Below the pieces are notes generated by a model that made no database searches, was not told the origin of the DNA, and was given only the letters and a program-made list of their open reading frames with translations. A program made the translations under genes and the position numbers. From contig WTWZ01000013.1 of assembly GCA_009773765.1 (NCBI GenBank), positions 43,431 to 107,430 of the forward strand: 64,000 bases of DNA. The letters are read 5' to 3'. Source of the DNA: Prolixibacteraceae bacterium. GTDB lineage: Bacteria; Bacteroidota; Bacteroidia; Bacteroidales; Prolixibacteraceae. Positions 1 through 64,000 of this stretch are shown piece by piece. Position 1 is the stretch's first letter. Each line of letters opens with the position of its first letter.

Positions 1-397
1 TGAAGATAATCTGGTCGTGCAATTTTACCTGTTCTGCAAAAATGGTTTTATCTTTTAACGACGACAGGGAATGCGAGTACGTTTCAGTTAAAAACTCGAT
101 ACAACCTGTTTTTACCAGTTTCTGAAACGATTCGATTACCTCGGGCGCGTAAAGTTCGAATTGTTCGAGCGCCAGCCCCGAAATTGAAAATGAGACTTTA
201 AACTTATCTTTTAGACGTGTGGTTAGTTTTAATAATAATTTGTTGGTTATCAGGTAGCTTTTCTGTGCAATATTGCGCATTATCGATTCGTTGGTGTAAT
301 CGTCGTAATAATAATGGTCGTTCCCGATATCGAAAAAACGGTATCGCCGGTGCCTGAACGGCTGATGTATCTGAAAAAACAAGCAAACTGTTTTCAT
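1..397 (-). CDS. GH57 alpha-amylase family protein, N-terminal part
   Basis: Runs off the left edge of the window; only the first 132 codons are present. The ATG at 397 gives MKTVCLFFQIHQPFRHRRYR, followed by FFDIGNDHYYYDDYTNES. The IHQPF and RRYRFFDIG strings are typical of Bacteroidota GH57 alpha-amylases, where the HQP motif is the first conserved region of the catalytic (beta/alpha)7 barrel. There is no signal peptide, so it is expected to act on alpha-glucan in the cytoplasm. The start lies 18 bases after the stop of the GT4 gene, so it belongs to the same glycogen operon. The catalytic Glu and Asp lie outside the window and cannot be checked. Confidence 0.85.
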   Translation of the reverse strand, partial: MKTVCLFFQIHQPFRHRRYRFFDIGNDHYYYDDYTNESIMRNIAQKSYLITNKLLLKLTTRLKDKFKVSFSISGLALEQFELYAPEVIESFQKLVKTGCIEFLTETYSHSLSSLKDKTIFAEQVKLHDQIIF

Positions 398-414
398 AGC
401 TCTGTATTACTGGA

Positions 415-1707
415 TTAAGTTTGTAACACCGATTTGTAAACATCTGTTACAGCGCTTGCCGAATTAACCCATTCCAAATTTTCCACTTCCTGTTTTCCTT
501 CATGTTTAAAATGTTTTGCCAGCGATTTGTAGTTTAATATTCCATAAATTGAATCGGCCATGGCATAAGTATCCCAAAAGTCGATTTTTATTGCATTTTC
601 AATAATTTCGGCAACGCCCGATTGATTAGAAATGATAACAGGCACATTAAACTGCATTGCCTCGAGCGGCACAATACCAAAAGGTTCAGAAACAGAGGGC
701 ATTACAAAAACATCGGTCATTCGTAACATTTGTGTGACATCGTTTCCCTTTAAAAAACCGGTAAAATGAAAATGGTCCGAAATTCCAAGTTCGGCGACCC
801 GTGCAACCATCTGGTTCATCAAATCTCCGCTTCCTGCCATTACAAACCGCACGTTATTCATTTTTTTAAGCACGAGTTTGGCAGCTTCAATAAAATACTC
901 GGGTCCTTTTTGCATTGTAATACGCCCAAGGAAAGTGACAATTTTCTCGTTTACGCCTTTCGCCAATCCCTTGTCCTTTACTTCGTTTACAGGATCAACG
1001 GCATTATAAACCACAGTGATTTTACCGGGTGGGATTCCGTATTTTTCGACAATAATATTTTTTGTGAGGCTGCTGACTGCAATAATTCTGTCGGCCATCT
1101 CCATTCCTTCGCGCTCGATGGCATACACTTTTGGATTGACGTTGCCCCCGCTCCTGTCGAATTCGGTGGCATGAACATGCACAACCAATGGTTTTCCCGA
1201 TTTTCTTTTGGCTGCAATTCCTGCCGGAAAAGTAAGCCAGTCGTGCGCGTGAACAATATCGAACTGGTTGTCGCGGGCAATAATTTCGGCAACCAGGGCA
1301 TAATTCCTGATTTCATGCAATAAACCGGGGCCATATTTGCCCGAGAATTCAATTTTATATCCGTTGTTGGTTTGAACAAAACGCGTTTTTTTCGAATATT
1401 TGCGGCTTTTCAGAGTCCAAAACTCCTCTTCCCCAACATAAGGGATCAGTTTTGATTCTACTTCGTAGTAATCTATTTTTTGCTGAACATCGTCAAACTG
1501 GATTTCTTTATGGGCAATGGGGACATTATTTGCGCCAATTAACTGAACTGCTGATTGTTCCTCATCTCCAAAAATTTTTGGGACTACAAAAATTACCCCA
1601 ATCCGGTTTAATTTTGCCAGTCCTTTAGTTAATCCGAAACATGCGGTACCAAGTCCGCCGGAAATATGTGGCGGAAATTCCCACCCAAACATCAGTACTT
1701 TCATCAT
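415..1707 (-). CDS. GT4-family glycosyltransferase of the alpha-glucan operon
   Basis: A cytoplasmic retaining glycosyltransferase of about 430 residues with two Rossmann (GT-B) domains. The N-terminus FGWEFPPHISGGLGTACFGL carries the GGLG nucleotide-sugar loop of glycogen-synthase-like enzymes. Further along are VHAHDWLTFPAG and the C-terminal SVSEPFGIVPLEAM, the E-x7-E motif of GT4/GT5 enzymes. A longer reading frame exists upstream, but it overlaps the end of the debranching-enzyme gene; the MMKV start at 1707 leaves an 11-base gap and fits the family. It sits between debranching enzyme and GH57 amylase, a common Bacteroidota arrangement, so a role in alpha-1,4-glucan synthesis or remodelling is likely. 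The exact donor is not shown by the sequence. Confidence 0.85.
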   Translation of the reverse strand: MMKVLMFGWEFPPHISGGLGTACFGLTKGLAKLNRIGVIFVVPKIFGDEEQSAVQLIGANNVPIAHKEIQFDDVQQKIDYYEVESKLIPYVGEEEFWTLKSRKYSKKTRFVQTNNGYKIEFSGKYGPGLLHEIRNYALVAEIIARDNQFDIVHAHDWLTFPAGIAAKRKSGKPLVVHVHATEFDRSGGNVNPKVYAIEREGMEMADRIIAVSSLTKNIIVEKYGIPPGKITVVYNAVDPVNEVKDKGLAKGVNEKIVTFLGRITMQKGPEYFIEAAKLVLKKMNNVRFVMAGSGDLMNQMVARVAELGISDHFHFTGFLKGNDVTQMLRMTDVFVMPSVSEPFGIVPLEAMQFNVPVIISNQSGVAEIIENAIKIDFWDTYAMADSIYGILNYKSLAKHFKHEGKQEVENLEWVNSASAVTDVYKSVLQT

Positions 1708-1717
1708 CCGGTTTTTT

Positions 1718-3664
1718 TTATTCTTTATAATTCTGGACCAGGTGGGTTGCATAAACCACCCCTGCCACACTCCATGCCTGCGAAATTGCACCATTTGCGC
1801 TGTGGGGCGGGTTTCCGTTGTACATTTCCGATATTGAACCGATACAGTGTTCGGTTAAATCATCTTCAAAGTCTTCCATAATTTGTTTTACAAAAGGAAG
1901 ACCCCCTTTTTTATGGATTTTTAAATAGGCTTCAACAAAAAACTGTATCAACCAGGGCCAGGCTGCCCCCTGGTGAATGGCAATTTCGCGCCCGCTTGGG
2001 TTACCTTCAACAGAGCCTTTGTAGCGAAGATTGTCGGGAGAAAGGGTACGCAATCCGCGTTTTGTTAGTAATTTGCGTTTGGCTATGCTTAAAACCGATT
2101 TTTGTTGTTCGATGGTTAACGGGGAATAATCCATAGCAACAGCAATTACCATATTCGGGCGGACCGACCAATCGGGTTTCCGGTCTTTTACCACATCTGC
2201 CAAATGGTCGTGCCCTTTATTCCAAAATGAGTTTACGAATGCGTCCCCAACTTTTTTAATCATTGGTTTCCACTGTTCAACGAAACTGTGTTCGCCGGCC
2301 AAACCAGCCAGTTCAACTGCAAAACAAATGGCGTTGTACCAAAGCGCGTTTATTTCAACTGGCAATCCATCGCGTTGTACCACAGGCCTTCCGTCAACCG
2401 AAGCGTTCATCCATGTAAGCGGGGTATTTTCCTTTTGGGCATAAACCAAACCTTCAGGGGTGGTTCCAACATATTTCCATGTGGAATTCCGGTAAGCATT
2501 TAAAATCTCCTGTATTGCGCCTCCATATTCCTTCCATATCTCAACCGGATGGCCATGTTTTTTGAAATACTTTATTATAGCCCAGATAAACCAAAGCGGT
2601 GCATCGGCTGAATTGAAAGTATGATTTTTTTGGTGAATGTGGTCAGGGAAAAATCCATTCTTCAGGTACTTCATGTAAGTATGAAGAACATCTTTAAAGG
2701 TTTTTATATTATTTAGCGACAGGCACAAACCTGTTAACGAAACGAATGTTTGACGGGTTATACTGTCGTACCAGGGAAAACCGGCAATAATATCGGTTTC
2801 ATCCTTTCTATGTATTACAAATTGCCCGGCGGCATTATCGAGCGAATTTAAAAACGTAATCCTCGGGGTGCGGCTGTTCTCCTCTGACGTAAAAAGTTTT
2901 TTTAACGACTCCGGATTTGCTTCAACAGTACCTGCTGAAAATATAATACTTTCCCCCTTTTTAAAAGAAATTTCGAAATAGCCCGGAACAAATAAATCTT
3001 CAAGATATTCATAACCCCGGTGTAATTCTTTAATGTATTCAATATTGTAGTACCAGTCGGGAACAGGGACAAACTCGGCTTTTTTACTGAATTGCATGAA
3101 CAGGTTGGGATATTTATCGTAAAGTTTTACACTTATACCGTTGGCCGCTTTACCAAATTTGCGGTTCACGTACATATTGGCTTTGCTTAACTGATGAACC
3201 TGACGGAATGCCAGAAAAGGCTTAAACCGCAGTTTCACAGATTCAGACGATTCAACCAATGTATAGCGTAACAATACCTTATGTTCATTTTCAACCAGCA
3301 ATTGTTCTTTTGTAAATACAGCGCTGCCAACCCAGTAAGTGATTTTTGTAATCCGGTTGAATTCGATATTTCTGATGTATTTGTGCCCTTTTGGTTCATG
3401 CGCCCCTCCCTGGTAACGATGGATTCCCAGGTTGAACTCCGACCCTTTATCAACTATTGTTTCATCAAGCGAAGAAAGAAGAACGTGTTTTTCGTCCCCG
3501 AATTTACTGATGGGGCAAATCAACAAACCATGATATTTGCGTGTGTTACAACCGCTTATTGTTGTACTGATGTAAGCCCCGGCAAGGTTCGACCTCAAAA
3601 TCTCCCTGTCCAACGAATATTCGAGGTTTATTAATTGTTCCTTGTCAAACTTTAAGTAACTCAT
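1718..3664 (-). CDS. Glycogen debranching enzyme (amylo-alpha-1,6-glucosidase)
   Basis: A protein of about 648 residues with the two-part build of bacterial amylo-alpha-1,6-glucosidases. An N-terminal beta-rich domain begins MSYLKFDKEQLINLEYSLDR and contains the conserved GCNTRKYHGLLI. The C-terminal (alpha/alpha)6-barrel contains DAPLWFIWAIIKYF, TWMNASVDGRPVVQRDGLPV and an ATHLVQNYKE tail. It removes alpha-1,6 branch stubs during glycogen breakdown in the cytoplasm. ATG codons at 3670 and 3664 are both in frame; the second gives the family's usual MSYL start. It lies in the glycogen operon, 98 bases after the GSCFA gene. No motif appears to be missing. Confidence 0.9.
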   Translation of the reverse strand: MSYLKFDKEQLINLEYSLDREILRSNLAGAYISTTISGCNTRKYHGLLICPISKFGDEKHVLLSSLDETIVDKGSEFNLGIHRYQGGAHEPKGHKYIRNIEFNRITKITYWVGSAVFTKEQLLVENEHKVLLRYTLVESSESVKLRFKPFLAFRQVHQLSKANMYVNRKFGKAANGISVKLYDKYPNLFMQFSKKAEFVPVPDWYYNIEYIKELHRGYEYLEDLFVPGYFEISFKKGESIIFSAGTVEANPESLKKLFTSEENSRTPRITFLNSLDNAAGQFVIHRKDETDIIAGFPWYDSITRQTFVSLTGLCLSLNNIKTFKDVLHTYMKYLKNGFFPDHIHQKNHTFNSADAPLWFIWAIIKYFKKHGHPVEIWKEYGGAIQEILNAYRNSTWKYVGTTPEGLVYAQKENTPLTWMNASVDGRPVVQRDGLPVEINALWYNAICFAVELAGLAGEHSFVEQWKPMIKKVGDAFVNSFWNKGHDHLADVVKDRKPDWSVRPNMVIAVAMDYSPLTIEQQKSVLSIAKRKLLTKRGLRTLSPDNLRYKGSVEGNPSGREIAIHQGAAWPWLIQFFVEAYLKIHKKGGLPFVKQIMEDFEDDLTEHCIGSISEMYNGNPPHSANGAISQAWSVAGVVYATHLVQNYKE

Positions 3665-3768
3665 AACCATTCAATCTAAAGGTGAACAAACCGGTTTTAC
3701 CGGAATGGAACCGGAGTTTATGGCCCCAAACAAATTTATGCTTTTCCCTTCAAAGAATACTGTTTCAT

Positions 3769-4770
3769 TTAACCTGTTTTTTCTGTTTTAAAATATACTT
3801 TTTCCACTGCAAAGTTTAAATATTTGTACTTTTCTTCCAATTCTGCAATTCGTTTGTTCATTTTCCACAAAAACTGGTTGTATTCAGGTGTGTTTTTATG
3901 AATTGGTATATGGCTTGCAGCCTTTACAATTTTTTGAACCCGGGCTGCAACCTGCTGACTTTCCTTGTCTATCAAAGCCAATTGAAACTTTTCCCAAATA
4001 TGTTCAACTGCCACATCGGAAATATGATTCATATCGCCGGCGTAAAAACGGTAGTCGCGCAATTCGTCCATTACAATTTCGTAGGCCGGAAAGTAATCAC
4101 AATAATCATCTCCAAATTCATTTATAAGTTTGTCGATAGCCAGCAAAAGAACAGCTTTGCTCCGCTGATTTTCAATTGCCCCATCTTTCCAATGGCGAAT
4201 GGGGCTTACCGTGAAAACAACTTTCAGCGATGGGTTTATTTTATTCATTTCGATTAGCAGTTCGCGGTAATCGTCAAAAATTTCATCCACATCCAATCGT
4301 GCCCTTTCAAATTGGGTGGCGGGCATTTTATGACAGTTGGAAACGGGCTGGTCTGTTTTTTTAAATTTATAAACCCATGCTGTCCCAAACGTGATGAACA
4401 GGAAACCAGCTTCTTTTAGGAATTTTGCAGAGGATTTTATTCTGCTGTTGATTTGTTCCAGCGCTTCATTTTCATCGGCTGAAGAAAACCGGCCATGATG
4501 AGAAAAACTGTGCCACAAACCATCGGCAAAAATTAAATCTTCAGACTTGAATACTTTTTGCTGAAGTAAAATCCGCAGTCCGTTTGAAACTGAAAACGGG
4601 TTGTACAAAATCCCAAACGGATTGATGTCCACAACATATTTCAGTGTTTTCATTCGGGTCCCGATATTTTCGGTAAAACACGACCCCATGAAAATAATCT
4701 TTTGAGAATACCCGGTTTGCCACCTGTATTTTGGAACTTCAACCAACGTTTGAAATTTCGAGACGCTCAT
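3769..4770 (-). CDS. GSCFA domain protein
   Basis: A 333-residue protein named for the motif it contains: IIFMGSCFTENIGTRM near residues 25-40. The GSCFA family resembles GDSL/SGNH hydrolases, with Ser of GSCF as the likely nucleophile and the C-terminal GDMNHISDVAVEHIW as the likely Asp-His element. Its substrate is unknown. The gene starts 3 bases after the branching-enzyme stop and precedes the debranching-enzyme gene, so it is probably co-transcribed with glycogen metabolism genes. Whether it acts on an acylated glucan or simply rides in the operon is not visible here. There is no signal peptide. Confidence 0.85.
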   Translation of the reverse strand: MSVSKFQTLVEVPKYRWQTGYSQKIIFMGSCFTENIGTRMKTLKYVVDINPFGILYNPFSVSNGLRILLQQKVFKSEDLIFADGLWHSFSHHGRFSSADENEALEQINSRIKSSAKFLKEAGFLFITFGTAWVYKFKKTDQPVSNCHKMPATQFERARLDVDEIFDDYRELLIEMNKINPSLKVVFTVSPIRHWKDGAIENQRSKAVLLLAIDKLINEFGDDYCDYFPAYEIVMDELRDYRFYAGDMNHISDVAVEHIWEKFQLALIDKESQQVAARVQKIVKAASHIPIHKNTPEYNQFLWKMNKRIAELEEKYKYLNFAVEKVYFKTEKTG

Positions 4771-4773
4771 TTC

Positions 4774-6792
4774 TCACTTCACTTTTGGAATGTCAATTTT
4801 CTTTAATACCAGTGCAGTACGCGCGGGCAAATACAATTTTAAATAATGCTGGCTGTTTATTCCGGCAATCGGGTGAGTATAATAACTTATTTCTTCGTCA
4901 ACCAAATCGTTTCCACCAAAACGACCATTATCGGTATTCAGCATTATTTTATATTTTCCAGGGCCAAGCGGGATTCCGTAATCGGTAAATGATTGTGATG
5001 GATTGAAATTGAATACAAAAAGAAATAATCCGCGATGGTAAGCAAGCACATTGTCGGGTTTGTTTTCCATTACAAAATCAACCGTCGGGATGGTCAGCAA
5101 TTTATTCTCGCCAATCAGTTGAATCATCTCTTTATCAAAATCATACAGCCAGTGATATTTTAATTCGGGCTTTTCAGCAATACTCCAAAGGCGGCGGCAA
5201 TATTTATATGACCAGCCGTTACCGGCACGCGGAAAATCAATCCACTCGGGATGTCCAAACTCATTTCCCATAAAATTCAGATATGCGCCGCCGGCTGTAG
5301 AAGCCGTTGCCAGCCGGATCATTTTATGCAATGCTATTCCGCGATCAACAATCATATTTGGTTGATCTTTCCGCATACTGAAATACATCTCCTTGTCGAT
5401 GAGGCGAAAAATTATGGTTTTGTCGCCAACCAGCGCCTGATCATGCGATTCGGCGTAACTTACCACCTTTTCGTCTAACCGTTTCGAGGTAAGCTGGTGA
5501 AAAATTTCGCCAACATCCCATTCATCGTCCGATTTTTCTTTAATGGTTTTTATCCAGAAATCGGGTACTCCCATTGCCATGCGGTAATCAAATCCCAAAC
5601 CTCCATCTTCCAGCGGGACAGCCAGCCCGGGCATTCCGCTCATATCTTCGGCTATTGAAACCGCAGTTGGTTTCACCTGTTTAATCAGTTTGTTTGCCAT
5701 CCTGAAATAGGTGGTAGCTTCGTGATCGACATTCGGACTGAAATAATCGTTGTAGCTTGTAAATGCTTTGCCTAAACCGTGGTCGAAATACAGCATACTG
5801 GTAACGCCGTCGAACCTGAAACCGTCGAATTTGTATTCTTCGAGCCAGTATTTTATGTTGGAAAGTAAAAAATGAAGTACTTCGTTTTTTCCGTAATTAA
5901 AACAGTACGAATCCCAGGCAGGATGTTCGCCTTTAGGGCCTTCATGAAAAAACTGGAAACGTGTCCCGTCATAATTCCCCAATCCTTCGTTTTCGTTTTT
6001 TACGGCGTGCGAGTGAACCAAATCGATTACAACCGCCAATCCCAAACCGTGTGCTTCGTCAATTAACTGTTTTAATTCGTCGGGCGTTCCAAATCTTGAT
6101 GATGCTGCGAAAAAACTGGAAACGTGGTAACCAAAACTCCCGTAATACGGATGCTCTGGAATGGCCATTAACTGAATGGTGTTGTAACCGTTTGCTTTTA
6201 TGCGGGGCAGCATTTCTTCCCGAAATTCGGTATAAGTGTGTACCCTTTCTTCTTCACCGGCCATACCGATGTGCGCTTCGTAAATCAGCAAGGGTTCATT
6301 GTTTCGCTGAAAATCCGGATGTTTCCATTGGTATGGATTTTCGGGCGACCAAACCTGCGCATTAAAAATATGGGTTGTTGAATCCTGCACCACTCGTGTT
6401 GCCCATGCAGGGATACGTTTACCGAAATTGATGGCCCAGTGAACTGAAAGTGCGTACAAATCGCCATGACGGAGTGCGGATTCAGCAAGTTGCAACTCCC
6501 AGACTCCGTTGTCTAAACGCCTGAACTCGTATTCCCTTTTTTCCTGCCAGTCGTTAAAAGTACCCGTCAGGTAAATATGGGTTGCATTTGGCAACCATTC
6601 GCGAATAACCCAGCCCGACTGGGTTTTATGCAATCCAAAATAAAGATGCCCCGTTGCAAAATCAGAAAGTTTTTTCCCGCCGGTAAGTTCCTTTTCTTTT
6701 GTATCAGCTTCTTCTATCCTGTTCGTAATAATTTCAGCAAAGGGTTTTAACCATGGATCATCTTTCACCAACTTTGGAATATTCCTGTTCAT
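4774..6792 (-). CDS. glgB: 1,4-alpha-glucan branching enzyme (GH13)
   Basis: A 672-residue GH13 enzyme that makes alpha-1,6 branches in glycogen. The order is an N-terminal CBM48 (GWVIREWLPNATHIYLTG), the catalytic barrel with VVIDLVHSHAVKNE, DGFRFDGVTSMLYFDHG (nucleophile Asp), SIAEDMSGMPG (acid/base Glu) and AESHDQALVGDKT, then a C-terminal beta domain. The sequence is closer to the eukaryote-like GH13_8 branching enzymes than to E. coli GlgB, as is usual in Bacteroidota. It is the first gene of the minus-strand glycogen operon. The 125 bases upstream contain a weak promoter-like TACCTTTA. Confidence 0.93.
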   Translation of the reverse strand: MNRNIPKLVKDDPWLKPFAEIITNRIEEADTKEKELTGGKKLSDFATGHLYFGLHKTQSGWVIREWLPNATHIYLTGTFNDWQEKREYEFRRLDNGVWELQLAESALRHGDLYALSVHWAINFGKRIPAWATRVVQDSTTHIFNAQVWSPENPYQWKHPDFQRNNEPLLIYEAHIGMAGEEERVHTYTEFREEMLPRIKANGYNTIQLMAIPEHPYYGSFGYHVSSFFAASSRFGTPDELKQLIDEAHGLGLAVVIDLVHSHAVKNENEGLGNYDGTRFQFFHEGPKGEHPAWDSYCFNYGKNEVLHFLLSNIKYWLEEYKFDGFRFDGVTSMLYFDHGLGKAFTSYNDYFSPNVDHEATTYFRMANKLIKQVKPTAVSIAEDMSGMPGLAVPLEDGGLGFDYRMAMGVPDFWIKTIKEKSDDEWDVGEIFHQLTSKRLDEKVVSYAESHDQALVGDKTIIFRLIDKEMYFSMRKDQPNMIVDRGIALHKMIRLATASTAGGAYLNFMGNEFGHPEWIDFPRAGNGWSYKYCRRLWSIAEKPELKYHWLYDFDKEMIQLIGENKLLTIPTVDFVMENKPDNVLAYHRGLFLFVFNFNPSQSFTDYGIPLGPGKYKIMLNTDNGRFGGNDLVDEEISYYTHPIAGINSQHYLKLYLPARTALVLKKIDIPKVK

Positions 6793-6917
6793 ATTGTTTT
6801 TTTATAAAGGTAACTAATCAGGCACGAACAATGTTGTGAATGTAAAAAAAAAGAGTGGAAATAAATTTAATTGGTTATCGGGATGAACATTGAAATATTG
6901 AACCGACAGGAAAAAAT

Positions 6918-7913
6918 TCAGTAAACCAGTTCAATATTATCAACCCAAAAAACTGATTCAGTTGACCCTGTGTATTGTAAGCCTTCATAGCTTGATGTGA
7001 AATACATTATTAAATGCGTGGGTATTTCGCCCGGTTTGCCCCAGCCTGTTTCAACCAGCGGCACCAGCGCACCTTTCGAGTTTTTTACATAAACTTTCCC
7101 AACTGTTGGAATTAAACCCATAGTTTTAGGGTCGTACTGAGGCAGATTTGTGGCATCGCCATAATACACCGGAAAAGTAGCATTGTTTACCCACTGGTTT
7201 ACTGTGCCGGTAAAAAACTGGCGGTTACCGCCAATCCGGGTGGCAAAAACATTCCCGTCCCTGTCTTCCCGGCGTTTTTGTAAAATAATAGAGAAATCTG
7301 CACGGTCTTCCCCTGCAATCGGTTTTACACTATTGGTTGCCACAATCCTGTTTTTCCCAATATGGTATTTATAATCGAATTTCACAGCTTTTGGCATCCC
7401 GGTAAACGGTATTCCCTGGTTAGCATTTTTTTCCGGATCTTTCATTCCTTGTACAGGTTCGGCAGTTTCGCCCAAAAACAGGGTGCCGGCAAGTAAAACT
7501 TCCACTTCGAAACCGGCAATATTATCCTTCCTGATTTTTGTTTCGAGGCGTGCACAGTAACCATCGCCCCTTTTCTCGGGAATCACGCGTGCATTGCCCA
7601 CATCGAGCACCATTTTGGCGTAAACATTGGTCGTTCCCCAGGGCGATGTGTTGTCTTTCAGTTTTAAATCAGTAAAATCTGATTGGGAACTTACCTTTCC
7701 TACACCATATAATTCGATTGTTTTGCCTGAAAGCAAGGATGATTCCTTTAATTTCCGGGAATACCAGTTATCGAGCGATGAGTACTTGAGTTGTCCGTTT
7801 CCATCGGTATAATTTACCGGCGGTTTTTGTGCATAAATATTACCAAGGAAGATTATTAAAATCAAAACTGCCAGAGTAACTTTTTGTAATCTAAAGTGTC
7901 GGGAAGAATTCAT
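6918..7913 (-). CDS. Secreted PCMD-like putative glycan protein
   Basis: A secreted protein of about 331 residues. The start at 7913 gives a short basic n-region and hydrophobic core ending GNIYAQ, a good signal peptide; an in-frame ATG at 7940 is the alternative and follows the -7 box by only 17 bases. The mature protein has strings I associate with the PCMD (putative carbohydrate metabolism) domain of Bacteroidota: SPWGTTNVYAKM, KRGDGYCARLETKI, GIPFTGMPKAVKFDYKY. Such proteins are thought to bind or process glycans at the cell surface, but no catalytic residue is evident. It is a single gene next to the glycogen operon. The family assignment is from memory of motif style only. Confidence 0.6.
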   Translation of the reverse strand: MNSSRHFRLQKVTLAVLILIIFLGNIYAQKPPVNYTDGNGQLKYSSLDNWYSRKLKESSLLSGKTIELYGVGKVSSQSDFTDLKLKDNTSPWGTTNVYAKMVLDVGNARVIPEKRGDGYCARLETKIRKDNIAGFEVEVLLAGTLFLGETAEPVQGMKDPEKNANQGIPFTGMPKAVKFDYKYHIGKNRIVATNSVKPIAGEDRADFSIILQKRREDRDGNVFATRIGGNRQFFTGTVNQWVNNATFPVYYGDATNLPQYDPKTMGLIPTVGKVYVKNSKGALVPLVETGWGKPGEIPTHLIMYFTSSYEGLQYTGSTESVFWVDNIELVY

Positions 7914-7957
7914 AAAACTATCTTTCTTATTGTGAATCATTTTGTTTTTTCAAACTT

Positions 7958-7965
7958 CAAATTTA
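7958..7965 (-). promoter_or_regulatory. Bacteroidota -7 box of the PCMD-like gene
   Basis: Read on the minus strand this is TAAATTTG, a full match to the Bacteroidota TAnnTTTG -7 element. It lies about 45 bases before the preferred start at 7913. No transcription start is proven. Confidence 0.4.
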
Positions 7966-8129
7966 GTTGAATATTCTTTTATTGAAAATGAAAAGAAAAA
8001 GCTGATTTCAATCCACAAACAAATGCCGCCGGACAGGTGTGCAAAAACCGTACATGTTCCGGGTAAAAGTTTAACAAGCAGAAAACTATTTATCTTCGCT
8101 TGTGTTATTTTAAAATTCGAAATCAGAAC

Positions 8130-9362
8130 ATGAAAAAAACCGGATTTACAACTACTTCCCTAAACGTTGCTTACGCGAAACCTGACCCGCACAACAGCCT
8201 GCAAATGCCTTTGTATGAAACCGTGGCTTTCGAATTTGATTCGGCCGAAAAAATGGAAGCCAATTTTAAGGGCGAATATATTGCCCATGTTTACTCGCGC
8301 ACTTCGAGCCCCACGGTTGAATATTTCGAACTGAAACTAAAGGCGCTAACCGGAAGCTACGCAGTTTTGGCGGTAAGTTCGGGAATGGCGGCTATTGCCG
8401 GTTCAATTTTAGCAATTGCCAAATCGGGCGAAAATATAATCTCGGGCAATCGGTTGTTCGGGCATACCTACGCACTTTTTCAGGACACCTTACCCGGATT
8501 GGGAATCGAAGCGCGCTTTTCGGATTTAACCGACGCAAGCGAAATCGAAAACCTGATTGACACAAAAACCCGTGCTATTTATTTCGAAACCGTTACCAAC
8601 CCTCAACTTGAAATTGCCGACATTGAAATGCTTTCGGCAGTTGCAAAAAAACACGATATCATCCTTATCGCCGACAGTACCATGACCCCGCCGAATGTTT
8701 TCTGTGCTGGAAAGTTGGGTGTAAATATCGAAGTTGTTTCAACTACCAAATACATTTCGGGCGGTGCAACTTCGTTTGGCGGCGCCATAATCGACCATGG
8801 CAATTTCGACTGGACAATAAATCCGAACCTCTCGAAATACTACGATAAGTTTGGCAAGAACGCCTTTATTGCCAAACTTCGCAAAAACATTTACCGTAAT
8901 ACCGGCGGTAGCATGACCCCGCAAACCGCCAAAATGATGATACAGGGGTTGGATATTTTGGAACTCCGGGTTGAAAAATGTTACAAAAACTGCATGGCCC
9001 TGGGCGCTTTTTTCGAATCGAACCCAAAAATAATACGTGTTGACTATCCCGGAATAAAAGCTGATTTAAGGTTTCAGCTTTCTGAAAAATATTTCAATGG
9101 AATACCGGGAACCATTATGACTTTCGACCTTGAATCGAAAGAAGCCTGTTTCGATTTTATGGACAAACTTAAAATTATACGCCGCGCCACCAACCTGAAC
9201 GACAATAAAACATTGATAATACACCCGCATTCAACCATTTATGCCGAGTTTAACGAAGTGGAAAGAAAAACTGCGGGCATCCGCGACGCAATGATGCGCC
9301 TTTCGGTTGGTATTGAAAACGTTGAGGATTTGATTTGTGATATTGAACAGGCACTGGGGTAA
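8130..9362 (+). CDS. PLP-dependent trans-sulfuration enzyme
   Basis: A 410-residue fold-type I PLP enzyme of the Cys/Met metabolism family (cystathionine gamma-synthase, O-acetylhomoserine sulfhydrylase, methionine gamma-lyase). Motifs in order are YSRTSSPTVEYFE, SSGMAAIAGSILA (PLP phosphate loop), FETVTNPQLEIADI, ADSTMTPP and VSTTKYISGGATSFGG, where Lys of TTKY is the expected PLP lysine. The C-terminal HPHSTIYAEFNEVER and MRLSVGIENVEDLI are also typical. The ATG at 8130 was chosen because the family begins close to KKTGFTTTSLN. Whether it forms or breaks the thioether cannot be decided from motifs. It stands alone, divergent from the PCMD-like gene. Confidence 0.85.
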   Translation: MKKTGFTTTSLNVAYAKPDPHNSLQMPLYETVAFEFDSAEKMEANFKGEYIAHVYSRTSSPTVEYFELKLKALTGSYAVLAVSSGMAAIAGSILAIAKSGENIISGNRLFGHTYALFQDTLPGLGIEARFSDLTDASEIENLIDTKTRAIYFETVTNPQLEIADIEMLSAVAKKHDIILIADSTMTPPNVFCAGKLGVNIEVVSTTKYISGGATSFGGAIIDHGNFDWTINPNLSKYYDKFGKNAFIAKLRKNIYRNTGGSMTPQTAKMMIQGLDILELRVEKCYKNCMALGAFFESNPKIIRVDYPGIKADLRFQLSEKYFNGIPGTIMTFDLESKEACFDFMDKLKIIRRATNLNDNKTLIIHPHSTIYAEFNEVERKTAGIRDAMMRLSVGIENVEDLICDIEQALG

Positions 9363-9372
9363 ACAGATATTA

Positions 9373-10539
9373 CTAAAATTGTCTTATTAATTCCGATATG
9401 TTTTTATAATTTATCAACTTGTGTTCAAGATAATTCATTTCGTTTTTGCCGGTATAACAGAGAATGGAATTTTTTGTTTTTTCGGGAAATAACTGTCTGA
9501 AATAATTTAACCCTTTGACCAGACTTTTATTAAACGTTTCAGATGACTTTATTTCAATCACATCGTACGAAATAACATTGTCCAGAAGCAAATCAACTTC
9601 ATTTTGATTGCTGTCGCGATAAAAAAAGAAGTTATCCATAAAACATCTGTTGTTCTGCGATTTTATGACCTCTGCAATAACAAGGTTTTCAAACAAAGCA
9701 CCGCGCAAAGGATGAAAATCAAGCTGGTCAGGATTCTGAATCCTTAACAGGGTTGATGCCAGACCAGTATCATAGAAATATATTTTGTATGATTTGATTA
9801 ACCGCTTATTAATATTTGTATAAAATGGATTAAGTTTAAAAATGATAAACGAAGTCTCCAATATTGAAACCCATGAGTTGATTGTATGAACTGAGACTCC
9901 AATTTCATTTGCCAAATGACTGGCTATGAATATTTGGCCAGTTCTGCCTGCACATAATCTTAAAAAAGTCCTGAATTTATCAAGTTCTTTAATGTTGATT
10001 AATTGTCGTAAATCACGTTCAATATATGTTTCAATATAATCAGCATACACTTTCGCAGGGAGCAGGTTTATATCCCATACCCGCGGATAAAATCCTTTGC
10101 AGATTGATTGGTTTATATCCGCTTCGTTTAAATTTCCAAGCTCTTTAAAACTAAAAGGGAAAAGTTTATACAGAGCTGTTCTCCCAGCCAATGACTGTGT
10201 GATACTACTTAATAAATTAAACTGTTGACTACCTGTTAGAATAAATTGTCCGGGTACGTTTTGTTCATCCACAATTTCCTGTATGTACGACAAAAGCTGG
10301 GGTACACGTTGAATTTCGTCGAGAATTACCCCACTTTTGTTGCTTTCTAAAAAATTTCGCGGATCAGAAGTGGCAAGCTCATAATTGTCGGGATTTTCGA
10401 GTGAAGTATATTTTTTTCGAGGAAATATTTTTTTTAACATGGTTGTTTTACCTGATTGCCGTGGACCTGTAACAGTAACAACCGGAAAATTTGCAGCGCC
10501 CTGCAACACGTCGTTTTCTATTTCTCTTTGAAGATACAT
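9373..10539 (-). CDS. AAA-type ATPase with DUF4143
   Basis: A 388-residue ATP-binding protein. Walker A is GPRQSGKTTMLKK near residues 26-38 and Walker B is GVILDEIQRVPQLL, followed by the sensor-like FILTGSQQFNLL. The C-terminal half is DUF4143, with a terminal region (NEVDLLLDNVISYDVIEIKS) that resembles a PD-(D/E)XK core. These proteins are common and often patchily distributed; their function is not established. The gene converges with the PLP enzyme gene (10 bases apart) and is preceded by two related palindromes that overlap its likely promoter, which suggests tight autoregulation. Confidence 0.85.
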   Translation of the reverse strand: MYLQREIENDVLQGAANFPVVTVTGPRQSGKTTMLKKIFPRKKYTSLENPDNYELATSDPRNFLESNKSGVILDEIQRVPQLLSYIQEIVDEQNVPGQFILTGSQQFNLLSSITQSLAGRTALYKLFPFSFKELGNLNEADINQSICKGFYPRVWDINLLPAKVYADYIETYIERDLRQLINIKELDKFRTFLRLCAGRTGQIFIASHLANEIGVSVHTINSWVSILETSFIIFKLNPFYTNINKRLIKSYKIYFYDTGLASTLLRIQNPDQLDFHPLRGALFENLVIAEVIKSQNNRCFMDNFFFYRDSNQNEVDLLLDNVISYDVIEIKSSETFNKSLVKGLNYFRQLFPEKTKNSILCYTGKNEMNYLEHKLINYKNISELIRQF

Positions 10540-10542
10540 TTT

Positions 10543-10643
10543 ATGTAATTATGAAGTCAGACTACAAAATTACATTAAAAACAGAAATAAAAGCAAACAA
10601 ATCTATGTAAATTTGAAGTCGAACTTCAAATTTACATAGATTT
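10543..10643 (-). promoter_or_regulatory. Two related palindromes upstream of the DUF4143 ATPase gene
   Basis: Palindrome one (10599-10619 and 10623-10643) has perfect 21-base arms around a 3-base centre. Palindrome two (10543-10558 and 10560-10575) has 16-base arms with two mismatches around one base. Both share the half-site GTAAwTtTGAAGTC. Each arm contains a TAnnTTTG-type box (TAAATTTG in both directions of the first; TAATTTTG facing the ATPase gene in the second), so a protein bound here would cover the promoter. The near palindrome ends 4 bases before the start codon. I infer an operator; a mobile-element end is the alternative. Confidence 0.55.
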
Positions 10644-10777
10644 TTACAAATTCACCTTTTCCAAGACTTTCCATTAATAGCTGTTTTAAATTTAATATCT
10701 CCCGTCAACCATTGTTTTAAAGAACCTCACAACATACTTTAAAAACCTGTCTATTTAATTGAAGACATCGTTCAGTC

Positions 10778-10797
10778 CGAGTTAAAAAGTTAACTCG
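10778..10797 (-). terminator. Hairpin overlapping the stop codon of the last ABC permease
   Basis: An 8-base inverted repeat CGAGTTAA / TTAACTCG with a 4-base loop lies at the end of the export operon and includes its stop codon. It lacks a clear downstream T run on the minus strand, so it may act as an mRNA 3' end stabiliser more than a strong terminator. Confidence 0.35.
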
Positions 10798-11911
10798 TTT
10801 TCTTGTAATTTAAAATTGCCCACGCATTAAAGAAAATGGCAAAACCAGTTATTACCAGAAAATGTAGCCTGATGTGGTGAAAACCGCTGCCTTTCAGCAC
10901 TATCATGCGCATCACCTCAATAAACCAGGTTACCGGGTTGAAACGTGCAATCCATTTTGCCCACTCCGGCATACTGTCGATTGGCGTGAACAAGCCGCTC
11001 ATCAGTATAAAAATCATTAAAAAGAAAAATGCCAGCGACATGGCTTGTTGCTGCGTGTTGGCGTAAGTTGAGATTATAAGCCCAACTCCCATAACAGCAA
11101 CAAGATATATCGACAAAAATCCATAGAGCAACAAAATACTGCCTTGCGGAACGATGCCGTAAACCAGCCTGGCAATCAGAAAAAGCCCAACCGAAAAAAC
11201 AAACATCCCGATTACCCAGAACGGGATCAGTTTGCCCAGAATAAAATGATGTTTACGAATGGGCGTTACGTTGATTTGCTCGATAGTGCCAATCTCTTTT
11301 TCCTTAACAATGTTTAGCGAACACATCAGCGCCCCGACCATGGTAACCAGCAATACCAATATGCCGGGGACCATAAAATGCGGGTAATCCAGGTATTTGT
11401 TAAACCAGTTTAAATTTGTGATTTCTATGGTGGGCAACGCCGCCATTTTGGGTGCGGGTGCCATTTCTGCCCTGATGTTTTGGTTGAACTGCGCAATTAT
11501 ACGATTGAGGTAAACCGCGCCGATATTGGCTTTTGTGCCGTTAATCGCATTTACGGCAATAAACAGTTTTCCTTTTTCGCCATTCACAAGGTCTTTCTCA
11601 AACGACGGCGGAATTTCGAGTACCAAATCGGTTTTATCGGTTTCCATTTGTGCAAAACCTTCGTTAAACGATTGGCCAAATCCGGACAGTCTGAAATAGC
11701 CTGATGCCATGATACGGCTGGTGAGGTCCCTTGAAAAAAATGAATGGTCATGGTCAATTACTGTGATGTTAATGTTTTTGATTTCGTAATCGGCGGCAAG
11801 CGGAAGTATCAATAACTGAACCACGGGCACTGCCATTATCATTCTCAGAATCACCGTATCACGAAAAATTTGTGTGAATTCCTTTTGCAATAAAAAAAAC
11901 AGTGTTTTCAT
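10790..11911 (-). CDS. ABC-2 type transporter permease
   Basis: A 373-residue inner-membrane permease of the ABC-2/YhhJ-YbhR type. An N-terminal membrane segment (residues about 20-40) is followed by a large periplasmic domain with VIDHDHSFFSRDLTSRI, and then about five membrane helices in the C-terminal half, including the FNPVTWFIEVMRMIVLKG signature. Together with the next permease it would form the membrane pore, powered by the two ATPases encoded upstream. It is the last gene of the operon; its start overlaps the previous stop by 4 bases, indicating translational coupling. The substrate is unknown; small drugs or toxic lipophilic compounds are usual for this family. Confidence 0.88.
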   Translation of the reverse strand: MKTLFFLLQKEFTQIFRDTVILRMIMAVPVVQLLILPLAADYEIKNINITVIDHDHSFFSRDLTSRIMASGYFRLSGFGQSFNEGFAQMETDKTDLVLEIPPSFEKDLVNGEKGKLFIAVNAINGTKANIGAVYLNRIIAQFNQNIRAEMAPAPKMAALPTIEITNLNWFNKYLDYPHFMVPGILVLLVTMVGALMCSLNIVKEKEIGTIEQINVTPIRKHHFILGKLIPFWVIGMFVFSVGLFLIARLVYGIVPQGSILLLYGFLSIYLVAVMGVGLIISTYANTQQQAMSLAFFFLMIFILMSGLFTPIDSMPEWAKWIARFNPVTWFIEVMRMIVLKGSGFHHIRLHFLVITGFAIFFNAWAILNYKKTS

Positions 11912-13014
11912 ACCAGCCTCACTTTAAATTTTTTAATACTTACCACAAGTAAAAACAGGGCCATTCCAACCAAAATGAGCGTTTCTTTCCAGATGGCCGA
12001 AAACCCAAGTCCTTTAATCATGATTGATTTTACGATGATATAGTACCATTTGGCCGGCACAATATTCGAAATTACCTGCAACGCCAGCGGCATATTTTCA
12101 ATTGGGAACATAAAACCGGACAGTAAAATGGTGGGCAGCATCATTCCAAGCAACGCTATAATCATGGCTGTCCGTTGCGAACTGGTTGAATTTGAAATGA
12201 GCAGCCCCAGCGAAAGCGCCGTAATTATCAGCAGCGAACTTTCAGCAAAAAGCAGCAAAACACTTCCTTTGATGGGCAGATTGAGCAGGTAAACACTTAA
12301 AAGCAAAATCATGGCAAGATTGATAAGCGATAAAAAGAAATAGGGGACTGCTTTCGAAATCACGACAAGAATGGTTTTGAAAGGCGAAACCAGCAGCACT
12401 TCCATGGTGCCGTTTTCCTTTTCGCGAACGATGGAAACCGAAGTCATGAGCACGCTGATTAGAAAAAGAACCAGCGCCATCACACCGGGTACAAAATTGG
12501 TGGCCCCTTTCAGTTCGGGATTGTAAATCATCCGGATGTCGATTTCAATTTGGTATGGAATCTTTTGCAAACCCTGCAACTCAGCCTGATAACTTAAAAT
12601 GATGCTTGACGCATAATTGGTAAGCGTTCCGGCGGTGTTGGGGTCGGTGGCGTCGGCAATAATCTGCACCTGCGCTTTATTTAAGTGGGCGAGGCTGTTG
12701 TTGAAATTGGCCGGAAAAACCACCACAAGTTTGATTTTTCCTTCCCTGAAAACCTCTTCAATCTGCTGGTGGCTCATTAAAATCCGTTCGATTTCGAAAT
12801 TTGCGCTCACTTCCATTTTGTCGATAATCCGGCGTGTGGCAACATCGTTGGCGTAATCGCAAACCACAATTTTGCTGTTTTTGATTTCGTTGGTAAGTGC
12901 AAACCCAAACAATACAATCTGGGAAATCGGCATTCCGAATAACAACAGCAACGTTTTTCTGTCTCGGAAAACGTGGTAAAATTCTTTCTTTACAAATGCG
13001 ATAAACTGTTTCAT
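11908..13014 (-). CDS. ABC-2 type transporter permease
   Basis: A 368-residue permease paralogous to its downstream neighbour: one N-terminal helix (FGMPISQIVLFGFALT), a periplasmic domain and C-terminal helices with VSIVREKENGTMEVLLVSP and NIVPAKWYYIIVKSIMIKG. A longer frame upstream of 13014 lies within the ATPase gene; the MKQFIAFVKKEF start overlaps the ATPase stop by 4 bases (ATGA) and fits the family. It probably pairs with the next permease as a heterodimer in a YbhFSR-like exporter. Confidence 0.88.
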   Translation of the reverse strand: MKQFIAFVKKEFYHVFRDRKTLLLLFGMPISQIVLFGFALTNEIKNSKIVVCDYANDVATRRIIDKMEVSANFEIERILMSHQQIEEVFREGKIKLVVVFPANFNNSLAHLNKAQVQIIADATDPNTAGTLTNYASSIILSYQAELQGLQKIPYQIEIDIRMIYNPELKGATNFVPGVMALVLFLISVLMTSVSIVREKENGTMEVLLVSPFKTILVVISKAVPYFFLSLINLAMILLLSVYLLNLPIKGSVLLLFAESSLLIITALSLGLLISNSTSSQRTAMIIALLGMMLPTILLSGFMFPIENMPLALQVISNIVPAKWYYIIVKSIMIKGLGFSAIWKETLILVGMALFLLVVSIKKFKVRLV

Positions 13015-13754
13015 AAGTTGCGTTTTGCCCCTCGGGCGAGCTGGTAAAAAACTTCGTCCATATTTGATGCGCCAAACTGTTTTTTGAGGTTGGCGGGCGA
13101 GTCGAGCGCTTTGATGTAACCATCCACCATCATCGAGATGCGGTTGCAATATTCGGCCTCATCCATGTAATGTGTGGTCACAAAAACAGTGATTCCGCGT
13201 TCGGCGGCGGCATAAATCAGGTCCCAGAACTGGCGGCGCGTAACCGGGTCAACGCCGCCGGTAGGTTCATCTAAAAACACAATTTTGGGCTCGTGAAAAA
13301 TGGCCACCGAAAAAGCCAGTTTCTGTTTCCAGCCCAGCGGCAGCGAGCGAACCAGTTTTGTTGCTTCCTCTTTCAGCCCGAGTTGTTCAACCAGTTCAAC
13401 ACTTTTTGCTTTTATTGATTTGCGGTCCATTCCGTAAATTCCCCCGTAAAACCTGATGTTTTCGAGAATGGTCAAATCTTCGTACAACGAGAATTTCTGG
13501 CTCATGTAGCCAATGTTCCTTTTAATTTTTTCGGTTTGCCTGTACACATCGAAACCTGCAATGTTTGCCTTGCCCGAAGTTGGGTTCGAAAGCCCGCACA
13601 ACATGCGCATTGCCGTGGTTTTTCCAGCCCCGTTTGCTCCCAGAAAACCAAATATTTCGCCTGACTTAACATCAAAAGTGATTTCGTTTACCGCGGTAAA
13701 ATCGCCAAAACGTTTCGTCAGATTTTCGGTTGATATTACTGTTTTGGTTTCCAT
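13011..13754 (-). CDS. ABC transporter ATP-binding protein
   Basis: A 247-residue nucleotide-binding subunit. Walker A is GANGAGKTTAM, the Q-loop region is NIGYMSQKFSLYEDL, Walker B is IVFLDEPTGGVDPVTRRQ and the switch His is in VTTHYMDEAEYC. The signature loop reads LPLGWKQKL in place of the canonical LSGGQ, a variant also found in YbhF-type exporters. It is the second of two ATPases in the operon, 1 base after the previous gene, and energises the two downstream permeases. Confidence 0.9.
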   Translation of the reverse strand: METKTVISTENLTKRFGDFTAVNEITFDVKSGEIFGFLGANGAGKTTAMRMLCGLSNPTSGKANIAGFDVYRQTEKIKRNIGYMSQKFSLYEDLTILENIRFYGGIYGMDRKSIKAKSVELVEQLGLKEEATKLVRSLPLGWKQKLAFSVAIFHEPKIVFLDEPTGGVDPVTRRQFWDLIYAAAERGITVFVTTHYMDEAEYCNRISMMVDGYIKALDSPANLKKQFGASNMDEVFYQLARGAKRNL

Positions 13755-13755
13755 T

Positions 13756-14667
13756 TCACTTCATTAAATCAATAAAACAATCCTCAATGGTTGGCGTAAT
13801 TTCTTTTATTTCAACATCATGATGATTTTTTGTTTTCAGAAAAACCAGTAATTCATTCATCTGATTTTTGTTTTCTGAAAAAGTAACATGATGCGCATCG
13901 CCAAACGAAAAGCAACTTGCGGTTTCAGGAAACTGCCTGATGTGGGTGAGTAACCGGCTCATTTGCCCCGATTTTGCCGAAAGCAGTTTTTTTGGAAAAT
14001 GCGAAATGATATTTTCAGGTGTGCCGATTGATATTACCGAGCCATTCTGGATAAGAGCAATCCGCTCGCACAGCGTGGCTTCGTCCATGTACGGCGTTGA
14101 AACGAGGATGGTAATTCCCTGTTCTTTCAACCGTTTCAGCATTTCCCAAAATTCTTTTCGCGATACTGCATCAACTCCGGTGGTGGGTTCGTCTAAAAAA
14201 AGTACAGTTGGCCGGTGGATAAGCGCGCAACACAGTGCCAGTTTTTGTTTCATACCGCCCGAAAGTTTTCCGGCACGGCGTGTTTTAAACGGTTCAATCT
14301 GAACGTAAATATCTTTTATCAGGCCGTAGTTTTCTTCGATGGTGGAATTGAAAACTGTGGCAAAAAAACTGAGGTTTTCCTCCACCGTCAAGTCCTGGTA
14401 AAGCGAAAATTTTCCGGGCATGTAACCAACCTGGTTGCGGATTGAACGGTAGTCTTTCACCACATCGAAGCCGTTTACTTTGGCGGTTCCGCTGTCGGCC
14501 AGCAACAAAGTGGATAGAATGCGGAAAATGCTTGTTTTTCCGGCGCCGTCGGGGCCAATCAAACCAAACAATTCGCCTTTTTCAACAGCAAACGACACAT
14601 CATTTACCGCACGCGTTTCGCCCTTGTTGTAGGTTTTTGTGATATTTTGAAGAATTACGTCGGCCAT
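13756..14667 (-). CDS. ABC transporter ATP-binding protein
   Basis: A 303-residue nucleotide-binding subunit. Walker A is GPDGAGKTSIF, the signature is LSGGMKQKL, Walker B is VLFLDEPTTGVDAVSRKEF and the switch loop reads VSTPYMDEATLC, where Pro replaces the usual switch His. In this pair one ATPase has the proper signature but no switch His, while its neighbour has the switch His but a variant signature, so the heterodimer may have one active site as in other asymmetric exporters. About 60 extra C-terminal residues form a small regulatory-type domain. Confidence 0.9.
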   Translation of the reverse strand: MADVILQNITKTYNKGETRAVNDVSFAVEKGELFGLIGPDGAGKTSIFRILSTLLLADSGTAKVNGFDVVKDYRSIRNQVGYMPGKFSLYQDLTVEENLSFFATVFNSTIEENYGLIKDIYVQIEPFKTRRAGKLSGGMKQKLALCCALIHRPTVLFLDEPTTGVDAVSRKEFWEMLKRLKEQGITILVSTPYMDEATLCERIALIQNGSVISIGTPENIISHFPKKLLSAKSGQMSRLLTHIRQFPETASCFSFGDAHHVTFSENKNQMNELLVFLKTKNHHDVEIKEITPTIEDCFIDLMK

Positions 14668-14672
14668 GCCAG

Positions 14673-14721
14673 TTTAAAGTTTAAAGTTCCTTGTTCAAAG
14701 TTCAAAGTTCAAAGTTCAAAA
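14673..14721. repeat. Seven in-phase 7-bp repeats
   Basis: Seven consecutive 7-base units (tttaaag twice, ttccttg, then ttcaaag three times and ttcaaaa) lie in the 160-base gap between the HlyD and first ATPase genes. They are too short and unspaced for CRISPR. Their number could vary by slippage and so alter the distance between the two operon genes. Confidence 0.75.
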
Positions 14722-14763
14722 GAGCAGGTTTTCAATATCTGGTATCTGCACTGTGTCTCACCT

Positions 14764-14828
14764 TTTTCCCCTATCCTTTGGAGAGGTCGGGAGAGGCTTT
14801 TTCTGCGGAGGGATAAGAGCGAGGCTTT
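14764..14828. repeat. Palindromic repeat (REP-like) at the hlyD stop codon
   Basis: Contains ctttggagaggtcgggagag followed by gctt, a member of the GC-rich palindromic family that recurs through the window (consensus style: cctcccc-n-ggggaggccgggaggggctt). A second aggctt end abuts the TAA stop of the HlyD gene. Other copies in this window likewise touch stop codons. Confidence 0.6.
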
Positions 14829-15724
14829 TAGAAAGTGATTTCTCCATACATCCCGATTTTATAGGTTCCGTCGTTTTTTACTTTCACTTTCATGGCGTAA
14901 ACCAGGTTGGCGCGTTCTTCTTTGGTTTGAATGGTTTTGGGCGTAAACTCGGCTTTGTCGCTAATCCACGTAATTACGCCTTCGTTTTCGGCAAAACCGC
15001 CATTGCCATCGTCGGTATGCACTTTTACGGTTTGGTTGAGTTTTACCTGTGCCAACTGGTTGGCCGAAATATAAACCCGCAGAATTATCTCCGACAAGTC
15101 GGCTATTTTATAAAGCGGTTTTCCGGCGGCAACCATTTCATTTTGTTCTGCATATTTGGCAATCACAGTGCCTGCCATCGGATTTACAATCCGGCTTTTC
15201 AGCAACTGGTCGTTAAGTTGTTCAACCTGAATTCCAAGCTGGAGCATTTCATTGTTAATACCCGTTGTTGAAATATCGAGCGTTGACTTTTGTGCATCGA
15301 TTTGCTTTTTGATTAAGGCTATTTGTGCGGTGATATCATCGAGTTGCTTGGTGGTGGCAGCATCTGCCTTTAATAAGTTTTCAATTCTTTTCTTTTCACC
15401 TTCGGAAGTTCTCAACTGCTCGTTTAAAGCCGAAAGCTGTACTGCAATGTTTGGCTTTTTAGCTCCAAGCGCTTCTATTTGCGATTCAAGCTGTTTTTTC
15501 TTCAGATAAAGCTGAACAGTATCAACATAACCCAACATCTGACCGGCTTCGAGCGACTGGCCTTCTTCAACCTGAAATATTTTAAGTGTACCGTTTGCTT
15601 CGGCTGAAATTATTGTTTCAACGGCTTCGAATGAACCTGATGCGTCGAAAGTGCTTTCGTTGTTGCAGGCGGCTGCAGTTAATACCAATGCTGCAAATAC
15701 TGAGTTTTTAAATAACTTTTTCAT
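14828..15724 (-). CDS. HlyD-family periplasmic adaptor lipoprotein
   Basis: A 298-residue membrane fusion protein linking the ABC exporter to a TolC channel. The N-terminus MKKLFKNSVFAALVLTAAAC is a lipoprotein signal with the lipid-modified Cys after TAAA. It is followed by a biotinyl-lipoyl half (TLKIFQVEEGQSLEAGQMLG), a coiled-coil hairpin (residues about 70-160, with LNEQLRTSEGEKKRIENLL) and a beta-barrel half (SRIVNPMAGTVIAKYAEQNE). The gene lies between the TolC gene (5 bases away) and the ATPases, the standard tripartite exporter order. Confidence 0.9.
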   Translation of the reverse strand: MKKLFKNSVFAALVLTAAACNNESTFDASGSFEAVETIISAEANGTLKIFQVEEGQSLEAGQMLGYVDTVQLYLKKKQLESQIEALGAKKPNIAVQLSALNEQLRTSEGEKKRIENLLKADAATTKQLDDITAQIALIKKQIDAQKSTLDISTTGINNEMLQLGIQVEQLNDQLLKSRIVNPMAGTVIAKYAEQNEMVAAGKPLYKIADLSEIILRVYISANQLAQVKLNQTVKVHTDDGNGGFAENEGVITWISDKAEFTPKTIQTKEERANLVYAMKVKVKNDGTYKIGMYGEITF

Positions 15725-15729
15725 CTTTT

Positions 15730-17024
15730 TTATTTTTGATTTCCGGTTGTTGTTTTGTTGTTATAAAGCACCATTAAAAGCTGTACCTGGTGCAGTAAAA
15801 GGTTTTGGCGCGCCTGGTCTTCGGCATTCACATAGCTCATATAGTCGATGGCAGAGATAGTACCATTTTCCAATTGGTTGCACGCTGTATTTTTTATTTC
15901 GGCACGCAGTGCAATTATTTCTTCGTCGGTTTGTATCAATGCTTCGCTTTTGGCAGTTTCATTAATTTGTTGCTGAACTGTGAGATTGGTATTAAACAGA
16001 AAAGTTTCCTTTTGCAGTTCTGCTGATTCGCGGTTAAATTGCAATATATCCATTTCCTTGCCCGAAGTATAAAAGCTGGAGATGTTCCAGTTGAGGCGCA
16101 AACCTGTATAATAGTAAGCTTCAAAATCGTTGCTCAGAAAGTTTAAAGCAGGCCGCCCTGCCCCGCCCTGAAAAAAGAGGCTGATCCGGGGCAGGTTTTT
16201 TGTATTCACAATATTCCCCTGTACATCGAAAACCTGCTTTTGCAATTCGAACAATTGTAATTCGGGCCGGTTAATTGCCGTGGAAAAATGCGGCACCGGT
16301 GGCTTTTGCAATTTTGTTCCGGTTGTAATGGTCTCGCGTGTAAACAAGCTGAGCATATCGGCATAACTTTTCCAGTCGGCCTTTAAACCGGTAGTCCGCT
16401 GTTCGGCCTTCAGTAATTCGGCTTTCAATAAGCTGAGGTTGCTTTTCAATGCCGTTCCGTTGGCAATGGCCGCGCTGGTTTTTTCAATACCTGCGAGAAT
16501 ATCTTTTTTTACAATTTCGTTTTGTTCAACCTGAAGTTCAATCAGTAACATTCCGAAGAAAAGCTGGCCGATGCGTTCGTAAAGCCGGTAAAGTTCAACT
16601 TCAATTTTCTGCGCCTCCACTCCGGCATTGATATTGACCAAATCTTTATGGTTACTGAGCGTAAAAAGGTCGGAGATGGGCTGAACCACTTCGCCGTACA
16701 ATTTGTACTGGTCTTTGCTGATGGTTTCGAAGGTATTTGCGCTACCTGGCAAGTTTGCATTCAAAACAGGCTGGGTAACATCGCTTTGGTAAGTGGCCTG
16801 GCCAGCTACTACAATCTGGGGCAAATATCCTTTCGAAACATTGTCGAGCGAATACAATTTTAATTTTTCGATGAGCCCGAACTGTTTGATTAACGGGTAA
16901 TTGCGGCGTGCTTGGGCGTAACAACTGTCGATGGAAAGTGGCTGCCCGGTTTGTGCTGAACTTGTGCTGTAAATAACAGCAGCAACAGCAGCAGCAGCCA
17001 GTTTTTTATTCTGTTTTCAATCAT
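15730..17024 (-). pseudogene. TolC-family outer membrane efflux protein, frameshifted near its start
   Basis: The outer-membrane channel of the export operon. From about codon 10 the sequence reads as a normal TolC protein: a signal peptide region (KKLAAAAVAAVIYSTSSAQ), then SIDSCYAQARRNYPLIKQFG, long coiled-coil stretches and a C-terminal YVNAEDQARQNLLLHQVQLL. The only plausible ATG (17024) is in another frame: it gives MIENRIKNW and a leucine-rich run, then a stop. Adding one A to the A6 run (plus-strand T6 at 17002-17007) joins MIENRIK to KLAAAAVAAV and restores a perfect signal peptide. This is either a sequencing error, a phase-variable switch or a real null allele; slippage at A6 during transcription could still give some product. 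Confidence 0.75.
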
Positions 17025-17059
17025 GGTTTTGAGTTATTTGCAGAATTTCTGTTTAAATA

Positions 17060-17668
17060 CTAATTCATCATTGCTTTTATCCAAACCGGAATCAGTTTCT
17101 TCCGTTCTTCGATGAGCGCATTAAATTCTTCCTCGGTTAATCCTGAAATGGCTTTCAGGAGTGGTTTTCCTATAAACGGAAAAACAATAAGCCCAATGAA
17201 ATTCATCATAAAATGAAGAAAACTCTGGTCTTTGATTTTTCCCTGTTGTACGGATTCGGCAAACTGGCGAATAAAAACCGAGTTAAAAACTGTGTTGCGG
17301 ATATCAATTTTTTGCAGCAATTGCTCGGGGTTGTTCCTGATTTCGCTCATGATAAAGAGCGGGATATCGGGTTCCCTGAAAATCAAATCGATATAACCGG
17401 CTGCAAACTGTTCAATTTTCTCCTCAAAAGTTGTTTCAGGATTATTGATAATTACCGATACTGAGCCAAAAAACCCGCTCAGCGTTTCAATCATTACAAG
17501 TACAAACAGCCGCTCTTTGCTTCTGAAATAGTAATTCAGCAATGCCAGGTTGATGCCGGCCTCTTCGGCAATATCGCGGGTGCGGGCGGCGGCAAAACCT
17601 TTGCGGTGAAAAACTGCTTTTGCGGCATTTTTAATCTTATCTTCTGTAGATGAATCTTTTAATTCCAT
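17060..17668 (-). CDS. TetR-family transcriptional regulator
   Basis: A 202-residue regulator. The N-terminal helix-turn-helix reads GFAAARTRDIAEEAGINLAL followed by LNYYFRSKERLF, the conserved TetR DNA-binding end. The remainder is an all-helical ligand-binding domain. It is the first gene of the export operon, 35 bases before the TolC start, so it probably represses the operon and releases it in the presence of the pump's substrate. The upstream region is very AT-rich; no clear operator palindrome was picked out by eye. Confidence 0.9.
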   Translation of the reverse strand: MELKDSSTEDKIKNAAKAVFHRKGFAAARTRDIAEEAGINLALLNYYFRSKERLFVLVMIETLSGFFGSVSVIINNPETTFEEKIEQFAAGYIDLIFREPDIPLFIMSEIRNNPEQLLQKIDIRNTVFNSVFIRQFAESVQQGKIKDQSFLHFMMNFIGLIVFPFIGKPLLKAISGLTEEEFNALIEERKKLIPVWIKAMMN

Positions 17669-18077
17669 TTTACTTCTTCTTGAATTGAGAAATATTTTAA
17701 AAATTATGGTGTAAATATATTTTATATTTTGATTTAAACAAATTAATCAATCATTATTTTTAATCATTTGATTAATGTTTATTAAATAATTACTGTTCAT
17801 CTAAAAAATTTCTTAATTACAGCAGAAGAAACAAATGTCCACTAAAAAATGAATCATGATTATAAACAACTATTTGTTAATAATTTATATTAGGATTTAC
17901 AATATTTTTAAATAGATTTAACACCAATTTAATATTGGAGGGCATTAAATCAACTTCCGCTTTTAGATATGTTTTAAATCTGGAATTATTTGGGGGTAAT
18001 TCTGTTAATGAACTAATTTTCAGATTTAAACATTAATATTATAAATGTGCAGTAATTGTGGAAAAAATTATTAATTC
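17669..18077. other. AT-rich intergenic region between divergent genes
   Basis: About 400 bases of strongly AT-rich DNA between the TetR operon and the small plus-strand gene at 18078. It must hold promoters for both directions. A tiny frame at 18049 encodes MCSNCGKNY and stops just before the 18078 start; it has a CxxC pair but is too short to call a gene. Confidence 0.5.
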
Positions 18078-18539
18078 ATGAGATATAAAAACAAAGATTT
18101 GATTTCCCAAATAAACACACTTCATTCCAATCAGATACAGGCGAAAATTGAGTTGGCCGATTGCCCGCTTAAAGCTATGATGTGTGAGGTACATCTATAC
18201 TCAATTCATATAAGCCTTCTTGAAACAGAAAAATACCGCACTGAAAAGAAATACGAAAAGTCAGTTGAATCACTTAAAAGCGCCTTTGATAAAACTACTG
18301 AATTACAGAATAATCCTTGTACAAAATGCGCAAATCACTATCGGCCAAATATTATCGAAACAATGGAAACCATAATTAATGAACTTTATAGTAATTCAAA
18401 TAGTATATTCAGAAAAAAAAATCAAAACCCAACGCATACCAGAGCAGTTGGGATTTTAAGGGAAATGAAACATTTAGTAAACAGCACTGCACATCTTAGT
18501 GAATTAAAAGGAAAATTTCTGGGTAATTATTTGAATTAA
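18078..18539 (+). CDS. Hypothetical protein with a CxxC pair
   Basis: A 153-residue soluble protein that I do not recognise. It is mostly helical in appearance with a central NNPCTKCANHYRPN segment whose two cysteines could bind metal, plus a third cysteine-rich stretch DCPLKAMMCEVH near residue 35. There is no signal peptide or membrane segment. It stands alone between two minus-strand genes and converges with the TonB-plug gene (21 bases between stops). Its AT-rich composition differs a little from its neighbours, so recent acquisition is possible. Confidence 0.6.
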   Translation: MRYKNKDLISQINTLHSNQIQAKIELADCPLKAMMCEVHLYSIHISLLETEKYRTEKKYEKSVESLKSAFDKTTELQNNPCTKCANHYRPNIIETMETIINELYSNSNSIFRKKNQNPTHTRAVGILREMKHLVNSTAHLSELKGKFLGNYLN

Positions 18540-18560
18540 CACAAAAAAATATCATTAAAT

Positions 18561-21038
18561 TCATTCAACCCTGAAATTACCGTGCCCTAAACAAACCCGT
18601 CCATCGCTGGCAATTCCTTCAATAATAACATGATATAATCCTGATTGGTCTGAACTAAAAAACCGAAGTTCCGAAATTCCATCTTTTGTTGTTACTTCGG
18701 GATTCCAATATAGCAAAGTCCTTAAATCGGGCTTTTTTTCCTTTAAGTTTTGGGGAGTATATTTTGGGGAATAAAACTCCCTGAATTTCGAATAACCAAC
18801 TACTTGATATTCAATAATCCCTTTGCCAATCGAACTTCCTTCGCCCATTTTTCCGCGCCTTGTGTAAATTGCAACCACACCATTCGCACCTTTTAATCCA
18901 AAAACGGCAGTATTATGCGCTGATTTTAAAATCTCGATCTTATCCACATCACTCATAGGAATGGCCCTGATTGTTTGAATTAACTTCTCGTTTGATTCAT
19001 TTGTTGCATTTCTTTCTGCGTTAGTATTTTGCGTTACTTCCTGCGGCATGTTAACACTTTGCATACCCACCATTGAAATTCCATCCAGCAAAAAAAGCGG
19101 TGTTGCACTTGTGCCAAAACTGCTGGCCCCACGAATCCGGATATCGTTCCCTGTAATGTCAACACCAGGAATTTTGCCAACCATGTAATCCAGAACATTA
19201 TCATACGACTGCTCAAATTCCCCGACTTGAAGAACAAAATCCGCTGATTCGTATAATCTGAAATGCCCGTCGGTTTCAGTATTGTTTTGATTAGGTTTTT
19301 TTGTACTAACAAACCGGCCTTTAGGTTGAAACTTCCTGTTTTCGTTGTATATCCGGTATTTCAACAATGCAAGCTGCGACAATTCATCTGTCCTTTCGCC
19401 CAATTGTTTTAATTGAATACCCGAGGGTTCCGCACTTTTAAATACAGGTTCAACAATTACATCAACATTCATTTTTCCGGTACTACTTTTTGCCTGAACA
19501 TGAATTGTAGCGGTATCATTAAATAGCAAACCTGTTAAATCAAATTTCCCCAAACTATCTGTTTGCTGAGTTAAAAATGCAACTTCACCATCTTTTTGAA
19601 TGGCCAGGGTAATTTCGCCATTAGAGATTAAACTTTCTGTTAAAATATTTTTCGCAATTCCTTTCAAACTAATTCCTGCCTCTTGTTTATACTTTAATTC
19701 TGTCGTTTTATCAGGGGCGCCGTTCCAGAAATAACTGGCATATCCGTTAGTCAGCATTACCAACCTGAGTTTGGCCTCAGAACTCAACTCTGTATCTGTA
19801 AATAAATCAGATGATGATTCCACAAAACCATTGATTTCAGAATCGATTAAAAATTGTGATAAAATATTTTTTGAGAATCCATTTTCAGGAACTGCAAACT
19901 CGTGAACAACTGAAACTGAAAGATTTGAAACATCTTTACCGGCAATAAACTTTTCATCGTTTATCCGGATAGTTATTTCCTGCCTTTTTCCAAAGGCTTC
20001 TTTATCAGGTTGAACCAATAAACTATTTATGAAATTGTTACGGGAAAACAATAATCGTTCTGAAACAGGTTTTAATGTTTTATCAAGCAAGACCAAACGG
20101 TTAATTCCAGGCTTTAGGGTGCTGTTTTCAAATTTGAGTACCTTGTTATTGCCATCCATTTTAAAAGCCTGGTAAAAAAGAACTTCACCCCTGTACATAT
20201 TGGCGAGGTAAAAATTTTCACCTGAAAAAGTCTCAGAATTACCGGCAACATTTATAATAACCTCTTTTGTTGTGTGGTTTACGAGTTTTATTTTAATTCC
20301 GTCTTTAACAGGTTCAAATTTATATCGAAACGAAGGAAACCCTTCGATTGCTGCAAAATAGGATTTCCCTGATTCCGGGGTTAAAAACAGCAAACCCATT
20401 CCTTTATAATCGGTTTTAAATGAAGTAACTACCGAGCCTTTTTCATCTTTTACGGTTCCGCGTGCATTAACTCCGTACCCCAATTTACCTATAGCTTTAA
20501 AAGCAACAAGGTTTGTTTTATTCTCAAGCAATACTCCGCCTTCGGGCATAAAAGATACATCGGCAACCATATTCGCGGTACGATCAATTTTAGCGGAAGC
20601 GCGCGCAGAGCCCGAAATTCGGGAAATGGTTATTTGTTTATAAAAGTAAGAATCATGATTAAAATTGAACAAATAGTTGGTGTAAGCCTGTATCAAATAA
20701 TTACCAGGCTTCATTTTGTCGGAAACAGGAAAACTGCCTGATGCCTGACCGTTAACACACAGCAAAACCTGTTGGACAAATGATGCCCCAGAGCCGTCCA
20801 ACAAATTTAAATACACATTTTCGGCACGTGGAATAAGTTGCCCTGAGCGACTGTCGGTAAGGTAAATTTTGAACCAAACGGTGTCGCCGGTAAAATAATT
20901 TTCTGCATCGGTGTGGATATAAATCTTTTCAACCGGATTTTTTTCGTTTGCCAAAATCCAATCATCAATATTCTGAGCCGTTATAAATGGTGTAATACCG
21001 AAAATAAAGAAATGAAATACTGTAAATTGTTTTAACAT
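18561..21038 (-). CDS. Secreted MG2-like protein with TonB-receptor plug domain
   Basis: An 825-residue exported protein. A signal peptide (ending FITAQ) is followed by a macroglobulin-type MG2 domain (EKIYIHTDAENYFTGDTVWF), further beta-sandwich repeats and, near residues 640-730, a TonB receptor plug domain (VDKIEILKSAHNTAVFGLKG followed by ANGVVAIYTRRG). No beta-barrel follows, so it is not itself a complete TonB receptor. Proteins of this build are widespread in Bacteroidota; they sit at the outer membrane and probably assist or dock to a TonB-dependent system, but the role is not proven. There is no partner gene next door. Confidence 0.8.
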   Translation of the reverse strand: MLKQFTVFHFFIFGITPFITAQNIDDWILANEKNPVEKIYIHTDAENYFTGDTVWFKIYLTDSRSGQLIPRAENVYLNLLDGSGASFVQQVLLCVNGQASGSFPVSDKMKPGNYLIQAYTNYLFNFNHDSYFYKQITISRISGSARASAKIDRTANMVADVSFMPEGGVLLENKTNLVAFKAIGKLGYGVNARGTVKDEKGSVVTSFKTDYKGMGLLFLTPESGKSYFAAIEGFPSFRYKFEPVKDGIKIKLVNHTTKEVIINVAGNSETFSGENFYLANMYRGEVLFYQAFKMDGNNKVLKFENSTLKPGINRLVLLDKTLKPVSERLLFSRNNFINSLLVQPDKEAFGKRQEITIRINDEKFIAGKDVSNLSVSVVHEFAVPENGFSKNILSQFLIDSEINGFVESSSDLFTDTELSSEAKLRLVMLTNGYASYFWNGAPDKTTELKYKQEAGISLKGIAKNILTESLISNGEITLAIQKDGEVAFLTQQTDSLGKFDLTGLLFNDTATIHVQAKSSTGKMNVDVIVEPVFKSAEPSGIQLKQLGERTDELSQLALLKYRIYNENRKFQPKGRFVSTKKPNQNNTETDGHFRLYESADFVLQVGEFEQSYDNVLDYMVGKIPGVDITGNDIRIRGASSFGTSATPLFLLDGISMVGMQSVNMPQEVTQNTNAERNATNESNEKLIQTIRAIPMSDVDKIEILKSAHNTAVFGLKGANGVVAIYTRRGKMGEGSSIGKGIIEYQVVGYSKFREFYSPKYTPQNLKEKKPDLRTLLYWNPEVTTKDGISELRFFSSDQSGLYHVIIEGIASDGRVCLGHGNFRVE

Positions 21039-21150
21039 GGCCGGATCATTTTCAATGGTTCCAATTTAATACTAAAAACCAGTTTGAACAAATTGTTTAT
21101 TTACAGACAAAGAAAACAGTGTTTACCCTGAGTAATTTTCGTTAAAATAC

Positions 21151-22104
21151 TTAAAAATACTGTTGATCCTTTCCACTTTTAATAAAACAAAGGTTTCGTT
21201 TTAACCCTGAAAATCCGGCACGTTTAACCGCCGATTTTTTAAACAGCTCATCAAACAATTGCTTTCCCATCTGGTGCCAATCTTTTTTTGCAAGTTGGAG
21301 CAACCTGGTATTTGGTACAAAAGCGGGTTCTGTATTTTTTTCAGATTTCAGGTTCCACGGGCAAACATCCTGACAAATGTCGCAACCAAAAACCCGGTTT
21401 TCAAATTTTCCCTTCAGATTTGAACCCAACTCCCCTTTTAACTCGATGGTTTGGTAAGAAATGCAAAGCCTGGCATCAACAACCCTGTCGGCAACAATGG
21501 CTTTTGTGGGACAGGCATCTATACACCGGGTGCATTTCCCACAGTGGTCGGCTATTGGTTTCGGATTATCAAATGGCAGTTCAATGTCGAGTATCAATTC
21601 GCCAATAAAAAAGAAACTACCCTGCTCAACCGAAATGAGGTTGCTGTTTTTACCAATCCAGCCCAAACCGGCGCGTTTAGCCCAAGCCCGTTCAAAAACC
21701 GGCGCCGAATCGGCAAAAGCCCTCCCGTTACAGGATTGAATTTCGCTCTGGATAAAAGATAAAAGCGATTTCAGTTTATATTTTAAAACATAATGATAAT
21801 CGGTCCCATAAGCGTATTTTGAAAGTACAGGCGCTGTTTTGTCAGCCTGTTCTTCGGCAGGAAAATAGTTTTGAAGTACAACAATAATGGTTTTTGCATT
21901 TTCGAAAATCAAGCGCGGGTCGAGCCGTTTATCAATGTTCCGGGCCATGTAACTCATTTCTCCGTGCATATTTTTTTCAAGCCAGGTTTGTAACGGGGGC
22001 ATTTCCCCTGACAGAAACCCAACCGGAAGAATTGCACAGCCTGACAATCCGAGCTCACCTGCCTTTGCTTTTATCGAACCTGATATTTGGCCGTCGTTTT
22101 GCAT
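21151..22104 (-). CDS. queG: Epoxyqueuosine reductase
   Basis: A 317-residue cobalamin-dependent iron-sulfur enzyme that reduces epoxyqueuosine to queuosine in tRNA wobble position 34. Residues 150-250 carry the QueG core: AWAKRAGLGWIGKNSNLIS, then two 4Fe-4S motifs, CGKCTRCIDACPTKAI and CDICQDVCPWN. Length is normal for the Bacteroidota form without the C-terminal HEAT domain. It is cytoplasmic and stands alone. Confidence 0.93.
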   Translation of the reverse strand: MQNDGQISGSIKAKAGELGLSGCAILPVGFLSGEMPPLQTWLEKNMHGEMSYMARNIDKRLDPRLIFENAKTIIVVLQNYFPAEEQADKTAPVLSKYAYGTDYHYVLKYKLKSLLSFIQSEIQSCNGRAFADSAPVFERAWAKRAGLGWIGKNSNLISVEQGSFFFIGELILDIELPFDNPKPIADHCGKCTRCIDACPTKAIVADRVVDARLCISYQTIELKGELGSNLKGKFENRVFGCDICQDVCPWNLKSEKNTEPAFVPNTRLLQLAKKDWHQMGKQLFDELFKKSAVKRAGFSGLKRNLCFIKSGKDQQYF

Positions 22105-22147
22105 AGGCTAAAAATACAACTTTCTGTCAACCTTCAATTCACAAAAA

Positions 22148-22170
22148 AACCTGCCTTTTTAAGACAGGTT
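22148..22170 (-). terminator. Rho-independent terminator
   Basis: On the minus strand a 9-base stem (AACCTGTCT / AGGCAGGTT, one G-T pair) with a 5-base loop is followed by a T run. It lies 22 bases after the small membrane protein gene and before queG, so it ends the minus-strand transcript of the glycosyltransferase group. Confidence 0.8.
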
Positions 22171-22192
22171 CTTTTGTTGGCCGCACAACAAA

Positions 22193-22438
22193 TTACTTTT
22201 TCATCTTCTTCTTCAGAACAACAAATGCAGCCACTGCAATAATTATAACCACCACTATAATAATAATTGTAGTGGTTCCTGAAGATGCTGTTTCTGCCCC
22301 GGCCAGTAAATCCTGCTCCATGTAAGAACTGTCCTGTACATTCAAATTATCGATGTAAGTGCCTGAATCTTCCTGTGCAACTGCAAAAAACGGAAGGCTC
22401 AAAATAAAAGTTGCCAACATTCCAATTAGTTTTTTCAT
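22193..22438 (-). CDS. Small secreted or membrane-anchored protein
   Basis: An 81-residue protein. An N-terminal signal peptide (MKKLIGMLATFILSLPFFAV, then AQ) is followed by about 30 polar residues and a C-terminal membrane helix of Ile/Val/Ala ending in KKKMKK. The polar part should be periplasmic with the basic tail in the cytoplasm. The family is unknown to me. It lies 24 bases after the membrane glycosyltransferase gene and ends at a clear terminator, so it is the last gene of that transcript. Confidence 0.7.
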   Translation of the reverse strand: MKKLIGMLATFILSLPFFAVAQEDSGTYIDNLNVQDSSYMEQDLLAGAETASSGTTTIIIIVVVIIIAVAAFVVLKKKMKK

Positions 22439-22462
22439 GTTTTTTAATTTTTAAAATTTAAC

Positions 22463-24412
22463 TTATTGTTCATTCTTTAATTTCTCTTTTATGGCATCTA
22501 TCAACGGCGCTGCCGGTTTATAACGTGGATTAATAACCATTAACCTGTCCAACACCGTTTCAGCCTTGCGATACTCCGACTGGCTAAACAAATTTTGGGC
22601 CTCAACCAAATAAAATGGTTCGTATTGCGGATAAATTTCCCGGCCTTGTTGCAAATATCTGTGAAAACTTTGAAAATCGTTTTGTTTCACTGCATTTTTT
22701 GCCAATTGTAAAATTATCCACACATTGTTTTGGTCTGATTCTAAAGCATTTTCAAGCAAAATATTTGCCTCGTCAAACTTCCCCAATTCCGATTTACTGA
22801 TTCCGGTGAAATCTTGTTTATTTTTTCTTTTCAGTAATACAACTATAGGGTTTCCTTTATGGTAAAACGTTTTCAAAATTTCGGATGATTCCCACTTTCC
22901 GTTTTTTAAAAGTTCGGGGTGAATGTAGTTTACACCAAATAATCCGTAATCCCAGTCAGCCGAACTTCTTTCGAGGTAACGTACATATTTGTACTGAAAA
23001 TTTGGATTTTTATCGAAATAATTTGAAAGGTTACAATTTGATGCTACCTTAATTTTTTCGTTTCCAACCAATTCAATTAAATATTCAGCCGGTTTTTTAA
23101 TCCCATGAAAATAATAGTCGTACTCATAATTCGACCAGGCTTTTTTGTTTCCCCCTGAAATAGTGTTGAAATAAATATAATCCGCAGGAAAAGTTGAAGC
23201 CTGATGTTTTACAGGGAGTACAATCAACAAAAAACAAAATATTAAAAATGCAGTTTTACCGGTTTTGCCCGATAAACTATTGTAAATACCAATTAAGCCC
23301 ATCGAAGAAAAAATGGTCAAAACGGGCAAAACAAAAATCATTTGCCGAACGCCACTGTACAAATTTGCATCGATAACAATTACATAAACCAGTGGAAAGA
23401 AAAGGGTAAAAAGTAAAAACAACTCCACAAAGAGTTGTTTGCTATCCTGATGAAATATTTTTTTAAAAAACAGGGACAAAAAAACCCCGAACCCAAGAAA
23501 CAGGAATTCCGGTGTTGAAATCAGCAGCCATTTGGGCAGATAATACCACGGAAGTTGAGTACTCCACAACCACTCCCCTTCGAAAATCTGGCGGATGCTC
23601 ACTTTGTAATATTCCATTACCCCCAAACTTTCCAACGGATGCTTAAAAACGTTTTGCAAGGCAAAGGGCCAGAAAAGCAATCCTGCAAAATATCCAATCA
23701 GCAAAATTGTCAATCCCTGGCCCAGAAACCTTACAACACTAAGTTTAGTTGAAAATATTTGTTTAAGTAAAAAAGGTTTCAAAATAAAAAAAGCAAATAG
23801 CGCCAAACCCAGGTATCCAAATAAAACAAGCCCTCCGATGCGGACAGAATTTGTAAATGCAATGGCAAGCCCGAGCCAAACAGTAGTGCTTAATTTTGGT
23901 TCAGGCAGTTCTTTAACAAACCTGAAAATGAAAAATATTGCAGCCATATAACCTGTAGCAAACGGAATGTCTTTTAAATTTCCAAATGCGTGGCCAAATA
24001 GCCTGGGCATTGCCAACATTGAAACTACGGTTAAAGCGGGCACCCAAAATGATCCGGTAATCTGAAAACCTGCCAATCCTGAAAAAAGGAGCAACAACCA
24101 GAAAAAAAATGCGCCGGTAAAATGTCGTGTTAAAAACTCGTTTTCAATATTAAATACCCGGTTAATCAAAGCAGTGAAATTATCTACCGACTGTCCGTAG
24201 TATTTCAAATTTGTTACGGGGGTATCCAGGCACGATTTATCGGCGCCGCCTGTAAAATACCAGTTAACCACCTTTTTTGCGTGTGGGTAGTGCAATTGTT
24301 CATCAACATTTACCGCGGCTTTCGGCGCCAGAAATACCAGTAATATTGCAGCCAGTAAAAGACTTGCCACAAAAGCATTTCGTGCAGTAATTATGTTGGC
24401 CGTGTTATTCAT
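22463..24412 (-). CDS. GT39-like membrane glycosyltransferase with TPR tail
   Basis: About 649 residues. The N-terminal part has ten or more hydrophobic helices and begins after the start with FVASLLLAAILLVFLAP then NVDEQLHYPHAKKVV, where the early Asp-Glu fits the first-loop acidic motif of GT-C (PMT/ArnT-like) enzymes that use polyprenyl-phosphate sugars. The C-terminal about 130 residues form TPR-like repeats. The start at 24412 overlaps the GT2 stop by 8 bases; a longer frame inside the GT2 gene is less likely. The pair suggests that the GT2 makes a lipid-linked sugar that this enzyme transfers in the periplasm. Confidence 0.75.
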   Translation of the reverse strand: MNNTANIITARNAFVASLLLAAILLVFLAPKAAVNVDEQLHYPHAKKVVNWYFTGGADKSCLDTPVTNLKYYGQSVDNFTALINRVFNIENEFLTRHFTGAFFFWLLLLFSGLAGFQITGSFWVPALTVVSMLAMPRLFGHAFGNLKDIPFATGYMAAIFFIFRFVKELPEPKLSTTVWLGLAIAFTNSVRIGGLVLFGYLGLALFAFFILKPFLLKQIFSTKLSVVRFLGQGLTILLIGYFAGLLFWPFALQNVFKHPLESLGVMEYYKVSIRQIFEGEWLWSTQLPWYYLPKWLLISTPEFLFLGFGVFLSLFFKKIFHQDSKQLFVELFLLFTLFFPLVYVIVIDANLYSGVRQMIFVLPVLTIFSSMGLIGIYNSLSGKTGKTAFLIFCFLLIVLPVKHQASTFPADYIYFNTISGGNKKAWSNYEYDYYFHGIKKPAEYLIELVGNEKIKVASNCNLSNYFDKNPNFQYKYVRYLERSSADWDYGLFGVNYIHPELLKNGKWESSEILKTFYHKGNPIVVLLKRKNKQDFTGISKSELGKFDEANILLENALESDQNNVWIILQLAKNAVKQNDFQSFHRYLQQGREIYPQYEPFYLVEAQNLFSQSEYRKAETVLDRLMVINPRYKPAAPLIDAIKEKLKNEQ

Positions 24413-25319
24413 AAATCTCCTTAACGATATAAACTGGCCGGTTTTGAACTTCCTTGAAAATGCGGTAAATGTATTCGCCAATCAATCCCAAAAAAGTAAG
24501 CTGTACCGAGCCAAAAAAACTAACCGCCAGAAATGTGGACGACCAGCCAATGGGCGCGTAACCGGCAAATTTTGAAACAAACGTGTAAACAACAGCTCCC
24601 AAAAAAATCAGGATTCCAAATAACCCACAGTAGAGACAGGCTTTTACTGGCCATTTCGAAAATGAATAAATAGCATCGGCTGCCAGTTCGAACAGTTTCC
24701 TTTGGCTCATTTTTGCCTGGCCTTTTAACCTTTCGGGACGGTCGAACAAAATAAAATCATGCTTAAACCCGATAAAATTCCGAATTCCTGGGAAATAACG
24801 GTTCCGTTCTGAAAAACGCAGTATAGCTTGCTGGGCTTTTTTGTTGATGATGCAAAAATTTCCTGCATTTGCAACCTGTTCGCTTTCGGAAATTCTGCTG
24901 AAAACATGATGAAAAATATTGGTGTAAATCTTACGCGAGAGTTTTTCGCTACGCTGTTCACGAACAGCAGTTACTATATCAGACTGTGTTTCAATGATTT
25001 TATTGTACAGAACTGGAATTAATTCAGGCGGATCCTGAAAATCGCCATCCATTATAATAACGTAATCGCCTTTGGCAAAATCCAATCCACCAGTTAAAGC
25101 TGCCTGCAACCCAAAATTTCTGGAGTAGGAAATTACTTTTACCCGGTTGTCCTTAGTTTTGAACCTTAAAAGCGTTTCGAGCGTTGCATCTGTGCTTCCA
25201 TCGTCAACACAAATAACCTCAAATGTTTCGCCGGTGGATTGAAGATTTTCAAAAATCTCTTCCATCAGTTGCGAAACGAGGTTGGCCTCGTTTAAAAGTG
25301 GCACTACAACAGAAATCAT
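24405..25319 (-). CDS. GT2 glycosyltransferase (polyprenyl-phosphate sugar synthase type)
   Basis: A 304-residue GT-A enzyme with two C-terminal membrane helices, like GtrB/ArnC-type polyprenyl-phosphate glycosyltransferases. Motifs are VVVPLLNEANLV, VICVDDGSTDATLE, YVIIMDGDFQDPPELIP (the DxD-type acceptor site) and SRNFGLQAALTGGLDFAKG. The helices lie near residues 225-290. It would load a sugar from a nucleotide donor onto a polyprenyl phosphate for the GT39-like partner. It begins 12 bases after the broken oxidoreductase gene. Confidence 0.9.
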   Translation of the reverse strand: MISVVVPLLNEANLVSQLMEEIFENLQSTGETFEVICVDDGSTDATLETLLRFKTKDNRVKVISYSRNFGLQAALTGGLDFAKGDYVIIMDGDFQDPPELIPVLYNKIIETQSDIVTAVREQRSEKLSRKIYTNIFHHVFSRISESEQVANAGNFCIINKKAQQAILRFSERNRYFPGIRNFIGFKHDFILFDRPERLKGQAKMSQRKLFELAADAIYSFSKWPVKACLYCGLFGILIFLGAVVYTFVSKFAGYAPIGWSSTFLAVSFFGSVQLTFLGLIGEYIYRIFKEVQNRPVYIVKEIYE

Positions 25320-25331
25320 GTCATTAATCTT

Positions 25332-26608
25332 TTATGCGTTGTGCTGTGTCCCCGGGATTGGAACCGGAAATTCCAAATTTACCGGGCCCATTTCGTATTT
25401 TTCAGGCCCAAGTTTCACAGTTGAGTTCAGCATTTCATCCCAGGTTACCAATTGCCCGGTATATGCTGCAGTGCGGCCCATTACAGCGGTCAATGTTGAA
25501 ATGGCAGTGCGTTCGGCTTCAACCACAGGTTTGTTTGTTCTTATTGCAGTTACCAGGCTGATGTGTTCCTGAACATAAGGCGAAACTGCAACAATCTCGG
25601 TCGGTTTGCCATCCTTGTTTTTCGGATAATCGTATTTCCATTTTTCTGTTCCATCCAGATTGTAAATTGTGTCTTTACAATTCGTATATCCGCTGGTTCC
25701 CACAATATGTTCTCCCAAAGTATTTGCACAATTATCAATCTGGCGCGACATACTGTGCGAAAAAACTCCGTTTCCGTAATTAAAATCAATACTGAAAAAG
25801 TCGTACTGGTCGCCGGTTAACCTGCGGGCACGGCCCCCAAAACCAATGGCCTCCACAGGGTTTTTTCCTAAAAACCAGTTAATGATATCGATATTATGAA
25901 CGTGGGTATCTAGGATATGATCGCCGCATAACCAGCAGAAATTGTTCCAGTTGCGCAACATATATTCCATGTCGCCCCATCCTTCTTCACGGGTACGGAA
26001 CCAAACATGGCTCTGAAGCCACCAGGCTTTTGCCGACACAATTTCGCCTATTGCGCCCGACGCTACCTGACGGTAAGTTTCGAGATAATCGCGCTGATGC
26101 CGGCGTTGAGTACCTGTTATTACGGTAAGCCCCATATTTTCAGCCTTTTTTGATGTGGCAATTATCTGGCGTGCCCCAACCGGATCAACACAAACCGGTT
26201 TTTCCATGAAAACATGCTTTTTAGCCTGAATACATCAAGTAAACTTTTATAACTGTCGAAACCCCAGAAACAATTACTTTCCCGGACTTCAACACGTTGT
26301 TTACTTAATTTACTCCGGCAATCCCAAACTTTATCTTCAAAAACATCGGCTAAAGCAACCAGTTCCAAATCGTTTCCGGCCGAGAGGAAATTAAGGGCCG
26401 CGCCAGTTCCCCTGTTTCCGCAACCCACCAGGCCAGCCTGCAATTTTACACCGTCGGGAGCTTTATCGAGTAATGGAGGAAAAACATAATCCACATTTTT
26501 TGTTTTTGAACTGCAGGAAGCCAGCGCATTCATCCCAATTACACCGGCTGCACCAATAAGTGCCGATTTTCCGAGAAAATTTCTGCGCGATAATTGACTG
26601 TTTTCCAT
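25332..26608 (-). pseudogene. Tat-exported Gfo/Idh/MocA oxidoreductase, internal deletion with frameshift
   Basis: Two frames together make one NAD(P)-dependent oxidoreductase of the Gfo/Idh/MocA family. The N-terminal part (26608 down to about 26222) has a Tat signal (SRRNFLGKSALIGAAG) and the dinucleotide loop LVGCGNRGTGAAL. The C-terminal part (from about 26218) starts in another frame at AKKHVFMEKPVCVDP and contains the usual sugar-substrate half. Between KSLLDV and KHVFMEKP the family normally has about 25 residues (the ATPPHF-type strand and helix); here they are missing and the frame changes. Roughly 70 bases appear deleted, so the product is probably inactive. Confidence 0.8.
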
Positions 26609-26614
26609 GATATA

Positions 26615-28137
26615 TTAGTTAATGTTTTGGTTTGAATTTACCTCTGGTTTATCGTATTCGCATACCACCCTGAACCCAACATGTTTGCAATCTGAATACC
26701 ACCATATACTTTTTGGAATCTGCGGATCAGTATTCAGCCAGTCTTTGGTCCGGGTGAAATCGCGCCTGCCAACCCTTAAATCTTTTGCAGAGTAATTATA
26801 AGCCCCGCCCCTGACGACGCGTTCCATTCCATCACGCGGCCCACGGGGATTGCTGACCAGTGTTTTTGGATATTTTGAATAAACCGCCGGATCATAAAAA
26901 TCCAGACAAAATTCTGCAACATTCCCAAGCATGTTTTTTAAACCAAACTGATTAGCCCGGACAATCCCGGGTTCGCGGGTGCGGTTACCACTGTTTTCCT
27001 GGTAGATTACATACGAGTTGATTACCGTTGTATCGGCCCCGAAAAGTTTTTTCCAAAATCCAACAGTTTCATAGTCATTGGGCGAGCCATCGAAGAAATA
27101 AGGGGTATTTGTTCCGCCCCTCGCCGCATATTCCCATTCTGCTTCGGTCGGAAGCCTGTATTTTTTCCCTGTCACACTGCTCAACCACAGGCAATAAGTC
27201 ATAGCACCATGGTGGCTCATGGTAATTGCCGGGCGGGTACCTTTGCCCCATCCCTGGTCGGGCGCTCCCCAGGGCGGGGTTGCACCTGATATTCCATCGG
27301 TCCCTTCCTCTTTTGCCTCTGCTTCTTTACGCCCCTGTGAACTTGTTGCATTAAAGAAAGCAAGATATTCGTTCCATGAAACTTCAATTTCCCCCATCCA
27401 AAAACTATCGACGGCAACGTTAATAACAGGTCCTTCATCGTTTCTTCTGAAAGGTTCATCACCAGGCGTGCCCATTTTGAACTCGCCTCCGGGAATGGCA
27501 ACCATTTTGAATGAAACTGAAGTTCCGGGAATTTTTTCATCGAATGTTGCAAATTTTTCAACTACCGCCGGACCTGTAAAAATCTCTTTTGAACCAGAAA
27601 CTAACTCCTCAGCGCCTGCCAATCCGGTTTTGCCCCGATAATGCCCAACATATAAATGACATTGCAAACACGATGTGTTTTCAGGGTTGCGAATGGGTGT
27701 GATTCGGCCCCAAGTGCATTTAATGTTGAGGGGAACAGGTTGGTGTGACATTTCTTGCAGCCATCTTCATATACAAATCTTTTTGAAGCATCAACCGACC
27801 GCTTTTCGACCCAGTCAATTTCCGATGAATCTTTGGTCAAATAAACATACAAATCATGCATCCCGTGATATGCCTTACGCGTCAAAAAATACAACTTCTG
27901 ATCTTCAGGGGGCAAATGGCAATCGACACAATTAACCGAAACGCCGCTTCGGGTATTGTGATGGGGCGAAAGCTTCCAAGTGGCATCGGCATGTGGATGC
28001 ACGTGGCAACTTGCACAGAATTCATTTGTTGATGTATAATGAATTGTTTTGTTCAACAAAACCAGAATGAGAATTGCACTTAATCCTCCGGCTATAAACA
28101 AAAGGTAGTGTTTCCGTTTGATTGTTTTATCAGTCAT
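26615..28137 (-). pseudogene. Tetraheme NapC/NirT cytochrome fused to SUMF1 domain, frameshifted
   Basis: Two frames join into one protein of about 507 residues. The first has an N-terminal membrane anchor (YLLFIAGGLSAILILVLL) and heme motifs CASCH, CVDCH and CKKCH. After a frame change near 27700 the second frame supplies the fourth heme motif, CLQCH, and a SUMF1/formylglycine-generating-type domain (GGEFKMGTPGDEP, LPTEAEWEYAARGG, VRGGAYNYSAKDLRVGRRDF). Adding one base to the CCC in cacccattcg gives SHPIRNPENTSCLQCH and one continuous gene. The NrfH-like part would take electrons from quinol in the membrane; the SUMF1 part would lie in the periplasm. Sequencing error is quite possible. Confidence 0.75.
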
Positions 28138-28385
28138 AGTAAAAAGTGAAATATCCACAATAATATACGCGAGGGATTATTAAAAACTTAACCAACATCT
28201 CAATCACCGGTTAACCAATACTTAATTTTACCTTAATTGAAAATTTAACTACCAGTGATAGTTTAATTTACGAATTCAAAAAAATATTTAAAATATATTT
28301 TAAATTCCATCAATTTTAATACATTTAGCAAAAAAATAATTTGAAATTAAGAGTGCAGGACTGTATTTTAGTTAAATCTTAAAGC

Positions 28386-30890
28386 GTGAAAAACGGATTT
28401 TTGTACCATTCATTACATATTTTCTTCCTCTTACTTAGCACAGCCACCGGAGTTTATGCAACCGACATCTCAGATAATTCATTTCTGATTACTAAAATCA
28501 ATTCTCAGAATTTAAATAACCAGCAAATCTGGAACCTTTTGCAAAGCAATGGTTCTACCGGTATTGAAATTGACTTAACTTTAAAAAATAAAAAGGTTAT
28601 ACTTCAGAATTCATCCGTACTTTTGGAAACAGTTATCGATAAACTTTATCCGGTTATTCAGGAAAACCCATCGAAAATTATTCCGGTTTTCATCAAATTT
28701 AGCGACAATATTTTTCTGCTCGATTCAGTAATTAACGGTTCAAAAATATCACCTTATATATTTTATCTTCCGCAGGGGGAAACCTGGCCATCGCAGGAAT
28801 ACCTTGTTCAGGCAAACCGAAGGATTATTTTTTTTATCGATGGAAATTATACCGGAGAAAGCAGGATTTTACATCAGTTAAAAAATTATGTATTCGAAAT
28901 TTCAGCAGTTAACGTTGCCGGAGATATACTCACCAAACAAAACAAAGAGATGGTGAACCAGGAACTGTTTGTTATAAAAAACTTCGATAAATTGCCAACC
29001 CAGGCCCCACCAAATCAATTAAGTAGAAACCTGGTACCCGACTATATCAATTTTCTGCTTGAAAATTGGAAAAAATATGGAAAAAGGCCCAACTTTATTT
29101 TTATTGGAAATGAAATTTTAACCTTCGATTTTATCATTGACCAGTTAAATTCGTTCACATGGATTAAAGGAGTTGTGAAGAACGCGGACAAAAATTTCGA
29201 CAAGGTTTTCTGGAAGAATCCTGATATTTTATTTACCGGTGGTAAATTCAGTTTTCCATACAGGGGAGGCGAGGAATTAATTTTGAACCCATTTGTGCCC
29301 GGGTTCAAAATGACCCCTGAACAAATTGTGGTTACCGGGGAAATGACTGTACCTGAGATTTATACTATTTTGGCTGCGCCTTTAAAATTAAGCGGGGATA
29401 TGACCGGCAGTTTCAGTTTTGAAGATATTATAATAAATACGGTTAATACATCACAAATTTTTGAAGGCGAGAATTACTCTTTCATTCAGGACATTACAAG
29501 AGGGAATGTTTTGCGGTTGCCAGAAAATGCAAGTATCAACCTGGGGAAGCCTGAAACCTACGGGTTGCGCAACAACAGTTTTACCGTGAGCTGTTTTGTG
29601 AAATTTACCGAAATCCTTGAATTTGGCGACAATGCAATTTTAGGCAACTATGAATCGGGCTACAGAAGGGGGTTACACCTAATCTTACGTTCAGGCCATC
29701 CCTATTTCGGATTATGGGCCAACGATTATATTGCTAACCGAATTTTATCGCCAAATATCTGGTATCATCTTACATGGCGGTACATAATTGAAACCGGCGA
29801 ACAATCAATTTTCCTTAACGGGCAATATATTGGAGGGTCCGATGGCCATCCGCCATTTTCAGGAACCGGAGACATCCATTTGGGAAGTGCGCTCTCATCC
29901 GGGGCCAGTTTGCGCGGGTATATCGACAATTTATATATCTGGAACAGGCCCCTGGGCAACGACGAAATTAACAGATTGTCGCTCGATGAGGAAATTACGT
30001 TTGACCATAAAAATAAAGATTTTGCTATTAATAAATGGTTTTTTGTATTTGCAGTATTAATTATAGCCGGCCTTTTGTTTTTTATCTTTTTCAAGCGGCG
30101 TAAAAAGGAAAATAAAAATACAGGGGTTGAGCGCACCCCTGAAGCAGCCAACAATCAGATTTTACTTTTTGGTGAATTTAAAGCCATTGATAATAAAGGA
30201 GTTGATGTATCTGATTTATTTACGCCAAAAGTAAAAGAGCTGTTTCTTTTTGTATTTATTTATTCGTTAAAAAGCGGATTTGGTGCGAACGTTAGGGATA
30301 TTAACGATGTTTTATGGGGTGGTATTTCATCGGGGAAAGTGGCAAACAACCGTTCGGTAACATTAAACAAACTTCGAAAAATACTGCTTCAGTTCGATGG
30401 GATTGAAATTGTTTCAACCGGTGGCTATCTGGAGGCAAAAATTAAAAAACCATTTTACTGCGATTATGCCAGCACGTACAAATTATGCCAGATTCCGCAA
30501 GGGTTGTCGAAACAGCAACTTATTTCATTTTTTGATTTTGTAAGAAGAGGACGTTTCCTGAAAGGCATCATCTGGCCCTGGCTCGACGAAATCCGCGGAT
30601 TTACGGGAAACCAGGTTATTGACAATTTACTGAACCTGGCATTGATTTACCAGAAGGAACTTAATTTACCGGAGATTGAAAAATTAGCACAACGAATTTT
30701 GGATTACGATGATTTAAATGAGGAAGCCATATATTTGCAGGTGTGGGCATTACAAAAAACAAACAACATCAATCTGGCCAGGTTTAATTTCACTTCGTTC
30801 ACAAAAAAATATGAAAGTAGTTTTGGAGAACCGTACCCAATGAACTTCTCACAATTTAACCAGCACTTCGAAAAAGGTTTTATTCATTAA
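28386..30890 (+). CDS. Membrane-bound regulator: periplasmic LamG sensor, cytoplasmic winged helix
   Basis: An 834-residue protein with an unusual order. A signal-like N-terminus (residues 1-25) leads to about 330 residues with strands such as STGIEIDLTLKNKKVILQN that recall a TIM-barrel phosphodiesterase-like fold. A LamG/concanavalin domain follows (about 370-535; NNSFTVSCFVKFTEI, WYHLTWRYI, GYIDNLYIWNRPLG), then one membrane helix (about 550-570) and a basic stretch. The cytoplasmic part (about 595-834) resembles a SARP/OmpR-type winged helix plus a BTAD-like helical repeat (SVTLNKLRKIL, GGYLEAKIK). It looks like a one-component transmembrane regulator of the ToxR/CadC kind. It is divergent from the cytochrome-SUMF1 gene, a possible target. 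Confidence 0.65.
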   Translation: MKNGFLYHSLHIFFLLLSTATGVYATDISDNSFLITKINSQNLNNQQIWNLLQSNGSTGIEIDLTLKNKKVILQNSSVLLETVIDKLYPVIQENPSKIIPVFIKFSDNIFLLDSVINGSKISPYIFYLPQGETWPSQEYLVQANRRIIFFIDGNYTGESRILHQLKNYVFEISAVNVAGDILTKQNKEMVNQELFVIKNFDKLPTQAPPNQLSRNLVPDYINFLLENWKKYGKRPNFIFIGNEILTFDFIIDQLNSFTWIKGVVKNADKNFDKVFWKNPDILFTGGKFSFPYRGGEELILNPFVPGFKMTPEQIVVTGEMTVPEIYTILAAPLKLSGDMTGSFSFEDIIINTVNTSQIFEGENYSFIQDITRGNVLRLPENASINLGKPETYGLRNNSFTVSCFVKFTEILEFGDNAILGNYESGYRRGLHLILRSGHPYFGLWANDYIANRILSPNIWYHLTWRYIIETGEQSIFLNGQYIGGSDGHPPFSGTGDIHLGSALSSGASLRGYIDNLYIWNRPLGNDEINRLSLDEEITFDHKNKDFAINKWFFVFAVLIIAGLLFFIFFKRRKKENKNTGVERTPEAANNQILLFGEFKAIDNKGVDVSDLFTPKVKELFLFVFIYSLKSGFGANVRDINDVLWGGISSGKVANNRSVTLNKLRKILLQFDGIEIVSTGGYLEAKIKKPFYCDYASTYKLCQIPQGLSKQQLISFFDFVRRGRFLKGIIWPWLDEIRGFTGNQVIDNLLNLALIYQKELNLPEIEKLAQRILDYDDLNEEAIYLQVWALQKTNNINLARFNFTSFTKKYESSFGEPYPMNFSQFNQHFEKGFIH

Positions 30891-31251
30891 TTTCGCCAAC
30901 ACTTTTCTGTAAAAAATCGCGTGTGTAATAATCATCATCAACTATTTCCCCATTCCATACAACAATATCAAGATCAATGTTTCTCGGGCCAAATTTTGGT
31001 GCAGTGCGGCCGCGGCCCATTTTATCTTCGATTTTCTTTAATAAAACAGTTAAATCATTCCGGAAGAGTTTAGTTCTGATTTTTACGGCGCCATTTGTAA
31101 ATTCAGCCTGATTTTCAATTCCTATTGGTTTGGTTTTGACGAACGAAGAAACTTTCACAACTTCAACATGGCTTTTTAAAATCTTCAGCATTTTTGAAAT
31201 ATTAATTTCTGCATCGATGTTGGAACCGATACCGATAATTACATTGTTCAT
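30880..31251 (-). CDS. folK: HPPK, 2-amino-4-hydroxy-6-hydroxymethyldihydropteridine pyrophosphokinase
   Basis: A 123-residue folate-pathway kinase that transfers pyrophosphate from ATP to hydroxymethyldihydropterin. IGIGSNIDAE at the N-terminus, MGRGRTAPKFGPRNIDLDIV in the middle (with the catalytic Asp pair of DLDI) are diagnostic. It is shorter than E. coli FolK (159) because the C-terminal end is reduced. The start overlaps the upstream aldolase gene by 4 bases, and its 3' end overlaps the convergent regulator gene by 11 bases. Confidence 0.9.
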   Translation of the reverse strand: MNNVIIGIGSNIDAEINISKMLKILKSHVEVVKVSSFVKTKPIGIENQAEFTNGAVKIRTKLFRNDLTVLLKKIEDKMGRGRTAPKFGPRNIDLDIVVWNGEIVDDDYYTRDFLQKSVGEINE

Positions 31252-31601
31252 CTGCCAGATTCCATTTCCATTGAAACTGATTCGGCAAAACGCAAAGCAT
31301 GGGGTTTATCCACTTCCACCCTCGCCCATTTCACTTTTTCGTCGGCCATTATTAAATCGAGAATTTTTTGGGTTAAAACCTCAAGCAGCTTAAACCGGCC
31401 GTCCTGAACCATTACAATAATTTTTTTTGTAATCCTTTTATAATCTAAAATGTCAATCGGTTCATCGGCTTCCAGCGCATGGGCAGGAACCACAGTTTCA
31501 ATTTCCAGGTTGATAACAACATCTTGTTTGTTAACCAATTCTTCGGGATTAAAACCGATGTAAGTTCTGATTAGCAGGTTTTTTACACGTATTTTTGTCA
31601 T
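31248..31601 (-). CDS. FolX/FolB-type pterin aldolase-epimerase
   Basis: A 117-residue tunnelling-fold enzyme. RVKNLLIRTYIGFNPEELVN, DYKRITKKII and the terminal EVDKPHALRFAESVSM match dihydroneopterin aldolase and, more closely by eye, E. coli FolX (dihydroneopterin-triphosphate 2'-epimerase). In combination with the neighbouring FolM-like SDR this points to tetrahydromonapterin or folate synthesis. As the only FolB-like gene seen beside folK it may serve as the aldolase. It overlaps folK by 4 bases. Confidence 0.8.
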   Translation of the reverse strand: MTKIRVKNLLIRTYIGFNPEELVNKQDVVINLEIETVVPAHALEADEPIDILDYKRITKKIIVMVQDGRFKLLEVLTQKILDLIMADEKVKWARVEVDKPHALRFAESVSMEMESGR

Positions 31602-31605
31602 ATTT

Positions 31606-32334
31606 TTATGCGTTTCGGCCTAAATTCTCGCCCCCGTCGGCAAAGATTAACTGTCCTGTTAAATGATTGTTTTCCAAAATAAAATCCACACTTCTTAATA
31701 TAGGATCAATACCTCCCGGTTTTTTCATGGGTATATTTTGTGCCATATTTAGCAAGTAATTTTCGTCCTTATTTTCCGGGGCCAACGTAACTCCGGGCGC
31801 AATGGCATTCACCCTGATATTGGGTGCAAGTTCAAGCGCTGCCATTTGGGTTATATCCCAAAGTCCTTTTTTTGACAATGAATATGCAGCAAAATCAGAT
31901 TTATTTGAAGTAACACGGGTATCAACAAAGTTAATGATATTGCCTGTTTTACACAGATTTGCAAAGTCGCGGATTAAAAAAAACGGGGCTTTCAAATTCA
32001 CGTTTAACTGCTCATCGAACAATTCGGGAGTGGTTGATTTCAAATATCCGGGACCGAAAACCGAGGCATTATTGATTAAAAGATGTATTCCGCCAAATGT
32101 TTCCAAAACCTTGGGGATTAGCTTAATAACTTCATAAATATTGGAAAGATTAGCTTTGAAAGCCTGAAATTTTTGTTGAGGATATTTTGCAGCTAATCCG
32201 ATAACTAAATCTTCCGCAGGTTGTTCGGAAGAGTTAAAATGAACGGCAATGTTCCATCCTTTGCCGGACAAATGCTCTGCAACTGCCTTTCCAACCCTTC
32301 TTGATGCCCCGGTTATTAGTGCGGTTTGTTTCAT
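31606..32334 (-). CDS. SDR-family pteridine reductase-like oxidoreductase
   Basis: A 242-residue short-chain dehydrogenase. The nucleotide loop is TGASRRVGKAVAEHL, followed by LLINNASVFGPG and the catalytic AAYSLSKKG (Tyr-x3-Lys). The TGASRRVG loop, with Arg near the nucleotide 2'-phosphate, and the location next to folX/folB and folK suggest a FolM/PTR1-like pteridine reductase, which would use NADPH to make a tetrahydropterin. Its start touches the riboflavin synthase stop directly, so the four pterin/flavin genes form one transcript. Confidence 0.75.
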   Translation of the reverse strand: MKQTALITGASRRVGKAVAEHLSGKGWNIAVHFNSSEQPAEDLVIGLAAKYPQQKFQAFKANLSNIYEVIKLIPKVLETFGGIHLLINNASVFGPGYLKSTTPELFDEQLNVNLKAPFFLIRDFANLCKTGNIINFVDTRVTSNKSDFAAYSLSKKGLWDITQMAALELAPNIRVNAIAPGVTLAPENKDENYLLNMAQNIPMKKPGGIDPILRSVDFILENNHLTGQLIFADGGENLGRNA

Positions 32335-32943
32335 TTATTGGTAAGAATTCAATTTGCTTAGATATTTCCCGATAATATCAAATTCGATATTTACAACCGA
32401 ACCAACTTTAAAAGTATGAAAATTGGTAACCTCGTAGGTAAACGGAATGATTGCCACTTGAAACGAGTTATCTTTTGAATTCACAACCGTCAGACTGACT
32501 CCATTAACAGTAACTGATCCTTTTTCAACAGTCATGTAACCCTGTTTTGCTTTTTCCAAATCGAAGGCATATTCGAAAGTGTAATACCAGCTTCCATCAG
32601 CTTCTTCTATTTTTGTGCAAACGGCAGTCTGGTCAACATGCCCTTGCACAATATGCCCGTCGAGGCGGCCATTCATCATCATGCTGCGTTCAAGATTTAC
32701 TTTTGAGCCCACTTCGAGCAAACCCAGGTTCGATTTTAAAAGTGTCTCCTTTATGGCAGTAACTTTATATGTTTTTGCCTCCTTATTAACGTTTACCACG
32801 GTTAAACAAACGCCGTTGTGCGAAAGGCTCTGATCGATTTTCAATTCGTTGGCAAACGGACAGGTCAAAGTATAATGTACATTTTCCTGATTTTTTCCGA
32901 TGGCAGTAACGGTGCCAAATCCTTCTACTATTCCTGAAAACAT
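32335..32943 (-). CDS. ribE: Riboflavin synthase, alpha subunit
   Basis: A 202-residue protein made of two tandem lumazine-binding domains: MFSGIVEGFGTVTAIGKNQE and the later QGHVDQTAVCTKIEEADGSW. It dismutates two 6,7-dimethyl-8-ribityllumazine molecules to riboflavin. The SHNGVCLTVV and VNGVSLTVVN loops of the two halves are intact. It is the first gene of the pterin/flavin group. No FMN riboswitch is visible in the short gap to cysS; that gap contains REP-like repeats. Confidence 0.95.
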   Translation of the reverse strand: MFSGIVEGFGTVTAIGKNQENVHYTLTCPFANELKIDQSLSHNGVCLTVVNVNKEAKTYKVTAIKETLLKSNLGLLEVGSKVNLERSMMMNGRLDGHIVQGHVDQTAVCTKIEEADGSWYYTFEYAFDLEKAKQGYMTVEKGSVTVNGVSLTVVNSKDNSFQVAIIPFTYEVTNFHTFKVGSVVNIEFDIIGKYLSKLNSYQ

Positions 32944-32954
32944 ATTAAAAAACT

Positions 32955-33084
32955 TAGCCCCCTCTTACTCCCCCGAAGGGGAGAATTGGAGAAGTGTTAG
33001 ACTAATTGATTATCTTCCAAACATAAAATTTTCTTTCTTATTTGAGGCACACTCCTCCCCTTCGGGGAGGCCGGGAGGGGCTTT
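32955..33084. repeat. Pair of REP-like palindromes at the 3' end of cysS
   Basis: The left member (32955-32990) reads tagccccctcttactccccc then gaaggggag. The right member (33052-33084) reads cctccccttcggggaggccg then ggaggggctt. The outer ends are inverted copies of agccccc. The right member overlaps the last codons of cysS and extends its frame. The pair is about 130 bases end to end, like a short version of the 451-base unit in ileS. Confidence 0.75.
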
Positions 33085-34554
33085 GATTTTCCAATCCACC
33101 CCGTATTTGGTATCTTTCATTTCGATTCCAATTGAATTTAATTCGTTGCGGATTTTGTCGGAAGTAGCCCAGTCTTTATTGGCTTTTGCCTCTTGTCTTA
33201 GTCTGATAAGCAGTTCAACTGTTCCTTTCAGAATTTCGCTTTCACCCAAATGAGTGGTTTGTTCCTGTTTTAATCCCAGAATATCAAAAACCACTGAATG
33301 AAAAAATGATTTCAGTTCAGTCATATCATCAGCCGATATTTTTTCGGTCCCGGCTTTTACAGAGTTAATTATTCTAACTCCATCGAACAAATGGGCAATT
33401 GCAATTGGGCTGTTTAAATCGTCGCTTAACGCAGCAAAACATTTTTCCTTTAATAATGGAATATCAACCGTAGATTTCTCAGAAGCTGACAGTTCGTCTA
33501 AAGTTTTTCCCGCATTCATCAATCGTTCCAGCCCTTTTTCTGATGCCAGCAGTGCTTCGTTCGAAAAGTCGATGGTGCTGCGGTAATGTGCCTGCAAAAT
33601 AAAAAACCGGATAGTCATTGGCGTGTAAGCCTGCTTCAGCAATTTGTGTTTGCCTGTAAACAATTCCTGCAGTGTGATGAAATTCCCAAGTGAGCGTGCC
33701 ATTTTCTGACCATCGATGGTAATCATGTTATTATGCATCCAGTAACGAACCGTTTCGTGGCCAAGACTGGCTGTTGACTGTGCAATCTCACATTCGTGGT
33801 GCGGAAATATTAAATCCATTCCCCCACCGTGTATATCGAATTGTTCTCCCAGATATTTGGTGCTCATAGCCGAACATTCGAGGTGCCATCCCGGAAAACC
33901 TTCACCCCACTTCGATGGCCAGCGCATTATATGTTCGGGCGATGCTTTTTTCCAAAGGGCAAAATCGAAGGGGTTTTTCTTTTCACTTTGGCCCTCCAAT
34001 TCCCTTGTGTTTGTTTTTAAATCATCGAGATTTCTCCCCGAGAGTTTTCCATATTTATAAAGCTGGTTGTATTTTTCAACATCGAAATACACCGAACCGT
34101 TGTTTTCATAACCAAATCCGTTTTTCAGTATCGTTTCAATCATCAGCTGTTGTTCGATGATATGGCCCGATGCCCTGGGCTCAATGCCTGGTGGCAAAAC
34201 ATTCAGTTGTCCCATGTTATGATGGAAAGAGTTCATGTATTTTTGAACCACTTCCATGGGTTCCAATTGTTCGAGCCGGGCTTTTTTCGAAATTTTGTCT
34301 TCGCCCGAACCTTCCACCTCATCCTCTAAATGTCCAACATCAGTTATATTTCTGACGTACCTGACTTTGTAACCTAAAAATGTGAGATATCGAAAAAGCA
34401 AATCGAAAGTAATATTCGGACGTGCATGCCCCAAATGTGAATTGCTGTAAACGGTTGGCCCGCAAATATATAATCCCACTTTGCCCTCAAAAAGCGGTTT
34501 AAAAACCTCTTTTTTACGCGATAAAGTGTTATATATTACAAAATCGGTATTCAT
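33010..34554 (-). CDS. cysS: Cysteinyl-tRNA synthetase with repeat-encoded C-terminal tail
   Basis: A 514-residue class I synthetase charging tRNA-Cys. [20 protein letters not shown] contains the zinc Cys and HIGH-like HLGH, and KMARSLGNF is the KMSKS-type loop. Other zinc ligands are in WHLECSAM and [10 protein letters not shown]. The conserved protein should end close to GVDWKIK; the final 24 residues, starting [10 protein letters not shown], are encoded by the REP-like palindrome and the bases after it, so the original stop has been displaced. The tail is probably tolerated. The next upstream gene is lspA. Confidence 0.93.
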
Positions 34555-34572
34555 TTCAAAAATGAATTAAAT

Positions 34573-35229
34573 TTAAATGTTATCTGGGTTTTGCCCACGG
34601 CCTTCTTTAGCTTCTTCCCCTCCGATTTCATTAAAATATTTACGATAAAAAATTAAAATCGAAAAGATACCGGTCGTAATTGCTGAATCGGCTATATTAA
34701 AAACAGGCCGAAAAAAAATAAATTCGTTTCCGCCGAAAAAAGGCAACCAGTCAGGGTAACGCCCGTTAATAATCGGAACATAGAACATATCTACAACTTT
34801 GCCATGAAGGAAAGTTTCATAACCGCCCCCCTCCGGGAAAATGGAAGAAACCTGCCCATAGCTGTGCTCGAAAATCATCCCGTAAAATAAACTGTCGATG
34901 ATATTGCCAATTGCACCTGCAAAAATGAGCGAAATACTTACGATAAAACCAAATGGGATTTCATTGCGCTTAGCCAGTTTGAAAAGATACCAACCAATTG
35001 CAGTCACTGCAATAAGCCGGAAAATACTTAAAAACATTTTACCTAATTCGCCCCCGAATTCAAACCCGAAAGCCATCCCGTTGTTCTCAACAAAATGAAG
35101 AATAAACCAATCTCCGAAAACCACAATTTCGTCGCCAATCGACATTGTGGTTTTTATCCAGATTTTTAAAACCTGATCACATATCAGAATAATAAAAATG
35201 ATTATCAACGATTTTTTGGTATGCGTCAT
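34573..35229 (-). CDS. lspA: Lipoprotein signal peptidase
   Basis: A 218-residue inner-membrane aspartyl protease that removes signal peptides of lipoproteins. Four membrane helices are visible; the first contains LIIIFIILICDQVLKIW with the conserved DQ. The catalytic region carries NGMAFGFEF, GAIGNIIDSLFYGMI (Asp one) and FNIADSAITTG (Asp two). The insert between them is longer than in E. coli, as usual in Bacteroidota. It would process the many lipoproteins in this window. The DksA-like gene lies 80 bases upstream. Confidence 0.93.
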   Translation of the reverse strand: MTHTKKSLIIIFIILICDQVLKIWIKTTMSIGDEIVVFGDWFILHFVENNGMAFGFEFGGELGKMFLSIFRLIAVTAIGWYLFKLAKRNEIPFGFIVSISLIFAGAIGNIIDSLFYGMIFEHSYGQVSSIFPEGGGYETFLHGKVVDMFYVPIINGRYPDWLPFFGGNEFIFFRPVFNIADSAITTGIFSILIFYRKYFNEIGGEEAKEGRGQNPDNI

Positions 35230-35309
35230 GACTGTCTTATTAAATAAAAATGCTCCCGGAAAATCTTTTTAATGAATCGTCCGCAGAGCATTTTCAATTA
35301 TTTTTGAAC

Positions 35310-35687
35310 TTACTTTTGATTCATTTTGGCATCCATCGAGAGCGTTGCATGTGGAACAGCACGCAGCCGTTCCTTGCTGATCAACTTTCCGGTTTCACGA
35401 CAAATGCCATATGTTTTATTTTCAACACGGATCAGGGCCGCCTGCAAATGCTGGATAAACTTCAACTGGCGCTGGGCCAGTTTTCCAGCCTCTTCTTTTG
35501 AAAGAGTTGCAGCGCCTTCTTCAAGAACTTTAAAAGTTGGGGAAGTGTCCTGTGTGTCATTGCCATCGCTTTGTGTCAGCGAGGTTTTGTACATCTCATA
35601 ATCACCCTGGGCAATTTTGAGTTTTTCCAAAATCAGTTCTTTGAACTCTTTTAATTCCTCGTCTGAATATCTGTTCTTTGTTCCCAT
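35310..35687 (-). CDS. TraR/DksA-like protein lacking the zinc finger cysteines
   Basis: A 125-residue protein with the DksA build: an N-terminal helical hairpin (KEFKELILEKLKIAQGDYEM) and the C-terminal YGICRETGKLISKERLRAVP then HATLS. Only one Cys remains in the finger region, so zinc is not expected; this is the common Bacteroidota form. It probably binds the RNA polymerase secondary channel. It lies between lspA and ileS in the same direction. Confidence 0.8.
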   Translation of the reverse strand: MGTKNRYSDEELKEFKELILEKLKIAQGDYEMYKTSLTQSDGNDTQDTSPTFKVLEEGAATLSKEEAGKLAQRQLKFIQHLQAALIRVENKTYGICRETGKLISKERLRAVPHATLSMDAKMNQK

Positions 35688-35772
35688 AATTAAAGGGTTT
35701 AAAAAATTTATACATTTTTAAAGCGACCTAAATTAGTAAAATTTTAATACTAAAATCAGGTTATTCATTATT

Positions 35773-38700
35773 TCAGTCTTCCGCACGTTTAACTAATATC
35801 CGTGCGAACAACCCTTTGTCAATTTCAACCTCCCTGGCATCATTATCATTCAGATTATCAACCAGTTCTAATTGATTAGCCAAAGTTTGCGCGCAAATAT
35901 AATCTTTATAATTTAAAATTGCTTTATTAAATTCTTCGCCTTTATCAATTCTTAAGGTTATACGGTCGGTAACTTCAAAGTTACTTTCCTTTCTGATATT
36001 TTGTATTTTATTAATGAACTCGCGGGCAAATCCTTCATCTTTAAGCTCATCGGTAACATTAATATCAAGCGCCAGAGTTAATTGCCCTTCTGAAGCAACT
36101 GTCCATCCCGGAATATCTTCAGTATGTATTTCAACATCTTCAGGTTTGATTATCACCTTTTCGTTACCTGTATTAATTTCAAACTGCCCTGAATTTTCCA
36201 GTTCCGCTATTTCCTTTTGCCCGAATTTGCCAATTGCACCTGCAATTTCTTTCATCAGCTTTCCGTACTTCGGCCCTAAAACTTTAAAATCGGGTTTTAT
36301 TTTCTTTTTAATTATGTCGGTGGTATCGGTTAAAAATTCAACTTCCTTAACATTCACCTCGGTTAAAACGATATTCTTTATCGCTTCAAATTGCTCCCTG
36401 AAACGTTGGTTCAGCACAGGAACAATAATTTTTGCCAGAGGCTGGCGCACCTTTAGTTTTTCTTTCCGGCGCAAGGCAAGAATCATTGACGACGCTTTTT
36501 GGGCAATGTTCATTTTTTCTTCCAAATCTTTGTCAACCAGATTTTCGTTATACAATGGAAAACCGGCAAGGTGAACACTTTGGACGACCTCTTTTTGTGA
36601 TACTTTATTCAGATCGGTATAAAGCAAGTCGGCATAAAAGGGGGCAATTGGCGCCATTAATTTTGCCACAGTTTCCAAACAGGTATATAAAGTTTGATAG
36701 GCAGAAATTTTGTCGTTGGTAAATTCGCCGCCCCAGTATCTTTTACGGCTCAAACGCACAAACCAGTTGCTTAAATTCTCTGTAACAAACTCCGAAATTG
36801 CACGTCCTGCCCGGGTAGGTTCGTAATTCTCGTAACACCAGCCAACTTCCTTCACCAGCGAATTGAGCAGCGAAATTATCCACCGGTCAATTTCAGGACG
36901 CTGTTCAACCGGTATTTCCTTTTCGGCAAACCGGAATCCATCGACATTGGCATACAGCGCGAAAAAGTTGTAAGTATTGTAAAGCGTTCCAAAGAATTTT
37001 CGTTTCACCTCTTCAACACCTGAAATATCGAATTTAAGATTATCCCAGGGTTGCGAATTGGTAATCATGTACCAACGTAGCGGGTCGGAACCATATTCTT
37101 CGATGGTTTGAAAAGGATCAACAGCGTTGCCCAACCGTTTCGACATTTTATTGCCGTTTTTATCGAGTACCAGTCCGTTCGAAATGATGTTTTTGAAGGC
37201 GACAGAAGGTGTCATTACCATTTTCCCGGATTCATCCCATTCCGGTTTACCAATCATAGTAGCAATTGAGTGTAGTGTGAAAAACCAACCCCTTGTCTGA
37301 TCTACTCCTTCAGCGATAAAATCGGCAGGAAATAACAAAGCCCCAACCCCAACCCTTCCCCCAAGGGGAAGGGAGTTTAGGACAGTGGTTATTTCACTGA
37401 GTACTCCTTCTATATCTTGGAAAATCCTTTCGTTAGAAAATCTTAATATTTTGAAACCTAATTCATTTAGAATGTCTGTTCGTTGTTCATCTGAAACCTG
37501 AACCTCAGGTAAAGAATGATAACCACCATCTACCTCTATGATTAATTGTTTTTCAAGACAAACAAAATCAGCAATAAACTGGTCGATAATATGTTGCCTT
37601 CTGAATTTATACCCTTCAAGTTTCTTACCCCTTAAATTTTTCCAAAGAAAAATTTCAGCCTCCGTTGGATTTTCTTTTTGTTTTAAAGCCAGCTCCTTCA
37701 ATAAATTATAACTCGAATTCCGTGCAGTCTGCCACTTCGGAGCACTTCCTGCCCCTCCCCCATGGGGGGAGGCTGGGAGGGGGCTTTCAAACGGATAATG
37801 ATGCTGTGCGTAAGGCATTGCACCTGAATCGAACCAAACATCAATTAAATCAGGTTCGCGGAACATTTTCTGTCCCGATGGCGAAACCAGCACAACATTG
37901 TCAACAAAGGGTTTGTGGAGGTCAATTTTATCATAATTTTCTTTTGAATTGCTTCCAACTTCAAATCCTTTATATGGATTATCGGTCATAAAACCAATCT
38001 TCATTGCTTTGTCAATTTCAGTCATTAATTCTTCAGTTGAACCGATGCAGATTTCTTCAGTGCCATCTTCTGTTCTCCAGATGGGCAGCGGCGTTCCCCA
38101 GTATCGCGAACGGCTCAGGTTCCAGTCAACCAGGTTTTCGAGCCAGTTGCCAAACCTGCCTGTCCCGGTGGATTGTGGTTTCCAGTTGATGGTGTTGTTC
38201 AATTCCACCATTTTATCTTTAACGGCAGTTGTTTTGATAAACCACGAATCGAGCGGGTAATATAAAATGGGTTTGTCGGTACGCCAGCAATGAGGATAAC
38301 TGTGAACGTGTTTTTCAATTCGAAAAGCTTTGTTCTCTGATTTTAGCATTACAACAATGTCAATATCAACAGTCGAGGCATCATCTTCGAGTTTATCGTC
38401 GTACTCATTTTTTACCGACCTGCCGGCAAATTCGTGATACTTTTCAACATTGACATATTTTTCTATAAAACCTTTATCAAGATTGGCAGTTGGGTAAAAC
38501 CTGCCTTTTCTGTCAACCAGCGCCTGTGTTTTACCATCAGCATCTTCAACAATTAAGGGAGAAATTCCGTTTTGTTTGGCCACACGGTCATCATCAGCGC
38601 CAAAAGTTGGCGCGATATGAACAATCCCGGTTCCGTCTTCGATGGTAACAAAATCGCCGGTTATAACTTCAAAAGCCCTTCCTTTGGGTTTTACCCATTC

Positions 38701-39681
38701 AATAAGTTGTTCGTACTGAACACCTTTAAGTACTTCCCCGCTGTATTCGGCCAGAATCAGATAGGGAATATTTTTATCGCCGGTTTTGTAATCTTCGAAT
38801 GATAAGTTGTCATTTTTCAGACTAAAATAAACCGGGGCCAAATCTTTTGCCAGGATTACTGTAACCGGCAGCCCGGTGTACGGATTGAAAGATTTGACTT
38901 TTACATATTTAATTGCAGGCCCAACGCAAAGCGCTGTATTCGAAGGTAATGTCCACGGAGTGGTTGTCCAGGCCAGAAAATACAAATCAGTATCAACATC
39001 TTTATAAAGAAACTCCGATTTTTCGTTTCTGATAACTTTGAACTGCGCAACTGCCGTTGTATCTTTTACGTCGCGGTAGCAACCCGGCTGGTTTAGTTCG
39101 TGCGAACTTAATCCTGTTCCTGCAGCAGGAGAATAGGGTTGAATTGTATAACCCTTGTACAGCAAACCTTTGGAATAAATTTGTTTCAGCAGCCACCACA
39201 CGGTTTCAATGTAACGGTTGTCGTAAGTTACATACGGGTCGTCCATGTTTACCCAATAACCCATAATGCGGGTAAGTTCTTCCCACTCTCGGGTGTATTT
39301 CATCACCTCGGTACGACAGGCGTTATTGTAATCTTCAACCGAAATCTTTTTGCCGATATCGTCTTTGGTAATATTCATCATTTTCTCCACTGCCAGTTCA
39401 ACGGGCAAACCGTGCGTGTCCCAGCCGGCCTTGCGGTGCACGCGAAAACCTTTCATGGTTTTGTATCGGCAAAAAATATCTTTAATGGCACGGGCCATCA
39501 CGTGGTGGATTCCGGGTATTCCGTTGGCTGAAGGCGGGCCTTCGTAAAACACAAAAGTGGGGTGACCTTCGCGGGTAGAGATACTTTTGTGAAAAGTATC
39601 ATCTTCCTGCCATCTTTTCAATACTTCCTTATTGATTTGCGACAAGTCTAATTGCTTGTATTCCTGAAACTTATTATACAT
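35773..39681 (-). CDS. ileS: Isoleucyl-tRNA synthetase with an in-frame DUF559 nuclease insertion
   Basis: A 1302-residue class I synthetase, about 150 residues longer than expected. Normal parts: [20 protein letters not shown] (HIGH region), an editing CP1 domain, [20 protein letters not shown], then after the insert [34 protein letters not shown] (KMSKS) and a C-terminal anticodon-binding domain. Residues about 632-782 are foreign: repeat-encoded [11 protein letters not shown], a complete DUF559 domain ([43 protein letters not shown]) and repeat-encoded [11 protein letters not shown]. The frame stays open throughout. No second ileS is in the window, so this copy probably works with the insert in a surface loop near the catalytic domain. 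Confidence 0.93.
   Translation of the reverse strand: [1302 protein letters not shown]
37337..37787 (-). mobile_element. 451-bp palindrome-ended unit carrying a DUF559 nuclease domain, inside ileS
   Basis: Bounded by AAAGCCCC at 37337 and GGGGCTTT at 37787, which are inverted copies of each other, each next to a longer palindrome (37345-37376 with ttcccccaaggggaaggg; 37752-37772 with cctcccccatggggggagg). Between them the minus strand encodes DUF559, a Vsr-like PD-(D/E)XK fold: IADF and IIEVDGGYH hold the expected Asp, Glu and Asp. No ATG opens the nuclease, so it is translated only as part of IleRS or from an alternative start. The same repeat ends occur elsewhere in this window without a nuclease. 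Confidence 0.8.
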
Positions 39682-39746
39682 CGGATGTGATTCTGAACCG
39701 TTTTAAAAAAAGTATGCAAATATAGGAATTTTTTCAGGGGCGAATA
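39594..39746. repeat. Direct repeat, copy A: ileS 5' end and promoter
   Basis: This stretch (first 30 codons of ileS, its leader and promoter) matches 40677-40830 in the same orientation, about 85% by hand alignment. The two copies bracket the PIN toxin-like cassette. Confidence 0.8.
39717..39724 (-). promoter_or_regulatory. -7 box of ileS
   Basis: Minus-strand TATATTTG, a full TAnnTTTG match 36 bases before the ileS start. The same box is kept in the duplicated ileS 5' fragment at 40802-40809. Confidence 0.5.
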
Positions 39747-39852
39747 TTGTGCTTTTCCTTTTATTTCGTTGTCAGCAACTTCCGAAATATTGGGACGAGA
39801 TTAGCAACTTGGCAGCATACAAAAAAACGACATAATCAATCACTTTTTAAAT

Positions 39853-39860
39853 TATCTTTG
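39853..39860 (+). promoter_or_regulatory. -7 box of the PIN-domain gene
   Basis: TATCTTTG, a full TAnnTTTG match whose last base is only 4 bases before the PIN start codon. It implies a leaderless or near-leaderless transcript if used. Confidence 0.45.
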
Positions 39861-39864
39861 GACT

Positions 39865-40323
39865 ATGAAATTTTATGTTGACACATCAGTCTGGGGAGGG
39901 TTTGAGGACAGGGAGTTTGCCGACTGGACAATTCCCTTCTTTAACCAGGCCCGACAAGGCAGGTTCGCCATTGTATTGTCTGATGTAACAATTGGTGAAC
40001 TTGAAAAAGCTCCTGAGATTATCAGGGATTTACCTGCAACAATTCCGCCTGAATTCTTAGAATTAGTTAGCATTACAAGCGAACACATTGAACTTGCCGA
40101 CAAATATGTTCAGGAAGGTGCGTTGTCACCAAAGTTTCATTCAGATGCACAACACATTGCCATTTCAAGCATACTTAAAGTCGACAGTTTAGTAAGTTGG
40201 AATTTTAAGCACATGGTAAACTTCTTTCGCATCAGACAATACAACTCAATCAATTTAAAATTTGGTTATTCAATTATTGATATTAGAACACCAAAGGAGG
40301 TAACTTATGGAGAACAAGAATAA
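39865..40323 (+). CDS. PIN-domain protein, VapC-like
   Basis: A 152-residue putative ribonuclease. The N-terminal MKFYVDTSVWGG supplies the first PIN Asp, TIGELEKAP the Glu, and FHSDAQHIAISS plus VSWNFKHM the third acidic and following residues. PIN proteins of this kind cleave RNA as VapC toxins. Two small genes follow in the same direction; the first starts inside the end of this gene, as toxin-antitoxin partners often do, although here the toxin-like gene comes first. The cassette is bracketed by duplicated ileS 5' ends, so it was acquired. Confidence 0.8.
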   Translation: MKFYVDTSVWGGFEDREFADWTIPFFNQARQGRFAIVLSDVTIGELEKAPEIIRDLPATIPPEFLELVSITSEHIELADKYVQEGALSPKFHSDAQHIAISSILKVDSLVSWNFKHMVNFFRIRQYNSINLKFGYSIIDIRTPKEVTYGEQE

Positions 40324-40480
40324 AAATACAACAGCAGACTTTCATGCAGTTGACTTCATGCGACAAGTACGCAGCGAATTAACTGAACAATTTTTACATG
40401 ACAAGCAAAAGTATTTTGAATATTTGAAACAGGTAATGGAGAACTTTAAAATCCGGCAACAAAAGTACAATAGCTTGTAA
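40307..40480 (+). CDS. Small protein, probable partner of the PIN protein
   Basis: A 57-residue protein starting MENKNKNTTADFHAVDFMRQ. It is charged and helical (VRSELTEQFLHDKQKYFEYL), with no recognised domain. The start overlaps the PIN gene by 17 bases and is preceded by aaaggagg at a proper distance, an unusually perfect Shine-Dalgarno for a Bacteroidota gene, so it is almost certainly translated. Position and size suggest an antitoxin; the sequence does not prove it. Confidence 0.65.
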   Translation: MENKNKNTTADFHAVDFMRQVRSELTEQFLHDKQKYFEYLKQVMENFKIRQQKYNSL

Positions 40481-40495
40481 GCGAAGAATACGATT

Positions 40496-40657
40496 ATGAA
40501 CAGGGAAAACGCAAAAGATATAAGAACAAAAATTATTAAGGGGATTGAATTGGCTTATAGTCGTTTGCTGGCCTCAAAACAAAAAGATGGTTCCGACCTG
40601 GTGATTTCAAGAAATGGCAAAATTGTTAAAGTTAAAGCAAGTGAACTGTCTAAATAA
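40496..40657 (+). CDS. Small conserved-type protein downstream of the PIN cassette
   Basis: A 53-residue protein, MNRENAKDIRTKIIKGIELA to the C-terminal GKIVKVKASELSK. Proteins with this kind of GIELAY...RLL...GKIV.VKA pattern are frequent small genes in Bacteroidota, often next to toxin-antitoxin loci; the function is not known to me. It is the third gene of the cassette, 15 bases after the previous stop. Confidence 0.55.
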   Translation: MNRENAKDIRTKIIKGIELAYSRLLASKQKDGSDLVISRNGKIVKVKASELSK

Positions 40658-40676
40658 ACAGTAGGTTCCTTTTAAG

Positions 40677-40830
40677 TAAAGTCTCGTCTTCCTGCCACCG
40701 TCTCAACACTTCCTTGTTGATTTGCGAAAGGTCCAATTGCTTGTATTCCTGAAACTTATTACTCATAAAATGCAATTCTGAACAGTTTTTAAAAAAGTAT
40801 GCAAATATAGAAATTTTTTCAGGGCGGAAA
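40677..40830 (-). pseudogene. Displaced ileS 5' fragment (direct repeat, copy B)
   Basis: On the minus strand from 40766 this reads [20 protein letters not shown] followed by LRRWQEDET, nearly the same as the IleRS N-terminus, and then loses similarity. Upstream bases keep the ileS promoter box (40802-40809). It is a remnant of an ileS 5' end on the far side of the PIN cassette. Confidence 0.85.
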
Positions 40831-40876
40831 TTATTTACTTTTGAGTTTCAATCCAATATTACTTCTCTAATCATTT

Positions 40877-40963
40877 CGGGGTTAGTTCCCCGCTGCTTGC
40901 AGTGAATAGAAGAACTAATTCCTTTGTGATACCCCGTCTGCTTGCAATGGGGTAGTTCATTAA
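40877..40963. repeat. Two tandem hairpin repeats with a ctgcttgca core
   Basis: Two related units, ttccccgctgcttgcagtg and taccccgtctgcttgcaatg, lie 40 bases apart, each flanked by tagttc or similar. The second closes as TACCCC / GGGGTA (40930-40935 with 40949-40954). I read this as a dispersed intergenic repeat or the edge of a mobile element; two copies do not make a CRISPR. Confidence 0.55.
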
Positions 40964-41008
40964 TTAAATAAAAGTCGAAAACATTCCTCCAATATCTATT
41001 TATAAATA

Positions 41009-41263
41009 TTATTGATTATTTCCCTCGATAAAAACACCAGCTATCCCATTATTGTTGGCATTGCCAACATTTACAATATTTCCTTGGTTAGTTTTATTTA
41101 ACACTGCAAGGCTCTGTTTAATTTGGATTATTTCTAATGATAGCGTTTGTTTGATGTTGATAATTTCTTTTTTGTTTTTGTTTGTTTTTATCAAACCCCA
41201 AATCGAAATAAAAACAGCAGCAACGGCACAAATAGCCAAAATCCAGTCAGTTAAAGTATTCAT
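41009..41263 (-). CDS. Small membrane-anchored protein
   Basis: An 84-residue protein with one N-terminal membrane helix (WILAICAVAAVFISIWGLI), a coiled-coil-like stretch (EIINIKQTLSLEIIQIKQSL) and an Asn/Gly-rich tail (NVGNANNNGIAGVFIEGNNQ). It has no recognised family. It lies alone in the accessory region, downstream in direction from the zinc-ribbon gene. Confidence 0.5.
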   Translation of the reverse strand: MNTLTDWILAICAVAAVFISIWGLIKTNKNKKEIINIKQTLSLEIIQIKQSLAVLNKTNQGNIVNVGNANNNGIAGVFIEGNNQ

Positions 41264-41471
41264 CTTTGATTTTTTTAAGTTAATATTTTGTTCTTTATTG
41301 ATAATGATTCAGATAATATCATAGTTCAAAAATATATTTATCGCTTTAATTAAAACTATTTAAAATATTGTATCACAGACTGATTTAACTTTCTATATTG
41401 TTAGGAACCTGTTGTTTTTTAATAAGAATGGTGCAATTTACATTGAGAAAAAGCTATTTATGAAATTCTAA

Positions 41472-43808
41472 TTATTGATTATTATTCTCCTTATTTAATT
41501 TTTTAATTACCAATTTTTGTCTTCTGCATGATGGACACCCTGTTCCATTGGATCTTTTATAAATAGATGCTATCCACTCATGCCCTTTAATGCAACACCA
41601 CCAAACTTTTTTATGAGAACCTGGAACAACATCATTTGGAGTAAGATTTTCATTCTTTGAAGAATGCCATTCAGCAGCAAGGATAGGATTCACAAATGCT
41701 AAACAATTTTCTTCACAAACTTTTTTATTTGAACAATATGGACAATTATGACCTCTTACGCGGTCTCCAACACTTGCCTGCCACTCATGCCCTTTTGGAC
41801 ATATCCACCAGACTTTTAATTTTGTTCCTGTTGATACCATTAATGGTGTTAACGAAACATTCATAGTTGGATGCCATTCATTTGCTATTAAAGGATATCT
41901 TGCGCTAAAGGAACTATCTGTAGTAAATTTTTGACCAGAACAATACGGGCAACCATTACCACGATCTCTACTATTAATTGTTGCCTTCCAATTATGTCCA
42001 TTAATGCACTTCCACCATACTTTTAACTTTGAACCTGCAGAAACATCCATTGGAGTTAACTCTCCATTTTTATTAAAATCCCAATCCTTTGATAAAATTG
42101 TATTTTTAAATTCTAAACTCTTTTCAAAAAAAGGACTTGGTAGCTGATAGTAAAGACTTTGAAATTCTTTTTCTGCAATATAATCTTGTACATTTAAGTA
42201 TTCGTTCAATATGGTTAAAACCGAAGAATTTTTAATAGTATTTATTAGTAATCTAATTAGTGATTGTATTATGCTTAAACTAATCTCACCCTTTTTAATA
42301 AAAATATCCTTTTCACCGATTTTTCTTAATCCTTTCTCTCGAATTCGGATCAGTTCGATTCCATTTTGATTAAGTTTATTATTTTTCAATAATTCAAAGT
42401 CATATTTATCTTTATGATAGAAATAACTATCTACTTCTATTCCTAAACTGACAGAAGGCAAATAAATATCAATTTCATAACCTCCAACTTTTATTCTGTG
42501 TTCTACTTCAATGAATAGCTTTTTTAATTCAGAATAAATTCGTAATTCAATAATTGAAGTTGATGAATTACAAACAGGGCATCGTCTTCCTTTTGCTCTG
42601 TTTGAAATACTTGACCTCCATTCATGCCCTCTTTTGCATTGCCACCAAACAATTTTACTCGAATATGGAGTATAATCAGTAGGATTTTTACCATCATTTT
42701 TAACAGTATGCCATTCTTTACAAAGTTCAGGATTAGCAGTTTCAAGATTTCGTTCATATGAAGCTCTTTTACCTGAACAATACGGACATCCAGTACCTAC
42801 AACTCGGTGTGCAATAGCTGTTTTATATTCATGTCCATATAGACAATGCCACCATACTTTTTTATTCGAATTGGGAAAACAATCCACTGGTCTTAGTGTG
42901 CCATTTCTTGACTGATGCCATTCCTTTGCAATATTTGGAAATCTTGCATTTAGATTATTTTCATTAGTAATACGACTGTCCGTACAATAAGGACATCTTC
43001 TTATTCTAATCCTACTGCTTACAGATTGCTGCCACTCATGTCCATTATTACATAACCACCAAGCATTATATTTTGAACCAAAAGTAAAATTATATGGAGT
43101 CTTTTCCCCATTTTTCGTCGGATGCCACTCTTTCACAATTTCAGGCTCTTTTGTAGCAATACAATTTGATAATACAACTTTTGATCCGCTACATACTGGA
43201 CATCCTCTTCCATTCACCCTATTTTTAACTGTCGCCTCCCATTCATGGTCCTCTCCTTTGGGGCATTTCCACCACACTTTTTTATGAGATCCTGCTGACA
43301 TATCATATGGTGTTATTTCAGCATTTTTTGACGGATGCCATTCTTTTAATAGTTCAGGATTTACCCTTGCAAGACTTCGTTCAGGTATAAGTTTTTTCCC
43401 ACTACAATAAGGACATCCAGAGCCTTTAGAACGGTCAGAAATTTTAGATTCATACTCATGACCATATCTACATTTCCACCATATTTTTTTATTTGAATGA
43501 GTTAGAAAATTCTCTGATTTTAGGTTTCCATTTTTGAATGGATGCCATTCTTGTGAAATTTATGGGGAATTTTTACTTAGGTTGTTTTCAACGGATGATC
43601 GAATCCCTGAGCAATACGGACAATTTTTTGCTTTAACTCTATTATAAACAATCTGTTGCCATTCATGCCCATTTTTACATTTCCACCAAGCATTGTATTT
43701 TGATCCTTTACTTACTTCAAATGGGGTTTTACAACCGTTTTTAGTTGGATGCCATTCTTTTAATAAATCAGGATTATATTTTGAAAGTAGCAATTTTTTG
43801 CTGGGCAT
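41472..43808 (-). pseudogene. Nine-unit zinc-ribbon protein with central PD-(D/E)XK nuclease, one in-frame stop
   Basis: If the TAA at 43560-43562 is read through, this is one 778-residue protein. It holds nine units of about 66 residues with the pattern EWHP..NG...P...S..KVWW.C..GHEW......R..G.GCPxC, each a likely zinc ribbon (PF14311/DUF4379 style). Six units precede and three follow a nuclease domain at about residues 420-510 (GGYEIDIYLP, LGIEVDSYFYH, GIELIRIREKGL), a Vsr/DUF559-like fold. The stop falls between units 1 and 2 in KNSP*ISQEWHP, a one-base change from PKI or PEI. ATG 43301 could restart units 3-9 with the nuclease. The domain set suggests nucleic-acid binding and cutting; the biological role is unknown. 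Confidence 0.75.
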
Positions 43809-44016
43809 TACATTTAATTATTGATATTCATAATTTATTAAAAATTCATACGTGTAATATAATGTATTGTACATTAACCTTACTTTGAAATTAAAACACT
43901 TTATGAGAATAATTAATAATCTATAAATATTTCATAAAAAAGCGTAGCTTGATTCAAATTTATTAAATCAAAATCGCGGTTGCGTTGCACTATTTTGAAA
44001 ATAAATCATTTAATTA

Positions 44017-44160
44017 TTAACTTCTCATCTCATCCAGGTTTCCTTCCCAAATCACCTTTCCCTGCAAAGCAAGAAGTTTTTTTCGCTTTTGCTGTTCAAC
44101 CGTTTTCTTGGATGAAGATTCAATTGACTCTTTCCGACTTTTCAGATTATTAGATTTCAT
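44017..44160 (-). CDS. Orphan antitoxin-like small protein
   Basis: A 47-residue protein, MKSNNLKSRKESIESSSKKT to GKVIWEGNLDEMRS. The C-terminal GKVIWEGNLDEMR is the ending typical of VapB/DUF2191-type antitoxins that pair with PIN toxins. No toxin gene follows: the 200 bases downstream are empty AT-rich DNA before the zinc-ribbon gene. It is either the survivor of a decayed pair or a partner acting on a toxin elsewhere. Confidence 0.65.
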   Translation of the reverse strand: MKSNNLKSRKESIESSSKKTVEQQKRKKLLALQGKVIWEGNLDEMRS

Positions 44161-44282
44161 TATTCTATTCTCCTTGTCCTGCTAATTTTCAATATATTGT
44201 ATGTTCTGCAATTATTTTGTCATACAAAAATATCAGAAAACACATACAATCAATCTGATTCTCAGTACTAATTTCATTAAAA

Positions 44283-44332
44283 AAAAGGATGCCATCCGTG
44301 TTTGCATAAACTCATACGGATGGCATCCTTTT
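44283..44332 (-). terminator. Strong hairpin terminator of the mutarotase gene
   Basis: Seventeen-base perfect arms (AAAAGGATGCCATCCGT and its complement) around a loop that itself contains GTTT/AAAC. A T run follows on the minus strand. It lies 19 bases after the mutarotase stop. Confidence 0.85.
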
Positions 44333-44350
44333 AATACAAATGCAGTTAAA

Positions 44351-45472
44351 TTACTTCTCCACCCCAAACTTATAAACACAAACCGAATAATATTCTTCCC
44401 CCGGATTCAGAATGGTTGAAGGGAATTGCGGTTTGTTGGGACTGTCGGGGAAATGCTGGGTTTCAAGGCAGAATGCGCCGCGGTAGGCAAATGTTTTTCC
44501 TTTGCCGGTATCATTTCCGGTCATAAAATTGCCGCCGTAAAACTGTATCCCGGGTTCGTTGGTAAGAACTTCCATTGTGCGGCCCGAGGCAGGTTCAACC
44601 ACTTTGGCTGCATAATTCAGTCTGGTTTCGGCTTTGTTGATAACCCAGTTGTGGTCGTAACCTCCGCCAAACTTCAACTGCTGGTTGTCTTCGGCGATGC
44701 GTGCGCCAATGGCTGTTGGCGTTCTGAAATCAAAGGGAGTGCCTTCCACCGGGGCAATTTCACCGGTTGGAATCAACGTTGAGTCAACCGGGGTAAAACC
44801 ATCGGCGTTTATCATCATGATGTGGTCGTTAATATCGCAATTTCCGGCGCCTTTCAGGTTAAAAAACGAATGATGGGTAAAGTTTACGGGTGTTGGTTTA
44901 TCGGTGGTTGCCCAATATTCAATTTTCAGTTCGTTGTCGTTGGTAAGGGTGTAAACCACTTTTACGTTCAGATTTCCGGGGTAACCTTCTTCCCCGTCAA
45001 CCGACAAATATTTCAGTTCAAGTGTTTGGCCGTCCAGTTTTTTTGCATCCCAAACCACATTGTTAAACCCTTTAATCCCGCCGTGCAAATGGTTTTCGCC
45101 GTTGTTTTGGGCCAAAGTATAAACCGAATCGTTTAATGTAAACTGTCCTTTGGCAATCCGGTTTCCATAGCGGCCAATCAGCGTTCCGTAATAAATCTCG
45201 GTCGTATTCAGGTATTCGGCAGAAGTTTCATAACCTGTTACAATATCGGCAAAATCGCCGTTTTTATCGGGAGTCCATAAATTAATGACCTTTCCGCCGT
45301 AGTTGGTAATCTGGGCAACAATTCCGTTTGCATTTTTCAGCGTAAAAAGTTCAATCGTTTTTCCGTCGTGTTCGGTTTTAAACGAGGCTTCATCGACTAA
45401 AACCGGCTGCGAAGTTGGTTTTGTGCACGAAAACAACAACACCATTGCAATTAAAATCAGTGTATTCTTCAT
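44351..45472 (-). CDS. galM: Aldose 1-epimerase (mutarotase), lipoprotein
   Basis: A 373-residue enzyme interconverting alpha and beta anomers of sugars such as galactose, glucose or arabinose. The N-terminus MKNTLILIAMVLLFSC is a lipoprotein signal, so it works in the periplasm or at the outer membrane. GalM motifs are NGENHLHGGIKGFNNVVWDA (first His), NFTHHSFFNLKG (catalytic His) and the C-terminal GAFCLETQHFPDSPNKPQFP (catalytic Glu). It is a single gene ending in a strong terminator. Together with the GH127 enzyme and the sugar dehydrogenase it fits extracellular plant-type glycan use. Confidence 0.92.
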   Translation of the reverse strand: MKNTLILIAMVLLFSCTKPTSQPVLVDEASFKTEHDGKTIELFTLKNANGIVAQITNYGGKVINLWTPDKNGDFADIVTGYETSAEYLNTTEIYYGTLIGRYGNRIAKGQFTLNDSVYTLAQNNGENHLHGGIKGFNNVVWDAKKLDGQTLELKYLSVDGEEGYPGNLNVKVVYTLTNDNELKIEYWATTDKPTPVNFTHHSFFNLKGAGNCDINDHIMMINADGFTPVDSTLIPTGEIAPVEGTPFDFRTPTAIGARIAEDNQQLKFGGGYDHNWVINKAETRLNYAAKVVEPASGRTMEVLTNEPGIQFYGGNFMTGNDTGKGKTFAYRGAFCLETQHFPDSPNKPQFPSTILNPGEEYYSVCVYKFGVEK

Positions 45473-45782
45473 AAGATTTGTATAAAAAGTTAATTTTCCA
45501 TTTTGATTGGCGTAAAATTAAGAGTTAAAATTTACACTCAAAGCAACAACTGGTAATAAAACCTTGAAAATCTTTATTCGGCAGACAGATAATAAGGTTG
45601 AAATCATATTTAACACTTTTTAACCTTAGTAGCAGGCAACTAATTAAAACCCAACCTTATTACTTTATGCATTTTTAAAAATCGAAAAAGTCAATTAAAT
45701 TTCAATTTTGGTGTAAGCCGGGAACAAAATCAGCCATTTCAGGGTTATAAAATGTAGTCAAATTTCATTTAATACTGAAAAT
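45473..45782. other. Divergent promoter region
   Basis: About 310 bases of AT-rich DNA between the divergent mutarotase and sugar dehydrogenase genes. I see no gene, strong palindrome or riboswitch-like structure in it. Confidence 0.5.
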
Positions 45783-47156
45783 ATGAAAACACTTGTCCTG
45801 ATATCCACTTTGTTAATCATTGGATTAACAACTTCAAATGCCCAAAACAACCTGAAAACCAGAACCGTTGCAACAAATCTGGATACTCCCTGGGAAATTA
45901 TTTGGGGGCCCGATAATTTTATTTGGGTTACCGAAAGGATGGGTAAAATCAGCAGGATTAATCCCAGTACCGGTGCGGTTTCCGAAGTGATTCAAATTGC
46001 CGATGCGCGCGAAGTTGGCGAAGGCGGCCTGCTTGGAATGGCAATTGACCCCGATTTTTCAGCAAACAACTTTTTCTATGTTGGATACAATTACTATGCT
46101 TCCGGCAACATTTACCGCGAAAAAATTGTGCGGTTTACATATAATCCTGCCACAGGGAAAGCGGGCAGCCCGATTATTTTGCTCGATAATATCGATGCCG
46201 CAAGCACACACAACGGTTGCAGAATGGTTATTTCACCCGATAAAAAACTGATTTTCACCACCGGCGACGCACAAGTGACCAGCAAATCGCAGGATGTAAA
46301 AAGTTTGAACGGCAAAACATTGAGAATTAATCTGGATGGTACAGTTCCGGCTGACAATCCATTTCCCGGTAGCCCGGTCTGGAGTTGGGGGCACCGAAAT
46401 CCGCAAGGCCTGGCATTTTCTCCCGACGGTAAAATTCTTTACAGCAGTGAACATGGCTCAAACACCAACGATGAAGTAAACATCATTCAAAAAGGCAGAA
46501 ATTACGGCTGGCCTCAGGTTCAGGGATTTTGTGACAATTCCGGGGAAACAGCATTTTGCCGCGACAGTAACGTGGTTGAACCCATTCAAGCCTGGACGCC
46601 CACTTTAGCAGTGGCAGGAATGGTTTTTTACAATTCTGATTTGATTCCCGAATGGAAAAACAACTTACTGGTTACATCACTGAAATCAAGCAGGTTAACA
46701 GCACTTCAGTTAAATGAAAGCGGCACTTCGGTTTTAAAAGCTACTGATTATTTTACGAATGTTTTTGGCCGCTTGCGCGATGTTTGCATTTCTCCCGACG
46801 GGAAAGTTTACATCGCTGTGAGTAACCGCGACGGACGTGGTTCGCCTCGGACAGATGACGATAAAATAGTTGAATTAACGCCGGTTTCCACAAACATCAG
46901 CGGAATTTCGAAAGAGAACGTTTTGGGTATTTTTCCAAATCCGGGGAAAGATTTTGTTTATGTTTCTTATCCTGAATCAAAAAAAACGGAAGTAAACTAT
47001 TCGCTTTTCAATGTCAACGGCCAGATTCTAAAAACGGGGACACTCAAATTGAATCCTGCAAAATTATCATTACCGACAGATTATGAAGGTGTGGCAATTC
47101 TTAAAATCGTTTTTGACAACCAGGTTTTTTCGGAAAAAATATTGATTAAGAATTAA
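45783..47156 (+). CDS. PQQ-dependent sugar dehydrogenase with T9SS sorting domain
   Basis: A 457-residue secreted protein. Signal peptide (ending TSNAQ), then a six-bladed beta-propeller of the soluble aldose sugar dehydrogenase (GDH-B/YliI) family: DTPWEIIWGPDNFIWVTER, GEGGLLGMAIDPDF, THNGCRMVISPD, VWSWGHRNPQGLAFSPDG, SSEHGSNTNDEVNII and NYGWPQ. The C-terminal about 80 residues (GIFPNPGKDFVYVSYPESKK to VFSEKILIKN) are a type A T9SS sorting domain, so the protein should be exported across the outer membrane and anchored at the cell surface. The expected role is oxidation of aldoses outside the cell with PQQ. Confidence 0.9.
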   Translation: MKTLVLISTLLIIGLTTSNAQNNLKTRTVATNLDTPWEIIWGPDNFIWVTERMGKISRINPSTGAVSEVIQIADAREVGEGGLLGMAIDPDFSANNFFYVGYNYYASGNIYREKIVRFTYNPATGKAGSPIILLDNIDAASTHNGCRMVISPDKKLIFTTGDAQVTSKSQDVKSLNGKTLRINLDGTVPADNPFPGSPVWSWGHRNPQGLAFSPDGKILYSSEHGSNTNDEVNIIQKGRNYGWPQVQGFCDNSGETAFCRDSNVVEPIQAWTPTLAVAGMVFYNSDLIPEWKNNLLVTSLKSSRLTALQLNESGTSVLKATDYFTNVFGRLRDVCISPDGKVYIAVSNRDGRGSPRTDDDKIVELTPVSTNISGISKENVLGIFPNPGKDFVYVSYPESKKTEVNYSLFNVNGQILKTGTLKLNPAKLSLPTDYEGVAILKIVFDNQVFSEKILIKN

Positions 47157-47210
47157 AAAGGTTGAAAGAATATTTTTTGAAATACCTATTCCGTAAATTG
47201 ATTTTCTTCA

Positions 47211-47268
47211 TTTACCCCGACCCTAAAGGGAGCATGATATTCTTCATTCCCTTTAGGGCTGGGGTAAA
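47211..47268. repeat. REP-like inverted repeat after the sugar dehydrogenase gene
   Basis: Two 21-base arms, tttaccccgaccctaaaggg and its complement, differ at two positions and are separated by 16 bases. The ccctaaaggg and ccccgac parts resemble the palindromic repeat family of the window. It could also work as a hairpin 3' end. Confidence 0.65.
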
Positions 47269-47333
47269 AAATTGAATTTCTGAACTTTGCGAAAATTTTG
47301 GATACCAGATACTACAATCAGAAAGTTTAAAAC

Positions 47334-47369
47334 AAAACAGGCCGGTCATTTTCACAACCGGCCTGTTTT
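47334..47369. terminator. Bidirectional terminator
   Basis: Perfect 13-base arms AAAACAGGCCGGT / ACCGGCCTGTTTT with a 10-base loop between convergent genes. Flanking A and T runs allow it to serve both directions. Confidence 0.85.
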
Positions 47370-47387
47370 ATTTTCCTGAACCTCAAT

Positions 47388-48056
47388 TTACTTGTTTTCC
47401 TTTTCAGTCTTTTTCTCCACTTTAACTTCAATCTGCTTTTCGCCGTCTTTGTTAATTTCTTTAACATGAATTACTTCGCCATCATCTCTGGTAAAAACAT
47501 CTTCCATCATTGAATCAATTTCAGGCAACTGCTTCCGCACAATCGTAATCTTCTCCGTACCGTCTTTTCGCAGTTTTTTGTCGTACGAAATAATTCCCGG
47601 GTCGCTCAAATCAATTACATTTTTATTTTTCTGACCCTGCAACATCATTACATTTGGGGCATGCGGCGGCATTGGCACATCGGGTGGAAATGGCGCCATA
47701 ATCATGTGGTCATCGCCTTTCCCAGACTTCATAATCATGATTCTCTTATTGCCATCGCCTTCAATTTTGTAGTCGAACCGGTGAACTGAGTCCATTTTAA
47801 AATTATCCTTCGATAACCATTTTAATTCCTTCATTCCGCTAATGGTATCGCCCTGCCAAACAAAAACCTGGTCGTTATGAATGACCGTGTCCAGTTCAAC
47901 TTTTTTTCCTGAATCATCCACTTTTACTATTTTAATGTGTTTTTCGGCTTTTTTACCACGGGGCGGGTCCTGCTGGCTTTCACCAGTAAAATAAAATGAT
48001 GAGAGTGAAAAAACTGCAAGCCCGGAAAGCAAAATTGCTGACAAATTACGTTTCAT
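47388..48056 (-). CDS. Secreted hypothetical protein divergent from the two-component system
   Basis: A 222-residue exported protein. A signal peptide (NLSAILLSGLAVFSLSSFYF) is followed by a highly charged protein rich in Lys, Asp and Glu, with a Met/Pro stretch MIMAPFPPDVPMPPHAPNVM in the middle. No domain is recognised. The Met/His-rich part might bind metal. It is transcribed divergently from the histidine kinase with a proper -7 box (48092-48099) and is likely a target of that system. Confidence 0.65.
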   Translation of the reverse strand: MKRNLSAILLSGLAVFSLSSFYFTGESQQDPPRGKKAEKHIKIVKVDDSGKKVELDTVIHNDQVFVWQGDTISGMKELKWLSKDNFKMDSVHRFDYKIEGDGNKRIMIMKSGKGDDHMIMAPFPPDVPMPPHAPNVMMLQGQKNKNVIDLSDPGIISYDKKLRKDGTEKITIVRKQLPEIDSMMEDVFTRDDGEVIHVKEINKDGEKQIEVKVEKKTEKENK

Positions 48057-48091
48057 AATGTTTTGTTTTTAAAATTGTTTTAAACCTGAAA

Positions 48092-48099
48092 CAAAGATA
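48092..48099 (-). promoter_or_regulatory. -7 box of the secreted protein gene
   Basis: Minus-strand TATCTTTG, a full TAnnTTTG match about 35 bases before the start at 48056. Confidence 0.45.
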
Positions 48100-48186
48100 G
48101 CTGAACTACACGATTACAACCAGTTAAAGCCTGGTTAAAACCTGTTAAGGAAAAGTTAAAATTTAAAATGCACATTTTATAATCCA

Positions 48187-48194
48187 TATCTTTG
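48187..48194 (+). promoter_or_regulatory. -7 box of the histidine kinase gene
   Basis: TATCTTTG ends 4 bases before the kinase start codon, the same spacing as at the PIN gene. If used, the transcript has almost no leader. Confidence 0.45.
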
Positions 48195-48198
48195 AGAC

Positions 48199-49962
48199 AT
48201 GAACAAAAAGTTATTTCCCGGAATAATTGTGCTTATGGGAATTTCTATTCTCGGAATTATTGTTGTTCAACTGGTTTGGATGAACAACGCCATTCGAGTT
48301 AAAAACGAATTGTTCAACCGATCGGTAAACGAGGCGCTGAACAATACTGTGAATAAACTCGAAGATATCCAGCATTTTAGCGTGGTAAACCATCTTGTGT
48401 TTGATAAACAGGCACAATGGAAAAACCTTACAGGAGAAGAGATTGACATTTCTCAAATCCCACCGCCGCCACCGCCGCCAAACACATTTTCTCAACCCGG
48501 TTCGCTTAAAAAACCCACTGGGACTGTCCGTGCCATCAGGAAAATGAAACCCGGCGAAAGGAGTTCGCGCATTGAAATAAAAGTTGAACCGGGGAAAAGC
48601 AAACAAGGTTCTTATAGTTTCGATTTTAATTCTGAAGCGCGGAACGACAGCGATATTTTTGTTATGAATGAAAATTCAGTTTCCGGCAATGCAGTATTTA
48701 TTTTTAACAATGACACTATTATCAGCAACTTGGATTCGCTTTACAAAATAAGCATGGTACAAATCGATTCGATGTTGAACAAACTTGATACTTTTACCAT
48801 TCTTAAACACGATATTTCGCAACGTGCCGAGCTAAAGGCAAACCAGTTAAAACGAATGGCCAGCCAGGTGGTGGCCGAGATTTCGGAATGGGATGTAAAC
48901 CGCATTGACAATGAATTAATCCACAATGTTTTAACCGAAGAGCTCGAAAACCGGAACATCCCGGTTGAGTTTGAATTTGGGGTTTTGAAAGACAGCATTT
49001 TCATCAGTAAAAACGAAACAGGTACCGATTCGTTAAAACTCAGTCAGTCCGAATTTCAGGTGAATCTATACCCAAACGATATATTCCAGAAAAATATAAC
49101 GCTGGCGCTGTGGTTTCCAGGGCGCGAAAGTTACATTTACCGCTCGCTAAACTGGTTGCTAATAGCGTCGTTCCTGTTTTCGCTGATTATTTTAACCACA
49201 TTTGGATTCAGCGTTTTCTACATTCTTCGCCAGAAAAAGATATCAGAAATGAAATCGGATTTTATCAACAACATGACCCACGAATTTAAAACGCCAATTG
49301 CCACCATATCGGTCGCAACAGATTCTATTCTCAACGAAAAGGTAGTGAACAATCCCGAAAAAATCAGGTATTTTACCGGGATGATTAAGAAGGAAAACAA
49401 CCGCATGAACCGTCAGGTTGAAGATATCCTCACCATTTCGCGCCTTGACCGGAAAGATTTCGAATTTAAATGGGAAGCAGTTGACGTTCACGAACTTATC
49501 AAAGATGCGGCGTTGGGAATTTCCCTTCAAATTGAAAAACGCGAAGGTAAAATAAAGATGGAGCTGAATGCGGTTAATCCGTTAATCATTACCGATAAAA
49601 TTCACGGGACCAACATTTTTTATAATTTGTTCGACAATGCCATTAAATATTCAGTAAATCCGCCTGAAATAAAAATTACCTCAACAAACAAATCGCGGGG
49701 AGTTTTGATTGCGGTTGAAGACAATGGAATTGGAATGACAAAAACTGTTCAGAGTAAAATATTTGAGCGTTTTTACAGGCAAACCAGCGGTAACATTCAT
49801 AATGTAAAAGGTTTTGGTTTGGGGTTGAACTACGTAAAAGCCGTTCTGGAAGCCAACCGGGGAACAATTTCGGTGTACAGCGAACCCGGAAAAGGAAGCC
49901 GGTTTGAGGTGTTTTTGCCCAAGAGCCTCTCCCCTGCCCTCTCCAAAATGGAGAGGGAGTAA
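48199..49962 (+). CDS. Sensor histidine kinase with repeat-encoded C-terminus
   Basis: A 587-residue membrane kinase. One helix (about 7-28), a periplasmic domain of about 285 residues with a proline run near 88-94, a second helix (about 317-343), then the HisKA dimerisation domain (FINNMTHEFKTPIATIS; phospho-acceptor H361) and the HATPase domain (IFYNLFDNAIKYSV, VEDNGIGMTKTVQ, GFGLGLNYVKAVLE). The true domain should end at FEVFLPK; the last 12 residues (SLSPALSKMERE) come from a REP-like repeat, which also supplies the stop. It pairs with the response regulator that follows 10 bases later. The signal is unknown. Confidence 0.93.
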   Translation: MNKKLFPGIIVLMGISILGIIVVQLVWMNNAIRVKNELFNRSVNEALNNTVNKLEDIQHFSVVNHLVFDKQAQWKNLTGEEIDISQIPPPPPPPNTFSQPGSLKKPTGTVRAIRKMKPGERSSRIEIKVEPGKSKQGSYSFDFNSEARNDSDIFVMNENSVSGNAVFIFNNDTIISNLDSLYKISMVQIDSMLNKLDTFTILKHDISQRAELKANQLKRMASQVVAEISEWDVNRIDNELIHNVLTEELENRNIPVEFEFGVLKDSIFISKNETGTDSLKLSQSEFQVNLYPNDIFQKNITLALWFPGRESYIYRSLNWLLIASFLFSLIILTTFGFSVFYILRQKKISEMKSDFINNMTHEFKTPIATISVATDSILNEKVVNNPEKIRYFTGMIKKENNRMNRQVEDILTISRLDRKDFEFKWEAVDVHELIKDAALGISLQIEKREGKIKMELNAVNPLIITDKIHGTNIFYNLFDNAIKYSVNPPEIKITSTNKSRGVLIAVEDNGIGMTKTVQSKIFERFYRQTSGNIHNVKGFGLGLNYVKAVLEANRGTISVYSEPGKGSRFEVFLPKSLSPALSKMERE

Positions 49963-49963
49963 G
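49922..49963. repeat. REP-like palindrome across the kinase stop codon
   Basis: Contains agagcctctcccctgccctc and tccaaaatggagagggag. It is a member of the GC-rich palindromic family and provides the last codons and stop of the kinase gene. Confidence 0.75.
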
Positions 49964-49972
49964 AAAAGAAAA

Positions 49973-50665
49973 ATGAATCATAATTACCACATATTTTTAG
50001 TTGAGGACGACCTGAGTTTTGGGGCGGTCATGAAATCGTACCTCGAAATAAACGATTACACAGTTACCTGGGTTGACGACGGAAAATATGCTGTTGAAAG
50101 GTTCCGGACCGGAAAATACCACATTTGCATCCTCGATGTAATGTTGCCCAATGTTGACGGTTTTACCATCGGCAAAGAAATTCGCACGATGGACAAAAAC
50201 ATCCCGATGGTATTTCTTACCGCAAAAGCTTTAAAGGAAGATATTTTGAAAGGCTACAACCTGGGCGCCGACGATTACATTACCAAACCTTTTGATACCG
50301 AAGTGCTGCTTTGCAAAATCAGCGCAATAATCAAACGGCAGTCAACCAGTCCGGCAACCAACGAAAGTATATTCAATATTGGTGTTTACCGTTTCGATTC
50401 GAAACTGCGGCAAATCCAGCGGGATGATGAAATTCAGAAACTTTCTCCAAAGGAATCTGATTTATTGAAATTACTTTGTGAGAACAAGAACGAACTTCTC
50501 CCCCGCGAAACTGCCCTGCGAAAAATCTGGGGCGACGACGGCTATTTCACAGCCCGCAGCATGGATGTTTTTGTAACCAAACTGCGCAAGTTTTTATCTG
50601 GCGACCCCAACATTGAAATCAAAAATATTCATGGAAGCGGGTTTTCTTTGGAGGTGAAAGCCTAA
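49973..50665 (+). CDS. OmpR-family response regulator
   Basis: A 230-residue regulator. Receiver domain: IFLVEDDLSFGAVMKSYLE, phospho-acceptor D55 in CILDVMLPNVDG, VFLTAKALKED and the Lys of YITKPFDTE. The winged-helix output domain (about 130-230) contains LSPKESDLLKLLCENKNELL and SMDVFVTKLRKFL. The frame is open further upstream inside the REP repeat, but the MNHNYHIFLV start fits the family. A second copy of this gene's last 60 codons lies at 51226-51403 beyond the toxin-antitoxin pair. Confidence 0.93.
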   Translation: MNHNYHIFLVEDDLSFGAVMKSYLEINDYTVTWVDDGKYAVERFRTGKYHICILDVMLPNVDGFTIGKEIRTMDKNIPMVFLTAKALKEDILKGYNLGADDYITKPFDTEVLLCKISAIIKRQSTSPATNESIFNIGVYRFDSKLRQIQRDDEIQKLSPKESDLLKLLCENKNELLPRETALRKIWGDDGYFTARSMDVFVTKLRKFLSGDPNIEIKNIHGSGFSLEVKA

Positions 50666-50703
50666 ACTGAATTTTAAAAACGAAGAATTTAAAATGAAAA
50701 GAA

Positions 50704-50958
50704 TTACTTATAAATCTCTTTTCTGTGACCAACGGAAACAACGGTAACTAATATTATACCATCATTAATTTCGTAAATTATCCTATAATCACCAACCCGA
50801 ATTCGATAAGCATCTTCACCTTTCAACTTTATATATCCATGAGGCCGCGGATTATTTGCAAGATTGGAGATAGCAACTTTTAGAACCGGAATAATTTTTT
50901 TATCCAGTTTCATTATTTGCTTCTGCGCATACCGTTCAATTAAAATATTGTATTTCAT
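50704..50958 (-). CDS. RelE/ParE-family toxin
   Basis: An 84-residue toxin of the RelE/ParE superfamily. MKYNILIERYAQKQIMKLDK leads to the conserved GYIKLKGEDAYRIRVGDYRI strand pair and the terminal VSVGHRKEIYK. RelE members cut mRNA in the ribosome. The start overlaps the antitoxin stop by one base (TAATG), so the two are translationally coupled. The pair lies between the response regulator gene and a duplicate of that gene's 3' end, in reverse orientation. Confidence 0.88.
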   Translation of the reverse strand: MKYNILIERYAQKQIMKLDKKIIPVLKVAISNLANNPRPHGYIKLKGEDAYRIRVGDYRIIYEINDGIILVTVVSVGHRKEIYK

Positions 50959-51155
50959 TACTTTATAGCATCTTCAATTTCCTTGAAAGCCTGTTCAATA
51001 GGAATGGCATCACCTTTATGTAATTTTGCCGTACGATATTCCCTTATCTCATCCAATTCCTCTGAATCAGATATCAGCTTTTCATAAAGTTTAATCGGAA
51101 TCTGAACTGCTATTTTGCGACCTTTTCTGTCAGTAACAAAGGTTTCTCTGTTCAT
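50958..51155 (-). CDS. Antitoxin of the RelE/ParE pair
   Basis: A 65-residue protein, MNRETFVTDRKGRKIAVQIP to EQAFKEIEDAIK. The first half looks like a beta strand and helix DNA-binding end; the C-terminal AIPIEQAFKEIEDAIK is the usual toxin-wrapping tail of Phd/RelB-type antitoxins. It is first in the pair and likely autoregulates it. Confidence 0.8.
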   Translation of the reverse strand: MNRETFVTDRKGRKIAVQIPIKLYEKLISDSEELDEIREYRTAKLHKGDAIPIEQAFKEIEDAIK

Positions 51156-51225
51156 ACTTTTTTATTTCAAAAATAGTTGATAAATCAATCATAAACAAAA
51201 AGAATACCAACTGCAATTCATTTCC

Positions 51226-51403
51226 AGAATCAAAACGAGCTTCCCCCCCGCGAAACTGCCTTGCGCAAAATATGGGGCGACGACGGTTATTTCACAGCCC
51301 GCAGCATGGATGTTTTTGTTACCAAACTGCGCAAGTTTTTATCTGGCGATCCCAACATCGAAATCAAAAATATTCACGGGAGCGGTTTTTCTTTGGAAGC
51401 CTC
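51226..51403 (+). pseudogene. Duplicated 3' fragment of the response regulator gene
   Basis: About 93% identical by hand alignment to 50481-50659, covering the last part of the winged-helix domain (ETALRKIWGDDGYFTARSMD, then VFVTKLRKFLSGDPN). It lacks the rest of the gene and ends at a REP-like repeat where the true gene has its last codons. It is a remnant on the far side of the toxin-antitoxin pair. Confidence 0.88.
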
Positions 51404-51466
51404 ATCCCAACCTTCCCCAAAGGAGAAATAAGCCCCATCCCAACCTTCCCCTAATGGGAAGGGGAA
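51399..51466. repeat. Two REP-like repeats after the response regulator fragment
   Basis: Two tandem units with gcctcatcccaaccttcccc and gccccatcccaaccttcccc, each followed by a short complementary part (aaaggag; taatgggaagggg). They belong to the same GC-rich family. They mark the original 3' end of the regulator gene. Confidence 0.7.
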
Positions 51467-51621
51467 AGAAATACAATCTCATAAAACATTCAATGTACTC
51501 TTCTTGTATTTTATTTCTAATTTGGTAAAATTTACCAATGAACGAGCATGACAAAAATTTGCCACACAGATGGAACATTATAAAGCGAGTTACATCGAAT
51601 ACCTTTAAAAATTATAATGAG

Positions 51622-52137
51622 ATGAAAAAGCTGCGTATCACATTTGTTATCTTATTTTATCTTGTTTTTATGCTGAACTTTAGGGCAATTTCCCAAACTT
51701 CAGATTTCGATTTAAAAGCGGGTTTTTCGGTGCCTGAAATGTTTCATATTGGTTCAGCATATCATTTCAACAACAATCTACGAATAGAAATTAAACTGGG
51801 TTCGAACTTTGTTCCCGACGACATTAATAACACTGCTACCCTGATTTATGGCTGGCATTTCGGGAAAACATCTGCAAAAAGCGAACGTAAACCGTGGAGT
51901 TTAAATTATTCTTATTCAATTATGTACAGAAATAATTCACACAGAGAAGGTTATTTATCGTATTTCAGCCTTTATGTTTCCCGCGATTTTTTTATCACCA
52001 AAAAATGGTTCTTACAACCTGAATTTGGACCTTCAATCCCTGCATTTGACAATACCTTTATAAAAGATCACCACTATGGGGGTTACAATCTTTCGTTTAT
52101 TATCAAATTCGGATTCAATGTGGGGTATAAACTTTAA
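51622..52137 (+). CDS. Outer-membrane beta-barrel-like protein
   Basis: A 171-residue exported protein. The ATG at 51622 gives a signal peptide (KKLRITFVILFYLVFMLNFR, ending AISQT); a longer frame from 51538 has no better start. The mature part has alternating hydrophobic strands such as NLRIEIKLGSNF, WSLNYSYSIMYRN, YLSYFSLYVSRDFF and ends FIIKFGFNVGYKL, as in small outer-membrane barrels. Function is unknown. It lies just before the IS remnant. Confidence 0.6.
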   Translation: MKKLRITFVILFYLVFMLNFRAISQTSDFDLKAGFSVPEMFHIGSAYHFNNNLRIEIKLGSNFVPDDINNTATLIYGWHFGKTSAKSERKPWSLNYSYSIMYRNNSHREGYLSYFSLYVSRDFFITKKWFLQPEFGPSIPAFDNTFIKDHHYGGYNLSFIIKFGFNVGYKL

Positions 52138-52227
52138 ATGGAGATTACAAAGTATAATTACAAAGGCTTGCTCAATTCATTTTTTCGAAACCTTAATAAC
52201 ATTAGTTAGTAAATCACGATGCCCTAA

Positions 52228-53202
52228 TTAGAGTCTGTCAATAAACTATAAATTGTTGATAATTAATACGACACGAGCTTATATTCAATTAATATTCTTG
52301 GTAACTTTAAGAAAAAACGCCATGCGATTATTTGAAGATTTCAAGATAAAATTTGAGAGGCCTGATTGGTCAAGGGATGCGGAGTTAGGCTTGATGGATA
52401 CCATACTCGAACAGCACCCACATCTTATCGCACTTTTAGAAGACGATCTCACTATTGGTCAAAAGCAAAGTGTATTTGGCAGAAAGGACACCCCCAGTGT
52501 TGAACAAATTGTCCGTGCAGCAATTTACAAGGAGCTCAAAGGACTTGAATACAGGGAATTAGAGTATCATCAGACAGACTCAAGGATATGTGCGTTATTT
52601 ATAAAAATAGATGCGTTACGCCCATACAGTTTCCAGATGTACCAAAAATACATTTCGTAAAGCTATGGCATTGACAATCCAAATCGAGAAACTTATCGGG
52701 ATCATGCAGTTGGTCTATGATATGGTTTTCAGAAAAGAGATAAAAGGGGAAACCGTGCCCAACGAAGAAAAAATATATTCCATCTACGAACAACACACGG
52801 ACATCATAGTAAAAGGGAGCAGGCAAATACAGTTTGGCCATAAAGTTGATTTGAGCAGCGGAAAAAGCAACCTGGTTTTGAATTGTCAGGTTTTACATGG
52901 CAACCCATCTGACAGTAAGTTGTTTATCCCGGCAGTAGATGCCATTGTTGAAAATTATGGCAAGATGTCACGTGACTACGCCTCTGATGGAGGATATGCT
53001 TCGTTGGCAAACCAGGCCCATGCCAAAGAAAAAGGGATTGTCAATATCGTGTTCAATAAGATTGTTGGCAGCCTTCGGAATATTGCCAGCAGCAAAAACA
53101 TGGAAACAAGGTTGAAAAAGTGGCGCAGCGATATAAACAACCTTGAATATTACTCAGGGGAGAAGCAGATTGAAAATTGCCTACATTATGGACAGACACT
53201 AA
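52228..53202 (+). mobile_element. Insertion sequence remnant with imperfect terminal repeats
   Basis: Left end TTAGAGTCTGTC at 52228 and, inverted, TTAGTGTCTGTC at 53202 are probable terminal inverted repeats. The transposase (from ATG 52322) reads MRLFEDFKIKFERPDWSRDA, then changes frame near 52655 and loses a central segment; the later part has QIQFGHKVDLSSGK, YASDGGYASLANQ and METRLKKWRSDI and is cut short. It resembles a DDE transposase of an ISNCY or IS5-like group; the exact family is uncertain. It is not able to move itself. It ends inside a secreted-protein gene. Confidence 0.75.
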
Positions 53203-53516
53203 ATAATCAGTGTACTGAACTGTAAAACACATGAATCAGTGTAAGCACTTGCTTCCACATTTTTCCATTTGACATACTTTGGGTTTACAGTTAAATTGGC
53301 ATCTGGTGCTCCACTTGCATTAACGAGGTATGCATTCGGCGATGGTATTATCCAGTTCTGGAAAGTATTTGTTGGTACAAGTGGATTAAATTTATACCCA
53401 CTTAAAATTCTGACGGATATTGGATTTGCCAAATAATCGTCAATTATCTGGCCATTTCCTGCAATGTTCATTAACAATAAAGAACAGATTAAATAAATGC
53501 TGAATTTAGTTTTCAT
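53203..53516 (-). pseudogene. Secreted-protein gene truncated by the IS remnant
   Basis: The first about 100 codons of a gene: signal peptide MKTKFSIYLICSLLLMNIAG ending GNGQ, then ISVRILSGYKFNPLVPTNTF and NAYLVNASGAPDANLTV. The frame runs into the IS end and stops at once. No continuation was recognised on the other side of the IS, so the 3' part seems lost. Confidence 0.65.
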
Positions 53517-53523
53517 AGTTAAA

Positions 53524-54198
53524 TTATTTTTTGTTTGATTTTAGATTGATTAATGCATAAGAAAGGTTGAATTCCACTGTCCTATTTCGCGTTTCTACCA
53601 TATCTCCTGTGTTTCTGAAGTTTTTTAGCCCAAGGCAGTAATTGGCACCCATTTGCTATTTCTGGTAACGCAGCCCGATGCCAAATTTTAGGCCCGAATC
53701 AAAACGGTCATATTCAGCAAATCCATCACCCCAGAAAATATCATGTTGTGCCAATATTTCTTCTACGGAGTTTTCAATAATCAAATTTTTGCGTTTTCCA
53801 TGCAAAGCTTCTGCAGAATAGGGCCCAGCCAGTACAAAAATTTTAATTTTGTTGACGGGGACATAAACTTTACATAAAACAGGGATTTCCGCATAATATA
53901 ACTTTTCTCTGTTTAAAACTGTATGTCCGTGAAAATCATACGATGATTTTTCTCATTTTGAAGTCAGTATAATACCCGATTCAAAAGAAAAAACATTTGT
54001 GACCGGAAGCTCAAAAACGGGGCCGGCTACAAAACCGGGATTAAACTTTATCCCGACGGCATTTATAACATCGCCATACACTTTATTTTGGTATTGGGAA
54101 TGGTTCAATCCGCCCCGGATGCTGATTTCCTGGGCAAAACAATTATTTAAAGTAAAAAACAGTGTTGATATAGATACAATTATTTTTCGTGTATTCAT
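53524..54198 (-). pseudogene. Outer-membrane beta-barrel (PorT-like) gene with two in-frame stops
   Basis: One frame of 225 codons from ATG 54198 has a signal peptide (ending NNCFAQ), ISIRGGLNHSQYQNKVYG, KLYYAEIPVLCKVYVPVNKI, FGIGLRYQK and a C-terminal VEFNLSYALINLKS, which together look like a PorT/OMP beta-barrel. TGA at 53953-53955 and TAG at 53656-53658 interrupt it without any frame change. Two separate nonsense changes argue for real decay more than a sequencing error. Confidence 0.75.
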
Positions 54199-54350
54199 TT
54201 TTTAATTTTTGATTTAGAGATTTATAAATCGGCTATATCCAACTTTTACAACTGCTCCCGATAGCCAATCGGGACAAAAGTGCGTCCCAGATAGTAATTT
54301 TGTACGGGCGGTTTACCTAAACTACCTGCCCGACTGAATCTTTCAGGTGG

Positions 54351-54465
54351 GCCTGCCTCCCCTGACCGGAAACAAATTAACGCATGAACTCATCCCCGGG
54401 GAGGCTTATCAAATAAATTTGTTGATATCTGATAGTGTGATTTTTTGCATTTATTTTTTGTATGT
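54351..54465. repeat. 115-bp direct repeat, copy 1
   Basis: Matches 56526-56640 at 112 of 115 positions in the same orientation. It holds an inverted repeat GCCTCCCC ... GGGGAGGC closing over about 30 bases that include acaaattaacgcatgaactc. It lies upstream of the broken barrel gene at 53524-54198. Weaker similarity between the two places extends over several hundred bases around it. The rest of 54199-54828 is AT-rich with no gene. Confidence 0.85.
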
Positions 54466-54828
54466 CTTGTGTCAAGTGCGATACGTTTGGATTCTACTTG
54501 TATTGTTTGTGTAAAAATAAGTTTTAAAAATCAATTTTAAAAATATAAAATCTCGTTTTTTTTTAATTATTTAATCCGCATAATATCAATATCTTATATT
54601 TTTTATTATCAAAATGTTTTAAAACATTGGATTAATAGTTTACCTTTTTAAAATTACTGTAAGCTAAACAGTTTTCTGAAAAGAGACCGGCATTTTTTCG
54701 TTATTTATGTTTAAGTATGTTTCAAGAATTTTAAAGGGACTAATTTTGAAGTCAATCAATATTAATTTATAAATAAATAGCCGGATTCCAATATCCGGAT
54801 ATTCATAACGGATAGATTTGGAATTTAC

Positions 54829-55331
54829 TCAATATAGAATAACTCCAAAATTCACCCCGAAATAATCATATCCTTCTTTATAAAAATCATGTCTATACGA
54901 AATTCCAACAGTATATTTCTTTTTCAGAATATAATCTATTCCTAATCCCAATGATTCCCCAAAACCAAAATTCTTCTCATTAAAAGTTGTAAGTTCAGCA
55001 TTGCTGTTGTATAACATTTGAGTTAATAGTAATTGCCGTAATCCAGCTCCGGCAAAAATATTTATTCCCAGTTTTTGTTTGATTCGACATGATTGTATGA
55101 ATCACTTGTAATGTTAACATTTGCATCCGAAGAGTTTGAATATCCCAGTTTTAGCCCTATATAAATTTTTTTTATAATTAGATATTCGAACCCGCTTTCT
55201 CCTCCAATGCCAATATTGCCATATTGATTGACAATACCTGTACCCATTTTAAACTTTAGTTTTTCTTGTGAATAAGTATCGCAAAAAATTGATACAAACA
55301 GCAAAATCAATATTATTTTTGGATATTTCAT
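54829..55331 (-). pseudogene. Outer-membrane beta-barrel protein gene, frameshifted in an A run
   Basis: Signal peptide (KIILILLFVSIFCDTYSQ) then a small barrel: FKMGTGIVNQYGNIGIGGES, IYIGLKLGYSN. After NHVESNK the frame is lost; adding one A to the A5 run near 55075 gives KLGINIFAGAGLRQLLLTQM and continues through LGLGIDYILKKKYTVGISYR to the terminal FGVNFGVILY. The restored protein is about 167 residues. A homopolymer sequencing error is as likely as true loss. Confidence 0.75.
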
Positions 55332-55340
55332 TATTCTAAT

Positions 55341-56420
55341 TTATTTATAATCATCAGTAAACCTTATTAAACCGGTATTATATTCTTCTCCAACTCTTCC
55401 ATCGTCAATGTGAAGTGAAATTGAACCACATGGTTTATCATCCGATTTGTAAGATATTTGATAGGCTGTTGTTGCAGTAAACTCTAAGCCAGTGTTTTTA
55501 TCAATATCTTTATATACAAAGCTACCTGAAGTAGTAACAGTACTTCCACTATCATCCTCTTCTATCCAATAAAATAAAACTGTCTTTGTGTATGTTTCAA
55601 TATCCCAATAATATAAATATCTTCCAGTTGAACCATTGGGATACCACCATGCATTACCAATTGATTTTCTGGAACCTGGCAAAAAATATTGGTCTGTAAT
55701 TTCTCCTTTTGCACTTTTCATAACGCAACGCAGTTCAGGGGCTCCTTTTAACCATCCTTCAATTGCATTTAGGTCGATACAATTAATTTTAATTAAGAAC
55801 TCCGATTTTGTACCAACCCTGGCAGACTTATTTTCTCCAAATTTTTCAAAATTCTGGTTCATACGCTCGTTGAATGACAACACCCAGACTTCATTTTTAG
55901 TAGCGAATTCTTCATCAATTAAAAAATTGGTTCTTTTAATATTTCCTTGATTATCAACAAATAGTCCTGTCGTTCTTGTTACTGAATCCGGCAAATTGAA
56001 AGCATTTATAATATAGATTCCATTTTTGTTTTCTGACGGAACCATATTGTTAATTTCATCAAATTTTGGGATATAGATTTGAGGATATAAATTTTTTGAA
56101 TTCAAATAAGATATTATTGATTCAATTTCTGGAAGTAAATTTGCACTTTTTAAACTTGCCGATTCTCCAGATTTATTTATTCTGTCAATAAGTCCATTAT
56201 AGTCTCCATCAAATTTTTTCTCAACTTCTGTATGAACAAGTTCTACAAATGAAGGTTCTACACTAAGTTTTAAAATAGCATCTTCTAATTTTACTATTGC
56301 TTCATCTTGGTTGCTGAATTTGCTAATTCCAGATTGCAATATGTCATTCATTTCATCTTTTTTACATGCACTTAGTAAAATTATAATACAAAATGATAAC
56401 AGAATTCTATTTTTTTTCAT
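55341..56420 (-). CDS. Hypothetical lipoprotein
   Basis: A 359-residue protein with a clear lipoprotein signal (LLSFCIIILLSACKKDE). An N-terminal helical part (EAIVKLEDAILKLSVEPSFV) precedes a beta-rich C-terminal half (NAWWYPNGSTGRYLYYWDIE, GSFVYKDIDK). No family is recognised. It lies 9 bases before the broken barrel gene and probably shares its transcript. The 115-base repeat copy 2 lies about 105 bases upstream of its start. Confidence 0.65.
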   Translation of the reverse strand: MKKNRILLSFCIIILLSACKKDEMNDILQSGISKFSNQDEAIVKLEDAILKLSVEPSFVELVHTEVEKKFDGDYNGLIDRINKSGESASLKSANLLPEIESIISYLNSKNLYPQIYIPKFDEINNMVPSENKNGIYIINAFNLPDSVTRTTGLFVDNQGNIKRTNFLIDEEFATKNEVWVLSFNERMNQNFEKFGENKSARVGTKSEFLIKINCIDLNAIEGWLKGAPELRCVMKSAKGEITDQYFLPGSRKSIGNAWWYPNGSTGRYLYYWDIETYTKTVLFYWIEEDDSGSTVTTSGSFVYKDIDKNTGLEFTATTAYQISYKSDDKPCGSISLHIDDGRVGEEYNTGLIRFTDDYK

Positions 56421-56525
56421 TGTTGTTTTTTTTAATGGTAAATTTTAGCACTTGAACACTTTTACTTGCCAATTTGTAAAAGTTACTCCCGGATTGTAGT
56501 TTTGTTCTGGTGGTTTTCAAAAACT

Positions 56526-56640
56526 GCCTGCCTCCCCGGACCGGAAACAAATTAACGCATGAACTCATCCCCGGGGAGGCTTATCCAATAAATTTGTTGA
56601 TATCTGATAGTGTGATTTTTTGCATTTGTTTTTTGTATGT
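56526..56640. repeat. 115-bp direct repeat, copy 2
   Basis: Second copy of the repeat at 54351-54465 (three differences), with the inverted repeat GCCTCCCCGG / CCGGGGAGGC complete here. It lies upstream of the minus-strand lipoprotein gene. The rest of 56421-56986 is AT-rich and holds no gene that I can support. Confidence 0.85.
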
Positions 56641-56986
56641 ACTGTTTCGGTAGTCGAAAACAGAGGATTTACTTTGTTTTATTTGTGTAAATGTAAGTAT
56701 AAAAAGCGATACTCAATAATATAAATGTTCGTTTTTTTTGATTAGTTAAAATACAGATATTCAATACCATATGTATTAAGTGATCAGAATGTTTTAACGC
56801 ATATAAATTAATAGGTTACCTTTTTCAAACTACAGTTAACCGAACCAGTTTCATTGGTCAAGGGTTTGATTTTTTTATTCGTTAAAGATTCTAAAAAAAC
56901 GCAAATCCAACGGTTTGATGGGAGTTTGCCCAAATCCATTCCGAAATATTTTCATAAATTGCGTCCCCGTTGATGAAAATAGAAAC

Positions 56987-57487
56987 ATGGAAAAGCTGCA
57001 GTGGACGAAAGATGTATTTGGGTCGAAGCTTGAGTTAAGGCAGGGTTTTGAACAAATTGGAAGTATCCAGTGGGAAAACATGGTCAGCTCAAAAGCGCAG
57101 GCCATGATAAACGGTAAACTTTTTATTCTGAACCGTGAGTTCTTCCTTTCGAAACTGGAGATTTACGATGCCAACGACCAGTCGCTTCTGGCAATGGTGA
57201 TGGTAAATATTTTTAATCCGCGCAGCGATGTGGTCATCAACGGAAAACGTTTCGAGCTCGAAATCCAGAATTTCTGGCAGTCGCGCTGGTCGTGGAAATA
57301 CAATGGTCAGGAAATCATAAAATTCACTTCAAACGAATTTATAACCAAAGACAAAGGTGAAATAGAACTTTACACATCGTGCAACGAAGAAATTGAAATT
57401 CTGATTTTGTTGGGGCTTTTTGTCCGCAACCAGTTTATTCTGTTTATGTTGCTGCTGTTGTTCCTGGTAGTTATAGTGATTCTGTAG
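56987..57487 (+). CDS. Tubby/LURP-one-like protein with C-terminal membrane helix
   Basis: A 166-residue protein. Start chosen at MEKLQWTKDVFGSKLELRQG; the longer frame upstream reads a Cys-rich non-family sequence. The body alternates short strands (AQAMINGKLFILNREFFLSK, LEIYDANDQSLLAMV, RWSWKYNGQEIIKFTSNEF) in a way that recalls the LURP-one/tubby fold, and a helix at the C-terminus (NQFILFMLLLLFLVVIVIL) anchors it in the membrane. The fold call is by impression only. A REP-like repeat begins 4 bases after the stop. Confidence 0.55.
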   Translation: MEKLQWTKDVFGSKLELRQGFEQIGSIQWENMVSSKAQAMINGKLFILNREFFLSKLEIYDANDQSLLAMVMVNIFNPRSDVVINGKRFELEIQNFWQSRWSWKYNGQEIIKFTSNEFITKDKGEIELYTSCNEEIEILILLGLFVRNQFILFMLLLLFLVVIVIL

Positions 57488-57490
57488 AAG

Positions 57491-57525
57491 AAGCCCCCTC
57501 TGACTCCCCCGAGGGGGGAGAATTG
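57491..57525. repeat. REP-like repeat after the 56987 gene
   Basis: aagccccctctgactccccc followed by gaggggggagaattg. It is nearly the same as the left members at 32955 and 60221. Confidence 0.8.
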
Positions 57526-57552
57526 CAACATCACCCACAAATCTTTATCAAA

Positions 57553-58068
57553 CTATTTTTGAGTACTGGTAAGCAGTTCAATAATTACACCCAGGTTTGG
57601 CATGTCAACATAAGAATAACTTCCGCCTGTAAAATCACCTTTTTGTACCAGTTTTCCGCCTTTGTTTTCAAGGTATGCGATGTTTTGTTCCATACCTTCA
57701 ACACCAAATGCGATGTGATGAAATCCTTCTCCATGTTTTTTCAGGTGTTTGTACCAGGTACTCTTTTTACCAACCGGCTCAATCAATTCGATGGTCAGGT
57801 TTTCGAGCCTGAAAAATGCCAGTTTTGCACGTGCTTCGGTTGGTTTACCTTCAAATTGGGTATTTGCCTTTTCATATTCGTCCGTAATAATTACCTCCGG
57901 AACTTTATCGAATCCCAGAATTGCCGCCCACTTTTTCGATGCTTCATCGATGTCATTCACTACCAAACCGATTTGGGTAATTTGTCCCTTCCCAAATTTT
58001 TCCTGTGCTCCTGTGGTTAAAACTGTAACCATAAAAATCGCGATAAATACAACTTGTAACTTTTTCAT
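57553..58068 (-). CDS. Secreted VOC-family (glyoxalase-like) protein
   Basis: A 171-residue protein with a signal peptide (VVFIAIFMVTVLTTGAQ) and one vicinal-oxygen-chelate domain: ITQIGLVVNDIDEASKKWAA, LENLTIELIEPVG, GEGFHHIAFGVEGME and the terminal GVIIELL. The longer frame upstream of 58068 translates a REP repeat and the end of the next gene, so the inner start is right. VOC proteins with an NDID/HHIAF/IELL pattern include methylmalonyl-CoA epimerase-like enzymes; being exported, this one must have another substrate. It follows the GH127 gene on the same strand. Confidence 0.85.
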   Translation of the reverse strand: MKKLQVVFIAIFMVTVLTTGAQEKFGKGQITQIGLVVNDIDEASKKWAAILGFDKVPEVIITDEYEKANTQFEGKPTEARAKLAFFRLENLTIELIEPVGKKSTWYKHLKKHGEGFHHIAFGVEGMEQNIAYLENKGGKLVQKGDFTGGSYSYVDMPNLGVIIELLTSTQK

Positions 58069-58119
58069 CTTATTAGCTTTTTTTTTTAAAACTTCGATTT
58101 TACTATTACTATTTCTTAC

Positions 58120-58150
58120 TCCTCCCCTCCGGGGAGGCCGGGAGGGGCTA
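58120..58150. repeat. REP-like repeat that supplies the GH127 stop codon
   Basis: ctcctcccctccggggaggc then cgggaggggcta. On the minus strand its first three bases, TAG of TAGCCCC, form the stop codon of the GH127 gene. Confidence 0.8.
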
Positions 58151-60085
58151 CCTTTTAAACCAAACCTCCATTTCGCCCAATCCACGATGGTTCCATGCAT
58201 AATAAGGAATCAAGGTTAAACTATCCGATTCCAGTTTTACAATCCCTTGCAAAAGAGCAGAATCGTATTTTGGTGTAAATTTAGTTTGTTCATTAACTAC
58301 TTTCTCCAAAACCCCGGCTGGATTGTCAACCTGTTCGGCACAGTAAACAATCGGGCCACGCTCTATTGCAACTTTTCCAATAATTTCCTTTATGTTTTCG
58401 TTTGGAATAACTTTTTTTGTTTCCATTGGCAAAACAAGTTCAACCAAATCGCCATCATTCCACGATTTATCAAGCGAAATATATCCGTTAACCACTGTAA
58501 AATCATTAGGTTCGTTATTGATGAAAAGCCTGACTTCTTTTGACGCTTCATTAATATAGGAATATAAATCAGAGGGAACAGGTTTGTTTATAGCCCATCC
58601 CGGAACTCTTATTTTGAAATTAAATTTTACAGGGTTTTCCGCAGATATCTTGAATTTAACATTTCCTTCCCACGGGTATTTGGTTTCCTGTTCAATTTGG
58701 AATTTATGGTTTTTCATTTCAAAACTTGTTTTACTTGCAGCGAAGAGGTTGGCAAAAATTTCGCTGCCATTTTGTGCATACATGTAATTTGGCACTGCCG
58801 GAATAAACCTTGAAAGGTTGGAAGGGCAGCACGAGCAATCGAACCAGGGTTTTCTTTCGGTAGCGCCCTGATTGAAAGGGTCTTTGCCATCGAATTCCAA
58901 AACATTAGGATAAAAGAAAGTATTTCCTTCGAACGAAATTCCGGGAAGTACGGCATTATAAAGTGTCCGTTCCAAAACATCGATGTATTTACTGTCCCCG
59001 CTCATTAAAAACATGCGTTGGTTCCAGAATACATTGGCAATGGCAGCACAGGTTTCGTTGTATGCCCGGTTTGGTAACTGGTAGTTTTCGCCAAAAGCTT
59101 CACCCTCGTACATGGCCCCAATTCCACCGGTGATGTAATATTTTTTGCCCACCACATTTTCCCAGATTTTATTAATGGCCTTAATGTATTCCTGATTTCC
59201 GGTTAAAGCTGCAACGTCGGCCATTCCGGAGTACATATACACCGCCCGTACCGCGTGCCCCACTGCTTCGTCCTGTTCGATCACCGGTTTATGATCCTGA
59301 AAGTAAGAACCGTTTTCGTATTGATTTGTACTTGCATAATTACGTTTATCCGATTTTCCGCGGTCGTCGAGAAAAAATTGGGCCAAACCGAGATATTTTT
59401 TTTCTCCGGTGGTACGGTAAAGTTTTGTCAGCCCGATTTCAATTTCCTGATGGCCGGGGGCATCGTGGCGTTTACCGGGACCGTAAACCGAATTTATCAG
59501 TTCAGCATTTTTAATGGCGATATCCAGAAAATTGGTTTTCCCGGTGGCGTTGAAATGCGCAACCGCAGCTTCGTACATGTGCCCCACATTATACAGTTCG
59601 TGGCTGTGGTTTCGTTCTTCTACCCAACGCTCTTTTCCTTCGCGTTCTGTCATCGCCGAATCGCCTTTTATGGTGCGGATGGTATAAAGATATCCATCGT
59701 CTTCCTGTGCAGCGGAAATTTTAAAAATCAAATCGTCAAGGTATTTATCCAGTTTCGGGTCGTATTTTTGCTGAAGCGAATAGGCAGCTCCTTCCATTAT
59801 TTTGAACACATCTGAATCGTTGAACCTGATCCCTTCAAAAGTGCCGGCAACTAATCCCCCGGCAACTTCGAAATTGGCAATACGATGCGTTTCCTCACAT
59901 TTCTGAAAACAGTACGGAATTGTTACATCGCGGTTAGTGGCGATGCGTTTCGACCAGAAATTATCGTTTAGTTCAACGTTTAGCGACGAAACCGGCTGAA
60001 TTTGATAATCGTTTTTTTGTTTTTCTTTTTGTTTGCAGCTTGAAATCAAAATGATAAAAAAGAAAATGCAGATCAGGTTTTTCAT
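58148..60085 (-). CDS. GH127 beta-L-arabinofuranosidase family lipoprotein
   Basis: A 645-residue glycoside hydrolase (former DUF1680). Lipoprotein signal ICIFFFIILISSCKQ, then an (alpha/alpha)6 barrel with IPYCFQKCEETHRIANFEVA, ITGGIGAMYEGEAFGENYQL, NETCAAIANVFWNQRMFLM (zinc-ligand Glu) and FDCSCCPSNLSRFIPAV (the Cys set including the nucleophile Cys as in HypBA1), and C-terminal beta domains. It removes beta-linked L-arabinofuranose from plant-type glycans, probably in the periplasm. Its stop codon comes from a REP-like repeat. The VOC gene follows. Confidence 0.9.
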   Translation of the reverse strand: MKNLICIFFFIILISSCKQKEKQKNDYQIQPVSSLNVELNDNFWSKRIATNRDVTIPYCFQKCEETHRIANFEVAGGLVAGTFEGIRFNDSDVFKIMEGAAYSLQQKYDPKLDKYLDDLIFKISAAQEDDGYLYTIRTIKGDSAMTEREGKERWVEERNHSHELYNVGHMYEAAVAHFNATGKTNFLDIAIKNAELINSVYGPGKRHDAPGHQEIEIGLTKLYRTTGEKKYLGLAQFFLDDRGKSDKRNYASTNQYENGSYFQDHKPVIEQDEAVGHAVRAVYMYSGMADVAALTGNQEYIKAINKIWENVVGKKYYITGGIGAMYEGEAFGENYQLPNRAYNETCAAIANVFWNQRMFLMSGDSKYIDVLERTLYNAVLPGISFEGNTFFYPNVLEFDGKDPFNQGATERKPWFDCSCCPSNLSRFIPAVPNYMYAQNGSEIFANLFAASKTSFEMKNHKFQIEQETKYPWEGNVKFKISAENPVKFNFKIRVPGWAINKPVPSDLYSYINEASKEVRLFINNEPNDFTVVNGYISLDKSWNDGDLVELVLPMETKKVIPNENIKEIIGKVAIERGPIVYCAEQVDNPAGVLEKVVNEQTKFTPKYDSALLQGIVKLESDSLTLIPYYAWNHRGLGEMEVWFKR

Positions 60086-60134
60086 AAAAGGCAGTTTTGG
60101 TTTGTGTAAAGATATTTATTTCGCACAAAAAATA

Positions 60135-60162
60135 AAACCGCCTTTGCGTACAAAAGCGGTTT
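60135..60162 (-). terminator. Hairpin terminator between metG and the GH127 gene
   Basis: AAACCGC / GCGGTTT arms with a 14-base loop and A/T-rich flanks. It lies about 160 bases after the metG stop on the minus strand. Confidence 0.6.
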
Positions 60163-60220
60163 ATTTATATAATGCAGCCATCTACCCGCAAAAAGCGGCA
60201 AGATGAACTGCTGAAAAGTA

Positions 60221-60324
60221 CAGCCCCCTTCTTATTCCCCCAACGGGGGAAGGTTAAGAGCCATACAGTTTTTTTTTCATTTTCCCTTCTCCTCCCCCTC
60301 GGGGGAGGCCGGGAGGGGGCTTTA
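60221..60324. repeat. Pair of REP-like palindromes at the metG stop codon
   Basis: Left member cagcccccttcttattcccc then caacggggga; right member cctccccctcgggggaggcc then gggagggggcttta. The outer ends are inverted copies of agccccc, the pair is about 100 bases long, and the right end begins directly at the metG TAA. It looks like the ileS unit with the nuclease removed. Confidence 0.8.
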
Positions 60325-62388
60325 CTTCACCTCCGCCCCATTCTTCACTTTCTGGTCAGGCTGCACAACCGACAGCGAGCCATCGGCATTTTCGGCACAC
60401 AAAATCATTCCCTGCGACTCAATTCCTTTCAGGTTTTTGGGCGCAAGGTTGACAAGGATCGAAACCTGTTTGCCAATCAGCGCTTCGGGTTCGTAATATT
60501 CTGCAATTCCCGAAACAACTGTACGTTTGTCGATTCCGGTATCGATTTTCAGTTTCAGCAGTTTTTTTGTTTTGGCCACTTTTTCGGCTTCTATAATGGT
60601 TCCAACGCGGATATCCATTTTGCCAAAATCATCGTATTCGATATGTGGTTTTGCAGGCGCTGCTTTTGCCTGTGCCAGTTCGTTGGCTTTTTTTGTGTCA
60701 AGCAATTTCTGAACCTGTTTTTCAATCACATCATCCTCAATCTTTTCGAAAAGCAATTCAGGCGTATTTAACTGATGACCAGCAGCAAGCAAAGCAGTGT
60801 CGCCCAGTTTTTCCCAATTCAGTTTTCCTAAATTCAGGAAACCACGCAGTTTGTTCATGCTGAAAGGCAGGAACGGTTCGAGACATACGGTGAGGTTGGC
60901 CGTAATCTGCAAACTGATATTCAGTACGGTTTTTACCCGTTCAACATCGGTTTTAATTACTTTCCAGGGTTCTTCATCGGCTAAATATTTGTTTCCCAAA
61001 CGGGCCAAATCCATTGCATTTTTCAATGCTTCGCGGATGCGGAAACTGTCGAGGCTTTTTTCAACTTCGGTTTTAATTGAAGTGATTGAAGCAAGTGTTT
61101 GTTTGTCGTAATCGGTTAAAATGCCCAACTCCGGCACTTTCCCTTCGAAATATTTCTGTGTCAGAACCAGCGCCCGGTTCACGAAATTTCCGAGGATGGC
61201 TACCAATTCGTTGTTGTTCCGTGCCTGAAAATCTTTCCAGGTAAAATCGTTGTCCTTGGTTTCAGGTGCGTTGGCTGTAAGAACATATTTCAAAACGTCT
61301 TCTTTTCCGGGAAATTCTTCGAGGTACTCGTGCAACCACACCGCCCAGTTTCGCGAAGTGGAAATTTTATCGTTTTCGAGGTTCAGGAATTCGTTGGCCG
61401 GCACATTTTCGGGCAGGTTGTACGTTCCTTCGGCCTTTAACATGCAGGGGAAAATAATACAGTGAAAAACAATATTGTCCTTTCCGATAAAATGCAAAAT
61501 GCGGGTTTCCTTGTCTTTCCAATACAATTCCCAGAGCCTCTCTCCATCTTTCCCCGTGGGGGAGAGGGAATTAAAAAGTTCCTTTGTTGCCGAAATATAA
61601 CCGATGGGTGCGTCGAACCAAACATAGAGCACTTTACCTTCGGTTCCTTCAATGGGTACCGGAACCCCCCAGTCGAGGTCGCGGGTAACGGCGCGTGGTT
61701 GCAACCCGCTATCAATCCACGATTTACATTGCCCGTAAACATTGGGTTTCCACTCTTTGTGTCCTTCCAGAATCCACTCTTTTAGCCATGGCTCGTAATG
61801 GTCGAGAGGCATATACCAGTGTTTGGTTTCCTTTAAAACCGGCTGGTTTCCGCTGATCATCGAAACAGGGTTTATCAGTTCGGTGGGGCTGAGAGCAGTT
61901 CCGCAGCTTTCGCACTGGTCGCCGTAAGCGCGTTCGAAGCTGCATTTTGGGCAGGTGCCGGTAATGTAACGGTCGGCTAAAAACTGTTTGTTTTCCTCGT
62001 CGTAATACTGTTCAGTGGTTTTTTCTATCAGTTTGCCTGTATCGTATAGTTTCCTGAAAATTCCTGATGCAGTTTCGTGATGAATTTTGGCGCTTGTGCG
62101 CGAATAAACATCAAACGAAATCCCGAATTTATGAAACGAATCTTTTATGATTTTGTGAAATTTATCAACCACATCCTGCGGAGTAATTCCCTCGTTTTTG
62201 GCTTTTAAAGTAATGGGCACACCATGTTCGTCGGAACCGCCAATCAGCAAAACATCTTCTTTTTTAAGGCGAAGGTAGCGGGCATAAATATCGGCCGGAA
62301 CATAAACCCCGGCTAAATGGCCAATATGGATTGGGCCGTTGGCATACGGGAGCGCAGTGGTGATGAGTGTACGTTTGAAATCAGTCAT
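60322..62388 (-). CDS. metG: Methionyl-tRNA synthetase with an in-frame repeat insertion
   Basis: A 688-residue class I synthetase. [19 protein letters not shown] (HIGH), the zinc knuckle [34 protein letters not shown] (KMSKS region) and a C-terminal EMAP/Trbp111 tRNA-binding domain ([17 protein letters not shown]) are all present. The ATG at 62388 begins [16 protein letters not shown]; the longer frame adds a non-family stretch. Between ISATKEL and [11 protein letters not shown], residues about 273-285 ([13 protein letters not shown]) are coded by a REP-like palindrome inserted in frame. The rest is normal, so the enzyme should be active. Confidence 0.94.
61533..61571. repeat. REP-like palindrome inside metG
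   Basis: agagcctctctccatctttc then cccgtgggggagagggaatt. It lies in frame within the coding region between the catalytic-domain segments and adds about 13 residues. Confidence 0.8.
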
Positions 62389-62421
62389 TTCAGAAAAATT
62401 TAAATCAAAAAATTTGAGGGG

Positions 62422-62429
62422 CAAAGATA
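62422..62429 (-). promoter_or_regulatory. -7 box of metG
   Basis: Minus-strand TATCTTTG, a full TAnnTTTG match 33 bases before the metG start. Confidence 0.5.
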
Positions 62430-62594
62430 GTTAATTTTGATTATTCATCCGAAGACTCCATTTCTTAGGATGAATAAAGAAATCAGTTTTCACAGTTCTT
62501 ATTTTATGTTTCTTATTTCATCTTTCCTTAGAATAATGAAGAATAACAGAATAAGAAATAAGGAATAAGGAACCAGAAAGGGGAAAACAGGGAC

Positions 62595-62652
62595 AGGGAC
62601 TTTCCCAAGTCCCTGATTTGAGCTAAAAACTTTGAGTTGGGAAACTCAAAGT
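62595..62652. terminator. Two consecutive hairpins downstream of the 62663 gene
   Basis: First AGGGACTT-tccc-AAGTCCCT (62595-62614), then ACTTTGAGTT-ggga-AACTCAAAGT (62629-62652). The stems are perfect, the loops on one strand read tccc and ggga, and both share an ACTT edge. They probably end the transcript of the beta-barrel gene, though there is no strong T run. Confidence 0.55.
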
Positions 62653-62662
62653 CCCGGGTTTC

Positions 62663-63265
62663 CTAAAACTTCCACAAGGGGTACTCAAGTTTTAGAAAAA
62701 CCTCCTGATGCTTTAGTTTGGTAATAAACCTTTCACTATCAGTAACTTGTGATTCTTTATTGATACTTTCAAATCCACGGTAATATTGAACAGATATCCT
62801 AAGGTCTTTTAATTTATACCCTACCCCGGTCTGCCAGTTATATTCGGGTATTTTCTGAGTTTCAAAAGCAGTAACTCCAGTATAATAACCTTTTAACTGT
62901 TTGATGAATGTAACTCCGCCGGTTAAAAAGAAATTTTTCCCGATACCCTGCTGAATGTTAAATGGAACATTAAATGAGTGCCAGGTTACATCTAATTCAT
63001 TACCAGTAAAGTCATACCATTTTGGGCTCAGGAATGAATATTCCATCCCCAAATACACCCCGGTACTTTTAAAAAAAGTATATCCTAAAGAAACTCCTAC
63101 TGCCGGCGATAAGGCATTTTCAGGAAAATACTTTTTTGGTAAACCTATCTCATTTATCGGAAAATAGTACCCCAACTTTGTTGTAACATCCAATTCAAAA
63201 CGCTTTTGTGCGTTGGCTGAAATAACTGTTGTGATAATTAAAATTACTAATACTAACTTTCTCAT
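62663..63265 (-). CDS. Outer-membrane beta-barrel protein (PorT-like)
   Basis: A 200-residue exported protein. Signal peptide LVLVILIITTVISANAQ, then antiparallel strands typical of small Bacteroidota barrels: TTKLGYYFPINEIGLP, SPAVGVSLGYTFFKSTGVYL, GKNFFLTGGVTFIKQLKGYY, LRISVQYYRGFES, and a terminal VFLKLEYPLWKF with aromatic end residue. The gene starts 28 bases after the TonB receptor gene and probably belongs to its transcript, so it may assist that receptor. Confidence 0.7.
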   Translation of the reverse strand: MRKLVLVILIITTVISANAQKRFELDVTTKLGYYFPINEIGLPKKYFPENALSPAVGVSLGYTFFKSTGVYLGMEYSFLSPKWYDFTGNELDVTWHSFNVPFNIQQGIGKNFFLTGGVTFIKQLKGYYTGVTAFETQKIPEYNWQTGVGYKLKDLRISVQYYRGFESINKESQVTDSERFITKLKHQEVFLKLEYPLWKF

Positions 63266-63293
63266 ATTAATTTATTTGTTTAATTTATTTTGA

Positions 63294-64000
63294 TTAAAAT
63301 ACATATTTAAACCCAACCGAAGGAACAATTGGAAACAACGAAACCTGTTTTACTTTATCTCCGCTTTTGTAATAATACCACGGGTTCATTCGGTTGTACA
63401 CGTTGTATATCGAAAATGTCCAGGTAATGCTTTTGTTGTCGGTTTTTTGTTTTACCGAACTGTAACCCAAATCGAGGTGGTGAAATACAGGCATTTTGAA
63501 ATTATTGGGGTTATCGTATGTTTGCCTAATTACTTCCCAGTTTTTAATGTCTATTGAAGAGTCCCTGCCAGGTGTTGGCAATCCCTCATGCTCAACATCG
63601 GGCAAACTTATGTTATTGCCCGATTGCAGGGTAAATCCCAGTGAAACCGAACGTTGGAGTTTATATTTCTCTTTAAAACTGTATTCTGCCAATACCGAAA
63701 CATCGTGCCGCCGGTCGTATTTATCAGGAAACCAGTTTCCGTGGTTCAACTTTTCAAATCTTCGTTCCGACCACGAAAGGGTGTACGACAAAATGCCTGT
63801 AAATGAGCCCTTTTCCTTTCTGGCTGCCATTTCAATACCGTAAGCTTTTCCCTCGCCAACCAAAACACTGTTTTCCCAGTTGTTTTCTTTTGTTTCAGTA
63901 AAACTTGCACCTTCATCAAACCGCACAACATTTTCCATCCATTTGTAGTATCCTTCAACTTCGAACGAATAACTGTTTTTCATCTGTTTCGAAAATCCAA
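63294..64000 (-). CDS. TonB-dependent receptor, C-terminal part
   Basis: The last about 235 codons of a TonB-dependent receptor; the frame continues past the right edge. It is all outer-membrane beta-barrel: YSFEVEGYYKWMENVVRFDE, YGIEMAARKEKGSFTGILSY, SVSLGFTLQSGNNISLP, ITWTFSIYNVYNRMNPWYYY and the C-terminal FPIVPSVGFKYVF ending in Phe, as required for BAM assembly. The NVYNRMNPWY string is common in FecA-like Bacteroidota receptors with a carboxypeptidase-like N-terminal domain. The substrate is unknown because the plug and neighbours are outside the window. Confidence 0.88.
   Translation of the reverse strand, partial: GFSKQMKNSYSFEVEGYYKWMENVVRFDEGASFTETKENNWENSVLVGEGKAYGIEMAARKEKGSFTGILSYTLSWSERRFEKLNHGNWFPDKYDRRHDVSVLAEYSFKEKYKLQRSVSLGFTLQSGNNISLPDVEHEGLPTPGRDSSIDIKNWEVIRQTYDNPNNFKMPVFHHLDLGYSSVKQKTDNKSITWTFSIYNVYNRMNPWYYYKSGDKVKQVSLFPIVPSVGFKYVF

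What the first reader, a model, noticed from the sequence alone, without database searches (positions are those of the whole stretch)
37337..37787. A palindrome-ended unit carrying a DUF559 nuclease is inserted in frame inside isoleucyl-tRNA synthetase
Seen directly: the ileS frame is open across a 451-base insert that begins AAAGCCCC and ends GGGGCTTT, has a GC-rich palindrome at each end and encodes a full DUF559 domain (IADF, IIEVDGGYH). The insert separates HYPFE from FPADFIAEG, which are close together in ordinary IleRS. Known: DUF559 is a Vsr-like PD-(D/E)XK fold, normally a free-standing protein; Rickettsia palindromic elements show that palindromes can insert in frame in essential genes. 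Inference: this is a small mobile element whose ends keep the host frame open, using the host gene for expression; the nuclease may promote its spread, for example by cutting empty sites.
Basis: partly seen in the sequence, partly recalled or inferred. Interest (0 to 1): 0.93.

Follow-up and report, generated by a model that had tools for sequence, protein, structure and literature searches.

The report
Nuclease element riding inside essential proteins
A small, apparently mobile DNA element that encodes a DNA-cutting enzyme and ends in sequences expected to fold into three-stranded DNA sits, without breaking the reading frame, inside an enzyme needed for protein synthesis, and related elements sit inside many other core genes.

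Summary
Confirmed, and larger than reported. The window's only ileS carries an in-frame unit of about 451 bp with a complete DUF559 nuclease. Among 37 same-genus genomes the site is empty, full or remnant, so this is a gain/loss element, not an IleRS domain. Related units lie in frame in IleRS (two sites), ValRS, LeuRS, MetRS, RecG, MetH, UvrA, PurL and others; 80 of 81 testable embedded copies keep one frame through both junctions. The nuclease is under purifying selection; by profile and fold it is closest to NGO0050 and the EDxHD homing endonuclease I-Bth0305I. Recognised ends are hairpins followed by a G-rich tail mirroring the purine arm (96 of 140 perfect; shuffles at most 27): a class II intrastrand-triplex motif. 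In 80 Bacteroidota loci these point outward (46:2 and 46:2). Such motifs also cluster beside DUF559 genes in 13 of 18 loci from other phyla, and one lies near E. coli ycjD. A 2015 survey of such motifs found no mobility function near them; DUF559 is a candidate. Most likely: a splicing-free mobile element read through as a loop domain, spread by nuclease-provoked copying, decaying to solo ends. Mobility is inferred by comparison; cutting and triplex recognition are untested.

The parts
35773..39681 (-). ileS, isoleucyl-tRNA synthetase, 1302 aa with the insert; only ileS match found in its genome
37337..37787 (-). inserted element, about 451 bp, in frame with ileS; boundaries good to 1-3 nt
37378..37737 (-). 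DUF559 nuclease core (EDxHD/Vsr-like); Pfam match proper 37378-37695, plus N-terminal helix
37341..37374 (-). 3' end of the element (gene direction): hairpin CCCTTCCCC/GGGGAAGGG plus mirror tail GGGTTGGGG, tail outward
37753..37783 (+). 5' end of the element (gene direction), inverted: hairpin CCTCCCCC/GGGGGAGG plus mirror tail, tail outward
60221..60322 (.). DUF559-less mini-element: two inverted triplex-type ends (60224-60252 -, 60290-60319 +), abutting the metG stop codon
32956..33084 (.). DUF559-less mini-element across the cysS 3' end (stem 32968-32983 and triplex-type end 33053-33080 +); cysS reads into it ([10 protein letters not shown]...) and stops inside
49925..49957 (-). solo triplex-type end
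51433..51462 (-). solo triplex-type end
57494..57521 (-). solo triplex-type end, about 30 bp past the stop of the 57553-58200 (-) frame
58120..58147 (+). solo triplex-type end, next to the stop codon of the 58148-60085 (-) frame

Best explanation
This is a mobile element that needs no splicing. One open frame encodes a Vsr-like/EDxHD nuclease (DUF559) between inverted ends that can fold as intrastrand triplexes. It sits in variable loops of core proteins; its ends read as Pro/Ser/Gly-rich linkers, so the host protein is made with the nuclease as an extra domain and the host promoter expresses it. SHOWN by comparison: in-frame placement, repeated occupation of the same sites, empty/full/remnant states, inverted triplex-type ends, purifying selection on the nuclease, homology to a homing endonuclease. 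INFERRED: that the loops are at the surface, that the fused protein is made, that the nuclease cuts or nicks empty alleles or structured ends and repair copies the element in, and that deletion between the ends leaves one or two hairpins, still in frame; such solo ends scatter in the genome.
For: Same-genus panel of 37: IleRS site 5 full, 25 empty, 5 longer loops, 2 cut; ValRS site 6 full, 23 empty, 5 short remnants, 3 without a call (G029's frame-broken full copy, two lacking data). G018 ValRS is an in-frame internal-deletion form of the full copy in its near sister G021. Lone gain: G029 valS left flank is 92-95% identical to ten sister species whose site is empty, right flank 88-92% over 617 bp for eight of them, while its element is at most about 80% like the nearest others. 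80 of 81 embedded copies share one frame. Host-site labels need 32 changes on the 137-element tree versus 94.9 shuffled; starred branches force at least 3 changes of the IleRS label; a urocanase copy nests among IleRS copies. In 4 of 106 same-site pairs element dS is below host dS after Bonferroni, none above. IleRS hosts L096/L104 are 91% alike, their elements 59%. Ends: 96 of 140 perfect mirror versus at most 27 in 500 shuffles; orientation 46:2 and 46:2; left and right arms of one element resemble each other more than in within-site shuffles (0 of 1000). Nuclease: PDB 3r3p E=2.4e-7, 3hrl E=2.7e-30; fold agrees.
Against: Most same-site pairs show no significant difference between element and host divergence (of 106: 6 lower, 6 higher at P<0.01 before correction), so movement is rare or old. 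G029's copy is frame-broken in C/G runs of its ends, perhaps sequencing error. One ileS copy (G022) has lost the GGYH active-site stretch. A stem at both ends was found for 78 of 133 elements, and for 3 of 21 free-standing ones, in a 130-nt search; a wider look found more. No target-site duplication was seen; filled sites lack a few residues of the empty loop. No cutting, triplex binding or transposition was tested. Holder et al. did not find stable triplex in vivo for the E. coli motif (PMC4666352).
Confidence: 0.72

Rival explanations
1. Domesticated insert: the nuclease entered a few core genes long ago, is inherited vertically, and is kept for a host function such as T:G mismatch repair or defence; patchiness is loss.
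For: Elements mostly track host divergence; purifying selection (dN/dS 0.05-0.22 in 12 of 13 pairs with finite dS; the near-identical pair L005/L006 gave 1.02; 3 of 16 pairs saturated); RecG copies form one clade; a Caulobacter DUF559 protein is proposed to be Vsr-like (PMC12907096, passages).
Against: Lone gain in G029 among empty sisters; four pairs with the element much less diverged than its host; unlike elements in very similar IleRS hosts; solo ends and mini-elements elsewhere.
Confidence: 0.17
2. The triplex-ended units are moved by some other enzyme in trans and DUF559 is cargo or a helper.
For: Solo ends and DUF559-less mini-elements exist; no transposition by DUF559 has been shown.
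Against: Ends cluster beside DUF559 in the three sets: 97 of 123 motifs in 8.3% of bases (80 Bacteroidota loci), 26 of 27 in 29.7% (26 free-standing loci), 30 of 63 in 10.8% (18 loci of other phyla). I saw no other gene between the ends in the Bacteroidota elements read. Palindrome counts follow DUF559 counts over 61 genomes (Spearman 0.72, confounded by kinship; outside the genus 6 of 8 versus 2 of 16 genomes, P=0.005).
Confidence: 0.13
3. The insert never reaches the mature protein: it is removed as an intein or intron, or skipped by the ribosome.
For: The two ends are partly complementary, so mRNA could bring the host parts together; a review credits self-splicing with letting homing endonucleases invade conserved genes (PMC3943268, passages).
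Against: No splicing domain among the Pfam matches of the 1302-aa protein, no Rfam match at E<=1 over 37000-38100, no conserved junction residues seen by eye; frame kept through both junctions in 80 of 81, which splicing or skipping would not require.
Confidence: 0.04
4. Assembly artefact.
For: Copies sit at contig ends in some draft genomes (own valS copy).
Against: Same junctions in many assemblies, in single-contig genomes and in named isolates.
Confidence: 0.01

Closest known systems
EDxHD homing endonucleases (I-Bth0305I)
   Same: Nuclease homologous by profile (E=2.4e-7) and fold (TM 0.80-0.81 by target); occupies conserved genes with empty alleles in relatives
   Different: Not in a self-splicing intron or intein; stays in the host frame; triplex-type inverted ends; the embedded part is one domain of about 120 aa, without the long multi-domain form described for I-Bth0305I (PMC3943268, passages)
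Intrastrand triplex motifs: TM-ECO / BoxC / PIT (Holder et al. 2015)
   Same: Same class II architecture; a motif of this type lies about 170 bp downstream of E. coli ycjD (DUF559)
   Different: Described in E. coli as intergenic repeats with no mobility activity found nearby; here they are paired inverted ends of a nuclease unit, also inside genes
Rickettsia palindromic elements (recalled)
   Same: Palindromic units read in frame inside core genes
   Different: No nuclease gene, other phylum (recalled; not compared)
REP sequences with RAYT, and IS200/IS605 (recalled)
   Same: Hairpin repeats tied to one small nuclease gene
   Different: Y1 HUH enzyme, not DUF559; not known as in-frame passengers (recalled)
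Vsr / DUF559 free-standing nucleases (Caulobacter VsrA, NGO0050)
   Same: Same domain
   Different: Free-standing; repair role proposed for VsrA (PMC12907096, passages)

Membership tests
EDxHD homing endonucleases | Sequence/fold homology of the catalytic domain with conserved acidic and His residues | tested here: met
EDxHD homing endonucleases | Cleaves the empty allele and drives its own copying | not testable with these tools
   only comparative hints:
EDxHD homing endonucleases | Encoded in a self-splicing intron/intein or as a free-standing gene | tested here: not met
   in frame in a host gene, no splicing domain, no Rfam match; free-standing relatives exist
Intein | Splicing domain and junction nucleophiles | tested here: not met
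   junctions by eye
Class II intrastrand triplex motif | Stem 6-15 nt, short loops, third strand mirroring the purine arm | tested here: met
   window ends match the mirror over 8 and 9 positions without mismatch; the scanner, preferring longer stems, reports 9-10 positions with 2 mismatches; size limits from PMC4666352; the A:A / A:T rule is recalled
Class II intrastrand triplex motif | Folds as triplex in vitro | not testable with these tools
   shown by CD/NMR for the E. coli motif by others, not for these
Rickettsia palindromic elements | Sequence kinship to RPE families | not tested
   analogy only, recalled
Insertion sequence / MITE | Inverted ends and deletion derivatives | tested here: met
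   deletion form in G018
Insertion sequence / MITE | Target-site duplication and a known transposase | tested here: not met
   no duplication seen by eye at valS or ileS empty/full comparisons; Pfam finds only DUF559 in the insert

The most novel reading that the evidence does not exclude
DUF559 nucleases and class II intrastrand-triplex repeats form one cross-phylum mobile-element system: the nuclease recognises the triplex-folding end, and orphan repeats such as E. coli BoxC/PIT and those of Neisseria and cyanobacteria are its solo ends. In Bacteroidota it has gone furthest, living as a read-through domain inside essential proteins: a homing-type element that replaces splicing by in-frame tolerance.
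Probability: 0.6. Interest if true: 0.97.

Novelty: categorically new. Interest (0 to 1): 0.93.

Why it matters
A review credits self-splicing with letting homing endonucleases live in conserved coding sequence (PMC3943268, passages); these seem to do without. [quoted passage not shown] coli ones (PMC4666352), gain a candidate enzyme that can be tested in laboratory E. coli (ycjD). It would explain extra-long aminoacyl-tRNA synthetases, RecG and MetH proteins in Bacteroidota, and points to natural sites where core enzymes tolerate a whole inserted domain.

Tried and rejected
Assembly join: rejected. Intein/intron: no support. Simple palindrome: replaced by hairpin plus mirror tail; a direct-copy tail fits worse (mirror better 99, equal 25, worse 6 of 130 asymmetric arms). 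G-quadruplex reading: not excluded here; it does not predict the position-by-position mirror. Model of IleRS 1-930 with insert: mean pLDDT 60.7, too poor to judge fit; element alone 84.4. dS test for general horizontal spread: mixed. Viral contigs: 45 loci, most distant; I scanned 31 of them, 6 motifs in 268 kb, 3 loci near the nuclease. Phages: 3 weak records. E. coli: the ycjD stretch is at least 80% present in 3333 of 5426 genomes; in two strains without it a larger segment differs, so no clean empty site was read. Free-standing DUF559 of the window's genus fall in other clades.

Full report
OBSERVATION. The window's ileS (35773-39681, minus strand, 1302 aa) is open across an insert of about 451 bp (37337-37787) that encodes a full DUF559 domain. 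A 167-aa piece of IleRS finds one match in the window's genome and one in each of the other 36 same-genus genomes. A second DUF559 unit of the same genome (2 found) lies in frame in valS, at a contig end that breaks in the repeat.

SAME SITE, THREE STATES. At the IleRS site, among 37 genomes: 5 full, 25 empty (PFEWKENFKDVFPADF and like), 5 longer loops, 2 cut off. Longer loops were sorted by length; three (L065, L066, L079) look by eye like palindrome remnants, though none scores in the triplex scanner; G025 and G035 are uncertain. At the ValRS site: 6 full, 23 empty, 5 short remnants, 3 not called, one of them G029, whose full copy is frame-broken; 3 of the 5 remnants still score as triplex motifs (L269, L270, L274). 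G018 and G021 are near sisters; G018 has both ends and a short in-frame leftover where G021 has the full element. In G029 the left valS flank matches ten sister species with an empty site at 92-95% (last 300 bp: best 96.7%), the right flank eight of them at 88-92% over 617 bp (first 120 bp: best 89%), but its element is at most about 80% identical to any other found. The simplest reading is one arrival at an already used site.

BREADTH. Hosts by Pfam or by the same flanking motif: IleRS at two sites, LeuRS, ValRS, MetRS, RecG (16; Pfam run on one), MetH, UvrA, PurL, urocanase, CinA, HsdR, DegT-type aminotransferases, and fusions at the ends of guanylate kinase, GcpE and an alpha-2-macroglobulin protein. 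In a draw of 395 Bacteroidota genomes 73 had a match at E<=1e-30, and 46 of the 93 matches lay in a frame of 300 codons or more (my count; hosts not identified). Of 81 distinct embedded copies with host homology on both sides (22 IleRS, 16 RecG, 15 LeuRS, 13 MetH, 11 ValRS, 2 MetRS, 2 CinA), 80 have upstream host, element and downstream host in one frame; 75 are open over the whole aligned host, and in the other 5 the nearest stops are over 200 codons from the element. The exception is G029. Loci were chosen by element similarity, not by frame.

HISTORY. On a tree of 137 elements (few columns, many forks open) host-site labels need 32 changes against 94.9 shuffled (0 of 200 as low). RecG copies form one starred clade; the IleRS label needs 8 changes, at least 3 by starred branches; a urocanase copy sits among IleRS copies. 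Of 106 same-site pairs with host dS up to 2, the element is less diverged in 6 and more in 6 at P<0.01; after Bonferroni 4 lower remain (L136/L167, L122/L127, L155/L170, L011/L012) and none higher. So inheritance looks mostly vertical with some transfers. Element dN/dS was 0.05-0.22 in 12 of 13 pairs with finite dS; the near-identical pair L005/L006 gave 1.02 and 3 of 16 were saturated: the nuclease is kept as a protein.

NUCLEASE. The embedded-element profile finds 3hrl (E=2.7e-30) and 3r3p (I-Bth0305I, E=2.4e-7) and nothing else below 0.3. The model (pLDDT 84.4) ranks the same two first (3hrl is N. gonorrhoeae NGO0050), with E. coli Vsr further down. E28, D57, E68, D70 and H74 are invariant in 17 embedded copies, though at least one copy outside that alignment (G022 ileS) has lost the active-site loop. 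A Caulobacter DUF559 protein is responsible for DNA-damage signalling in cells lacking a cytosine methyltransferase (PMC12907096, passages).

ENDS. Where stems were recognised, each end is C/T arm, short loop, G/A arm, one to three bases (often TT), then a G-rich tail that mirrors the purine arm: in ends scoring at least 0.85, opposite G stands G (692 of 702) and opposite A stands A (120) or T (48) of 179. That is the pairing code (recalled) of a class II intrastrand triplex. Of 140 usable ends 96 are perfect mirrors; 500 partner shuffles average 16.5 and never exceed 27. A further set of 42 palindromes from 31 genomes, found by stem alone, has 26 tails scoring at least 0.85 and 20 perfect, against 2.7% and 0.7% in controls. 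Stems at both ends were recognised in 78 of 133 elements. In the 80 Bacteroidota loci the motifs point outward, 46:2 on the left and 46:2 on the right; 97 of 123 motifs lie in the 8.3% of bases nearest the element, 54 of 80 loci having one. Of 26 free-standing Bacteroidales loci 16 have one near.

BEYOND BACTEROIDOTA. Of 43 plasmid-collection records with a YcjD-like protein I fetched 18 chosen for variety. 13 of 18 have a motif within 400 bp and 30 of 63 motifs fall in 10.8% of bases (binomial P=2e-13; arrays make motifs non-independent). Misses: both Picosynechococcus, one Pseudanabaena, Methylobacterium, Novosphingobium. Orientation there is only weakly outward (8:5 and 9:6). In Pseudanabaena galeata a DUF559 lies in frame in a 1622-aa protein in a BREX cluster, between such motifs. 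About 170 bp downstream of E. coli MG1655 ycjD lies a motif that fits a BoxC-type pattern without mismatch and the triplex scanner with one; I did not check it against the published list of 23 sites. Holder et al. (PMC4666352: abstract, passages, sections 15 and 17, first part of 20) showed triplex folding in vitro for the E. coli motif, did not support stable triplex in vivo, and wrote that they never found mobility activities around it.

WHAT IS KNOWN. Searches of an open-licence library (one search was for the nuclease family) found 14 papers naming DUF559; judged by titles, starts of abstracts and passages of two of them, none describes in-frame elements or triplex ends. [quoted passage not shown] Subscription papers and preprints were not searched.

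MECHANISM AND LIMITS. I favour read-through translation, nuclease-provoked copying into empty sites or structured ends, and decay to solo ends. Only the comparative parts are shown. Why the same loops recur (target recognition or tolerance alone) is open: ValRS, LeuRS and second-site IleRS inserts all lie just before the editing-domain threonine-rich stretch, which fits either.

Noticed in passing
window 39584-39756 and 40669-40842: The 5' end of ileS and its upstream are repeated (83% over 175 bp) on the far side of a gene with a weak PIN match (39865-40323, E=0.0011, under the cut-off): looks like a partial duplication around a toxin-antitoxin-like insertion.
   Followed up: partly
window 41472-43301 (-): 609-aa frame with seven DUF4379 treble-clef zinc-finger units and, in the middle, a weak match to the REase_MTES_1575 nuclease family (E=3e-7, under the curated cut-off).
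   Followed up: partly
window 60221-60322 and 32956-33084: Two DUF559-less mini-elements sit at the 3' ends of metG and cysS; with ileS, three synthetase genes of this window carry such ends.
   Followed up: partly
L010/L267 (G029 valS): This valS seems to hold two further solo repeat insertions in other loops besides the full element; frames break in C/G runs.
   Followed up: partly
L051:3-935: Frame with a long array of in-frame repeat-encoded units (PSKGGE...) before a DUF559, with a type ISP restriction-protein match.
   Followed up: no
L230, L231, L236, L247: Some solo repeats seem to have a second hairpin between the purine arm and the mirror tail, as if the linker itself folds (by eye).
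   Followed up: no
L313, L325, L034: DUF559 units recur inside or beside BREX / DNA methyltransferase genes.
   Followed up: no
L124: RecG insert on a contig labelled Limnohabitans (Pseudomonadota); its element pairs with Flavobacterium on the tree, so probably a misbinned contig.
   Followed up: no
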